Below the pieces are notes generated by a model. The model worked only from the letters and a program-made list of their open reading frames with translations. It did no database searches and was not told the origin of the DNA. The position numbers and the translations under genes were made by a program. This document shows, piece by piece, positions 1-64,000 of a stretch of DNA of 64,000 nt. The stretch lies in NCBI GenBank assembly GCA_030272155.1, contig CP126194.1, forward strand, positions 7,299,001-7,363,000, in the 5' to 3' direction. This stretch comes from Tetradesmus obliquus (taxonomy: Eukaryota > Chlorophyta > Chlorophyceae > Sphaeropleales > Scenedesmaceae). Numbering within the stretch: the first letter of the stretch is position 1; each line of letters starts with the position of its first letter.

Positions 1-1629
1 TGCGGCTGCGGCTGCTGCTGCTGCTGCTGTGGTGCTGCTGCTGGCATCTGCTGCTGCACCGCACACATTCCAGCAGGGTCAGCACCAGGCATTTGCTGCT
101 GCTGCTGCTGCTGCTGCTGCTGAAGCTGCTGCTGCAGCTCCCATGGTTGTTGCTGCCACTCACGCCGCTGCCACTGCTGCTGCCGCAACTGCTCCTGCAG
201 CTGCGGCCACGGCACCTGCGGCAACTGCTGCTGCTGCTGCTGCCACTGCCTGTGCCTGCCAAGGTGTGGCAGCGGCGGCAGCTGCTGTGCTGGCCGAGCC
301 ATCTGCTGTGGCTGTTGCCAACCCTGAACAGGACTAGGAAACGGCTGCCGCTGCTGCTGCTGCTGCAGTGTGTATTGCTGCGGCTGACGCCCAGGCATTG
401 GTGTCTGCTGCTGCCATTGCTGCTGCTGCTGCCATTGCTGCTGCTGCTGCCGTAGACCCAGGTAGTCGTACTGCTGTGCTGCTGGTGCTGCACGTGCCGC
501 AGGTGATGCCGGCAAGTCACTACTTGGCTGCCCAGCAGCAGCAGCGGGGTCTTCTCGCTGTTGCTGCTGCTGCTGCTCATCTGCATTGCTGCTATACACT
601 GCTGCTGGTTCTTCAGCGGCTGGCGCGCTGTACAGAGGTGCCGGTGCCACACCAGCTGCGCCCTGCTGCTGCTGCTGCTGCTGGCCCTGCCAGAAAGCTC
701 CTCCGCTTGAGCTGGGCATTCCTGGGCGGGGGTTGCGCTGATACAGAGCCTTGTCCTGCAGCAGCAGCAAGAACAACGGCACACATCTGAGCAGGCGCAG
801 TGCATGCAGCAGACGCATCCCCGATGCATTCAATCAAGAGGATTTCAGCATGCAGCGTGCGCACGTGGATGGGCTCCACACTGCACCTTGCAGCAGCCCA
901 AGTCCAGTGGCGCCTGCCTGCACACGGTGTCAAAGACAGCAATCACGCATTTATGCAAAAACACAGGCCTCTGAACCTTTCAGCAGTTGAAATGCAGTGT
1001 TGAGGCCCTGTCCTCTGCGGAATGGCCTCTAGCTCCCACATGCATGCACCCCCCACGTGGACATTGACAGGCCCCCTCCCTTGTAGTGGTTGAACAGTTC
1101 AAGGCTGGTGCCAAACCCCGTGACATTGGATCGCGCCACACACACGCAGACACCTTTCGCACAAGGAACACACCTTGCAGCGGTGAAACAGAATCAAGCA
1201 TACACACAGCCAGGCGCCCTTACTCTGTAACGGTCTAAGTCCAGCGAGACCTGTCTATACTCAGGCCAGCAAATATGCGGGCAGCCTGGTGACAGCCCGG
1301 CCACCTGCCTGCAGACACATGCAGATCTTAGGGTTTGCACACCGCCAGTTGCCCCCACCTTGTAACAGTCAAAGTCCAGCGCGCCATGTCTGTACTCAGC
1401 CAGCAGGTGTGTGGGGAAGTGGGCACCAGCCCCGCCACCTGCCTCTGCACACACAACATGGCACACACCCATGGCTGCTGCGCCCTCACCTTGTAACAGT
1501 CAAAGTCCAGCGCGACGTGCCTGTACTCGGCCAGCAGGTGTGTGGGGTAGATGGGCACCAGGGCCTGCAGCTCAGCCAGCTTGGACTGGCGGCGCGCCTC
1601 AAAGACATGCACGGGCTGGCGCTTCTCCT

Positions 1630-1680
<51 letters not shown>

Positions 1681-4600
1681 CAGTGAGGCAGGCAAGGCAG
1701 GCACAGCGGTATAACATGCACACCCTGCAGCCCCATGCGCCACATGCCTGCCGCAATCTTCGCTGCAGATGCCGTGGCTGCGCTGCACCAACACACGCCT
1801 CCTGCTTTGTCACTGATGCGCCAGACACACCCATTGATCATCAGAGAACAAAGCCATCGTCACCGCAGCGCTGCTGCTGGTCGAGCCCCAGTCCACTCAA
1901 CATCCTGGTGTAAGACCCCAAACCACAGCATACACAACCAGCTTCTGGCAAACAACCGCTGCCTCACCGGAGGCGTCTCCACCCAGGGCCGCCGCTGCTG
2001 CTCGTTTATGCGGCTGGCCGCAGACAGGCGCCGCAGGTACTCCCGCAAGTGGGACTCTGCTGGCAATCGACATGCCGCTGTGTTACCTGTCCCCCTCCTG
2101 GCAGGGGCGACTCAGCCAGACAACAAGAAGCCACCGGCACTGCCCACACGCTGGTCAAGCCCAGTCCCTGGCAACTAGACCCTGGCAACTAGACCCTGGC
2201 AACTAGACCCTGGTAACTAGAAACACATTCTCGCTGTTCATGCCTCGCTGTTCATGCCTCGCTGTTCATGCCTCACCGGCGGCGTCTTCTCCCAGGCCCG
2301 CCGCTGCTGCTCGTTGATGCGGCTGGCTGCCGCAATGCGCCGCAGGTACTCCCGCAGGTAGGACTCCGCAGTGGCCCGCAGCGCCACCAGCACGGCCCGC
2401 TGCTGCGCGGCACGCTGCACGTACGCCTCGTCGCCTGCTGCGGCGGCGGCCGCTGCTGCTTTGTCCAGCACAGCCTGCGGGGTGAATGAGTGTGCGTGAG
2501 TGCGTCAGCAGTGACTGGTGAGGGCGGTGCTCAACAGCGGACACTGCTGCTGCCAGTGCCTTGCCTGACGGCAGCAGACGCACGCCTCACGCATCTCTGT
2601 TGTAGTCACACGCAACATCTTCTTTACCAACAGTGCCGAGTGATCTATTGATGAAAGTAAAATAACAATCCGCACCTGGCCGTCGTTCATGCGCGCCACC
2701 ATGCCCGCCACGTCCTCCCGCTCCTTGGCCAGCTCAGGCGCTTCTAACACAGCGCCCTGATCACGCACAGCCTCCGCAAGCAGCTGCAGCCGCCGCCACA
2801 GCGCGGTCAGCGCGTTGGCAGACAGGCTCAGCCGGCGTTCCACCTGCTGACGGCTGCAGCGCGGAAGGGGGCACGAGAATGCAGCGCAGGTGTGGGGTTT
2901 GATTAGGTGTAGGGTTGGGGCGTGGAGTGATACTGTAGCACATACACTTGGTGCGATGCTGTAGCACATGCCATAAGAAACACATGCGCTGCTGCTGCTG
3001 CTGCACAGCTGATATCGTTCACAACACATTCATTGGCGCAGCAGCCGGTGCATTTCCTGAGTGCATTTTGCACAACACACACCACGCCAACCGCTGCCGC
3101 CGCGGCTGCTGCTGTTCACAGCCCACACTCATTCGCGCAGCAGGCAGTGCAAGTCCTTGGCGCTCAAGCCTTGACAAGCACAGACGCTGCTGCTGCTGCT
3201 GCTGCTTCTGCTTTTGTTCGGTGGTTCAACATCACAGCACACTCACTCGCGCAGCAGCCGGTGCATGCCCTTGGCGCTCATGGCGCGGAAGTGCGCCTGC
3301 ACAGCCGCGCTGTTGCGCACGTAACACTGCTGCAGGATCAGCCGCTCCACCCAGGGCTTGGAGGGGTCGCCCATCATGGCCTGCGGGGGTTGAGGGTTTG
3401 ACGTTTAGGTTTGCGCAGTGTAGGTTTAGCGCAGCAGATACAAGACGCACGTTTGGTATGACGTGGCATCCGATGTAGATGGTCACATGCTGTGCAAGAA
3501 TGTTGTTGCAGCCAACACGCAGCGCTTTGCGGGCCCCCAGCATGGTGTAAAAGGGTAAACGTGCATGCAGGTCATGCATTACAAGCTAGATGGTCCCCCC
3601 AAAGGCCATCAGCATGGTGAAATGTGCTTCTAGAGCAGGATGGAAGAGATTGCAAGATGGCCGATGCGCCACAAGACAAGCTGCCAGCGATTGCTGACAC
3701 GAAGCGCTGCTATGGTGCTGCAAGGGATGAGATGTACAGCTGTACGATGGCGCAGCAGCAGGCTTCCGACCTTCGCTTCAACCAGAGAACAACGCTCTCA
3801 ATATTCTGCTTCTGCTTCTGCTGCTGTCGCATCCTGAGGTAGATGCGGCAACTAACTCCGAACTACTGCTCTCACTACAAGCCGAGCCGACCCACCATGA
3901 AGTGCCGCAGCTCTCTCTCCCACACAGCTTTGCGCGGAATGCTCGCCACACTCGCTGCTGTTGCTGCTGCTGGATCCAAGACACCTGCTACATCTTGATC
4001 CTGGCTAGCTTCTGCGCCATCAGCCTGACCAGAGAACCCTGCAGCTTCTTCTTCTTCCGCTGATGCTTCTGCTACTGCTGTGCGTGAGGAGGCTGCTGGC
4101 TGCGAAGGCACCGCAGCAGTGGCAGCGGCGACAGCAGCGGCAGCAGCAGCGGCAGCTGCACGAGCAGCTGTCAGGGAGTCAGCAATGCTGCTGCTGCTGC
4201 TGCCAGAGCCAGCCTTGCCTGCTCCAGTGCTTGCACGCCTGCCTTGTCTGGGGTTATCACTGCCGCTGCTGCTCTTGCTGCTGCTGCTGGATCGCCTGAA
4301 GGGTTTCCTTGCACCAGTTGCTGGCTGTGGTGTGTACGGCTGATTCACAACACCACTGACAGGCTCTGCAGAATGTATCGCTGCATCGGCTGCAGCTGGC
4401 AACTGTGGTGAGCTGACAGAGCGCCTGTCTGCTGCTGCCACAGCCACTGATTCTGCTGCGTCAGCAGGTGTCACTTTCCTTGGCCTGCCCCTGGGCCTGC
4501 GCTGCGGCACCGGCACTATGTCGTTTTGTGTTTGTTGTGCAACATCTGATGAGATCGCTGCAGCTAGCAGTGGCCGATGCCTGGTAGAAGCAGCAGTAGC

Positions 4601-4708
4601 AGCAGCATGAGGCCGCTGGTACAGATGTGCTTTGGTAGGAAGCCCTCGAAGCTGAGATAACGACTGTTGCATGTTTAACACCTTGCTGTAGGCAGCTTTT
4701 GTGTCCAT
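1..4708 (-). CDS. AT-hook, Q/W-rich C-terminal protein; 3' end beyond window
   Basis: I do not recognise the family. Six exons join without any phase conflict: 4708-3896, 3380-3247, 2853-2676, 2474-2277, 1627-1490 and 755 to the left edge. The first exon gives 271 residues: a basic, Ala/Ser-rich start, an AT-hook-like RRPRGRPRK at residues 70-78, then low-complexity Ala/Ser. Residues about 272-487 (exons 2-5) look like a folded helical core, with many Leu/Arg/Glu heptad-like stretches such as ALWRRLQLLAEAV and SYLREYLRRIAAASR. The last exon is at least 250 codons of Gln/Trp/Pro/Ala-rich sequence with no stop, and runs off the window. AT-hook plus Q-rich tail suggests a nuclear DNA-associated protein; that is inference. 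Introns carry degenerate copies of exons 2, 4 and 5 (listed separately). The gene model is fairly firm; the function is unknown. Confidence 0.7.
1191..1495 (-). repeat. Two degenerate tandem copies of the exon 5 3' end with its donor
   Basis: The end of exon 5 (donor at 1490/1489) is repeated downstream in the intron with junctions at about 1359 and 1224, periods 131 and 135 bp. Copy 2 keeps an AAG|GTGGGG-like donor and an upstream pyrimidine-rich AG. Copy 3 has lost the GT. The copies still translate as variants of PTHLLAEYRH...ALDFDCYK. Confidence 0.8.
1630..1683. repeat. (CAG)n tract at a 3' splice site
   Basis: About 17 CAG units, read as CTG on the coding minus strand. The tract ends exactly at the AG of the exon 5 acceptor. 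Confidence 0.9.
1973..2065 (-). repeat. Echo of the exon 4 3' half with donor
   Basis: A degenerate copy of 2272-2370, offset 299 bp, lying in the following intron. It translates as LREYLRRLSAASRINEQQRR against LREYLRRIAAASRINEQQRR in the exon. The GTGAGG donor is kept. No strong acceptor precedes it, so it reads as a pseudo-exon. Confidence 0.8.
2166..2272. repeat. Two adjacent 14-bp minisatellites
   Basis: Four units of ccctggcaactaga (the last with one change) at 2166-2221 and three perfect units of tcgctgttcatgcc at 2231-2272. The second array abuts the exon 4 donor at 2276. Both have a 14 bp unit but unrelated sequence. Confidence 0.9.
3024..3175 (-). repeat. Two echoes of the exon 2 donor end
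   Basis: The last ~45 bp of exon 2 plus its GTGAGT donor (3246-3241) is repeated with junctions near 3132 and 3033. Offsets are about 114 and 99 bp. The donor region has drifted to GAATGAGT-like sequence in both copies. Confidence 0.7.
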
Positions 4709-5813
4709 GCAGCCTAATTCTGGAGCGAAACGCTCTACATGTCGGCACTGCTTCCCGGTCGAAAGCAGGCGCTACATTGAAACCAGATACGTTTTATGTC
4801 AAAGACGCCGTTGATGCAGCTGTGCTTGGCGATCATAGTGTGACACATCCAGTCCAGTGTTGCAGCTGTTGAGGGGTTTGTGCCAGCGTTGTTATGGGCC
4901 GCCGAGAGGGCCTCTCTGTACCTCAACGGCACTGATGTGCAGCTTTCACAAATTATATAAATACTGTTTGGAACAGTGCCACAAGGGTCTGCGTTGTGAT
5001 CGTGGTCCTACAAGCTGTTGACCATCCTTATCAAGAGCATGATTGTTCATATTGGAAGAGGGCACATGACAGGTTGGCGCACAATATCACACCTCTTGGT
5101 ATCATTGCGTATCCGGGAGTCAAGTGGCCATTCAATGAGATGGTTACCGCCAGCGGCTGCCCAACAGAAACCCTACTTGCTGCTTGTGTATCTGCAACTG
5201 CCTGCAGCACCTGCTGCCGGTGCTGCTAGGCAGAGCGGCGAGCCAGCCAATACACGGTCGGCAACCACGTTAGCTTGCAGCTGCTGCTACTGCTCTTGCC
5301 GTACGGCCGTCCCTAGCAGTAGCAGCTGCACAAACCGCTGCTACAGCAGCAACGCAGCTGCAGCTGCAGCCGCCGCTTGCTGCTGCCTCTGCTGCAGCTG
5401 CCACACCACCTGCTGCTGCTTGCATGCACCAGCTGCCTGCGTCTTCACCTTGCACGCCGCCTGAACAGCACAATAACAGCAGCAGTGTTGCAACTACGTT
5501 AGGCACAAAGACTACCAACACGTGGGCTGGTGATGTTGACAGCAAAAACCACTCACAAACAGGCGGGCTGCCAAAATAGTTGGAGTTGCCGTGAGCATAA
5601 GCTCCAGCCATTTAAAAAGGAAGCATAGCTGCTCATGTCTGCCACTTGGTAACAATGCAATCACTAAGATCATGCACTGCTATTAGCATGGCAAGCTGCT
5701 GTCGCACCCTTGTTTAAACGCCTGTTGCGGCCACGTCAGGCTGCAGGGTTAGTGGAGGGTGCAGAGCCGGGTATCAGCAAAACACAACGCCTGATACAAC
5801 AAACACCACTAAA
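4709..5813. other. Intergenic region, promoter of the AT-hook gene
   Basis: No convincing gene. It holds the upstream region of the minus-strand AT-hook gene and ends at the RPS15A polyadenylation signal. A minus open frame at 5611-5270 is Ala/Cys-rich translated CAG repeat and I do not call it a gene. Confidence 0.5.
4952..4963 (-). promoter_or_regulatory. TATA-like box for the AT-hook gene
   Basis: On the minus strand this reads TATTTATATAATT, about 245 bp upstream of the ATG at 4708, in an otherwise GC-rich region. Placement is inferred. Confidence 0.35.
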
Positions 5814-5818
5814 TTACA
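5814..5818 (-). terminator. TGTAA polyadenylation signal, RPS15A
   Basis: TGTAA on the minus strand, about 385 bp past the stop codon and just beyond the two 3'-end echoes. The echoes would therefore lie in the 3' UTR. Confidence 0.5.
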
Positions 5819-5849
5819 AACTGTATCGTGACACCTAACGATCACACCT

Positions 5850-6130
5850 GCAGGTCAGTAGAAGCAGCCCAGTACCTTGCCTCTTGCCCACATCCGCACC
5901 AAGACTTGAAGATGACACAAGCAAAAACACAACGAACACCATGCTTCACATTCCCACCCGTGCTGCAGCGGACGGATCCCAGCGCCTTGGGCCCCCCATA
6001 GCACCCAAACCACATAAACAAACCGCAAACAAGCATGGATACAAGCACCTACAAACCCCAAAGCCGCACCTGGTCTTCAGTAGAAGAAGCACAGCACCTT
6101 GCCTCCCACGCCAACCTCCCACGCCAACCC
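5850..6130 (-). repeat. Two echoes of the RPS15A C-terminal codons and stop
   Basis: The last ~40 bp of the coding region (GGKVLGFFY-stop, with TGA at 6204-6202) recurs with its stop at 6079-6077 and 5857-5855. Offsets are 125 and 222 bp. Both copies are degenerate, and both are downstream of the true stop. Confidence 0.85.
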
Positions 6131-6201
6131 CACACAAGACAATCTCAAGTACACACATTGCATTATACCATTCCTTATCCCCGCCAACCCGCACCTGCTG
6201 C

Positions 6202-6443
6202 TCAGTAGAAGAAGCCCAGCACCTTGCCTCCCACGCCCTTGCGGCGCGCCTCCTCATGGTCCATGATGCCGCTGCTGGTGGTCAGCACGATCACGCCAAA
6301 CTGGCGCGAAGGCAGCAGGCGCGCCACCCAGGCCTCCACATCATGGTGGCTGATGTCGTAGCGGGGGCTGATCACGCCGCACTTGTTCAGGCGGCCGTTG
6401 AGCTCCACCACGATCTTGCCGCCACGGTGGTCGTCCACAAACT

Positions 6444-6475
<32 letters not shown>

Positions 6476-8371
6476 GCGGAGGTCGGTTGAGCTCCACCAG
6501 GATCTTGCCACCGCGGTGGTCGTCAACAAGCTCGCATGGCACATCACAACACACATCCTTCACGTTTATTGCAAACTCTATGTTAACACACATAGCAGTG
6601 CATCACCCACAGCACAACACACAAGATGATGGCGCTAGGCTGCACAAGGTGTGCAGCAAGCGCGCACCAGCAGTAATAGAGCAAGCAAACAAGCCAATTC
6701 ACGTTTACCTCACGCCTGCATCACAACAGCACTGTCACACAAGCAGCCGCTGCTGCTGACCGCTGCCACTGGCATGCAATACTGCAGGTGCAACAGCTGT
6801 GTGCTTGCCCTGCTTCATGTACAACTGACCGCTGACAAAGCTAGGGAACTCCAGTTGCTGATGCAGCAACCTGCTTGCCACTTGCCACGTCAACATTCAC
6901 GAGCATGCTGCGCTGTCCCTGCTGCAATCACTGCAGATTGCCAGCTGCTCTTGCAAACAGGCCTGCTTCCAGCCCTGGCCCATGCCCTGCTCTGACCCAT
7001 GCACTGCCACCACCCCTGCTGCTGCTGCTGTTGCTGCTGCCGCCGCCACCCCTGCCACTGCTGTTGCTGCTGCCGCCACCACCCCTGCTGCTGCCACTGT
7101 GTGCCACCAGGCAGCCAGTTGTGCCGCACCTCAAACTCGCCGATGTAGCCGTGCTTCATCATGAGCTGCAGGAACTTGATGACCACCTTGCTGGCGGGGC
7201 GGATCAGCACCTGGCGCCTGCAGGAAGCAGCAGCAGCAGCAGCAGCAGGGCCAGGAAAAATGCTGAGAACAATGCTCGAAAGGCTGCTGCTGGTGTGCAA
7301 ATATATGATAGGTTGCTGCCAAGCAACTCAGCTACTGCAGAAGCACGAGCAGTTGCAGTTGCTCTAGGCAGCGCTAGAAATGCCCCGGGGAGGCTCGCAC
7401 TGCTGCTGCTATCACGCCACAGGCAGGCAAGCACGCTGCTGCCAAAAATGGCTGCTGCCTCTGAAATCACTGCCCCAGCATTGGTTTCGCCCCTGCTGCT
7501 GCTGCTTGTGAACTGGGACCGCATGCGGCATCTATGACTGCTCGCCGGCCGCTGCTGCACCCAAGCAGCTTGCCACGTGCTCAGGATGTGCCCTGCTGCT
7601 TTGTGTCAGCTGGGACGGGCCATGCTCAACCATATAGCTACAGCTTCTGTTGCTGCAGACAGGCCAGCCGCAGCTGTGCTACTGCTTTCCTCGCAGCTGT
7701 TGTGACCTGGCGCATGTGTGGCACCTGCTGCCCGCAGCACGACCAGCTGCTGCTGCTGCTGCTGCCCTGCTACTGCCGCCCTGATGCGGTGTGTGCCCTG
7801 CTAGCTGCATCCTGTTGGTATTGCTGCAGCCGCTACTCACTTGCCACGCTTCTCCGCGTTATACATAGTCTTGAGCGCATCTGCAAGCGCAAACGTCACA
7901 CCAGCAGGAGCAGCAGCATGCGTCACGCAGTGCGGCTGGCAGGGTTCAAGTGCAGCCTCGACCAGACCACGTGTGGAAGGTGAGTTGGGCTGTGATGTGA
8001 AGTAAGCACAGCCACCAGGTGTGCTCCTGTGCTTCTGCTTGAATTCCTGTTGCTGCTGCTGCTGCCTGTCAGAGTGGCCCGACTGCAGCTGCTGCTGTGA
8101 CACCTGCAGGTCTTTAAATCCACTGATCTAGCGCCAAACTCATGCTCGGTTTGTCGGTTTACGGTCATGCCACAGCAACGCGCCAGAAGAAAAGACGGCC
8201 AGGGCAAAGAAGGCAGGTCTGTGCCATGTCTGCTGAAGCATAGTCTGTAAGCCGCATATGATCCAGGTTAAGCTTTAAAACGTCCATCAACCCTACAAGG
8301 CCCCTAAATCAGACCTAGGGCCTCTGCTGCTCCAGCCCACACTCACCGCCCAGAACGCTGATGCGCACCAT
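6202..8371 (-). CDS. RPS15A: Cytosolic 40S ribosomal protein S15a (uS8 family)
   Basis: Four exons: 8371-8347, 7880-7841, 7217-7130 and 6441-6202. They join in phase to exactly 130 residues, the usual length of eukaryotic S15a. Diagnostic runs are [83 protein letters not shown] and the terminal GGKVLGFFY. The protein is a small-subunit rRNA-binding component of the cytosolic ribosome. The first exon is only 25 nt and the second 40 nt. A (CAG)n tract (6445-6474) lies directly before the exon 4 acceptor, and the start of exon 4 is partly duplicated behind it. The start is fixed by conservation. The identification is very secure. Confidence 0.97.
6445..6535 (-). repeat. CAG tract plus echo of the RPS15A exon 4 start
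   Basis: A (CAG)10 tract sits between exon 4 and a degenerate copy of its first ~45 bp (6489-6535, offset 89 bp). The copy reads [15 protein letters not shown] against [15 protein letters not shown] in the gene. It has no usable AG directly before it. Confidence 0.8.
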
Positions 8372-9187
8372 CTTGGCTGATGCTCTGAAAGCACTTTCCA
8401 AGTTAGTGCTGGTTGAAGAGGGCGAGACACTGCGGGCTGCGAACTTTTGTTTGCTTTGCCGGCGACCGTAAAACCTGACGCGCAGACATGGTGGGTCTCG
8501 GCCCAGGTTGCTTTGGGCGATGCTCAAAGCTTCATGGAACTTTACTTGGTTTTCCAACAAGTACTTGGGTGACCACGGAAGCAGCAAGCTCATGGTGTTC
8601 AACTGCTGTTGTTCCCACAGTACCTCCACAGGCTGGGCAATCCCCTGTGACAGCCATTCTACGGCCTGTTTTTTCATGTAGCTTGCTTATAAACTGCTTG
8701 CGACGTTACGCAGTCGAGAACCAGGGCCTCTGCACTCTAAGCACCAGCGCACCAGCTGTTGTACAGCCTCTTGCTGTAGCACAGCACAGCATGCTGCCTG
8801 GGCGCCGCCATGTCCCATGTGTGGTGGGCAGGTAAACTACAGCAGCACTCGCAGGCCGGACGAGGGAGTGCCAGTGCTCAACTGCTGCCAGCTGCCGGCT
8901 CGGAGCCGCTGCATGCTCTAGTATAGTGCAGTTGCCTGCTGCTGCCCACGTCAGGCGCATGCGATGCAGCATCAACTTGGTGCAAAACATGCAGCAGCTG
9001 TACCTGCTGGGTTTGGAGATGTTCTGGCAGCAGCTGCAAGCATGCCGGAGTACCTGTAGTATGACACAACCAGATGTTGTTGCGGCCACCACAGGCAGGC
9101 AGCCATGGCCTGATCTACTGGGCCCTTGTGCCGCACAGCACCTGTCCTACATGCATATGCAAAAAATATGCCTTCATCATCATCATA
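8372..9187. other. RPS15A upstream region
   Basis: No gene recognised between the RPS15A start and the 3' end of the next minus-strand gene. A TATAAG-like stretch on the minus strand at 8687-8693 could serve RPS15A. Several minus open frames here have no conserved content. Confidence 0.4.
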
Positions 9188-9192
9188 TTACA
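9188..9192 (-). terminator. TGTAA polyadenylation signal for the Q/R-rich gene
   Basis: TGTAA on the minus strand, about 640 bp past the stop at 9833. Confidence 0.4.
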
Positions 9193-9832
9193 CATCAAGC
9201 AATAGCATTGACGCATATGCCTTGGTCTTGGCAGCCGGCAGTTGCAACTGGTGGCACCATGAACCCCTCCCAACTGCATCGATGAGCTGCATGCATGCTA
9301 CAACATAACTCTGTGTCAAGGAGCAGCAGCAGGGCCGCTGCACGCAGTGCCGGGCTGACAAACAATGTCAGCAGGCTCGTATACCATGCTGTCACAGACC
9401 AGGCTCACAAGCTCACTGGGAAGCTCAGTGCGTGTCAAAGCCACCACCTGCTTCAGTCATCTGAGCCGCACCAGAAGCACCACTCACACAGCAGCTGCCA
9501 GCTGCTGATCAGCATCCCATGAGAGTCTCATGACAGCTTCATTTCAAAGCTGCCAGCAGCTGACGGGCCAGCCACGTTCCACAACACTGTTAGCCGTGTG
9601 CCGCTGCGCGCTGCTGTGCCTGGCTGATATGCTGCGAAGCAGCAGCCAGGCAGCAGGACAAGCTCCTGCAAGCACCCAGCGGCGCTGCTACAGGGCCAGC
9701 AGCACAAACGCTCGCATATGCATCGCGCAGCGGCGCCGCCGTTGTGTGCCTCACAGGACGATGCCTCTCTGGCACGCAAGCTGTGCATGCTGAAACATCC
9801 ACAGTGGCCCCAGCCAGTAGCAGCCGGCTGCT

Positions 9833-10256
9833 TCACACAGCCAGTACAGCAGCGCTGCCTGCAACATCTTCATGATCAGCCACTGCTCCTGCCCCATCAC
9901 CAGCAGCCTCAGCAACCTCAGCAGCCACCCAATCTGTGCAGCCTGCAGCACCGAACGCCCCTGCCTCCCCAGCTGCTGCAGCAGCTGCAGCAACTGTCTT
10001 CAGGTGCCCTGGCGCGGTCGCTGCAAGCGCTGCGCAAGCAGCTGCAGAAGCAACATGCGCTGCAGCATCGCATGCAGCTGCTGCTGGCTCCGTCGCTGCA
10101 AGCGCAGCAGCATCTGCAGTTGCCTCGGCGGCAGCAGCTGCTGCACACTCTGCCGCAGCAACTGCTGCTGTGCCAGCTGGCATGTCTCCGTGCTGTTCAT
10201 CAGCAGCAGTGCTGCTGCCAGGCTCAACCGGCTGAACTGGCTCAGCCGCTGCCCCA

Positions 10257-10294
<38 letters not shown>

Positions 10295-11801
10295 AGCACT
10301 TGCAGGTGCTGCCACACCTGGCGGCAACTCCTGCAGCGCCTGTTGCTGAGCTTCCAGCTGCTGCAGCTGCTGTGACCAGCCGTTGCGCAGCGCACGAGCC
10401 AGCTGCTTCGCCTGCTGCCTTTCCTCAACAGTAAACAGCTCCACAGCCCCCTCACCCTGCAGCCTCCCCAGCACCCCTTCAACGCTGCTGCTGCTGCTGT
10501 CTTTGCCAGGTGCAGCTGCTGCATCAGCACCCGTAGCAACCGCAAAGCGATGCTTCAGCATATCAAACTCAACAGGGAAGGGAGCAGCGGCCTCCAGCAG
10601 CTGCAGCACTTCATGCTGCAGCTCCTGAGGCGAGAGCGGGTGCTGCGGCACATAAAGCACGACAGCTGGCGGCAGCGCAGCAGCAGCACGTACAGCAGCA
10701 CCAGCAGCACCATTTGACTGGCCAGGGTGTGGTGCAGGTGCCTCGCTGCTGCCAGCAGCTGCAGCAGCCCTGCCCCTTGAGTCAGCATGAGCCGGCCTCT
10801 TGGAAGCAGCAGCGCCACCAGCAGCAGCACCAGCAGCACTTGGCTCGTCTTGCCGCTGCCGCTTGTTCTTGCTGCTGCTGCTGCCATCCCTGTTCCTGCC
10901 ATCCCGGTCCCTCAGCGGCAAGCTACTGTCCCTGTGCCCCCTGTCCCTAACACTGTCCCTCTCGCTTGCAGGCCTCTCGCGCTGCTGCACGCGCCCACCC
11001 CTGCTGCTGCTGTTGTCCCGCCCTCTGCCTCTGCCGTCCCTGTCACCCCGGTGATCTGGCCTGTCCCTGTCCTGAGGCCTTTCCCTGTCCCAGGACCTCT
11101 CCCTATGCCCCCTGTCGCTAACCCCACTCCACTCCCTCTCCCTGCCATGCCACTGCTGCTGCTGCACTGGACGCTCGTTTGGCCAGCCAGCTGCACCCAC
11201 AGAGCCACCGCGGCCATGCACACCCTGGCTGCTGCTGTGACTGCCGCGGCTAGCAGCATACACCCCTACAGGCGCTGGAGCATCCCGCCTGTGTGGCACC
11301 TGCTGCGGCAGCCTCTCCTGCTTGCCAGGGTATCCTGCATAGTACGGGTCGGCCTGCGGCCTGTCGTACGAGCCTGCAGCAACAGGCTCGTGCCTGGTAC
11401 GATGACCACCACCAGCAGCAGCATAAGCAGGCCTGCCATATGGATCATCGGGCTGCGGAGAGTAGCGACTCACAGGAGGTGGCTGCCGGTCCTGCTGCTG
11501 TTGCTGCCGCCAGCCGCCGGCACTGCTGCTGCCATGCAGTGGCTGCTGCTGCTGGTAGTGACCCGGCTGATCCTGCTGCCAGGAGGCTTGCCTACTGTAG
11601 CCTACAGGCTGCTGCTGCTGTTGCTGCGGCAGCTGCTGTGAAGGTGGCTGGCTGTAGCTTGACCGCTGGCTGTATGTGTCAGTGTAGCTGTGCTGCTGCT
11701 CTGGTTGGCGGTGGTCCCCGGCAACATACCGCTGCTGCTGTTGAATACCCTCTCTGCTGTAGGGCTGCTGCTGTGGCTGCTGGTACCCACGCGGGCTGTA
11801 C

Positions 11802-11843
<42 letters not shown>

Positions 11844-13849
11844 GGGTAGCTTCTGTCAGCGCCACGTGGGCTGTATGGCTGCTGCTGGTACCCGCCAGAA
11901 CCCCGCTGCTGCTGGTGCTGCTGCTGCTGCTGCTGCTGCTGCCAGCGGCTGCTGGTTGGAGGTGGGATTGCAGCAGCACCTGCCTGGCCGTAGTCATATG
12001 ATGCAGCTGCAAGCTGCACCTGCTGCCCACTGCTACCATAGCTGTCGTATTTCAGTGGTGGCGCTTGCTGCTGCGCCGGCTGTCTGTCCAGGTAGTGACT
12101 GGCCTCCAGCTGCGGCTGCTGTGCAACAACATAGTACGAGGCCTGCGGTTGTGGCTGCTGCGGCTGGGCATACACAGGGTCATCTCTGTGCCGCATGTAT
12201 GGCTCATCCCTACTGCTGCTGCGCCCGTAGCGCTGAGCATCTGGTGAGACATGCCTAGCCTGCTGGAACGGCGCCACATACACCTCAGCAGCAGGCGCAG
12301 CAGCAGCAGCAGCGTACGGCTGCTGGTAGGTTCCTGCAGGCTCAGAGATGCGCCGCGGCGGCAGCTCCGCTCGCTGCTGCTGCTGGTGCCGCCGGGGAGC
12401 CTGCTGGTGCCTGCTGAACTCCTGCGCTGTGGCCAGGCGCACCTGCTGCTGGCTGTTCTCCACTACACTGCCCTCCTGCAGCAGCGTGTCCAGCACTTGC
12501 GCCGCCTGCAACAGCAAGCGGTACACAGCACCACAGCAGCAGCTCGTGTTCAGCGCCATAGACGGCAGTCTTCCGCAGCGTGAGGCAAGCTACAGGAATC
12601 AGCAGCATCGTCAAGTCCACAAGCACTGTTGTCAACAGAGCATTGCATTCACAACTTGATCGTCGTGGTGGATGTAGGAGCAGGCACGACACCGTGCACA
12701 ACATTGCATGTCCAAGCAGTGCTGCTGCAGCCTGCTGCTGTGACTGCATGTTGGGCCTGCGGGGTGCTGCTGTGCCTGCTGCAGCCTGCTGCTGTGCCTG
12801 CAGATTGCTGCCGGGCCTCACCACATGGCGCGCCTCTGCGCTGATGCGGAAGCGGATCACGCTCTTGCGCGCCACCCAGCAGGCCTCCTTCAGGATGAGC
12901 AGGTAGGCCAGCATGAGGAAGCGCAGCACGCTGGGCTCTGCGGCAACAGCGGCAGCAGCAGCAGCAGGACAAAAGTGGCAGTTCAGCAATGCATTTGAGT
13001 GACTGCTGGATAGTAGGCACAAGAGTAGGACGGTGTAGCAGCACAGCAGCCAGGCGGCAGGAATGCGCTGGCCTGACACCTGCCATGCTGCTGTTGGTGC
13101 GTACGCAGCACCTCCTGCTTGCGCACTGTGTGTGCATGGTCATGTTCCAAAAAAACAGATGCACAGCTGGCATCGTTGCCTAGTGTACTTAAACTGCTGC
13201 CGTTGACTGTGCAGCGCCAGGGCAGCAGCGTGCAGACCTCATAGGCCCGCTGCTGTGCAACTCCTGCAAGCGGTGCGGCCTACCTGCACTGTTCAGCCAG
13301 CCAGGTTGCCACCTCCACCAGTCATCAGGCAAGATGCCTTGCACCTCCAGGTGCTGCAGCATCTGCAGGGACGTCAGCTGCCTGGCATGTGCCTGCAGGG
13401 CGCCACAGCAGTAGGCAGGCGTGCAGAGCAGGCGGCAGGTTGACTTCACAGTGACAAGCAGGGGGACAGACTCAGCTGGGGCAGGCCGAGAGCAGTGCTC
13501 AAACCTGTAAATAAATACACAACCAAGGCGCTTGATGATGGCCTGCAGAGAGCAATAATGCGGAGCAGGTTCCCACAGTTCCAGCTGTTGCTGTCTTGCT
13601 GCAGCATGCCCTGAAGTCAACAGCCCCGCCTGCGACCCTGCCCACCTCATCCCTGCTGTTGCCTGACACTGTGTGGTGCGGAGTGCCAATCGCTGCATTC
13701 GCGTGCAGCGGCCTGATGGTCAGGCAGACAGTCTTTGAGCCATCAACCTCCTGCTGGACCAGGAAGGGACCTCGGTCTTTTGTGTGAGGGCTTATCACCG
13801 AGAACAGATAGCTGACTATATCTACAGCTAGTTTGCCGCGAGCATTCAT
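9833..13849 (-). CDS. Large Q-rich protein with an Arg/Asp/Ser-rich middle; family not recognised
   Basis: Three exons join in phase: 13504-13284, 12937-12822 and 12505-9833. The last encodes 890 residues. An ATG at 13849 opens a plausible first exon (MNARGKLAVDIVSYLFSV...), but I could not find a donor in the right phase, so the 5' end is unresolved. The two internal exons give a compact, partly hydrophobic region (LEVQGILPDDWWRWQPGW, VLRFLMLAYLLILKEACW). The long exon runs through Q/Y/P-rich sequence, then an RD/RS-like stretch rich in RDRD and RERS dipeptides, then a candidate folded segment (PQELQHEVLQLLEAAAPF onward, about 100 residues) that could be a winged-helix or LOTUS-like fold, then an Ala-rich tail. 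The RD/RS stretch and Q/Y/P composition suggest an RNA-binding, condensate-type protein. That is inference. Confidence 0.6.
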
Positions 13850-14135
13850 CGCAGCATGCTCTTGCAGACTCTGACTGGTGGGCTTGAGCCTTGATTGGCA
13901 CGCACAAGAGACAACGGTGCTGCAAGGTGTTTGTCTATTTCATTTCAAAGGCGCCACTGCATGGGCTGGCCGCAAACTGTGGCAGCCGGCTACTAATCAC
14001 CAAACCCTGGAACGAATTTGAACAGCTGTCAGATGTCACTGCAGTCACCTGGCCATCGAGCTGCCTAGGCTTCTGTCCACTGCCTCAAATGGCTTGAGGA
14101 AACAATATTCAAACTATCACTAGCCATTGTCTCAG

Positions 14136-14140
14136 TTACA
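14136..14140 (-). terminator. TGTAA polyadenylation signal, DHQ synthase
   Basis: TGTAA on the minus strand, about 205 bp beyond the DHQ synthase stop. It leaves under 300 bp to the start of the next gene downstream on the same strand. Confidence 0.55.
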
Positions 14141-14342
14141 ATATTCATAGCTTCCAGCTCACAGCTAGCATTTTTGTAACGTTGCTCTGCGGTGCTGCAC
14201 CCCGGGACAAGTAAAATGTGTCTGTGTTTCTGTAAAAAGTGTCTGTGTTTCTGCTTTGTGCTTTCTGGACCCCATGAGCCTTGTCTGGCTCCTTCGTGGG
14301 TGGGCTTGTGGCCCTACTTTGGTAATTGGTAATTGGTAAAAT

Positions 14343-15299
14343 TCACTTCTCGTTGATGCGCTCCTGTATGCTGATGCCGGTGTGCCGCGCAGCCTCCTGC
14401 AGTAGCAGATATACTTTCTGGCCTGGCTGCAGCTCTGAAACTGACACTGCCTGCCAACTCTGCTGCGAGCCAGCGCTGCGGGTGCCAGCTTCTGAGCTGC
14501 CACCAGGCGCTGATGGCGATGCTGAGCTGCTGCTGCTGCTGCTGCTGCTACTCCTGCTGCTGCTGCTACTACTACTGCTGCTGCTACTGCTGCTGCTACT
14601 GCCTGGGCCAATGAGCCGGACTGTCTCTGCATTCTGCAGCAGCGTGCTGTGGCGCGTGCCATCCGCTGTCTCTGCCTCCACTAGCATCTGCCGCAGCAGG
14701 CAGCAGCGCAGCAGGGCACAGCCAGCAGGTGGAGCACACAGCACGTGAGACCAAGGCCATGAAAGACTTGTCACAGCTTTCCATTACAGCTGGCCGGGCA
14801 ACACACGCGTGGCAAGCAGCCATCCCAATTTCTGCACACACATGCCAAGCAGCTGTGCAGTAGCGCCATTTCAGCAGTCACTGCACAGCGTGCTGAGTGC
14901 TGGTCTCTTCGAATTCTGCTGCATCTGTCATCGGTATAACAGCAAACCCCGCCATTGCTTGCTCACACATCGCCGCCGGCTGCGCTCACCATAGGTCGTG
15001 TCTCAATCTTGCACCTGCCCACCACCGCCGTCTTTGCCCTGCCTGCAGCATCTGCCACCAACACCTCCGCGCCACTCTTCAGCTCCGACAGGTATGCTGT
15101 CTTGCCGTTTGGTGCCTGCACGTACGCGTGCACTGCGCCCGCATTCACCCTGAAGGGCCTGCTGTTGATGTACTGAGACTCCATGCACTGCGCAGGAGCA
15201 GCCAGGCAAGCAGTGTGGCAGTTCACCGCAGCTTGTCAGACAGGCATACATGATGGCACAATAGTGAGTGTGCATTAGAAGCACAAGCATGTGCATGTG

Positions 15300-15342
<43 letters not shown>

Positions 15343-17310
15343 GGCCTCGCACCTCAGAGTGCACCAGGAACAGTGCGCGGGCGAAGGATCCCACCAGCAT
15401 GCCCTCGCCCGGCTGCAGCAGGCTGCACAGGTCCACACACACCCTGTCACACATGCCCACCGGAGACACCCTGCAACAGCAGCCCGGCAGCGCACCAGAT
15501 AATTGCAAGCCAAGTTGCTTTTCTGGCAAAGTGGCAGCAAAGCAGCAGGCTAAGCAGCCGTGTCACATTCCTTGCTGTCGGCAACAAACTTGCAGCATGG
15601 CATTCACACGCTGCACTGCGGCTGCCGAACATGACTGCAACCCCTATCAAAGTTATGTGTCTGACCTGGTGACTGTGGCGACGTCGTATGTGAACGCCGG
15701 CGCTCCTTCTGCTTCCCTCTGCGCAATGTATGCTGCTAGCTGCTTCACCTGCGCCAGCATACGTTTTGCAACAGCACACAGAGGTGTGATGGGCAGGGCG
15801 TATGCTGTGTCTTAACACAATCGTGGTCTGTCCTCCTTGCACGGGCAATGTTGAAATTGCCAAGACACCCACTGCAGAAGCCTGCAGTGGACTTTCTGTC
15901 TGGATGAATCATGCTGTCCATGCCGGCAATGCCTGTGTGTGTTTGGCTGCAGCAGCCATGCTGCGACCTGCAGGGGGTTCTGCGTGGCTGATGACACAAC
16001 ACCACCTGATACTGTCCATGCTGGCTAATGTGTGTGTTCAAAGCCACGTTGCACACCTGTAGGGGGTCCTGCGTGCGCAGCAGCACGCCCGCCGTGCCGG
16101 TTTCCAGTGCCTCCAGCATCACGCGCGCGTCAGCAGCACAGCCCGCCACCCCCATCAGCTTGCCGGCACCCGACTGGAAAGCTGCCACCAGGTTCTCAGC
16201 TGGGATTATCTGCGCAGCAGTCGGCACAGCAGAGCACAGCAGACTTTGGGTGGGGGTCTCCTGGTCCGGCATCGCTTGAAGGTGCGTAGTAACCTTGGTT
16301 CTACAAAATCCAGGAGCGATCAAACCTTGTCCTCTCCCGCCACGGCGTAGCAACAACATCAGCGTGCAGTGGCACTCCCTGCAGAAGGGTGGATTCAACC
16401 CACAGCACGGGCAAACAGAGCACCATCACTAGCCCGCTGCAGAAACATCAAAACATTGCTGACTGACCCTACAGAGCACTACAGTATCAGGAGCACTGCT
16501 GGCAAGCACCAAGGCACGCAGAACGCTGCGCCTGGCGCATACACTCTGGCGTTGCTGACCGACCTTCCAATCTGATGCATCCATCAGCAGGAAGCCGTCA
16601 TCCTTGGCTGCTGCCTCCGCTTTCTGCAGGTCTGCCTTGCAGGACAGCTTCAGCAGGCGGCCCACCTGCACTGCAGGCAGCAGCAGCAAGCCACGCTCGG
16701 CAAGGTACACAACCACACTGCCGAGAGCTGCTGCGCCTGAACCTCATCATCATCATGTTACCCATCAAGCCATCAACCTGAAGCACTCTGTCACCCCAGC
16801 AGATAAGGTGCTTGCCACTTGCAGGGTGTTTCCACAGAATGCTGCTCTGAAGTCAGCGAGGCCTGCACTGCTGATGTGGCACCAGCAGCACTCACCTTGT
16901 TCTCTTGCTGGTCCAGAATGCTGCCATCTTGCTGCAGCGAAAGCGCTTGGAACGTTGCCAACTGTTGCCACGACTGGGCTAGGTGCAGGGTGTCCTCCTT
17001 GAAGAGAGCACGGGAGCAGCCCGCCTCAACTGCTGCTGTCAGCACAGCCTGAGAGGTGCAGAACCAAAAGACCCTCAGGCTTGCCCACTGCTTGATGCTG
17101 TTGTGTCTGTGTTATCATACAGCGCACCTGGTTCGTAGTCTCTACCCAAACATCCCTGGGAACAGCAGAAGCACAGAAATGCCTGGCCCTGATCCGCAGC
17201 TGCTTGCTTGCTGCCCAAGCCCAAAGGGGAAGGTTAGGGTGACAATCATTGGTTCGGCCAGACAGGCCACTATTGGGTTGTAGCCGCATTTTTTGTGGTT
17301 TTCTGGCCAC
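14343..17310 (-). CDS. 3-dehydroquinate synthase II-like protein (archaeal-type DHQS family), plastid-targeted
   Basis: Eight exons: 17310-17128, 17048-16896, about 16730-16564, 16209-16057, 15748-15666, 15470-15353, 15187-14990 and 14687-14343, giving about 460 residues. Family-diagnostic segments are DVWVETTNQAVLTAAVEAG, IIPAENLVAAFQSG, GVLLRTQDPLQ, VGMCDRVCVDLCSLL, GEGMLVGSFARALFLVHSE, SRPFRVNAGAVHAYV, KTAYLSELKSGAEVLV and the terminal ARHTGISIQERINEK. In archaea this family makes 3-dehydroquinate for aromatic amino acid synthesis; plants and algae carry plastid homologues of less certain role. The N-terminus (17310-17180) is basic and Arg/Ser/Ala-rich, like a transit peptide. The exon 2/3 junction is one frame off with every AG I tried, so a micro-exon or sequence error may sit there. 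The last exon carries a 25-residue Ser/CTG expansion. The gene is head-to-head with the lipase. Confidence 0.9.
15300..15342. repeat. (CAG)n tract beside the DHQS exon 6 donor
   Basis: About 14 units, in the intron just after the donor at 15352. Confidence 0.9.
15955..15995 (-). repeat. Echo of the DHQS exon 4 donor end
   Basis: The exon 4 end (CCCCCTACAG|GTGTGC, junction 16057) recurs as CCCCCTGCAG|GTCGCA with its junction at 15968, offset 89 bp, in the same intron. Confidence 0.6.
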
Positions 17311-17804
17311 AATTCCAGAGCCTCGTGATGATCACGCTTCTAGGGCTTGTTTGAGTGTCGATTGCAGTGCCGAAACTCCGCAAATGCTGGCTGATCATGT
17401 GCATTCAATAGCTTTCTAACAGATGTGCAGCAAGACTGCCGCATCCTTGCTTGCCATTGTCTTTGGGTCCCCGTAACGTCGCACCCTGTTACATCCTCAC
17501 CCTGCTGACTTGGCTGCCCACGTTTGAGGTCTGTGGCGGCTTTCACATCACCAGTGTGGCGTCTGTTGGTGAAGCAGAAGTAGTACTTGGAAGCCACATC
17601 TAGTCAAAGCGAGCAACAACAGCAAATGCTGCGAGCTAGCCCTGCACCCTGTCGCCGCAACTGATCTAGATTTATTCACCCTGAAGTAGCCTGGTTCGGG
17701 CAGCGGTAGGAGGCGTCCTCGCGCTTGTTGGCGCCATCAGGAGCCACGCTCGACTGAGCTGGCAGTGACTCGGTCTATCCGCCTGTCCCTCCTACAGCAA
17801 TCGA
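17311..17804. promoter_or_regulatory. Divergent promoter region, DHQ synthase / lipase
   Basis: A 494 bp spacer between two head-to-head plastid-type genes, and the only strand switch in the window. No clear TATA box. A minus open frame (17597-17340) has no conserved content. Confidence 0.5.
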
Positions 17805-20800
17805 ATGGTGTTTCCTTTAGCAGTTCCAGCTTATATCAATGAGCCTATGAGCTACGCACGCTGGCCAGTGCTGCAGCTCAAGGTCCAGCCCAGGAAGCAT
17901 GGCTTTCCCGTCATCCGCTGCAGCCTTAGCATGCCCGGAAGGCATCAGCAGCGTCACTCTGGGAGCCCGCGGCCTGCTGCCGGCCTCGCTTGGTCCAGCG
18001 GCCTGCGCCAGGGCTTCCAGGTGGCCTACCAGTACCAGCAGGTGGCCCTGGAGAAGTCTCTGCAGACGCTGCAACGCGTGGGCACCCTAATTCGATCGAC
18101 CAGCGTGGATTGCATGTCAGCTCTGGGCACCAAGAAGCAGGCCAGCCAAGGCCTACCACCGCCAGGTCAGCAGCCCCCTGAAGATGAGCAGCAGCAGGCA
18201 GCAGGGCAATCCAGTGCCCGCCTCAGCCGCTTCATCACCACTGCCAGCAATGCAGAGGTAGCAGCCGCAGCAATGCTGTCAGACTTGAGCAACCTGGCTT
18301 ATGACGTGCAGGCAATCAGCGCACAGCGCCTACGGGACACCCACAGCCTCTCCCTGGTGGCGCACAGCAAGCAGGCAGTGGCGCAGCTGCTGCCGTCAGG
18401 CTCAGCAGCGGCACGCGCGCAGCTGCAGGCAGCAGCAGACGCCGACGCAGCCGCACCAATCGCACAGCCCGCCAGCAGCCAGCTGCTGCAGGCGCTGCCA
18501 AGGCCAGCAGCAGTGCGGCGCCGCTCACAGGAGGCAGCAGTGCAAGCTGGCATGCCGCAGAGCCCGGCAGCAGCCGGTGCAGCTCCAGGCGGCTTCTCAG
18601 CCTATCTCACCAGCAGTGCCAGCTTCGGCCAGTCAGGATCAGCACCAACCTCGCCACGCACGCCATTCGTGCTGTCCTCGTTCGCTGAGACAGACGATGC
18701 GCCTAGTCCAGCAGATGCTCAGCTGGCGACGGCATCCGGTGCAGTCAGCAGCCCAAGCACCCCTCGCCGCGCCTCATCTGCTTTGTCAGCAGCAGCACCA
18801 AGCCGCAGCGGCAGCCTTGCAGCGGCTTCTGCAGGCATCGATGTGCCGCTGCTGCAGCTGCAGTCCAGCGGCTCAGCAGGCGCAGCGCTTGCAGCGCAGC
18901 TGATGCAGTACCAGCTGCAGGATGTTGAGGCGCTGCCTGCAGCACAGTACCAGCTGGCTGGCGATGCAGCGGAGCAGCAGGCCATGCTGGACCTGCAGCA
19001 GCAGGAGCAGCTGGTGCTGCTGGAGATGCAGCACACGCAGCAGCTGCAGGCGCTGCTGCAGCAGGAGCAGGCCATAATGCAGCAGCTGCAGGAGCAGGCG
19101 AGCCTTGCCAGCATGGATGCTGCTGACGACACAGAGAGCAGCGCAGACGTAGCAGCCGGCGGCAACGGCAGCAGCAATGCGTGGTGGTGGCTGCAGCAGC
19201 TGCAGCGCCAGGCGGCAGCAGCTACGGCGCTCGCCACGGCTGCTGCAGCTCCCAACGCCGCTGCTGCTGCCGCGCGCAGCAGCGCGGACGTTTCAAAGCC
19301 GGACGCACCTCCGTCTGACTGGTTTGTCTGCGATGGCCCTGGCGCGGATGGCAGCAATGCAGCTCCCATCCGTTACTTTGTCATCCAGGGCTCCATCACG
19401 CTGGACCACTGGCGCATCAACCTGACCATCGACCCCTGCGAGTTCGAGGGCGGGGCGCTGGGTGGCGTGAAGGTGCACCGCGGCGTGTATGAGGCAGCGC
19501 TGGAGATGCTGGATGTTTTTGTGCCCTACGTGACGGAGCACCTGGCGCAGCACCCTGACGGCATGATCGCCTTCACTGGGCACAGCCTGGGCGGCAGCCT
19601 GGCCACGCTGCTGATGCTGCTGCTGGTGCACAGGTGGGCTGGAGGGGCGTGATGGCGGTTTTTGCGCAGCTGCAGCCTAGCTAGCATGTTGTGTGGTGGC
19701 GGGGATGTGCTTCTTGAGCAAGCCTGGCAATCACCATCAGTTCCTCTGCATGCGCAAGCCCTCACACGTGTCGTTTGTTTCTCTCCTGCCTCACCCGCTG
19801 CTCACCTGCAGGGGCATCCTGCCCGCCGCCAACGTGGCCACCGTGCGCACCTTCGGCGCCCCGGCCATCTTCTGCGAGGGCGCAACCGGCTCCCCGCCGG
19901 CCGCCGGCTCCTGCCAGTCCTGCAGCCTGCCCTGCCAGCACCGCAAGGAGCGCTCTGCAGCCTCCGCTGCTGCCGGCGCTGCTGCAGCCGCCGCGCACGG
20001 CGCGGCCACAGCTGATGATGCGGCGCATACCGGCGGGCTGCTTGGCAAGCTGGGCCTGGCGCATGAGAAGGTGGTGAACGTGGTGATGACGCGCGACATC
20101 GTGCCGCGCGCATTTGTGTGTGACTACACGCTGGTGGCGGAGCTGCTCAAGAGCTGGCTGCCCAGCTTCAAAGAGCACGTGGGCCTGGCAGATTGCAAAG
20201 AGCACAAGGTGGGTGCAGGGGGTTGGTTTCTTCGCTGGTATAAACACCACTTTCAGCAGCAGCAGCACACTATGTCACCACTGCAGGGAGCACAGGGTGG
20301 GCCTAGGGCTGTAGCCGCTGGGGGTTGCCTGGGGGTTGCCTGAGGGTGAAGCTGCTGGGCATCGCCAGCTCAGCTGTGGCTGCTGCTGCGCTCTCTGTGT
20401 TTTAGATATGAGTCAAAGTTGCACTGCACTGCCAGATGTCTCATTTGTCAGCATTGATGACGTTTGCTACCATGCACGACCTGACCACTTTTGTGCGCCT
20501 GCTGCTGCTCCGTGTCACCTGCCTCCTCTCTTTCTTGCCCACACCAGGCGTTGTACAACTTCGTCGGCACCATCGAGGTGCTGCAGCCCAGCGCCGCCTG
20601 CCCCTTTGTGCTGCCAGACGAGGGCCTCAGCTCCATGCTGCCAGAGCAGGCAGCACTCTACAAGCTCACCGAGCCCTGCTGCAACCTGCCAGACCCTGCG
20701 GCAGCAGCAGCAGCAGCAGAGGAAGAAGCAGAGCGGCCGTCTTTTGCTGAGTTTCTGGCACAGGCCGCTGCCAGCCCCTGCAGCTGCGGCGGGAGCTGCA

Positions 20801-21417
20801 GCGGCAGCTGCAGCAGCAGCCACGCTTGTGGCAGCGCCAGCGCTTGCCAGGAGCTCGACAGCAGCAGCTGCAGCAGCTCTCAGCAGGCAGCAGACGACAG
20901 CAGCAGCAGCGGCCGTGTCAAGAAAGGCAAGCTGGGCAACTTTGGCAGCTGGGGCAGCCTGACCAGCCTGAGCAACCTCAGCCTCACTTCAGCCATTGCA
21001 GACCTCACCAGCCGCTTCACTTTGACTGCCGGCAACAGCGGCAGCATTGTGAGTGTGCCTGTAACGGCAGAGGAGGCAGCAACCGAGGCAGCAGCAGCAG
21101 CAGTTTGCCAGGCAGTTACAGTTGCTGAGGCTGCTGCGCAAGACGATGTGCCTGCTGAGGTTGCTGCTGCATACCTGGCTGCGCCAGCAGCAGCAGCGGC
21201 GGCTGTAGCTGATGCCGGCAGCAGCAGCAGCGCGCAGCCGCAGACGCTGGGTGATGCCATCCTCACGTTCATGAACAGCCCTCACCCCTTGGAGACGCTT
21301 GGTGAGATGCGTGCGTATGGCCCTGCAGGCCAAATCAGCCGCTTCCACAACCCTAACTCCTACACAGTGGGCCTGCAGCAGCTGTGCGGCGTGCGCGTGT
21401 ATGAGCACTCGCAGTGA
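17805..21417 (+). CDS. Class-3 lipase, plastid lipase (PLIP)-like
   Basis: Three exons, 17805-19633, 19812-20208 and 20548-21417, join in phase to 1031 residues. The alpha/beta-hydrolase core spans about residues 500-760. It contains RYFVIQGSITLDHWRINL, the nucleophile elbow TGHSLGGSLAT (Ser at about residue 594), ANVATVRTFGAPAIFC and the acid segment TRDIVPRAF (Asp near 705). A His in RFHNPNSYTVG near the C-terminus could complete the triad. The family hydrolyses acyl esters of glycerolipids; plastid members act on thylakoid lipids. The first ~40 residues look like a transit peptide. A long Ala/Gln/Ser-rich region (about residues 110-490) precedes the core, and another low-complexity block lies between the acid segment and the C-terminus, making this much longer than land-plant PLIPs. 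Function beyond lipase class is inferred. Confidence 0.88.
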
Positions 21418-24400
21418 GCGGTGGTGCGCGTGTGGCGCTTCTGCTGTGCCGTGTTGTGCCTTGCGCTGGCATGTTGCAGCAGCTTGTGTGATGGTGTGGA
21501 AGAGATTCGCGCGAGGACAGAGGTGGAGGCATCAAGCAGGATCGGTTGTTTTAGCATTAGCACTTTAGCACTAGCACTTTGGTGGGTACCGGGCGGCAGG
21601 GTGTGGTGGTGTATGTGCTGTGTGCCATGCAAGCAGCGGGGCCCCAGCTCCCTGTGCAAGCTGGTGCATTGTGGAGCCCTGTGATATTGAGCTTTTGCAC
21701 GTGTTTCAAACGCATACTCTGGCGTTGCCTGAGGCTTTTGCCTGCATAGCTGGTCACGGCTAGTTCATTTGTGTAGTGCAGCCTGCTGCTGTGTCACGCG
21801 GCGCTGCTGTGTGACGCAGCAGCAACTGCTGCTGCAGCACTTGACACTGCGCAACTGCAGGTATGTCTGTGTTTGCGCCGCCACGAATCTGCGACCAGCC
21901 ACCCAACCATCGACGCAGCTGTAGATACATTCAGGTTGTGGCTGCATGACTGGCGGCAGCAGGACAGCAAGTTGGGTTGCAGCAGGGCTTGGTTTTGTTC
22001 GGCTGTCTATAGGCTTGAGTTCTCTCTTGTATCTGCGTTCACAGCACTTGCGGGCAGCTGCAGGCAGCGTTCGTGGAGCGTGTGCGGGTTGCTGCAGTGC
22101 ATGCAACAGGCCGTTTACGCCTGCTTGTGTTGCTTCAGGTGCCGCAGTACCCCTCATAGGTGGCGTGCATGGTTGTGAGCTGCCTTGCAAGTTGCCTCTG
22201 TGCTCCTGGCCAGGCGTCAGCTGCAGGATGTGCTTTGGCTGCTGATGCTTTAGTTGTGCAGCCATCCTCAACAACACGTGCATTACTAAATGTGCCAGCT
22301 AGATGGTAGAAGGATGTTGCTGCTGGCAGGGGCAGTGCGCAGGTGTGTCATGGACATTGTTATGCAGGCATCGCGGTCAGATATCTCTTGGAATGACACT
22401 CAGGCGTGTGGCATGCTGCTATGGGTGTGTGCAGCCTGTCAACAAACTGCATGGCATCGCTCTGCTTTGCCTGGCGTGCGTCAAGCTGTGTCAAGTGGGT
22501 GGTGCCAGGCTGGCTTGTATTGTTGTGGGCTTGCTTGTCATATGTGTGCGGGTGTGTGCGTCAATGATCAGATATGTGCTTGTTTGCATGTTGTTCTTGT
22601 GTCTGCTTGCTTGAAGTGGTGCGCTAGGCAACCACAGATTTATGTCTTTTGGTCTGGGTGTGTGTGCTTGTGGGTGCTAGCCTGCTGAAACAACGGCATG
22701 CTTCTGGTGGCTTGAAAGGGCGTGCCAACGCAGGCTGCTGCTGTTTTTGGGAGCGCTGCTGGCTGCGGTCTCTCCTGTGTGAGACGCTGGCTGCTGCCAT
22801 CAGGCGGCCTTCGCAGCCATGTGCACTTCCAGCAACGGCAATGGGGCGTTATAACCTGGTCTCGGGCTCTGCAGCAGGATGGGCATGCGATTGAAAACAA
22901 CAAAAGGTTGCTGTTTTGAGTGGTGTGCTGTGCATGTGGGTGCAGGCGGATAGCCTGCTGCCCGGCAGGAGTGAAGCACTGGCATGCATCAACACACCGC
23001 GTGTGTACACTACGCATGCGTGCCTGGCTGCCAGCCGCAGGCCAGGCAGCAGTGACTTGCAGGAGAAGAGCTGCTGCAGCTGTCTGGCTGCAGCGCGTGT
23101 TTAAGCCCCTGTGCTGTGATTTATTGTTGCATGCTGTTTGCTGTGATTGTGTGTTTTGCACTCTCTGTGTACCCTGAACCCTCCTGCGTTTGTGCGCACC
23201 ACAGCCTCGCGAGGGCTGTGCTGTGCTCAAGCCAAGAAGGAATGTGTGTATTCTGGCAGTGTTTTGCATGCATGGCCAACCTCAGCAACCACAGGCGGTG
23301 CTGTGCTGTGCCGCGCTTGCCACCTACATTGTTGTGCCCAGCAGCAGGTTATGACAGCAAGGCGTAGAATAAAAGGATGGGCTATTGTTGCTGTGTTGAT
23401 GTGGGGGGTGAGCGCAGCAGCGTTGTGTTGGCAATGCCTGTGTGCGCGTGTCTGTACCAACAGGCTGTGTGTGCTGTCGCTGATACAGCAGATCGATGCT
23501 GACCGTCATCAAGCTGCTGTTTTTTGACAAGCTCTCTTTGGCAGTGATTGCACCACCTGCCGCATCAAAACCAACGGCTTGCTATGTTCCGGCATTGCTC
23601 GCCACTGGTGCTTTTTGGAAGGAAGCCAGCAGAATGAGACTTTACTGGAGCCGTTGCAACACTTTACGGCTCGATGGGGAAGATTTTGTGGAACCGTGGA
23701 CTGCAATTTTGGCATCACATGGCAGTCGTGACACATGCACTTTACGCTGCTTCTTCACTGCAGCTGACGTGACCAATGAGAGCCTGCTGGCAATGGATCG
23801 CAGGCAGTTTTGCAACGCACCCGACGCAATTTTTGCTTGCATGTTATGGTTCTGTATGGCTTACGACGGTATGCATTGGCTGTGTTTTGACTTTGCATCT
23901 GCAGCTCAAGCTTGCTTCTGTGATCATCTGGCTGTGCCTGTGATTTGGCCCGTGCCAAGTTGGCGGCCAGTGGCAGCTGCTGGTGCAGCGTGCGCTGTCA
24001 GACCACCACTGCCAGCAACCATCAAGCTGGCACGATGACTGCTTTTCTTTTGCACCCTTTGTGGCTCTGCATGGCTGGCTGCCGCGGACGGTGGCAGCCA
24101 TGGAGTATTTTTGATTGTTCTTTGAGTGACGCGTTCACAACGCGGAGTGCTGATGCCTGCGTGAGGCAATGTCGTGTGGTGTTGCCGCGCGTGGGGGCGT
24201 GGCTCCATGCAAGGTGGGGCTTGCTTGCCATAACTGCTTGTGTTTTGCGTGCTCGCCAATGTGCGGTATGCAAGGCTGCGTGAGTGCTGCAGAGGAGCAG
24301 GAACCCGGATTTGAAGGGCAGTGCGCATGGCACTTGGTAGGAGCGCGTGGCAGGCAGCAAGCCGCACTTGTTTTCTTTGACCAGACAGCATTTGTATTTG

Positions 24401-24800
24401 AATTTGAACAATGGCGGCTGTGCCCACAGCAGGTGTGACTGCTAGGTGAGTGCCTTGCCTCCTGAGAGGTGTGTGTCGGCTGCTGTCTTGGCTGTGCTGC
24501 TTGTCGCCAGCAGGTTGAGCTGCTGTGCAGCAGCAGCAGCACAGCCTTCCAGTGGAACAGCATTGGTTTGATCGCTCCCTTTTGGTTCTTTGCTTGGCAG
24601 GTTGAAGTGCGCAAGGGAGATGGCAGCATTGTGAGTTCACGATGCTTCAGGCTGCTCAACCGTGTGTGGTGACAATGAAAATGGATGCTGATTACTTGAT
24701 GGTTGTGAGCGCAGTTGATACACTGCAGCTGGATGACAGGAAATCCATGGCGCAGCTGGGGCGGATCTGGCTGCTTGTGCTTTTGACAATAAACATGTAA
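21418..24800 (+). other. Gene-poor region, possible very long lipase 3' UTR
   Basis: No conserved protein found in 3.4 kb. The plus strand is G/T-rich. By eye no TGTAA occurs until 24796-24800, so the lipase transcript may extend that far. A 180-codon frame at 23496-24038 has no recognisable domain. Confidence 0.4.
24796..24800 (+). terminator. First TGTAA after the lipase stop
   Basis: TGTAA directly preceded by AATAAACA. It is the first such signal downstream of 21417. Confidence 0.4.
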
Positions 24801-25330
24801 CATCAGACGCAATGTGCTGAGGCAGCAGGTGACAGAGGTTTTGCGTCCCAACCATCAGCAGCTGATGTCAGAGTTGCTGAAACGTAGGCGCCTACGTTGC
24901 CGGCAGAGTTGTGCAGGGCACTACCTTGCCAGGTACTATCACAGTACCTGGGCCTCTGGAATCAACAGGTCTGGCAACCATTGACGTCAACCGCTAGCCT
25001 CGAAATCCTTTTCAAACACACCGCAAACGCACCATAGGCTTGTAGATGCGCATTTAAGCCACGCGGGACCCTCATGGTGTCTGCTGATAGCCTGTCATTG
25101 CAGTGTTCAGCAAGCCCTGACGCGTAACACTGAAGGTTGAGGACACACAGACGTCTCACGCAGATTTAGATTTCACTCATAACACCGTACGCTAATGAAA
25201 TACCGTTGGTTGTGCTTACTGCCGCAGTACAAGACCAGCTGCACTTCCCGCCTGGCGCGATGCGTACACTTTCGGCTTGTGCCACTGGACAAAGCAAAGC
25301 ATGAACAAACACAACGGCTGACACAAGTCA
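24801..25330. other. Upstream region of helical-repeat gene A
   Basis: 530 bp with no gene or element recognised. Confidence 0.4.
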
Positions 25331-27064
25331 ATGAATTTTGCCCCAGCAGGCAGCACTCCGAACAACAGTAGCCTTTCAAGCAGCAGCAGCATCGCATCAA
25401 CGGGCTACAGCAGCTATAGGTCCCGTTCGCATCCAGCATTGCAGGCACACCGCGATAAACCAAACAGCGATGTGCTGGAGCTACTCATTGACGTCAGCCG
25501 GCTTGATGTCTCAGAGTTGGCTTGCCTAAGCAGCTGCAACAAGGCGTTCAGGGAGGCAGTAGATTCAGTGCTGTTGCGCAGAGCGCCAGTCCTGCTGCCC
25601 TGTGCCGCTGAGCAGGCGGCAGCAGATACAACAGATGATGACAGAAGCACCAGCAACAAGCAGCATGCGAAAATGGCACTGCAGCTGCTGGCAGCCATGG
25701 CACGTGCCAGGGTCTGCATCAGCCCTACTGTTGTGCCATTTGCAGCAGCGTACTGCATCAACATGGACAACATGCCTCAGGATGTAGCCACAGGCCTTGT
25801 GCGCGCAGGGCTGAGGGTCAGCTTTGAGCAGCTCCTGCAAGCATCCAGAAACAGAACATCAGGCTGGGAGGTGTGGGTGAAGCCCACAGCTGTGATAGGA
25901 GCAGAGCGGCACAATGTGCCAGTAGGAACCGGAACTGCTGTGCTGCTGCTTGCTGGCCTGCCCTCCTGGCTGGAGGTGATGTGCTACAAGCCTGTTGACC
26001 TGGTGAGAGCTGACAAGCGTCTGTTCCTGCAAGCGGCACTTCTGTAGCAGAAAGCTGTATGGTTGACGCTTGCAGTGCATGATTGGGCACTGCTTTCAGC
26101 CGAAGTGACAGCATGGTAGGCAGGAGCTGCCAGCCGTAAATTGCCAGTGCAAAGCTGGGTAGTTCTGCAATTTACTCAGCAGCTTTGCATGCCACGTGAA
26201 TTCCATCATACACATGTGACAGAGGGGTGATTCCATCTGCCAAATCATGCACATGCGCTGCAGGCACGGCAACTGATGGAGACTGCCATCACGCCCCCAG
26301 CATCACTGCCTTCTATCCTGCAGCTGGCGTGCAGCATGCAGCTCATGAGCGAGCGCAACCAAGCGGCTACGCTGCTGTCAGCCATCACCTACAACTGCAG
26401 GCAGCAGGCATCAACAGCCTGGGAGCAGTGGGTGGCAGAGACGCTGGATTCAGAGCTTGCAGCAAGCCTGTTCCTGGCAGCAGCAGCACGCAAAAATCTT
26501 GAAGCATTGAAGATACTTGACCAAATCAAGCCTGCAGCAGTGCCAGAGGCAACATTCGGTAGCATGTTAGCAGACGCCGTAGAGCATAGGCAGACGGAGC
26601 TGCTGCGTGTGCTGTGCAAGCACAGTGGCATGGCTGCAGCAACAACCAGCACGGGGCAGCTGTTTGTGTCGCTGCTGCAGGCATCCATGGATGAGAAATA
26701 CACAGCAGGAGTGGAGCACCTGCTGCAAGGCCGTGGTGCAGCACTTGGGCTCGTTGCCAGGTGTACAGCAGCTGAGCAGCGATCACATCGCAGAGCTGCT
26801 TGCGTTTATCACCAGGGCAACAAGCCAGCGCGTCAATGAAGTGCTGGCTGAGCCTGGGGCACTGCCAGCAGGTGCCAGTGCTGAGACCATCAGCCATGAA
26901 TACGAGGCATGTGTGCAGGTGCTGTGTTGCATGCCGCAGGCCATCCATGTACAGCACAGCGCCATCGTCACGGTGTTGAGTGGCGTGCTGGCAACACCAT
27001 ATCAGCAGATAGCCTCAGCTGCGCTCTGCGACCTTCTGAATCAGAGTATTGAGTATGCACGTGG

Positions 27065-27096
<32 letters not shown>

Positions 27097-28199
27097 GCCA
27101 GCAGCAGCAGCAACAGGCGCCTGCTTTGACAAGTAATGAGGCAGCGCAGCTGTTGAGAGGATCACTGCAGGGCTACCGGCAATCTAGCAGCAACACATTG
27201 GCAAGCCTGCAGCAACTGTGCAGCATGCAGGTCATTCAGGAGGCAGCAGATGCAAAAGCCATAGCAGCACAGCTACCGTGTGCCTTGTCTTTTTGTTGCC
27301 GTCGTGCCTGGTTGGACCCCTTTCGTATGTGCACTGAGCCAGCAGCAGCAGCCTACAACACCATCACCAGCATTGTCAGGCTGTTGCTGGGGCTGCCAGC
27401 TGCAGCACGTATCACAGCACACCAGCTTGCAAATTACATGGCCACAATTCTTTCAGAGTGTGTTGATGATGACGTGTGCGAGGCTCTGATGAAGCAACTG
27501 ATGTGCAGCTGTGGCGGCAGGTTGCCAGGGCCAGGCACGTATGGCAATACAATGCTGCGCTCGACACGCTGCTGCCTGCGCCGCAAGAAGGGCACGGGAA
27601 TTGTCACATGCATGCAGATGCTGTTCAAGGACCCGAAATCGCAGCAGCTGCAGGCAGGCAGCGTGTATGAGCTGCTGCTGGGTGCAGTGAAGCTGCAGCA
27701 GCAGCCGGCAACTGTCTCGCGCGTGCTGCTTGTTCTCATGCAGCTGCCAGCATCAAGACAGCTGACAGTCACCCACATTGTGAGGCTGCTGTCCGAAGCA
27801 TTGCCCAGGCCGTCACTTGATCAAGCAGATGACAGCAGCCAAGCCGTGCTTGTGCTGTGCGCATTGCCACACGCACAGGACTTGCCATCACAGCGCTTGC
27901 CACAGTTTTGTCAGGCTGCCATCAAGGGCGGCTACCACCAGGCCATCAGGGCGCTGTGTGCACTGCCAGGGGCCCGTGGGCTGCAGCCAGAGCAGCGCGC
28001 TGCGCTGCTGGCTGTTGCCAAGGAGGCTGGCGTGCCGGATGCGGCACTTGAGCCGCTAGCCAAGCCAGCGCTAGTCCAGCTGCCTGTGAGCCCACCGCTA
28101 GCACTGGGTGGCAGCAGCAGCAGGCAGAGGGTGGGTGGGGTGCCAGGTCAGGCCCCTACTGCCAAATGCCGACCGCTGAGCGGTGCAGCGGCTGTATAA
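25331..28199 (+). CDS. F-box-like, helical-repeat protein (copy A), with an apparent frame break
   Basis: Exon 1 is 25331-26002 (224 codons) and exon 2 starts at 26264, phase 0 to phase 0. The N-terminus has a degenerate F-box-like segment (VLELLIDVSRLDVSELACLS, then FREAVDSVLLRRAP). The rest is a run of short helical repeats with a signature like LC.LPAA..L....V..LL..A. The paralogue at 42875-46308 aligns over nearly its whole length, for example the SMLADAVEHRQTELLRVLC region against VLAAAVQQRNTKVVITLC. In exon 2 the homologous frame shifts once, near 26730-26760, with no plausible intron, so copy A is either a recent pseudogene or carries an assembly indel. It contains an internal poly-Gln tract at 27064-27115. 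If functional, it could be a substrate adaptor of an SCF-type ubiquitin ligase; this rests only on the weak F-box resemblance. Confidence 0.6.
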
Positions 28200-28373
28200 T
28201 GGCACTATTGTCGACTTGATTGACTGACAAGTGCGAGGGAGTTGCCGGGTTGCCAGCTGCTTGCAAGTCACTTGTTGACTTCACCAATCGCTGATTGCTG
28301 TTGACAGCAAGTGACTGCGGCAACTCAGCTTCAGGTCGGTTTGGCACGGCTGCTGCGGAGGGCACATGGCAGC

Positions 28374-28378
28374 TGTAA
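28374..28378 (+). terminator. TGTAA polyadenylation signal, gene A
   Basis: About 175 bp past the gene A stop. Confidence 0.5.
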
Positions 28379-28718
28379 CAAAGACATGTCCATGTGTACA
28401 CATGCAACGGAGTGTAGTGCGAGTTTCATGATTGCCTGCCGCACCTCCTGCATAGACATTTTTGCAGGTGCCTGTGTCTGCAGGCAGGAGATGACTCGTG
28501 AGTCAGCATAATCAAGCAGACACCAGCCGCATGCAGCACCAACACCCACACCAGGGCGCGCGGACACAAGCACCCCTTATCTCGACAAGCGGGCGTTTAA
28601 ATTGAACCCTACACCCTAAACCTGCGAACTGGATATTGTCACTGCAGCTTGTGGACACAGGTCACAGCGTTGCCGTAGGATGTAGCCATTCACAGAACCA
28701 TCAGGTCAAAGCCACTCT

Positions 28719-28995
28719 CATGGCATTCCATTACCCGCGAGAGTTTACAGCTTCTGCTAAGCGAAAACGGGTAATAGTACAGTGGGTGATATGGTGATTA
28801 CGGAGCGCATACAAGGCGCACGCATAATTTTTCAACGGCAATGTGTGGGTTCGTATTGTTCATTCCGATTCCATTGCGATTTTTGCTGCGATCGCAGCCC
28901 AAGAATTGATTCATTTAGCGCATCGGCGGTTTCAATACACGGGTAACAGTGGTGGTCTCTTAGCTGTAAAGAATCGCGGGTAATGGAATGCCATG
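28719..28995. mobile_element. MITE-like element with 22-bp perfect terminal inverted repeats
   Basis: 28719-28740 is the exact reverse complement of 28974-28995. A further shared TTTACAGCT block inside each arm extends the similarity to about 35 bp. The outermost CATG on each side may be a 4 bp target duplication. The interior is AT-richer than its surroundings and has no coding capacity. It is a non-autonomous DNA transposon of unknown superfamily, between gene A and the first CBP60-like gene. Confidence 0.75.
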
Positions 28996-29614
28996 TGCTT
29001 GCAAAGGTCGCCGCAACCAGCTGCAGCAGTACTGACACGGCCTCACCGCGCGATTATTAAGCAACTGGAACGGCCGGATTTGTGCGGGTAACTTCGATTG
29101 CCCAAGTAATGAAGGAGGAACTGGGTACCTTTCTAACCCTCAGGAGCGGTAGATCGGCTCGCTGGGCTTGTGCCTGAGGCAGGTCTGTCCCATACTTTGG
29201 TATTGGTATTGGTATTGGTATTGGTATTTCACCGCCACAACCTGCGGCCCCGAGGTCTTTACCCCCATTGATCTTGTGTGCACACAGCAGCTCTCGCCAG
29301 TGCAGCATATGCATCTTTACAGCATGACTCGGAACAGTCGTACCTGATCAGGTTCAAAGCTTTGAACCTTAAGGGGTTGTGTTCAGGTTGTTGTCGCTTG
29401 TGCAGCAGCATACTTCACAGCATACTTTAGCATACGATATGAGCCCTGCAACACCATACTTTTCACTTGTGCGACTTCAATTTTGATATCTGTCGGTGAT
29501 TGCTGCGTATGTCCGTAGTAGTCATGATCTCAAAACGCACCAGCACCTGCAGGTTGACCTTCTGCTCCGACCTTCCCTTCTGCTGCGAAGGTCATGTTGC
29601 TCGGAAGGTAGGAA
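28996..29614. other. Intergenic region with a TTGGTA hexamer repeat
   Basis: Five TTGGTA units at 29198-29227. A related TTGGTAA tract at 14318-14340 also follows a CTTTGG context, so both could be 3' tails of a short interspersed element. No gene is seen. Confidence 0.4.
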
Positions 29615-29850
29615 TGTCTCAGCGGTGGCAGGTCTTTCCCAGAATAAAAGCACCAGAAGTCCAAGAACCTCCTCGGAAGTTGATCGCATTATCACCGCAG
29701 CACAGCAGCGTCTACACGTACTGGGACTGTTTTGACCCTGCTGAACAGCCATCGTGCTCAGCGCCACGGGCCATTGTCAAAGACCAGGACTCATTCATCA
29801 CACTAAAGTTGGTGTATTCGACATCATCATGTGCATGTGAGTGCCGCGCG
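29615..29850 (+). repeat. 5' block shared with 34650-34880 (tandem duplication of CBP60-like genes)
   Basis: This block and 34650-34880 align at low but clear identity, including the run CTACACGTACT...CTG and a shared CAT|GTGAGTG donor near 29837 and 34867. In the first copy the block is open as MSQRWQVFPRIKAPEVQEPP onward. In the second the same frame has stops, so it may be a transcribed leader exon rather than coding. Confidence 0.55.
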
Positions 29851-30090
29851 CTGCCAAACCCCATGCTTGGCCCTTGCTAGCTGTCTGGACTCGTCCCCGG
29901 CCTGCTGCACCTGTCGTTATCAAGTCTTTTAAGACCAATTAGGAACATGTGTTGACCCTCAAACAACTGGCTTGATGCTGCCTGGTCCATCTGCTTGTTG
30001 CTGACAACATGATCCCTCTACAGCAGCAGCAGCATGGTGACGTGTGCTGTACATGTGCACTCCTTTGCTGCCCGCTTCTCGCTTGGCAGG

Positions 30091-32028
30091 ATGAATCAGC
30101 ATGTCGTCGTCCCGCCTTGTCTTCCGTCAAACGATACCGTGACCAATTACCCTGGGCCAGCGACTCCTGGGCAACAGCTGCTGCAGCTGAAGCTGCTGCT
30201 GGACCACAACTGCATGTAGGTGTTGGGACCTGACCAACGTCATTGGTTGCCTTCGCGTACTGCCATTTGATGCTTCACACAGCTGATAGCCAGGATGTGG
30301 GTTTCAGTACACATCATATGCGCCACTTGACTTGAACAACACATTTGATGCAGCTCGTGTGTACAAACTGTTGACTTGCAGTCCCAGCAACTAGCCAACA
30401 ATACTGTTGTTCTGCATCCTGCCTGCAGGCACCAGGGCTGCAGGGATGAGGCCTGCCGCCACTGCCGTCACAGCAGCACACGCTGCAGCAGCACGCTGCG
30501 CACCAAATATGTATCAAACCAGCCGCTGCTGGCCTGCTGCGGGGGCAAGCCAGAAGCACGGCTGGTGTCTGAGATGGGCGGCGATGCTGGCCCGCTGCTG
30601 CTGCCCGGCTGGCAGCTGCAGGTGCGCGAGGTGTATGCGGAATTACGACAGATTCATCAATGTATAAACAGCTAACCTTGTTTCTACTCCAGATGTTGCA
30701 TTGCCAGCTGCAAACAATACCCTGATGCTGGCGGTATGCTGTCTCATAACCAGGTGCTGCTGCCAGCACCGTACGGCCTAGCGTACTGCCTTATACTGTG
30801 AGCTGCAGCCATTCAATGTTTGCCCTGGAGCAGCAACCTTAGTATGAGCCTGATCAAGCGCTGCTGAACATTCTCAGATCCAGCACATCCTGCTGGCTGT
30901 TCTGATTGCCCACAAATGCACTCACAACGCTGCCCGCAACCCTGCGCATACCTGTACACACAGCTCTGCCCACATTCCTGCTGGCTGCGCATGTGCCTGC
31001 AGGTGCAGCTGCTGGACAATAAAGCTTACGAGGACCTCAACCAACATGGCATGCCGCCATCCACAGAGCGGCTGGCCTCATGCTTGGTCAGGGGCAGCCC
31101 ACGACTACGCAGCGGCGCTGGGCAGTGCGGCAGCAGCGTCATGCTCCCACTCGAGGTATGCACAGCTGCTGCCAGCTTCGCCGATCACTATTGGTGCTGG
31201 GGTGTCGCAGGGATGCCAGGGAGTGAAGTACCCAGCCAGCAGCGCTGCTGTGTGTTTTCTCTTGAAGTTTGGTGTTGGCAGTTTATTTGCCTCAGCGGAT
31301 GAAGCCTAGTCCGAAGCAATAAGTGACAGTAGCGCGCAAGATACATGTCCAGCTGTGTCACATGACATGCATGGCCATGGCATGCATCATCCCCAGCAAG
31401 CTTGCCGCATGACCTTGTCTCTCGCTTTCTTTGTGCTGTCCGCTGCAGGCTGGCGCCGCCTGCCTCGCTGGCCTAAGACTCGTCAAGCCAGAAAAGGCCA
31501 CAGAGCACAACAAGCACAGCGGCAAAACCACGCACTGCCGGCTGCTGCTGACCGTCATCGCCCCACCCGACTCCGCTCCTGCGCTGCCGCCACACCTGCC
31601 GTTTGTGAGCGGTCCCTTCAAGGTGGTCACAACACGCTCCAAGGGTGCAGTGAAAGCTGAAGTGCCGCTGCCGCATGAGCCAGTCAGCAAGCTGAGAGGC
31701 ATCGGCAAGGATGCAGCCGCCAGCTTGGCGGTGCTGCGGATGACTGATGATGATAGAAGGCAGCTGGGGCCAGTGGAGACGGTGAGCGACGGCTTGGCGC
31801 TGTTACTACTATTGTTATGACACACATTGATTTGCTGGTTACGATGTGATGACTCCATGCACTGAATGCAACAGCTGAGCCAGCTCTGTATAGTGAGGGG
31901 CGTTCGCCAGCTGCTACGCATGCATCCCGACATGACTGTGAAGTGCTGCTTGATTGATGTGCACTGGGTGAATGGTGCGTGTTCTTTTGCTCTATATTGA
32001 TGTCAACCAACCTTGCGATCCCTTGCCA

Positions 32029-32082
<54 letters not shown>

Positions 32083-32344
32083 CTTGCTGCCACTGCCGTC
32101 CACAGGTTGGCCAGTTCCATGCGCTGCAGCAATGGGTGGACAAGGGAGGCGCGCCGCGCCTGCAGCAGCTGCTGCAAGACACCAACATCAAGCCCGCTGC
32201 CTACAAGGAGGCAGCTGAACATGTACAGCTGACAGCCTTTCCTGACTTCCGGCCCCGTGTCTGGTGGCAGCAGGGGCATGTGCAGGGCCTGTTGTGCAGG
32301 TGGGACCAGGACGTGACAGCACCAGGCCAGCCCCTGGCCTGGGT

Positions 32345-32388
<44 letters not shown>

Positions 32389-33122
32389 GGCTGCCATACC
32401 TGCTGGTGCCTTTGGGTATGGCAATGCATGCCGAGGAGCTGCAGCCAGCGCTGCAGCAGGCGCAGCAGGTGTGGCGTGCAGAGGGGCATGGCAGCTGGGA
32501 GGTGTTCTGGAGCGACGAGGCAGATCCGTTGGCGCAGCAGTGGGCACAGCAAGGCATGCTGTTTGACCTGCAAGCTCTGCCGCTGGGCATCCTCAATGCT
32601 ATGGCAGCAGCAGGAGCCGGCACAACTGCTGCGCAGGCTGTTGCAGGTCAGACTGCGACCTCAGCAGCAGCAGCAACAGCAGCAGCACCAGCGCCAGCAC
32701 CAGCAGATGTTCCAGCCCCAGCAGTTACCAGCATGCAAGCGCTGCTGCCAGCACAGCAGCAGCAGCAGCAGCAGGTGCAGTTGACACAAGTGCAGCCGCC
32801 ATTCTTGACACTAGACATGCACCAGGAGCCGCAGCAGGAGCTGCCTTTACAGCAGCAGCAGCAGCAGCAGCAGCAGCTGCAGCAGCTGCAGCAGGAGATT
32901 GAGGCCCTGGAAGAGAGGAGGCAAGCTGCACTCAAGCGCAAGCAGCAGCTGATGCTGCAGCTTGATCCTGTCATCCCTGCTCTGTCTGACCTGCCAGCGC
33001 CGCTGCTGCCAGCCTCTGAAACTACCAAGCATCCACTGGTACAGGCACAGCTGCAGGATAAGGCCGATGATGTTCCAGTGCTGATGGACAAGCAGCCCAT
33101 GCGGCCGTCACCAAAGCGCCAG

Positions 33123-33184
<62 letters not shown>

Positions 33185-33446
33185 AGATCAAGGTGCGGCT
33201 GATGACGGCCATGTAGACTCGCGTGTGCTGGACGCACGGCCTGGCGTGTTTGCTGGCTCAGCAGTGGAAGAGACTGCGGGCGAGCTGCAAGGGCTGGCTA
33301 CAGAGATGTCTGATGAGACTGCACTAGCAGTGGGCCTGGAACAGCAGCAGTCATGGAAGGTGGCCAGGTTCAGGGCTCAGTCGATGAAGCGGCTGGAATC
33401 TCTGCAATTGCACAGGCTGCTGTTTGGCGGTTGCCAGTCATCCTGA
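30091..33446 (+). CDS. CBP60-like (calmodulin-binding protein 60 family) protein, copy 1
   Basis: Exons 30090-30215, 30429-30621, 31003-31155, 31449-31781 and 32106-33446 join in phase to about 714 residues from the ATG at 30091. A leader exon near 29.6-29.84 kb may add to this. Resemblance to the plant CBP60 core: a beta-rich region (LLLPGWQLQVQLLD, CLVRGSPRLRSG, ACLAGLRLVKPEKA); GPFKVVTTRSKGAVKAEVPL followed by VSKLRGIGKDAAASL; then TVGQFHALQQWV and YKEAAEHVQ. This is the same order as the family's EAF.V.DHRG, L..IGKDG, TV.DFLR and W...V.HA.TC blocks. CBP60 proteins are DNA-binding regulators, some calmodulin-bound. The C-terminal ~350 residues are Q-rich, with conserved GSWEVFWSDEADPLAQQWAQ. 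Family assignment is by motif order only. Confidence 0.6.
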
Positions 33447-34649
33447 TGGTGTCCAGCGCTACTATGCAGATGGCTGTCTATAGCGTGCTTTTCAGGGAGG
33501 TCGTTTTTGACTGTGTTCCGCCAGTGGGGTGCTGGTGTGTGTGTGCTGCACCCGCTCCTCTGTTGCCCAGGCTTGTCATTGGTGAGCGCTGCTTCAAGCC
33601 GCAACATCTCATGCTGCACTATCAGTAGTTGCGGTTTCCTGCATCAGGCAAGTGCATCGTGTAGGCGTGTTGTGATGTGCTGCGCATGTCATGGTTGTGG
33701 TCTGGCTGTTGACTGAACATCCTGTGGGCGTGTTTTGGCTTGCAGGACACTGTGCTAGTGCAAGGCACCGGTGCACACTGCTATGCTAGAACATGCTTGC
33801 ACACATTCATTACGTCAGGTTGTGTACAATGCATGTCTAGATTGACCAGCTGCTCAGTGCTGGTGTAGGTGCAGCACCCCACGTCCTAGCTATCAACCAG
33901 CACAACTCATTTGTCCTGCATGGCAGCATAATATCGGCTTGACCTGCAGTGTGGCGGGGCAACTGCTGCTTAGAGCAACGGTAGCAGACCACTAGCCAAT
34001 CAGTGACAATCGCATCATGCTTTTCCTGTCAGCACGCTGCGTGCAGAATTTCGTGGCCTGACGCGCACTTAGTATGGTTTGCAGCGCAGTGCAGTGGTGG
34101 TTCTAGCGTGCAAGGTGGCAGCTGCCACCTTGCTGGTTGAGGACCTGGAAGTTTGGCTGCCAGCGCTGGCCACGGTGATGCAGCATGGTGCAGCATGGTG
34201 CAGCAGTTGTTGCAGCACCATGTAACAAAACCGTAGACCCGTCACTGTACATATGTGACGGAGATCACCTTGAGTTACAGCATAGTCACAAATATGGCTT
34301 TAAAGCACGGCTGTACAGCTGGAAGCCTGAGGTATCCTCAGTAGGTGTGCGTTCGCTGTCTAAACATAGCTTCTGGTACTTAGTTTTAGTATATCTTATG
34401 TGTTTCAGTCACGCGAAAGTGGCACCAGCGCAGCAATTGCACCTGTTCAGAGTGATTTTCGAATCGCCAGCTGCAGCTTCAATGCTTCATTATGTTACTA
34501 CTGCAGCTTGCATATCACGCTCTGCTATAGAAGTTGAAGGAAAAAACGTTGTTTGTGTAGGTGGTTTCTGCTCATGTTCAGGGTAGACATACTGCGAGCA
34601 ACTATAAGCACCTGTCAGGGAAGGTCGGGGACCGGAAGCCTGGGAAGCT
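33447..34649. other. 3' flank of CBP60-like copy 1 and intergenic region
   Basis: First TGTAA at 34221-34225, about 775 bp past the stop. Part of this flank (33770-33835) resembles 41045-41175 downstream of copy 2. No gene is seen. Confidence 0.4.
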
Positions 34650-35037
34650 CCAGCGGTGGCGAGTCTATTAGCGTAAATACCAAAACCGATATCTGAACAG
34701 TATAGTCCCGAGAGCTGCTCAAAAAACGCAAGGTAGCAGCGGTTACACGTACTTGAAACTGTCTTGGCCAGCTCAACAGGGAGCGGGCTCGTGCTTCAGC
34801 CCCTCTGAGCCACAGCGGGCCAAATAGAACGGCTTTTGACAACGTCGTTGATCGAATCAAGTCTCATGTGAGTGTGTTTGCGTGCTTCGAAACCCCCATG
34901 CAAGGCCCTTCCAGCTAGCTGGCTACGGCTGCTTCACTGACGTGCAGCATCTGGCGGTGTTGAAAAGCTTCGAAGAAGCACATATATATAGCAAAACCAG
35001 ACAATGGCACGGGTGGCCGCTGCTTGCGCCATCTGAA

Positions 35038-35113
35038 CGCTGTGGGTACACGAACCAGCAGTTTTGCTGACATGTACATGTCAGCAAAACTGCTGGTTCG
35101 TGTACCCACAGCG
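35038..35113. repeat. Perfect 76-bp palindrome without spacer
   Basis: Positions 35038-35075 are the exact reverse complement of 35076-35113, centred on GTAC. It ends 41 bp before the first resolved exon of CBP60-like copy 2. The equivalent place upstream of copy 1 has no such structure. Confidence 0.9.
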
Positions 35114-35154
35114 CACATGTGCAGTGCTGTACCGCCTCATGCCTGCCTTGACAG

Positions 35155-38100
35155 GATCCTCCCAGGGCATGTCGGCACCCAAATTGCTCCTTCTACACTT
35201 GACGATGGCATCACCCTCACCAACCCTGGGCCATCAGCTCCTGGGCAGCAGCAGCAGCAGCTGAAGCTGGTGCTGCACCACAACTGCCAGCTCGGCCTTC
35301 AGTAGGTTCCAGCCTGCAACTTGACAGAGGCTTTTGGCTGCATTTACTTCATTCCATCCCTGAAGCAGCATGCAGCTGACTACTAGCACCGCATTTAAAG
35401 TCGCAAAATCGTCTGCGGCTTCAATTTGCAACCTTCAAGGCATGGCTCATGCTTATTCAACTTCAGCCCCTGTGCTGGACTCCATTTACTGGCTACAGCT
35501 GTTCTGCATCCCCCACCTCACACCCTGCCTGCAGGCACCAGGGCTGCAGGGATGAGGCCTGTCGCCACTGCTGCTACAGCACCACCCGCTGCAGCCGCAC
35601 CCTGCGCCCCAAGTACGTATCGAGGGAGCCACTGCGCGCCTGTTGTGACGCCGCACTGGAGGCACGGCTGGTGCCTGCGCTGGGCGGCGATGCTGGCCGG
35701 CTGCTGCTGCCCGGCTGGCAGCTGCAGGTGCGTGCAGGTTGTAGACACAAGCAGGGAGAGCCATCATCCTTGTAACAGTAACAGCTGACATGTGATTTAG
35801 GCATGTGCTGCTGTCCAGGACCAGTTTGGTGATGCCAGCAACATGCTGTATGTGAGACTGCAAGGGACGTTCGTAAGTTTCAGTGTGCACTGTTGCTACC
35901 AGTTCAACAGACACCCGATAGACTGATAGACTCATATGCACTGTATACGGTGCAGCTGCGTAGCTGCAGCCACAGGGGTTCCGCTTGGAACAGCACAAGC
36001 ACTCCAAGTGCCTGCGTTGCTGCAGTCTTCAATGCTACTCTTTGCTGCTTGCCGCTGCTCACTCTTCTGGGTGTGCTGGATGCCTACGGCTGTGCTGCGC
36101 CCACCCCCTGCCCCAAACCCCCCACACTCTGCTTGCTGCTCTGCCCCGACCTCAGGTGCAGCTCTTGGACAACAAGAAGTACATGTCCCTCGACGAGCTA
36201 ACAGCTATGCCACTGCTGTCCACGTGCCTGCTCACTGGCAGCCCAGAGCTGCGGGACGGAGACGGCAAGGGCGGCAACGCCGTCTTGCTGCCCCTGCAGG
36301 TGCACACAGCTCCGTCCAGTTCTATCTCGCTCTAGCTTGTGTAGAAGAGACGCCTCGCAGGCTCGCCGCAGTAGAGATAAAGCAGCGCTGCTTTGTGGTG
36401 TTCTTGGCGCCTGCATCAGCTGCTGCTTTGACACAGCACGTGGTGCCTCAGGCATTGATGGAAGTGCTTTAGAGTCATCAAGCTGCGTCATACATGCATT
36501 AGACTGTTTCTAGCGAGTGTTGTTTGCACATATTATTCACCTGTGTTATACCACACTGCTCACACCCTTGCCTTTCCGCCGTACCTCCTGCCCTTGCTGC
36601 AGAACGGCACCGCCTCCCTGGCTGGCCTGCGCTGCTGCAAGCAGGAGAAGGCCACAGACACCACCAGGCACGCCGGCCAAACCACAACTTGCCGGCTGCT
36701 GCTGACCGTCACCTCCACAACTGCAGCTGGGGCAGCCACACACGCGGTGCCGGAGGTGCTGCCGCTTGTGAGCGAGCCCTTCACTGTGGTAACAGGGCGC
36801 TCCAAGAATGCAGCAAAGGCTGTGGTGCCGCTGCCGGACATGCCAGTCGGCAAGCTGCATGGCATTGGCATGGTGGCAGTTGCCAGCCTCAAGGTGCAGA
36901 GGGTGGTGGATGGCGAGCAGCTTGGGCCTGTGAAGACGGTGAGGGGCTTGCTGTGCAGGCTGCTTGGCGCCGCTGAGCATGTTTGAATGACCTGCCAGCG
37001 GTGTGTAGGTGCTTCAAGCAAGTTGCTTGCTGCGTAATGTGGTAGTCGGCATGTGACAGCAGGGCTGTGAATGCACCACAGCTCATGTCAATGGACTGCC
37101 TGGGACGCTGTGCATCTGCAGTGAGAGTGAGGCTCTTGCCTGCATGTCCTTGAGCATGCAGCTGACAGCTGCCCACATGCTTGCGCCAACAGTCTGTGCG
37201 GCAGCTGGAATCATTTCTGGATCATCAACTTCAGCACCTTCAGTGCATGTTCTGCTGTCCGCATTGGTTCGGCAAACTTGCAGTTCACCACCCTTGCTGC
37301 TGCTGCTGCTGCCGCGGCCTTCCACAGGTGGAGGATTTCCATGCGCTGGTGCAGTGGGTGGGCCCTGGCGACAGCACGCGCAAGACAGCGCTGCTGGAAG
37401 CCACCAACATAAAGGCTGCAGCCTACAAGGCGGCGGCCGAGCACGCACAGCGCACAGCCTTCCCTGACTTCCGGCCCCGCGTGTGGTGGCAGCAGCAGCA
37501 GGGGCATGCACAGGGCCTGCTGTGCAGGTGGCAGCAGGAGGTGACAGCACCGGGCCAGCCCCTGGCCTGGGTACTGCCGAAAGCAGCACTGCAGCTGCAG
37601 CAGGGGCTGCCATACCTGCTGGTGCAGCTGGACACGGTCGGCTATGCAGCAGGACTGCAGCCGGCGCTGCAGCTGGCACTGGAGGAGTGGCATGCACCAA
37701 GGCATGGCAGCTGGGAGGTGTTCTGGAGCGATGATGCAGATCCGCTGGCGCAGCAGTGGGCACAGCAAGGCATGTCGCTCGACTTTGCAGCGCTGCCGCG
37801 TGGCGTCCTGGACGCTCTAGCAGCAGCAGGAGCAAGCGCAGATGCTGCACAAGCCCCGGCAACTCAGATTGCAGCCTCAGTTGCCTCAGCGCCAGCAGCA
37901 GCAGCCTCAGCAGTAGCAGCCTCAGCAGCAACAGCAGCAGCAGCAGCAACAGGTGGCCCAGGTGCAGCAGGTGCCAGCATGCAGCAGCTGCTGCCAGCTA
38001 TGCACCAGCAAGAGCGGCCTGCGGCAGTGCTGCCAGTACAGCAGCAGGAGCTGCCAACACCAGCACTGCAAGCAGCACAGCAGCAGCAGCAGCAGCAGCT

Positions 38101-38450
38101 GATGCAGGCGCAGCCACCGCTGATGATGTCAGCCGCAAACCCGCAGCTGCACTCACCGACGCAACAAATGTTTGAGCAGCAGCAGCTGCGGCAGTTGCAG
38201 CCGCCGCTGCGGCAGTTGCAGCCGCCGCCGCGTCAGCAGCAGCCATTGCAGCACCTGCCGCCTCCAGCAGTAGCACCAGCTGTGCACGCGCAGCTGCATG
38301 CACCGCCCCAACAGGTGTCCAGCCATGTGCAGCAGCAGCACCAGTGGCAGCAGCAGCAGCCCCAGCCGCAGCTGTTGCCTCCAGCATTAGCACCAGCCGC
38401 GCACCCGCACATGCACACTTGTGCCTTGCTGCAGCAGGACCTTGACTGCG

Positions 38451-38516
<66 letters not shown>

Positions 38517-39391
38517 GGCAGCTGCCGCCGCAGCAGCAGGTGGCGCCTCCAACAGCAGCACCTGCCCTGCATGCGCAGATGTATGCTGGGGCCTCACTGC
38601 AGCAGAAGCTTGGCTGCAAGCAGCAGCAGCAGCATCAGCTGGGGCAGCAGATGCAAAAGCAGCGAGAGCAGCAGCTGCTGCAGGTGCAGCTGGTACAGGT
38701 GAATCAGGAACTGGGCCAGCTGAACCAGATGCTGGAAAGGTGTCACAGCTTGCTACGTCGCAAGCAGCAGTTGCTCGGCGAGCTGCAAGCTGTGGAGCCC
38801 TTCACTCCTGAACTGTGTCTGTCACACCCTGAGCCCACAGCTCGAGCGGGCTCAGCAGACCCTCAGCAGCCTCAAATGCAGCTGCCAGCACAGAGGCAGC
38901 AGGAGCTGCGAGCTCACACCAGTGACACGTCCGCGCTGAGCGACCAGCAGCCACACAAGCGCCCGAGGCTTCAGCAGCTGCCACAGCAGCAGCAGCTGCC
39001 ACAGCAGCTGCCACAGCAGCAGCAGCCGCCGCCGCCGCTGCAGCAGCAGCAGCGGCAGCAGCAGCAGCAGCAGCGGCAGCAGCAGCAGCAGCAGCCACAG
39101 CAGCAGCAGCAGCAGCAGCCACAGCAGCAGCAGCAGCAGCAGCAGCAGCCAGATCTGGGAAACGGCCCCATGGCTGGGGTGGCGCTTTCTCCAGCACCTG
39201 GCACAGCGGCCAGCGCAGCAGCTGGAGTGGCTGTGGCTGAGCTGCCAGCAGTGAACCTCCACAGGGCGACGTCACTGGAGCAGTTGCAAGCTGTGGGGCA
39301 GCTGCTGGGATCGGCTGCCACTGGGCGCCAAGTTGATGCAGTTGCAGCGCTGGGGCTTGACTCTGATGACTTTCTGGATTTATTTGACTAG
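35155..39391 (+). CDS. CBP60-like protein, copy 2
   Basis: Exons 35155-35301, 35535-35727, 36156-36299, 36603-36938 and 37328-39391 join in phase to about 960 residues. The exon structure matches copy 1 exon for exon, with equal 193 nt third exons. Core blocks: LLLPGWQLQVQLLDNKKY, SEPFTVVTGRSKNAAKAVVP, VGKLHGIGMVAVASL, KTVEDFHALVQWV and YKAAAEHAQRT. The C-terminal half carries large Gln/Pro tracts and ends in acidic LDSDDFLDLFD, reminiscent of an activation domain. No ATG opens the first resolved exon, so an upstream exon is needed; the 5' block at 34650-34880 has the conserved donor. The palindrome at 35038-35113 lies inside the inferred first intron. Confidence 0.6.
38455..38515. repeat. 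(CAG)n coding tract
   Basis: About 20 in-frame units encoding poly-Gln in CBP60-like copy 2. A second Q/P block follows at about 38985-39150. Copy 1 has its own tract at 33124-33182, at a non-homologous place. Confidence 0.9.
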
Positions 39392-41044
39392 CACCATCAC
39401 GCTGGCGGCTACGTGTGAATCTCCTGATTCATTTTCGACTTGCGACGTGACACCGCATGTGCAGCGGCGTGGCAGCTGCACAGACCGTGCCTGATTTGCC
39501 AGGGCTGGGTGCGGTGGAAGTTGGTGCCAGGGCGCCACCAGTGGCCTGCAGCCCAGCCAGCTGGCTGGGTTCATTGTTCCCCTTGCCGGGCCCCACAACC
39601 CTGACATTGTTACGGTGAGTTTAGCCCCATGGTGCTGGTGGCTGTATGACACTACATGTTGGAGACAGGATTGGTGCAACCAATGGGTATGAGAAGATGT
39701 TATGCCAGTGGGTTGCCAGTGTGTGTGGTGCTCCTGTTGGCATGGCATGCCGTGGTTGAAAATTGTTCCCAGTCGTGCCAGCTCAACATCACACTGCATT
39801 GCGTCAGCCCTGTAGAGAATCGGTGTTGATATGTGTGTATGTGTCTTGCAGTTGCTGCAGACAGAACCCGTGCATTGCACAGCAAAAACACAAAGCAATG
39901 CGCAGCACCATTGCTGGCAATCATTGCCTTCGGAAGGCTGGAGCCACAGGATTTTATGGTTGACAGGCTGACCACCTTGAAGAGTGACCGATCTGCATGC
40001 ATATTTCAGGCTTCTGTCAGACAACATACAGGCAGGAGCCAGATGAACTGTGTTTGGCCAGTTTAAGGTGATATGTAGCTGCCTTCGTGGTTACTGTCTC
40101 ATGAGGGGTGCATGGCGGTCTATGGTATACAGGGTTAACCACCCTGATGCTGTAGGGGCTCCTATGAGGAGTTCCCGCTCATCCTCCCACTCTTACAGGC
40201 AGCAGCAGTCACTTTTGCGACAGCAGCGCCTACAGCAGATGTACCCGGCATCAAATGAGCCATTCATGATTGCTGGTGTGGGTTGGCAGTGCCCTTGTGG
40301 AAGGATTCACCCAACACGGGAGTGCACTGACGCAGTGGTCCAGCTCAGGGCCATCAGCGATTGAGATACCTGCTTATTCTTCTGTGTTTGAAGGTTCTGG
40401 CCGTATCTGGCCCTGGCTTGTGGGTTTGTCCCGTCTGGTCAGGAATCACCTGAGGTGGTTTGGGAGTGGCTGCCTTTCTGGGTTGCATCTCTTGCTAGCA
40501 AAACGTGTAATTGATTGTAGCTGCACTTTATGTTGGGTGCTGCTGGCCCCAGCAGCTTAAACATGTCAGCAGTTGGGTGTATGTGATGCTTGAGGCTGTA
40601 GAGTAAAAGCTGTGGCTAGGTGGCTTGGTTTCACCTGCACATATGCTGGTTGTGTTGTGTGCATGTGCAACGGTGACAGATGTTGCATCATTCTGTGGAA
40701 TGTCATCTGGCTTGTCAATGCATGTTTTTTTGGTGCAGCACCACCATCGGAAGATTGTATAGACACTTGTACATGGCAGTCTGGCCATTGTGTGACCTGG
40801 TCTGCAAACAGAAATATAATCCTCTGCATCATGCTAGTGCATCCTGATATAAGTTTCTGCTGCACAGCGAGTCCCATGGTTGTGGTTTGCAGCATTGACT
40901 GAACAGCCTGCAGGCATCACCTTTCAGTGCGCCTAGTGGACAGCATACAGACATACCCCAGAAACACAACAAAAAAATATGTCTGAAATGCTAGTTGCTG
41001 ATTGCGTGTGGGTGTGCAGTGTGCAGTGCTTGTGCACGGCACAG

Positions 41045-41175
41045 GTGCGCGCTGTCATGCTGTACCAGCATGCACACATCCCAAACATTGGTTTGTGCTT
41101 TTGCACGTGTTGCCGTGACGAGCTGTCATGCTGCAACAGCATGCACGCATCCTCTATTTCGGGTTGTACAAATAC
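41045..41175. repeat. Two tandem ~70-bp units, third copy at 33770-33835
   Basis: All three carry a GCTGTCATGCTG(N)8GCATGCACRCATCC-like core. The copy at 33770 is more diverged. This supports duplication of the 3' flank along with the CBP60-like gene. Confidence 0.5.
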
Positions 41176-41507
41176 TATGGTTGCCGTGACCAGCTTACTT
41201 GTGAGAGCAGGCCTGATGCTGATCTGCACTCAAGAGTGCCTTTTTGTGTGCCATCTACCAAAGCACAACAGTGCTGTCTGTGCAGCATGCACTCGGCCTG
41301 TGCTGCAGTGTGGCAGGTGCATGGCAGCTGCTGCTGAAAACAATGCAGCAGCAGACCATCACTCATCAGACACAGTCGCATTAGGCGCCTGTCTGTCTGC
41401 GCTTGCTTGCAGAGCCCTGCGGCATGCAGCACATTGACACCGTTTTGATTGGAGGTGTGGACACTCACAATCAAAACAAAACACAACGTAGCTGTGCAGA
41501 TAGCGGT

Positions 41508-41741
41508 TGGAGCATCGGCAGTCGTGCCGTCACTCATGTGACTGCACTTGGTAAGAGTCGGGTACTGTTGCTACTGTGGATTGTTGGCTATGCCGCTTGC
41601 ACTGCCCTTTGTGTGCATCACGTGGTCACGTCCTTGGTTGGAGGTTTAGCATCACAGCTGAGTTGATTGGTGGGCAGTGACCAGTCGGAGTTGGAGCATT
41701 GGCACACATGCCATCACTCATACAGGCACTTGGCAAGATCG
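41508..41741. repeat. Non-coding tandem echo, 183-bp period
   Basis: 41508-41556 and 41691-41741 share GTTGGAGCAT(C/T)GGCA...GCC(G/A)TCACTCAT and CACTTGG(T/C)AAGA. They lie outside any recognised gene. Confidence 0.6.
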
Positions 41742-42874
41742 ATTCTTTGTGCACATTGTTCTTAGGTACCCATACCAACTGCAACAAGTGCAAGGAGGTT
41801 TGTTATAATACATCCTAGAGCATTCAAGGCAACAGAGGACCTGCTGTGTCGCGGATGTCCAACGCCACAGCCAGACAAGGCCGTGGCAGCTCTTGTGCAG
41901 CTGCATTACAGAGCAGGAGCTTTTGCTGGTATTGCGATGTGTTTTGACCTCCTGCTGTACACAGACGGGTTTTGTGGTGCTAGACGAGGTAAAATGGATG
42001 CCTTGTTGTGTTCCGCGAGGTTGTATACGAGCACAGGGCATCATGTTGTGCATACACCACCCACATGTACAGTTGTCAGGAGGTGGGACACGTTTAATGC
42101 AGCCTGAGAAGCAGCTGCAGTGCAGCCAGCACTAAAGTCTGTTCTCATTGCTTACATGTATGTACATGCCTAGTATTTGGCGGCTTATCAGCTGAAACTG
42201 CTGAATTGCAAGGTTTGCTGGTTCCTTCAATCCAGCAAGACCATTGCTGCTGATGGCCAGCCTGCTCACTTTGTAGTTCTAGCAGCACTGTTGTCGGCCT
42301 ATAGCTAGCTGGCTGCCGATGCAGAAACATTACCCGCCTCTCACATCTTCACTGGAATACGGATGTCAATCTTGAGATTGCCTACCTTTGGCTGTGATGG
42401 CATAGGCGAGAATTGCGGCGCAACAGGATCAGGTTGATCTGGCAGTGTAGTTTCACACGTTAGCGTAAGGATTTGGGAGGTGTGACAGATACAATGTAGC
42501 GCACAACCGAAGCCTTATAACAATGTACAAGACTGCACAGAAGATCTCAACTTGTCTAATCCCTTGCCACAGCACCTGCAATTCAGCGCATAGTCATTTC
42601 TGAGTTGGTGTTCAAGAACAAATCAAGTGTAACAGTCAACCACCAAAACATCGACGAACGATATCTGCAGTAGTTCACATTGACTCACAAAAACTCGATA
42701 CATAACAAGGTCTACGGTTATAAAGGCAGTGGTGCGTGCTCAAGCGACCATGATGTATAGATTTGGCGCGTTTCCGCTATCATAGCATGCACTGCACCTG
42801 CTGGGCAGGGGCATAAGTTCAAGGTGTTTTTACGATGTTAGTTTGGAGATAAATCTGCCGTTTTGTCTGGCAGC

Positions 42875-45800
42875 ATGCTCGGCACCAAAGGCAGGCCCAA
42901 ACGCAGCAGCACCACCAGACCAGCAAGCAGCAACAGCATCCAGCGCTGCAAGACGCCACGTGTGGCGGTTGGCTTGCAGGAGCAGCCCAATTCGACCGTA
43001 CTACTAGACTTGCTAGAACTCCTGGTTGACGTGGAGAGCCTGTGCGTTGTAGGCCTGGTGTGTTTGGGCAGCTGCAGCAAGGCAAGCAGGAGTGCAACCA
43101 CAGCACTGCTAACGCAGCGTGCTGCGTTCCTGCTGCCCATCACTGTGAGGAAGACAGCAGGTTTGACATGCAGCAAAACTGTAGGGAAGTACGCTGCTGC
43201 AATCCAGTGGCTGGTCGATGGTGCAGCTGACGGGCCAGTTGCCTCGTACCTGTCCGCCCCTCAAGCAGCAGCAACGCTTGTCGGTATCGGCCATGTGCCC
43301 CTGGCGATAGCAACAGCGCTGCTCACAGCTGGGCTGCGCTTCAGCTATGAGCAGCTGATGCAAGCAGTGCGTGCACGCACAGCAGGGGTGGAGGTGTGGC
43401 TGCAGGCACTGGCTGCGCAGCCAGCATCAGTCAAAGCAGCACTGCAGGAAGGCTTGCCGCCCTGGCTACAGCCGATGCGAAGCACGCCTAACACGCTGGT
43501 GAGCAACAACTCTGTGCACTTTCTAACATCAGACTACTGTTGCATTTAGTTGAATCAGGAGGGTTCATGCTTGCTGTGGATCTGGAGGTTTAGCATCAGT
43601 TTCTCTGCTGTGCTACTTCAAGATGTACCAGGACAGGCATCACTTGCAGGAACACTCACTACAACCACTGCACGCCTTCAGCCATGCACTCTTATTCAAT
43701 CATATGGAGAAGCTCATACTTCCTGGCCTGGTGTCCGCGTCACTCTCTAAACGTGGCTTCATCATTGTGATGTTATATGCTGCAGGTCAGGGAGCTGCGA
43801 GGTACAGAGGAGCCGCCAGATGAGCTGCAAGACGTGCTACTGGTGGCCTTCAACATGACTCCAGCTGCAGCGCTGTATGGCTACAACGCGGCGAATCAGC
43901 TGGCTCAAACTATAGCGTCGCAGCAGGCAGCGGAGTTCAGCTGGAGGATGTGGGTGTCTGAACGATTCACACCAGAGCTTGCAGGAAACCTGTGTCTTGC
44001 CGCGGCAGCGCGCCACAACACAGAAGGCATCAAACTGCTGCACAAACTGCAGCCTGCAGCACTGACAGCGGCAGTGGCGGGGCGAGTGCTGGCAGCTGCA
44101 GTGCAGCAGCGCAACACCAAGGTGGTGATAACCCTGTGCGGGCTCAGCGCAGCCAAAACCTGGGACGCTGGTGCTCTTGTGCCACCACTGGTCATGGCAG
44201 TGCAGCGAGGCTATGAGGCAGGCGTGCAACAGATCTTCAGCATGTCAGGGCTGCGGCAGCGGCTGAATGCAGCACAAGTGGCAGAAGTGATGCTTGCAAT
44301 GCTGAAAGCAGGGCGCAGTTACAACCGCTTTGTTCACCTGATGGAGCTTCCAGTAGCACAGCAGCTTGAGTGGAGCAAGTGGGAAGTGCTGTTTAATGCT
44401 GGTGTGAGCCAGCAGGACAGCCTACTGCTTGCCTTGATCACCGGCATGCCAGCACAAGCAGCACAGATGCGGCCGCAGCACGTGTTTGCAGCAGCAAAGG
44501 TAGCAGCGAAACTGCGAGATGAAGCTGCTCTCCAGCAGTGCCTGCAGCACACAGCAGCGCAAGCATTGCAACCTGCACAGCTGAGCCAGCTGCTGCAGGC
44601 GGTGCTGCCACTGTGCGGCAGCATGCACGCAGTGAGAGGCCTGCTGCAAGCGCTGTGCAGTATGCCAGCAGCGCAGCAGCTCAGCCATGAGATGATTGAA
44701 GATGTGCTGCATGCAGCATTCATGGTGAGGGTGTGGCCGGTGCTGCTGTGGCTGGTGCCGCTGATGTGCCAGCTGCCACAAGCACACCTCATGCAGCTGG
44801 GCAGCGTCCTGCGATGGCTGCAGCTGGCGCTGGGCAGGCCAGCACAGCACACTGCAGCTGTGCTGCTCAGTTGGCTGGACCGCAATGCAGCACAGCCAGC
44901 GGCCAGTGTGGCTGTGGCTGGCTTCAGCAGCAGGGATGCAGAGCAGCTGCTGATGACCGCATTGCCAACAGAGGCAGGGGGCTCGCTGGCGGGGTTGAAG
45001 GCACTGTGCAGCACGCAATGTGTTGCGCGCGCAGCAGGCGCCAAGATCATTGTGCGCATGTTGGAAAGAGCATTCACCTTTGGAAGGATGGATGAATGTG
45101 TTGAGCCAGCTGCAGCTGCTAAGATACTGCTGCAGCTGCCTGCAGCAGCACAGGTGCCACCAGCAGAGGTAGTACGGCTGATGCAGCATGTGCTGCAGCA
45201 GTGCAACGATGACTTGCTTGCAGACGAGCTGCTTCAGCAGCTGCTTGAGAGGGGCAGCTTGCCGGGGCAGGGCGAGCTGCTCAGCCTGATACACACATGC
45301 TTCCAAGAAAGGGCAGGCGTGTCAGCAGCAGCATGCATTCAGCTGCTGTGCTTGAACCCAGCAGCACGGCAGATCAGCCACAGCACGGTACTGCAGCTGC
45401 TGCTCGATGCCCTCAAGTTGCAGCAGCTGCATGCTGTGCCAGCGCTGGTGCAGGGTCTGCCAGCAGCAGTGCAGCTCAGCAGCGAGCAAGGGGAGCAGCT
45501 GTTGCATGCAACGATGACTGCAGATGTGCAGCAATACCATGGTGCAGCTGCTACTGGAAACCAAGCAGCTGCTGAAGCAGCAGTAGCACAGCAGGCTGCT
45601 GTTGCTTGTTGGTCAGCAACAATGCAGGCAGTGGTGAGTGTTCCAGCAGTGCATCAAGCCAAAACTGGTACAGCGCTGCAGCTGCTGGTGAAGGCAATGA
45701 AGCGTGGAGCTTCAATCACCATGCAGCACCTTGCAAGCATGCAATCCCTGCAGCAGCTGCAGCGCACATCAGTGTTGTCATTGCTGCAGCTGGCAGTGCA

Positions 45801-46308
45801 GATGCAGCAGTCTGAGTGCCTGCAGGTGCTTCTGCATCTGCCCGGTGCTGCAGCCAGCTGCACTACAGACCAGGTGCTGCAGATGCTGCAGGCAAGTGTG
45901 AAACGGGACGCTCACCGAGTGGTGGGCGTGCTGTGCGCCATGCAGTCAGCGCAGCAGCTGCAACCTGAGCAGGTGTCAGGGCTGCTTACTGCAGCAGTGA
46001 AGCAAGGGAGGTCGCTGGAGTCGGTTGTGCTTCTGTGCAAGCTGCCAGCTGCCTCCAGGCTGTCGCTTGTCTGCTTGAGGGGCCTAACTGAAGCAGTGCA
46101 GGATGCAGTGCAGGGGGTGCAAGCCGCAGTCAAGAAGCAGCGGGAAGCAGAGTTCAACAGCCTGGTCAAGAGAATGAAGATGCGCAGACAAGCAGCAGGC
46201 AGGGGGAGCTCTGAGCAGCAAGCATTGCAGCACGGCAAGGAGCTTGGCATGCGGGCTCTGGAGGCACTGCAGGCGCTGCACAGCACTGGGCGCATTCACA
46301 GCAGCTGA
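42875..46308 (+). CDS. F-box-like, helical-repeat protein (copy B), intact
   Basis: Two exons, 42875-43498 (208 codons) and 43786-46308 (840 codons plus stop), both phase 0 and open throughout, giving 1048 residues. It starts at the first ATG after an upstream non-ATG frame. Residues about 45-90 resemble an F-box (LLELLVDVESLCVVGLVC, then SRSATTALLTQRAAFLLP). From about residue 250 to the end it is a solenoid of ~36-40 residue helical units with repeated LC.LPAAQQLS...V..LL..AL, for example ALCSMPAAQQLSHEMIEDVL, LLCLNPAARQISHSTVLQLL and VLCAMQSAQQLQPEQVSGLL. The repeat differs from the PPR and OPR signatures I know. Copy A at 25331 is its paralogue. Family unrecognised; a scaffold or adaptor role is a guess. 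Confidence 0.8.
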
Positions 46309-47735
46309 CAGTGCTAGCACAACGCTCGCGCTGTAGGTTGTGGTGTATGTACTCAGGCCAGTTGGCATAGATCAGTGATGTGAGCAGGGGCTGTGCGCTC
46401 TGTTGGAGGCATGATCTGTCTGTTCACAATGCCTGTTGCCGGGCGGTCTGAATTTGAGGGTGCGTTATGACATGCGCAGCTTCTTCCAGAAGTGAAGGAG
46501 GTTCCTGCACTTAAGTATGGGAAACAAGCACTCAGTGACGCAAGTCTGGCTTCAAGGCCTGTCATCGCATCAGAATGAGCAGCATTGTCACAATGCCACG
46601 GTGGTCACAGCTGCAGCATGGTGTCACTGTACAGTAACCATTGGCCAACAAATTGCAACACATACATGTCACACCGGGCATGCCCTTAATTACGAAGTAA
46701 TAGAACTTTCAATTTGTACCTTCTAACCCCCATCTACTGCACGTGCAGCGCTCTTGGTGCACTCAGTGCCCAGTACTGGGCACGTGCACTAGTGCACTAG
46801 TGCCCGGTCCGCTAGGCCAGCATATGCATGCATGCATGGAGGGAATATTCTTGTATGCTTCTGCCAGCGCTGTCCTTTACAGTACAGCGTGTTTTGTTTC
46901 TTATTTTCTGTATTCCTCAATTTCAAGAGCGCTGTAGTTGTCGACGGTGCCCGGTGAGGTCTGTCACAGTTTGTGTTGCCGCTCAGTCAGGGTTCTCTCG
47001 TGTGGAATATGGCACGCCCTGGTTTTTCACAAATAAAATACTCTGCAGAATTGTTTACTGTTGTTGCCAGTCGTAGACATTGGTGAAGAGCTCGAGCAGC
47101 TGCAGGTCCCTTCTCAGGCCCGTTCCATTGCACAGATTGCTTCAGCTATCATTACGCCCAGCTCCACTAAAGTAGTAGTCAATAAAAGATTCAGGCGGCT
47201 TTATTATCTTTGCTGATGGCAGGCTTGAGGTTCGGCAGGTAGCGCGCGAATCAGCTTGCGCACCTTCCGTGTCGCGGTTTGATAACAGCCTGGCACACAG
47301 AGCCGCAACCGGCAACAAGATGGAAGTTGAAAGTTGAAAGTGTCTACGCCCTCTTTGCAGGGAGCGGAATTTACGGAGGGCAAAGGACAGGGCCTTAACA
47401 CCGTGTAACAGTGTCACGGGACTCCCGCCCTTCCCCTACGACAAGCTCTGCCATCAGCAACAAGATGGAGATAGTTATTAGGCCAGGCACTCCAACAAGG
47501 TGAGCTGTCAACATCCAGCTGACTAGCTGTCAGCAGCAGCAGCAGCATGGCCAGCTTGCTGCAGCACTACTGTCAACAAAGACCAGTGTGGCTGCAGAAC
47601 TGCTGCAGACGGCTCTGCAGTGACTCTACAGCCAGTATGCAGCCACTCTGCCAGCAGCAACATGGCCAGCTTGCTGCAGCAGCATTTTCATGCCAGGCCT
47701 AGGCCTAGTCCTGCATGCAGTGCGCACTAAGTGTG
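46309..47735. other. 3' flank of gene B and MFS upstream region
   Basis: TGTAA at 47403-47407. Two neighbouring short perfect palindromes, tgcccagtactgggca (46767-46782) and gtgcactagtgcac (46784-46797). A ~115 bp echo sharing ATGGCCAGCTTGCTGCAGCA spans about 47540-47690. A minus frame at 47417-47142 is unexplained. Confidence 0.45.
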
Positions 47736-47743
47736 TATAAAAG
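47736..47743 (+). promoter_or_regulatory. TATA box, MFS transporter
   Basis: TATAAAAG, about 300 bp upstream of the first in-frame ATG (48042). Confidence 0.5.
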
Positions 47744-48041
47744 GAGACTCCAAGTGTAACACTTGAAACTCAGCAAGCGATACAGCTGCTACATCAGTCT
47801 GCTGTGCAACATACAGCTTTTAGCGCGCTCTGTTACTGTGGCATCACCCCGTCCTTGTCCTGAACTGCAACATGGCACCAACAGGTCCGAAGATGGCACA
47901 GTATGGCAGAACACAGCAGTGGATCTAGATGCTGCAGTAGCAGCTGCAGCAGCAGCACTTCAACAGGAGCCTGTCCCACACCCAGCAGCTGCTGTGCCGG
48001 CAGGTGGTGGTCCCACAGTGTACGAGCTTCTGCCAAAGCAA

Positions 48042-51000
48042 ATGCGCAATGCAGTGCTGCTGGCAGTATCGCTGGCGGCTCTGCTGGTCCCCATGACAGG
48101 TGTGATCAGCTGGCGATGCATGCCAACAGAATGTCACAAAACCACAGCAATGTACCTTGGCACATGCTGAATGCCGCCTGATACGCGCGTTTCAACCACA
48201 GCTTAGCACGAGTGCTGCACTGAGGAGTGGGTTGGCGGCTGCTATGTGCATGTTGGTTCCTAAATTTGCATGTGCCAAGACTTTGCAGACAGCTGCTGCA
48301 CAGAGCCACATTGCACATTGTGCCGGCAGACATTGCTTCTGCTTGCAGCGTCGTACAGCAGCACATGTGCACCCTCGGTGCAGAGCCTACCCAAGCCTAA
48401 CCATTTTTTCTGCACCTGCTCCTGCCCCTGTGTATCGGCCTGTTCTGTTCACCTTGCGCCTCATCATCCCCAGCCACAATATGTGAGTGGCTGATGCTTG
48501 CATCAGATGTTCACATGAGTAGAATCAGCCGCAACATCAAGCAGTGTCCTGCGGCGCATGGCGTCACTAGCTGCTTGTCTGTGTGACAGCACCGGCCTGT
48601 TGCAGCAGCCAACCTGCGATGTGCAGCAGCTTGGAAGATCTATTGATGCATACATGTGAGGGTCACCACCCATGGTCTTCACCAGGTAGCTGCAGCGTGA
48701 TTTTCTGCAAAACAGCGGCATCACGCAGACCCGGCTAATGAACAATGCTTGCTTGCTGTTGAAGAATTGATCCACGCATGTTGATCAAATAATGCTGCTG
48801 CTGCTGTTGCTGCTGCTGCCGCCGCTGCTGCTGCAGACCTGCCAGCGCTGCAGGCTGTGGATGCGGAGCTGCAGGCAGAGCCTGGCCCCGTGGCTGCCAC
48901 TGTGGCGCTGTACATGCTGGCGGCTGGCATCGGCTGCTTCTGCTGGGTCTCTTTTGTAAGTATCTATGGTTCAGATCTCTGAACATCCTCAGTATCCTTC
49001 CACCTTGATAGTAGTGCATTGGTTAAAGACAATCATGCCACTCATCACACCATAGCACCAACGCCTTTGGATCCCTGAACATGTATGTCTCAGGTCTCAG
49101 GACATGCCGTAGATGCCGGTGTTTGTTGGCCTGGACTGTCAACGTACCTAGCTGAAGCCGGAATGGCACTGTCACGCGCTGTGACGCAATCCACATATGC
49201 CACCTTTGTTGCTGCAACTTACGCCAGGTGCTGGTGCTTTGCAGGCCGACCGATTTGGGCGGCGGATGGCATATGCCATTGGCTCGTTGCTGTTCCTGGG
49301 GTCAAGCGTGGGCTGCATCTGTGCACACATCATCCGCCTGCTGCTGGGGTTGAGGGCACTGCAAGGCTTGGCAGGTGAGCATGTCAAGGCACTGCAGTTT
49401 AAAAGAATGTTTGGGTGCAAGGGTGTGCCGTGCGAGCAATTGCCAGATTCTTCATTTTTGTTGCTGGGTGTCATTTGCCTGCAAAGGATGGCACGTGTGG
49501 CGGGCGCTGCTGTGCGCTCATGGACGCCTGCATGCTTACGCATTACATTATGCTGCGACCGTATGCATGTTGTCAAGTGACACCCCTCATCATGAGAAGT
49601 GCTGTGCTCCGAGAGTCGCATGTGCATTTTGTGGGCGTGCTGTTGCTGTGCAGTAAACATGACACTGACAGTGACGCTCCTGGCCGCTGCTGCTGCTGCT
49701 GTGTTTGGTGCGGCAACTGGCGCTGCTGCTGCTGCTGCATCACAGCTGCATGCTTCCTGGTAACTGGGCAGGTGCGGGGCATCATAAAATGGTGGTGTGC
49801 TGCTTGCTTCACCTTTGACCCTGTGTGCAAGATTTTAGCATCCACGGCTGCAGTCATGCCTGCACAACGTAAGGGCTGTGCCAATGGAAACTGTTTGTAA
49901 CCTGCAGCCCCACATCAGCGCGATACCAGGGTTGTATCGCAGCTGCTTGTAGCTTCTATATGTGTTAACTGCTGTCATGACTGCTGCAGCACGCAGCATG
50001 CAGTCTGCAACAAACGCATACCTGCTGCAGCTCTGACTGAGCCTCCCCTCTGCTGACACTGCCCATGCAGAGTGTTGTGGTTGATATCTTTGGGCCTGCC
50101 GAGAGGGATCGTGCTGCTCATCTCTTTACAATGCCGCTGCTGGTTGGACCGATGTTGGGCCCTTTGCTGGGAGGATTTCTGTGCCAGGTAAGAACTGCAG
50201 CCTTGCCCGCCACACAAAACCAATCGTCACAAGCCTTGCAACGTGTGAGTTTCATATGTTGCAAGAATTACAGACCCAAACACAGCCATGCACCCAGAGG
50301 TAGGAAAACATCAGCACAGAATGGCTCCTTTGGAGGCTGCTGGCGTTGACCGGCAGGCACACCTTGCTCACGTTCAGAGTTTGCTTGTTGCGTTGACTGT
50401 GCCATGTGCTGCTCTAGTTCAGCATGTTGCTTACTGTGTTGACTGGTTTTTGGGCTGTAATCGGAATATTGGAGATGATACGCTACACCGTTGTAGGTAC
50501 GTGCTGGCGAAGACAATCGCAAATGCCATGTGCATGATTGCACAGCTCGCCGCATAAACCGTTGCAACACTCTGATCAGGGTTGCTGCCGCCTGCATTCG
50601 CTGCATGCAGGCTTGGGGTTGGCAAGCCAGCCTCATCTTCATAGCGGCTGCTGCTGGCGTGGTTGTGCTGCCGCTGCTGATGCTGGTGGTGCCAGAGACA
50701 CACCAGGTGGGCTTGTACTTCATGACATGTTGGTTGACACATCGCCAGGCACATGCACCTGACTGAAGACATGATATGACACCATGTGACATGACGCAAC
50801 ATGATGTGACATGACAAGATGTGACATTGAAATAACATGACATGACATGACATGACATGACATGACATGACATGACATGACATGACATGACATGACATGA
50901 CATGACATGACATGACATGACATGACATGACATGACATGACCATGAACACCTACGTACCAGCATCAGCGGTGCCTCCGCCCAAACCGAACTAGGCGCACA

Positions 51001-52628
51001 AGGCAATCAAGAGATGACCAGCATGTGTGCCGCGATCTCGCATACGGACTACTCGCGACCCAGTGTACGGCAGGTCAATATCCTGGGAGTCACCGGTGTA
51101 ATTTTTACGGAGACAGAACAACAGCTGACAAACTTAGGAGTCAAGGGATCCGCGCTCAAGAAGCTGCTGCGTGACCTGCATTACATCGCCATCAATGGCA
51201 TGGAAAGGATATGGAAGCAGCGCGGGGCACTGCTCAAACACCTGGGCCACCTGAAGCTCAACAACTGCAGCAAAAACAAGAGAGCGAACATGAAGAGGGC
51301 ATTCAAGGCACCAAGCCACCGCAAACACGTCAAAAGACGGAAAAGCTAAACTGGTACCCTGACGGGGCTGACCAAGGATGCCTACCTTGGTCAGCATAAA
51401 CCTCTCCAGGGGGCCGCACGGTCACCTGGTGGAGGGGTAGGGGGTACGGAGCCGGCGACGGCAAGCCTACCCTCGTTCCTTGATTTACGCAGGCTTCCGC
51501 GCCCCTGGCAGCCAGGAGTGCACCTTAGCCTCGCGTAGTCTCTCTCTCTCTCTCTCTCACATGACATGACATAACATGACATGACATGACATGACATGAC
51601 ATGACATGACATGACATGACATGACATGACATGACATGACATGACATGACATGACATGCCAACCAGCGCGCCGGAGCAGCAGCAGCTTTGTCTCAAGCCA
51701 ACTTGTTGCTTTGTCAGGCGCAGCAACCGAGCGCCCCAGGAATTGTTTATGTGCTGCCGCCAAACAAAGAAGGCAGCCAAGACACTGTCTTTCCATGTCC
51801 AACCAAGCAAATGGACTGCTCTTCCTTGATTGACGGCAATGCTCTTCTCTGCTGCAGTATCGCACTGTGCAGCGCCTCCGCACCGCCAACCCAGAAGCAG
51901 CACGGCACCTGGCAGATGCTGAAGCCATCATGTCGCGCCCCCCGACTTTCCGCGCACCTTGTGTGCATCTGAAACATCTGGCAGGCAGCAGCAGCTGGTG
52001 AGTGAGTGAGTGACTACCCAGGCAGCTCTGCAGCTCCTGGGTAAGTTAAGGCTAAGAGGGTGTGTGTGGCCAGGGGTGGCCCCCCTGGGCTCCACACCCT
52101 CTACCCGTCCACTTGTGCCCTAGGGCACTAGCAGCTGGTTGTTCATGCTGCTGACGATGACAGCGTTCGGCTTCATGTTTGCCAGCCTCACAGGTGCGCC
52201 GCTGCTGCCTGATGCTGACTCTCAAGTCCACTTGTGTTGCGTCATAAATCCATTAATCAACTTCATGTATGTTTAGCTGGCAATCACGACGTTTAGCTTT
52301 ATGTATGCCAGCCTCACAGGTGGGCTGCTGCTACTGCCTGCTGCTGACTGAACTAGTGCCGTCGTGTTTGGGGATGCACTGTGCAGCTGCTGGTGCACAA
52401 GCATGGCCACAGAGCAGAGAGCTCCCTGGTTTTGCTTAGCAAGAAAGCACAACTAAGTTACAGAGATTCACATAGATGCCTTGCTTCTTCTGAAAATCCA
52501 ATATAGTCGAAGGAAGTTCTGAGGGAGGCTGACTGAGTACACAACATTGTGCAGCTTGCTGCATGGCGATTGGTCACAGCTTGACAGCTGAGTTGTCACA
52601 GCATGCAGCGTGCTTACACCGCATGGCA

Positions 52629-52665
<37 letters not shown>

Positions 52666-53911
52666 AGTGTGGCCCACTCATCTGGCTGCAGCACCAAGCA
52701 GCTTCAGCGAAGCCAAGATAGGTGAGCCGCATGAAAGCAGCACACTTCGCGTCCAGCTGCATTGCCTGCAAGCTGCATGAATCAGTGCAGTGCAGTGCAT
52801 CAGTGCTCTGCAGGCTGTGTATGCAATCGATTTGCTGTCTGTGTGCATGCAATGCCGCTGCCAACATGCCGTTAATTTCCCTGCATTGCTTGCACCACAG
52901 CAATCAACCAATACTGTGATGGCTGCTGTTTGCAGGTCTGCAGTATTTGGCGCCAGGCATATTTGCGCTTGTTGGTGAGCCGATATATGCAGGACTGCTG
53001 CAGCACAATCTCTGTCATTCGTATTTTGCAGCCAATTTGCCTGCTGTGTTGTTGTCACACCCGCTGGGGCCGGTGACAGCGAGATGTATGGAAACGGCTA
53101 AGAAGAGCAAACTGGTGTTCCAGCTTTTGCTATATGGCTCAAGAATTGCAAGTGTCCAAGCCTCGGCTTTGCAGTGTGAGCATTCCGCGCGATCGGCTGA
53201 CTCAACTGACTGTGCTACACAGATGATACTTTTAAGTTGTTAACTGTGCATGGCATGCATGCATACTGAAGAAGCAGCAGAACATGTACCAAATGTGCTG
53301 CTGCCGCTGCTGCTGCTGCTGCTGCTGCTGCTTGCACTGCAGGAGGTCTCGCCGGATTCCCAATCTCAGAAAGCATGGGTGGAGTGTCTCCGCGCGTGCC
53401 AGAGAACCGGGTGGTCTTCAACTCAGCAATGTTATGGGAGCTGGCACTGATAGGTTTCCCTGTCTTTGGGTATAGGCTTGCGAAAAACGACAGCAACGGA
53501 TATGTCGTTGGCCAGATATTCATTGGTTTTGCAACTGCCTTTTACCTTTCTGCAGTAGTTGCATACAGCATGGCCATCAAGCCGCGGAGCCCGGCAGCAG
53601 CTGCTGCAGCAGTGCATGCTGCTATGTACTGCTTTGCAGGCGTGATGACATACAGCAGTGTGTATGGCGTGCAGCGCATGGGCCTTGGGGGATACTTTTT
53701 GATGTTGGCATTGTTGCAATTTGGGGTAGGAATGACAGTGATCTTTGAGATGTCTGATGCTGAGCACGCTGAGCGTCGCATGGCACGCCGACAGCAGCAG
53801 CAGCAGCAGCGGCGGCAAGGGCGTAATGGCGCTGTGGTGGCACAGCAGGCAGGTAGGGCAGGCCAACAGCAGCAGCAGCAGCAAGCGCAGAATGGCGCTG
53901 TGGTGGTTTAG
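48042..53911 (+). CDS. Major facilitator superfamily transporter, DHA1 (drug:H+ antiporter)-like
   Basis: Exons: to 48099, 48837-48955, 49245-49374, 50071-50187, 50611-50706, 51858-51997, 52135-52193, 52936-52974 and 53343-53911. Membrane segments include LLAVSLAALLVPMTG (TM1), VALYMLAAGIGCFCWVSF, the motif-A-like ADRFGRRMAYAIGSLLF, LLVGPMLGPLLGGFLC, LIFIAAAAGVVVLPLLMLVVPETHQ, LFMLLTMTAFGFMFASLT, and in the last exon MLWELALIGFPVFGY, IFIGFATAFYLSAVVAY and YFLMLALLQFGVGMTVIF. 48042 is the first in-frame ATG; the frame stays open upstream to 47763, so a further N-terminus is possible. Exons 3 and 4 do not meet in phase, so a micro-exon is probably missed near 49.4-50.0 kb. The C-terminus is Q/A-rich. 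Substrate unknown. The intron at 51998-52134 is a repeat element, and a LINE fragment lies in the intron before 51858. Confidence 0.8.
50833..50942. repeat. (ACATG)n satellite, left arm
   Basis: About 21 perfect pentamers preceded by ~70 bp of degenerate units from 50770. It lies inside an MFS intron. Confidence 0.95.
50943..51559 (+). mobile_element. 5'-truncated LINE: reverse transcriptase C-terminus plus 3' UTR
   Basis: An open frame (51014-51349, 111 codons) reads VNILGVTGVIFTETEQQLTN, then LKKLLRDLHYIAINGMERIW and a Lys/Arg-rich end, like the C-termini of green-algal non-LTR reverse transcriptases. The 3' UTR has a hairpin (TGACCAAGG...CCTTGGTCA at 51369-51393) and ends in a (CT)n run. 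Only the 3' ~600 bp is present, as is typical of aborted target-primed reverse transcription. (ACATG)n flanks both sides, so it inserted in the satellite or was duplicated with it. Confidence 0.6.
51560..51658. repeat. (ACATG)n satellite, right arm
   Basis: About 20 pentamers with one change near the start, in the same orientation and register type as the left arm. Confidence 0.95.
52000..52128 (+). mobile_element. Introner-like element forming an MFS intron
   Basis: A 129 bp sequence found again at 60217-60345 with only about seven differences by eye. It is flanked by the direct repeat agcagctggt (51990-51999 and 52130-52139). The donor GT comes from the last bases of the left repeat plus GAGT of the element; the acceptor AG lies in the right repeat. 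Splicing 51998-52134 restores the MFS frame (phase 2 to phase 2). Internally it has two stem-loops, cccaggcag/ctcctggg and gagggtgtg/cacaccctc. Confidence 0.75.
52265..52322 (+). repeat. Echo of MFS exon 7 and its donor
   Basis: Exon 7 ends GCCAGCCTCACAG|GTGCG at 52193. The copy ends GCCAGCCTCACAG|GTGGG at 52319, offset 126 bp, and the similarity continues into the intron. Confidence 0.85.
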
Positions 53912-55085
53912 CCAGTGGCAGGGGGGGGGGCAGGATAACTGGCCCTTGCCAAGGTAGACATTGTCATCAACAGTTATATTTCAAGCCATAGCTTGAGCGC
54001 TTTTTGCCCTGCGCTTCACTGGAGTGGCAGCACGGCCAAATCAGGGAGCACTGCCCCATTGTGTTTGCAAAGGTAGCCCATTCCAAGTGCCGGTGGCAAG
54101 GAGCAGGCCTGGCCTATTGTTCTGCTCGCGGCACACAGCAGACCAAGGCGCGGAAGTGGGGTGCTGGACAAGTGCGCAGGGTGGCTTGATAGAAAGCTGA
54201 AAAGTTTAGCAAGGGAAGGAGGACGGTGGGCGGCGAATGATCACTTGCACATCAGCCAGCAGTCCTGCAATGCGTATTTGCGTCAAGTTGGGTGCCTGCT
54301 GGTGTATCAGCTGCAGCGTATGTATAAGTAAATATCGGCATACATCATGCATAGTATGCAGCCTACTCTGTGTAGCACAACTGGATTTGCGAAACATGCA
54401 CAGCGCGTCAGAGCAATTCATGCACTGATCTGCATGTATACTGGCCGCCAGGCCAGTCCTGCTACTGCTTGCCCTGCATGCGGTGCTGCTGGCGAGACTT
54501 GGTTTCATTTTGAGCTACATTGCCATCTCAGCTTTGAGCATCAAAGCTGAGGCACAGTGTGGCTGCAGAGCTCATGAGCCTACCAGCATGCGTGCTGCAC
54601 TGGAAAACTGTGCAGCCTGTTGACCATGACTGATGTCAAGGTGTTCCTAAGCATCTTTTAGAAAATTTAGGGTTCTAAACATAGCTTAGAGGTGGAGGTG
54701 CTGCGGGTTGTGTTGGATCACAGAGGGGGTGACAATGATTGAAGGGTGACGGAGTGATGTGTCATGATACACCAGCCATGGTGATGCTTACCACTCCAGT
54801 ATTGTTGTGGTTGATGACACAGATTTGTGCAGGTTGGCTGCTAGCTGGCCGATACTTACTGCTTTATATCGCTACGGTTCACCGTAGACTGCAATCTGGC
54901 TGGCTACTGCCAGCTGGTGTCACACTAGGGTTGTTGTCACAGGCGAAGTAACATATGGCGGATGTATGAAGATGTTTCGACGTCGATTATGTGTTTATCT
55001 TAGCTTCGGGGTTACTGCACCTCCTGTCTGCATCTGGCTCGCCCACCATCGCTGGCCGTCGCTTCACACCCACTCCACACCAGCC
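53912..55085. other. Intergenic region with a possible reverse-transcriptase remnant
   Basis: MFS 3' flank and DPH5 upstream region. No TGTAA was noticed here. Apart from the zinc-knuckle fragment at 54440-54550, nothing is recognised. Confidence 0.4.
54440..54550 (+). mobile_element. Fragment resembling the C-terminal zinc-binding end of a LINE reverse transcriptase
   Basis: The frame reads TGRQASPATACPACGAAGET, then WFHFELHC. The CPxCG...ET..H...HC spacing is typical of the zinc-binding segment after non-LTR reverse transcriptases. It is short and isolated. Confidence 0.35.
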
Positions 55086-56770
55086 ATGGTGCTGTACTTG
55101 ATAGGCCTAGGCCTATACGACGAGCAGGATGTCACTCTTCGCGGCCTCAACGCCATCAAGCAGTGCGAGCGTGTGTACTTGGAGGCCTACACCAGCATAC
55201 TGCTCTGTGACAAAGCTAAGCTAGAGGCGCTCTACGGCAAGCCAGTAGTAGTTGCAGACCGCGAGATGGTCGAAAACGAAGCAGATAATATTCTGGAGGG
55301 AGCGGAGACGATAGATGTAGCGTTCCTGGTAGTGGGGGACCCCTTTGGAGCCACAACACACACAGACCTGCAGCTGCGTGCACGCGAGAGAGGCATCCCT
55401 GTGCGAGTAATCCACAACGCATCTGTTATGAATGCCGTTGGAGCTTGTGGCCTGCAGCTGTACCGCTTTGGCGAGGCAGTGAGCATCGTGTTCTTCACAG
55501 ACAGTTGGCGGCCTGACAGCTTCTATGACAGGATTGCCAGCAACCGCCGCTTGGGGCTGCACACGCTGTGCCTGCTGGACATAAAGGTCAAGGAACCCAA
55601 CCTGGATGCACTGGCACGCGGCAAGACTGTGTATGAGCCACCTAGGTACGTCTGCTGTCTGTTTGTGCTATCGGGTATTGGCGACTGCAGGGGTGCAGCT
55701 GCAACTGGTGGTTGGGCGCAGTTAGATTGAGTGGATTGAGTGGGGTTGGCGCAGGGCAAACCGCGACGAGTGCTGAAGTATTCCAGCCAGGCATAGTGCA
55801 GCAGCAGCTATGGCAACGGCAGCACAGTAGCAACTGTCCGGTGCCATCGGGCGGGCTAGGCGGCTGCACTAGTTGGCTGCAGTGTGCCCCTGCTATTCAG
55901 CAACACCACCATCAACAGCCACCTGTCAAAGCAGCTGCATCTGCCACTCACAGCAGCTGCTGCTCGTTCCAGCTGAAGGGGCTGCAGCTACGGAAGCAGC
56001 CTGCTGGCCTCCCTGCCAGTTGCTATGTCACTCACTCATGTCCTGCCACTGCTGCACACCGCCCCTGCCCTGCTCCTACTTGCTTGCGTAACTGGCCAGG
56101 TACATGAGCATCAATGCAGCGCTGCAGCTCTTGATCAATTGTCCTGCCCTTAACCAGTAATGCATGTCACTACTGCACGCCTCTTTGCCCCAACTGTATT
56201 TCACATCTCTCCTGCAACCGACCGCAGGTACATGAGCATCAACACAGCACTGGAGCAGCTGCTAGAAGTTGAGGCAGCACGCAAAGAGGGCGCATACAGT
56301 GAGGAGACGCTCGCCATCGGCATGTCGCGGCTGGGCTCGCCCGACCAGCAGATCGTGGCGGGCAGCATGGGGCAGCTGCTGCAGCAGGACTTTGGGCCGC
56401 CGCTGCACTGCCTGGTCATTGCAGGTGCTTCGGCATGGCAGCCGGCGATGTATTTGAACAGACTGCGCCCAGTGTAGTGGTGCATGTTGTGCACAGAACA
56501 GCAGTGGAGTGCAGTGCAGTGGGATGCGCAGCATATGCCAGTGCACTGAGTGTCCAGGGCAGAGGCAACGCAGCAGCAGAGGCTACACATTGTTGCAGGC
56601 ACCTACCAGCGCTGGAACTGAGATATGGGACATCCAGAGTGCTCTGTTTTTAGCTGAAACTTGCGGTGTTGCTGCTGCTCTTACTGCTGTTGCTGCTGCT
56701 GCTGCTGCTGCTGCTGGCTGCAGGGGATGTGCATGTCATCGAGGAGGAGATCCTTCAGTTCTACCGCACA

Positions 56771-56801
<31 letters not shown>

Positions 56802-56848
56802 AGCAGCAGCGAGGCGAGCAGCCAGCAGAGCAGGCAGGGGAGCAATAA
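55086..56848 (+). CDS. DPH5: Diphthine methyl ester synthase (DPH5)
   Basis: Exons 55086-55645, 56228-56424 and 56724-56848 join in phase to 293 residues, close to the usual ~285. It starts [20 protein letters not shown], the family's N-terminal SAM-methyltransferase signature. Other hallmarks are [98 protein letters not shown] and [13 protein letters not shown]. The enzyme methylates the diphthamide precursor on elongation factor 2 in the cytosol, using S-adenosylmethionine. After the conserved end it carries a short Ala/Gln tail from a CAG run. Exon 2's start has an echo at 56100, and exon 3's acceptor is directly preceded by a CTG tract. Confidence 0.96.
56097..56160 (+). repeat. Echo of the DPH5 exon 2 start with acceptor
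   Basis: GGCCAG|GTACATGAGCATCAA (junction 56100) mirrors the true CCGCAG|GTACATGAGCATCAA (56228), offset 128 bp. The copy keeps a usable AG and reads [13 protein letters not shown]. Confidence 0.9.
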
Positions 56849-57628
56849 CACTTCCAGCAGCTGCATGTATGCTGCGTTGCGTGACTGCTGGAAGATTGCA
56901 GCCTGCAGTGCATCTGGCGCTGCTGAGGAAGTCTCGCATGGCCTCTGTGCTACTGGCTCAGGTGCTCAGCAAAGCACTTTCAAGCTTGATGGCATACGCT
57001 GCTGGGCAGCAGTGTGGCGGCTGCACAAACATGAAACTGTATTTTTACATCGGCCTGTGGCTGCTGGCAGTGCTCCTGCCTGATGATGATCAGCAGTGTC
57101 GTAGAGGTGCACGCCCCCTGGCGACAGTCTTGCATATAACCGGTCGCTGAGTGCTGCCTCAGCAGTATCTGGGTCGTGCAGGAGGCGGCAAGTTGTGTGT
57201 TGGGATCGGGCTGTGGCTGCGCAGTGTTGCGTATGTTCTGTGGCATCACTGCAGCTGTGAGCTGGCTGACAGCGGTAACGGACGGATGCATGATGGCTCC
57301 GCATGATGCTTTGTGTTTCAGTGGCTTGTGCTCACGTGATGATACGTTGAAAGCAACTAAAACCCGCAATGACCTGAACACTGGAGGTTACATTGCCTGG
57401 TGACACCTGGCACGCACTAAGTTCATTCAGCGCCAAATGCAAAACGGTGCTTGTAAGGAGTGTGTGCTTTGATTTGTGATCAGTACAGTCGCTTCCGACT
57501 TGTGCTGTCGCTGCACTGCTGTCTCGGCACAAAACACGTCGACTTGCTTGGCCAAAAGGCGTGTCCCCACTCAGGGCAGAACAGCACATTGAACGCTAAC
57601 ATTAAATCAAACTCCGCTGAACAACAGC
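56849..57628. other. DPH5 3' flank and PEP-mutase-like upstream region
   Basis: 780 bp with no gene recognised. A 213-codon plus frame ending at 57150 is a shadow of DPH5 exon 3 and repeat sequence. Confidence 0.4.
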
Positions 57629-59542
57629 ATGCATACAGTGAAGTCTGCTTGCCACAGCAGTGGCATCAGCAGCAGCAGTCCTGCAAGCAAGGCATGGCCC
57701 AGGGCTCGTAGGGGCTGCATCGTGCTAGCAGCCAAGTCGCCATCTCGCACAGATGCACTGCGGGAGCTTCTCAAAGGGCCGCAGATCCTCAAGGCAAGCT
57801 GCCTGGGCAGACACAAACCATTGTACTGCTGTTACACTGGCCAGTTTGCACAGCAGCAGTCCCACACAAAAAGCAAATGGCACACCCAAGAAAGGGGAAA
57901 TTGCATATCTGCCACTTCCAGTTCGCACAGCGTAAAGTTAATCGCAGGTGGTGACCCATGCGTATGCCTGTAGATGATGAGACATGTTTGCATGCATATG
58001 CGTCTTGCTGTTTACAGCAGCTCTGGCACATCACTAGCTTGCGTGCAAAGCAACTGCCAAAAACAGCACCAGCAACCATGAACGTACTTGTTAATGCTGC
58101 AATGTTCAACTGTGCTGTGCTTGCAGGGCCCCTGCTGCCATGATGGGCTGAGTGCACGGCTCATTGAGAGGGCAGGTGCGCCCATTATCATACATACCCA
58201 ATGCAGCATCTCCGGCAGCAACACAGCATCAGCATAGCAGCAGTGTTTGGAGCAGCAGAGGCGGCGCCGCTGAGGCAGCTGTGATGCATTGTGCAGGGTG
58301 TGGCTCCGCACGCGGGGGTGGTATGCATAGCAGTGTGCAGTGCTCTGGTGCGTTTAATTTGCTCGCAGCTGCTGCATGGCCACCACAACTGCCGCGCAGC
58401 AAGCTACACATGAAGAACCATCTGGTGATGTGCATGTACGCTGTTCAATTTTAAACAAGCCTGCCAACTCCTAAAAACGCAGCAGCTGGCAAGGATCCCT
58501 TGGCCCGCTTTGCCAGAGCAACTCCTGCAGCCAACATTATGGAGGAGGCGCGCGTGGCCGCATATTGTGCTTTGTACCCCCTGCATACGGCAGCCGTCTG
58601 TGATGAACATGCACTTAGCGGCTCACAGAACCAAAACATGCTGCTTAAACACACCTCACAGGCTTTGATTTTGCCTTCATGAGCGGCTTCTGCACCGCCG
58701 GGGCAAAGCTGGGCGCGCCTGACACGGGGCTGCTCTCCTACGCAGAGATGGTGGACACGGTGCGTGGTGTGGGGGTGACCGTGGTGTGTGTGTGGGTGGG
58801 GTGTGTGGGGTGTGTGGGTGTGTGGGGTGTGTGGGTGTGTGGGGTGTGTGGTGGTGGCAGGCGGCATTGCTGTTGACAATGGGCCGGCACTGTAACACGT
58901 CCGCAGTGCAGCCTAAGATTATGTGGGTGATCAGTCACGGCACCCACCTGATGGAGGGGCAGCTGCCACCGCATGTCCCTGCTGAGGAACTTTCAGCAAG
59001 TTGACTATGCAAACTTGGCGTACCAATTACAACTGCTGTTTGCGAGCTGCCTGTCGCATGCATGTGGCTGCTCATCCAATGCTGCGTGCGCATGGGTAGC
59101 TGAACTTGCATGCCCGCTGATCGTCCTTGCGTCTCTCCTGCAGGGCCGCTACGTGCATGAGGCCACAAAGCGCATCCCCATCATTGGTGACGGCGACACA
59201 GGGTGCGCGGCAGCGGCAGCAGCAGCAACAGTGGCAGCGGCAGCAGCAGCGGCAGCAGCAGCAGCAGTGGCAGCAGCAGCGGCGGCAGCAGCAGCAATGG
59301 CAGCAGCAGCGGCGGCAGCAGCTACACGTCGTGATTCTCCTTGAAAATATTCACTGACATGCAGCCAGCATTGGTATCCCAGCAGTATGGCCCCGGCAAG
59401 TGTCTGGGCAGGACTGCAGTGACGATTCATTATTCATATGTTGCTGTTGTTGCCGCAGGTACGGCAATGCAATGAATGTCAAGCGCACCGTGAGGGGCTA
59501 TGCAGCAGCAGGATTTGCAGGTGAGGCGCTGACAAGAGGCAA

Positions 59543-59591
<49 letters not shown>

Positions 59592-59620
59592 GTGTGACAA
59601 GCAGCCGCAGCAGGGTTTGA

Positions 59621-59688
<68 letters not shown>

Positions 59689-59903
59689 GTTTGCAGGTGA
59701 GGCGCTGACACCAAAAAGGAGCGCAGCCGCACAAGCATACATGGATGCATGAACACACCCATGCAGGCTGCAGGTGATGTTCATGTGCTTGCCTGGGCTT
59801 TGCTGCTGCTGTTGGCGCAACATCTTGACAGCACCAGCACCCCAATTGCTCGCACTGCCAGGGCTGCTGCTGCCTACTACAGCTGTATTGTGACCAACGC
59901 ATC

Positions 59904-59972
<69 letters not shown>

Positions 59973-62805
59973 CATCCTGATTGAAGACCAGGCATGGCCC
60001 AAGTCGTGTGGGCATGTGCGGGGCAAGCGCGTGGTGTCACGTGAGGAGGCGGTCTCACGCATCCGCGCTGCAGCAGACGCACGGTGAGGCCACACGCACA
60101 CAACACACACAACACCGGCTGCTGACTGGCTGCTCTTACCGCCTTGGATCTCTGCGATTGAGGCAAATGCGATCCCGTGCGGCTTGAACAACTCTCTTTG
60201 CTAATTGCGAGTGATCGAGTGAGTGAGTGACTACCCAGGCAGCTCTGCAGCTCCTGGGTAAGTTAAGGCTAAGAGGGTGTGTGTGGCCAGGGGCGCCGTC
60301 CCTGGGCTCCACACCCTCTACCCGCCCACTTGCGCCCTAGGGCACAAGCGGGGCGTATTGTTTGCGTGCGCTCATTTAAAGCGTGGCTTTTTGCGCTGGT
60401 CTGTTTCGCCGGTGCCGTGCTGTCGTTTCTTGGCTGCTAATTGCGATGTCCTGCTCGTTCCTACTGCTTTGTCTTGTCAATCAAACTTGCACTACTGATG
60501 ACCCCCGTTGCTGTGCCTTGTTTCCTGCCTCGCAGTGATGAAGGCGCAGACATTCTCATCCTGGCCCGCTCTGACGCCCGCCAGGCTGTGAGCCTGAATG
60601 AGGCCCTAGCAAGGGCCCCTAGGCATGCTGGCTGTTCTGGCATGCTGCTTTTACGATGCTGATAACAATGCCCTGCTGTTCTCTTTGCAGATCCGAGGGC
60701 TCTGACATCCTCATCATGTATGGCTGGCTCAATAGAACTGACAATCAGGTTTTCTGCCTGCGCTTTATTGCGACGCTTGCAGTGATGAGGGCGCAGACAT
60801 CCTCATCCTGGCCCGCTCAGACGCCCGCCAGGCGGAGAGCCTTGACGAGGCACTGGCAAGGGCCGCCGCCTTTGCTGATGCTGGGGCCGACATGCTGTTC
60901 ATTGATGCGCTGGCCAGCAAGGAAGAGATGCTGGCCTTCACACAACTGGGCGGCGCGGCTGCGGGGCTGCCCAAGGTAAGTCATGTTGGTCTGCACATGC
61001 GGCTTGCAGGCGTGTTTGGTCTTCATTGTGGTTGCCTAGAACAGAGGTGTAGCATGTGCTGTCACCGCTGCCTTTTTTGCGGCTGCGTGGCGCGGTTGCG
61101 CGGCTGCTCAAGGTGCGTAGGCTTGAGTGCACACAAGATGCTTTGCTCGCAAGGGTTGCGCCTTGTGTTGTGTCTGTAACCTGCTACTGCCTTTCAACTG
61201 GGGTGCAGCAGCTGAACGCGCTGTTGGCATGCCATTTGGCGGGATAACATCCACGAAGCCAATCGTACAACGTGTCTGCAGCAGATAGCACTAATTAACT
61301 GCCACACACTTCACCTCTCTGCCGATGGCCAACATGCTTGACGGCGGCGGCAAGACGCCCATCTCGCCACCCGAGGAGCTGCAGTTGTAGAATGCACAGC
61401 AATCCCCAAGGCCGCCGACACAACACATGTGTGATGCATCATCAGCACTCAGAATCAAGTACTCACCACCTGCCTCGCCTGTCTGCAGATGGCCAACATG
61501 CTTGAAGGTGGCGGCAAGACGCCCATCCTGCCACCCGAGGAGCTGCAAGCAATGGGCTTTAAGCTGGTGGCCTACCCGCTGTCGCTGCTGGATGTGCATT
61601 TGCTGCTGTCAGACGCTTGCTGCTGCTGCTGCTGCTGCTGCTGAGGCGGCTGTCATGCATGCTGCCAGTGAATGACACTGCGTGGCATCCTGCCTGACTT
61701 ACCTGCCTGCAGATGGCCAACATGCTGGAAGGCGGCGGCAAGACGCCCATCCTGCCCCCGGAGGAGCTCCAAGCAATGGGCTTCAAGCTGGTGGCCTACC
61801 CCCTGTCACTGCTGGGTGTGTCGATCCGGGCCATGGAGCGGGCCCTGGTGGGGCTGAAGGCCGGGCAGGTGCCGGATGTGCGGGACACGGGCACATTTGT
61901 GGACATGCAGATGGCGGTTGGCTTCCCGGTGGGTGTTATGTTGGAGGTTGTTTTGGGAAGGTTCTTGTGGGAAGGTTTTGTGGGGAGGTTATGTGGGGAG
62001 GTTCTATGGCTTTTGGCTTGCGAGCACATTAGTGCTCTGGACACTTCGGGTAAGAAGACCGCTAAAAAGATGCCCGCTAAAAAGAGTTTTGGCACGGTTT
62101 TGGCAGCCTCTGTGCATGTGTGTTGTGCCAGCACGGAGGAGCGTGCATGTGAGCATATGCTAGGTGTTGACCATGCCTGAGTCTGCTGCTGCCAATGCTC
62201 TATATATCTGCCCCCTCTCTTGCTGGCTGCTTCTGTTGCAATGATGTGTCCTTGCACCATACAGGAGTACTATGAGGAGGAAGCCCGCTATGCCATCTCA
62301 GCCCCCAGCAGCGGCACCAGCCCAGCAGCAGCAGCTGCGAGCAGCAAGCCAGACAGCAGCAGCAGCAGCAGCAGCAGCAGTGCGCCGTACGTGTCAGGCT
62401 TTGGCCCTGGTGCTGCTGCAGCTGCTGCAGCTGCAGGTGCAGGTGCGGCATCTGCCGCAACTGCAGCAGCCGCCACCAGCGACAGCAGCAGCAGCAATCA
62501 ACAGGAGCAGCAAGAGGACGAGCCGCCTCGGGGTCCTGTTGTAGAGGCAGATGAAGTTGTACCGCCTGAGGGCAGCAGTACATTTGGCAGTACAACAGGC
62601 AGTACAACAGGCAGTACATCAGTCACCAGGCAGTACAGCAGTGAGCAGGAGCGGCAGGCGCGCTGGGATGCGTTCCGGCGCAGCAAGTTCTTCAGGGTTG
62701 TGATCAAGGACAAGCGCACCGGCGTGGTCAAGCTGGAGACGCGCATCCCTGCTGGCTTCATTGGGGGCATGACCGCGCTCATCCCACAGGTGCGTGGCAT
62801 AGTGT

Positions 62806-62860
<55 letters not shown>

Positions 62861-63461
62861 CTTCATTGGGTGCGTGACCGCGCTCATCCCACTGGTGCGC
62901 TTGAGATGTCACCCCATAGGTATATCAAGAGGATCAGTTTTGTCATTGGGTTGCGTTTTTGAGACGCGCATCCCTGCTGGCTTCGTTGGGGCATGACACT
63001 CATCCCACAGGTGTGTGGTTGAGGTCCAGGCGAAAGTTGCATGGCGAGGTACATCTACGTGAAGAATTTGTGTGCTGCTGTTGAAATCCCAGGACTGTGC
63101 TGCTGTGGTGATGCTGCAGGTGCAGGTGCATGCGTATGGATATGCAAGCGAGTGCGCTGCTGGCAGAGATGGCCAACCTTGCGCGCCTTCACTGTGTCTG
63201 CCGCTGCCGCTGCCGCTGCAGGTTGCCGGTGTGAAGTTTGAGGAGATGGTGGAGGCGCCTGTTCCCGTCAGTTCCCGTCACACAGTGCTGCCACCACCCT
63301 CACTGCTGCTGCTCTTTCTGTTGCTGCTGCTGCCGCTGCAGGTTGCCGGCGTGAACTTTGAGGAGATGGTGGAGGCAGCCATGGGTGAGAGCCTGGACCT
63401 GAGCAAGCCGCTGCTGGACTATGAGAGCGGCAACGACGTCATCACAGTGTTCCTGGAGTGA
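57629..63461 (+). CDS. Isocitrate lyase/PEP mutase family enzyme, plastid-type, with extra C-terminal domain
   Basis: Ten exons: 57629-57793, 58127-58175, 58662-58759, 59144-59202, 59459-59520, 59972-60083, 60783-60975, 61713-61928, 62265-62789 and 63342-63461. All are phase-consistent and give 532 residues. After a transit-peptide-like start (MHTVKSACHSSGISSSSP...), the TIM-barrel core reads RTDALRELLKGPQILKGPCC, DGLSARLIERAGFDFAFMSG, PIIGDGDTGYGNAMNVKRTV, LIEDQAWPKSCGHVRGKRVV, DILILARSDARQAESLDEAL and GGGKTPILPPEELQAMGFKL. The metal and active-site segments GDGDTG, IEDQ and KSCGH are intact. This is nearest to plant chloroplast carboxyphosphonoenolpyruvate mutase-like proteins; the true substrate is unknown. 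After YYEEEARYA comes a ~90-residue Ser/Ala linker, then a conserved-looking domain (FFRVVIKDKRTGVVKLETRI ... VNFEEMVEAAMGESLDL ... DYESGNDVITVFLE). Intron 1 uses a GC donor (AAG|GCAAGC). Five exons have echoes. Confidence 0.92.
58785..58857 (+). repeat. GTGTGTGGG minisatellite
   Basis: Irregular GTGTGTGGG/GTGTGGG units just after the exon 3 donor, in the intron. Confidence 0.85.
59546..59700 (+). repeat. AGC tracts with two echoes of the exon 5 end
   Basis: Two long AGC runs (about 59548-59588 and 59624-59687) interleaved with degenerate copies of exon 5's GCAGCAGGATTTGCAG|GTGAGGCG. One (59608-59620) lacks the donor. One keeps it, with the junction at 59696, offset 176 bp. Confidence 0.8.
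59908..59968 (+). repeat. (CTG)n tract directly before an acceptor
   Basis: About 20 units ending in CCAG|GCATCC, the acceptor of exon 6 at 59972. Confidence 0.9.
60217..60345 (+). mobile_element. Second copy of the introner-like element, inside an intron
   Basis: Starts GAGTGAGTGAGTGACTACCC and ends GCCCTAGGGCAC, like 52000-52128. It sits within intron 6 (60084-60782), so it did not create that intron. No clear flanking direct repeat was found. Confidence 0.85.
60536..60725 (+). repeat. Two echoes of the exon 7 start
   Basis: Junctions at 60537 (CTCGCAG|TGATGAAGG, ~85 bp similar to exon 7 at 60783) and 60691 (TTTGCAG|ATCCGAGG, ~35 bp). Both keep a good acceptor. Copy 1 reads DEGADILILARSDARQAVSL in frame. 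Confidence 0.9.
61318..61600 (+). repeat. Two echoes of the exon 8 start
   Basis: Junctions at 61325 (AG mutated to CG) and 61489 (TCTGCAG intact) against the true 61713. Copy 2 keeps ~100 bp, reading MANMLEGGGKTPILPPEELQ and on to PLSLLD, before diverging. It is a plausible mutually exclusive pseudo-exon. Confidence 0.9.
62795..63012 (+). repeat. CTG tract and two echoes of the exon 9 end
   Basis: Exon 9 ends GCTCATCCCACAG|GTGCGT at 62789. Copies end GCTCATCCCACTG|GTGCGC at 62894 and CTCATCCCACAG|GTGTGT at 63010. A (CTG)17-like tract (62808-62858) separates the first pair. Confidence 0.85.
63190..63275 (+). repeat. Echo of the exon 10 start
   Basis: CCGCTGCAG|GTTGCCGGTGTGAA (63222) against CCGCTGCAG|GTTGCCGGCGTGAA (63342), offset 120 bp. 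About 45 exon bases and the pyrimidine tract are kept. Confidence 0.9.
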
Positions 63462-64000
63462 TGAGCGCAGCAGCAGCAGCAGCAGCAGCAGCAGCCATTG
63501 TGTCTACCTGCGGTGATAATGGACCACCACCTCGACCACCACCACCAATAGCAGCAGCAAGGGCAGTGTCGTCACCACCTGGATTTCATCACAGTCTGGC
63601 TCAGATGATGGCAGACAAGCAGGCAGTGCAGGAAACATACTGAGCAGCAAGGCATCTACTGGCACACAGGCCTGAGGAGGGTGCAGGTTGCTGCTGCCGG
63701 CTGCTGCAGTGGTTGTGTCACAGCTGCTGGCACACGTACTGGTGCGGGTGCAGATTACTCACACACTAGTGTGGGGCAATACGGCTTGCGCATGTGCACA
63801 GCTGTCAGGGGAGCCAGTGCTCCAGGCAGTGCCGTGACTAGCCGTTTGAGGTGATGCAGTGGTGTGCAGTCTGGCTGCTAGGTCTGCCGGTGTCTGTCTT
63901 GCTTTCAGGTGGCGATACTGGATTTCCCGCAATGCTTGCAAGCACACGCACAGTTGAGTAGTGCTCCCCGCTGTCACTTCCTGTGGGGCTTCGGGCGGTA
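63462..64000 (+). other. 3' UTR or flank of the PEP-mutase-like gene
   Basis: Starts with an AGC tract straight after the stop. No TGTAA seen before the window edge. No gene recognised. Confidence 0.4.

Follow-up and report, generated by a model that had tools for sequence, protein, structure and literature searches.

In Tetradesmus obliquus, a truncated LINE copy that lies antisense in an MFS transporter coding exon most likely functions as a new intron, since its antisense tail offers a row of donor sites and the duplicated target offers an acceptor AG. The LINE identity of the insert, its truncation, the target duplication, the exonic position and the availability of splice options that keep the frame are established by the sequence; we infer that the spliceosome uses the donor at 51998 with the acceptor ending at 52134 or 52131. 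The window analysed (64,000 nucleotides, numbered from the first letter) belongs to contig C4 of a genome of 104.66 Mb in 17 contigs, and the named proteins nearest to its MFS gene come from T. obliquus and Scenedesmus sp. NREL 46B-D3.

A Truncated LINE Copy in an MFS Exon

The upstream part of the interrupted exon (51858-51997, + strand) starts after TGCAG and ends ...HLKHLAGSSS plus two nucleotides; a genome search with the T. obliquus orthologue P0001 matched C4:7350852-7351001 (window 51852-52001) at 86% identity. The insert (L001; 52000-52129, - strand, antisense to the MFS gene) lacks its 5′ part and carries a (TCAC)n 3′ tail at about 52000-52012, where the + strand reads GAGTGAGTGAGTG. 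Copies of the target-site duplication agcagctggt, found in the sequence and by script, occupy 51990-51999 (containing the candidate donor GT) and 52130-52139 (containing the candidate acceptor AG). The downstream part of the exon (WLFMLLTMTAFGFMFASLT; 52135-52193, + strand) matches P0001 at 83%, ends at a donor, CAG/GTGCGC, and probably corresponds to TM7, as judged by eye.

P0001 reads LAGSSSWLFML and aligns without a gap over the insertion site, and the best genome matches for every part of P0001 are exons at the MFS locus. Because SSSWLF is absent from the canonical splice products tried for the MFS allele, it is most simply accounted for by an empty site. The preliminary description of this stretch had reported the direct repeat at these positions and a mobile element with a target duplication in a coding exon; both observations hold, P0001 being without the extra residue of the insertion. 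From three differences over 124 nt relative to the majority of 30 copies, the MFS insertion is judged to be young. The other MFS exons that were judged by homology are open; a TGA occurs in one P0001 match among them, at a point where by eye this match extends beyond the exon. The sole spare for the interrupted exon is a diverged copy of its 3′ end downstream. Two CATGA pentanucleotide arrays (50795-50987 and 51509-51711) lie just upstream of the exon, and a gene downstream of the MFS gene (54888-56474, + strand) resembles diphthine synthase (DPH5) in its translation, inspected by eye.

The candidate spliceosomal intron is of the GT-AG type and extends from 51998 to 52134 (+ strand), with another acceptor that ends at 52131. 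As had been proposed from the sequence, the GT at 51998 falls in the first duplication copy and the AG at 52133-52134 in the second, and removal of 51998-52134 preserves the MFS frame; the end 3 nt upstream, at 52131, works too. Nine junction-proximal GTRAG/AG pairs were tried, and the frame was open only with donor 51998 and an end at 52131 or 52134; the predicted products, SSSCSWLF or SSSCWLF, have one or two residues added to the SSSWLF of the empty site. The other donors of the MFS gene are GTGAGC (twice), GTAAGA, GTGGGC and GTGCGC, and the acceptor side of the insert (cccTAGggcactAGcAG) has a poor pyrimidine tract. A skip to the downstream half-copy of the exon (52276-52343) was rejected by eye as out of frame with donor 51998.

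The Repeat Family and Its Parent Element

On sequence evidence, the repeat is the variable-length, 5′-truncated 3′ end of an autonomous non-LTR retrotransposon. A 40-nt core gave 205 genome matches at up to three mismatches (106 forward, 99 reverse), and a reversed control pattern of the core gave none genome-wide. The set examined comprises 87 copies, of which 71 came from loci of 3.0-4.8 kb and 16 from loci of about 0.5 kb; nearly all were drawn from best-matching listings, which biases the set toward young copies, and about 118 of the 205 core matches lie outside it. The preliminary description was built on 52000-52128 matching 60217-60345, and this 129-bp match is real (95% identity). A repeat unit of 129 bp was rejected: the 87 copies have one end in common, which reads (GAGT)n in the orientation of that description and is the (TCAC)n tail when reversed, and extend or stop at many points at the other.

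This opposite end ranges from about 61 nt (the shortest well-supported end, in L030, with an 11-bp duplication) up to a 10.9-kb element; 75 of the 87 copies are shorter than 300 nt, and four extend past their loci beyond 1.5 kb. A 54-nt end in L038 was rejected as a truncation, being an internal deletion misread by the script, and the end of L088 is unreliable, its locus sequence ending early. Ends cluster at reference positions 98-105 (29 of 87 copies), just beyond predicted stem-loop 2, a GC-rich hairpin, and this sharp peak may reflect a preferred reverse transcriptase stop or a SINE-like short form. Ten of these 29 copies have a CTACCTG-like end and 14 have CTACCCG; for the 44 longer copies the figures are 9 and 30, and the split possibly marks a SINE-like subfamily or a fixed reverse transcriptase stop.

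Flanking duplications, which the preliminary description had expected of further copies, are present in the family: direct repeats with a score of at least 8 surround 52 of the 87 copies (8-17 bp, median 11), and the same script, given another copy's right flank, found a direct repeat in 4 of 431 pairings. Scores below 7 were obtained for 29 copies, six of them with less than 40 nt of right flank; the script missed the second window copy, whose repeat was found by eye. That copy (L022), previously taken to end at 60345, is a longer truncated LINE copy at 60211-60435 (- strand), whose right end carries a few untemplated bases and which has its own 11-bp duplication at 60200-60210 (GCTAATTGCGA) and 60436-60446. 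By eye, its surroundings are exon-like stretches of an isocitrate-lyase-like gene, and it seems to be nested in a larger intron, not coincident with it.

Internal stem-loops had also been proposed. Two are indeed predicted in the orientation of that proposal (52013-52046, with little covariation, and 52055-52102); support from covariation did not follow, a two-sided compensatory change being found in 1 of 45 predicted pairs (30 copies, that orientation only), which is too weak to favour or oppose the structure. An Rfam search of window 51800-60600 returned 12 sub-threshold matches, none over either LINE copy, and a known structured RNA was rejected on these grounds.

Two long copies, one on C5 and the other on C17, align in two blocks (10,398 and 475 bp, about 10.9 kb in total) at 99.4% identity; the C17 copy has about 1.4 kb extra between the blocks. 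This near-identity suggests recent activity of the LINE family. The C5 copy has a single stop-to-stop frame of 3648 aa with its first Met 95 codons in, and the C17 frame is broken into two. The frame in L040 contains RVT_1 (E 8e-20) and, upstream of it at residues 368-615, Exo_endo_phos (E 5e-9), used as the test for an APE-type endonuclease; the C5 frame has these two domains as well as PCIF1_WW and RNase_H, with a PHD finger below threshold. Four features expected of a LINE were found: a reverse transcriptase, an APE-type endonuclease upstream of it, target duplications of variable length and, in the 87 copies, a 3′ end that is constant and a 5′ end truncated to varying degrees. Target-primed reverse transcription leaves recognised hallmarks, and from these we infer that it is the mode of spread.

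A search with the reverse transcriptase region gave 251 proteins at E 0.001 or better; among the 120 of these matches listed, many are from Haematococcus lacustris (reverse transcriptase, endonuclease, RNase H and often PF02099) and many others come from metagenomes or transcripts, PCIF1_WW being present in a good share of the latter group. The H. lacustris LINE polyproteins, as here, combine endonuclease, reverse transcriptase and often RNase H in one giant polyprotein and are 43-53% identical to this LINE over the reverse transcriptase region (mostly 46-48%). The Haematococcus entries listed often have PF02099 and no PCIF1_WW, the relatives with PCIF1_WW being metagenome or transcript entries, and this LINE is recognised by its (TCAC)n tail. 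Clade names in use for LINEs include L1 and RandI/Dualen. PCIF1_WW lies at residues 2063-2201 of the LINE frame in L040:3-8753, and many metagenome or transcript relatives share the domain. PCIF1 is a cap-adenosine methyltransferase; in a literature search on PCIF1, judged by titles and the starts of abstracts, none of the papers listed concerned this domain in LINE proteins.

Donor Motifs in the Tail and the Placement of Copies

Every one of the 87 copies carries two or more GTGAG motifs within its tail or next to it, one GTGAG being contained in the search core itself. In an unbroken tail the motif recurs every 4 nt, so that all three phases are stepped through. The consequences were simulated with 39 truncated copies (duplication score at least 9, shorter than 300 nt) placed at random positions in four exons; success was a GTRAG no more than 18 nt from the 5′ junction and an AG near the 3′ junction, with the frame kept and no stop. 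A frame-keeping GT..AG arose in 1317 of 2340 antisense placements (56%), in 11 of 2340 sense placements of the same copies (0.5%) and in 19 of 1500 random genomic inserts (1.3%); these figures score GTRAG and AG in phase alone, with branch site and pyrimidine tract outside the scoring, and speak to splicing potential, not splicing. In a first simulation the counts were 801 of 867 for antisense and 33 of 867 for sense, and shuffling the tail gave 18.6% on average (range 0 to 96.9%); these values hinge on its fixed 10-bp duplication length.

A mechanism can be proposed in which a long autonomous LINE inserts by target-primed reverse transcription, often leaving short 5′-truncated copies that carry a (TCAC)n tail at the 3′ end and are flanked by target duplications of about 8-17 bp. 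One of these entered the MFS coding exon antisense, and there the mRNA strand of the tail, GTGAGTGAGTGAGT, would present tandem 5′ splice sites, 4 nt apart and much like the gene's own. The 4-nt spacing of this row would bring all three reading phases within reach, the duplicated target would supply the AG, and the spliceosome would most likely excise the insert, either as 51998-52134 or as 51998-52131, so that the frame survives with one or two extra residues. It is a doubtful, more speculative step to regard the 4-nt tail as an intron-making device and the family as a source of introns by reverse transcription, one whose sense copies are eliminated from exons and whose antisense copies are tolerated there. 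If that were true, about half of antisense exonic insertions would be spliceable in frame, and the tail would be kept partly because it reduces harm to the host.

Joined flanks at 71 sites have a median open frame of 103 aa (antisense to the LINE) or 97 aa (sense), compared with medians of 105 and 109 aa at control positions in the same flanks. There is no excess of open frames at these LINE sites, four of which had no right flank, and coding exons are therefore not enriched among the 71 sites tested; the comparison addresses coding exons, not genes as a whole. The further genome copies for which the preliminary description proposed a search do exist, as the 205 core matches.

Two copies in conserved exons, L001 and L028, were recognised among the 71 loci by composition score and by eye. 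Both are antisense, they have one end only in common, and no full spare exon copy was found near either. The amino-acid composition score, used after a codon-usage coding model was dropped for its poor separation of check exons, is insensitive (the MFS exon of L001 was not flagged), and exonic copies may be missed. The L028 copy is 653 nt long and lies in an exon conserved in the six homologues found; five are gapless across the insertion point (GDHRGPEHAV or near), and P0087 diverges there. Several splice options for L028 are open, for example REGDQRLDGDHRGPEH, and many others are not; the acceptor CCACAG with the first donor was rejected as out of frame on computation. A relative of the L028 gene on C10 gives an uninterrupted match to P0082 residues 2-116, spanning the site, which could make loss of the L028 gene tolerable, and L028 could simply be dead.

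Three further copies fall in tandemly repeated exons, each breaking up a single member; L010 and L070 are antisense and L050 is sense. Tandem single-exon copies, with exons identified by eye, occur within genes of the window (52150-52217 and 52276-52343; 60511-60617 and 60758-60864; 61305-61820) and at loci L010, L050, L070 and L062, and seem common in the genome; several LINE copies fall within one such repeated exon or next to it, and spare exons may make exonic insertions tolerable. The window also contains a larger tandem duplication (about 30.4-32.7 kb and 35.5-37.9 kb), its blocks 5.1-5.2 kb apart and 75-89% identical.

Alternative Readings and Known Systems

The insertion may instead have disabled the MFS gene, the fragment being retained in the mRNA and a stop arising before the next membrane helix, so that the gene is a pseudogene in the making. 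Retention of the insert leads at once to a TGA (SSSW-stop); further points in favour are the weak acceptor region, the young age of the insertion, and the end of the P0001 protein soon past this point. Since the other homology-judged exons are open, the donor is as good as the gene's own and two canonical outcomes keep the frame, we regard loss of the gene as possible but unlikely, and removal of the insert as an intron as the probable outcome.

The preliminary description had assigned the repeat to a true introner family, that is, short non-autonomous elements spreading as introns. The 29 of 87 copies that end at positions 98-105 do resemble a short SINE-like unit, and two exonic copies have splice options that keep the frame; however, the sequence is the truncated 3′ end of a LINE into which the copy ends run on, open frames at the 71 sites do not exceed those at control positions, and an intron seems to surround the second window copy, all of which makes this assignment quite improbable. 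A DNA transposon (MITE) with inverted repeats, suggested by the target duplications and the internal inverted repeats of the 129-bp sequence, was rejected and has almost no likelihood, because the duplications vary from 8 to 17 bp, the copies have only one end in common, and the repeat has a simple-repeat tail and is continuous with a reverse transcriptase gene.

Introns made by transposable elements are already known; the complement of a LINE tail as an all-phase donor row is new. One account describes a coding intron derived from a SINE in rice catalase A and the "intronization" of Alu elements in human 3′-UTRs (PMC2394776). Unlike those cases, the element here is a truncated antisense LINE, and tail and target duplication together form the tandem GTGAG row that would supply its donor; the human examples lie in UTRs. 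Introners, according to a second paper, are mostly consistent with DNA transposition and are recognised as at least four alike introns with similarity reaching near both splice boundaries (PMC9860276). As presented there, they resemble L001 in that an element enters a coding exon of an aquatic alga with a target duplication, codons are added, and the splice sites come partly from the duplication; they differ in having similarity near both ends, whereas the LINE copies vary in length and spread by reverse transcription, and in that exons are not enriched among the LINE sites tested (PMC9860276). The words Tetradesmus and Scenedesmus are absent from the main text of that paper, and literature searches judged by titles and the starts of abstracts, with most subscription papers outside their coverage, listed nothing on intron donors supplied by a LINE tail and nothing on introners in Tetradesmus.

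Antisense LINE copies with donors in all phases would provide a simple route from ordinary retrotransposition to intron gain. The donor-row model predicts antisense exonic copies, better splicing with longer tails, and presence/absence variation between strains, and for the question of how a LINE may become an intron the window offers one clear locus.
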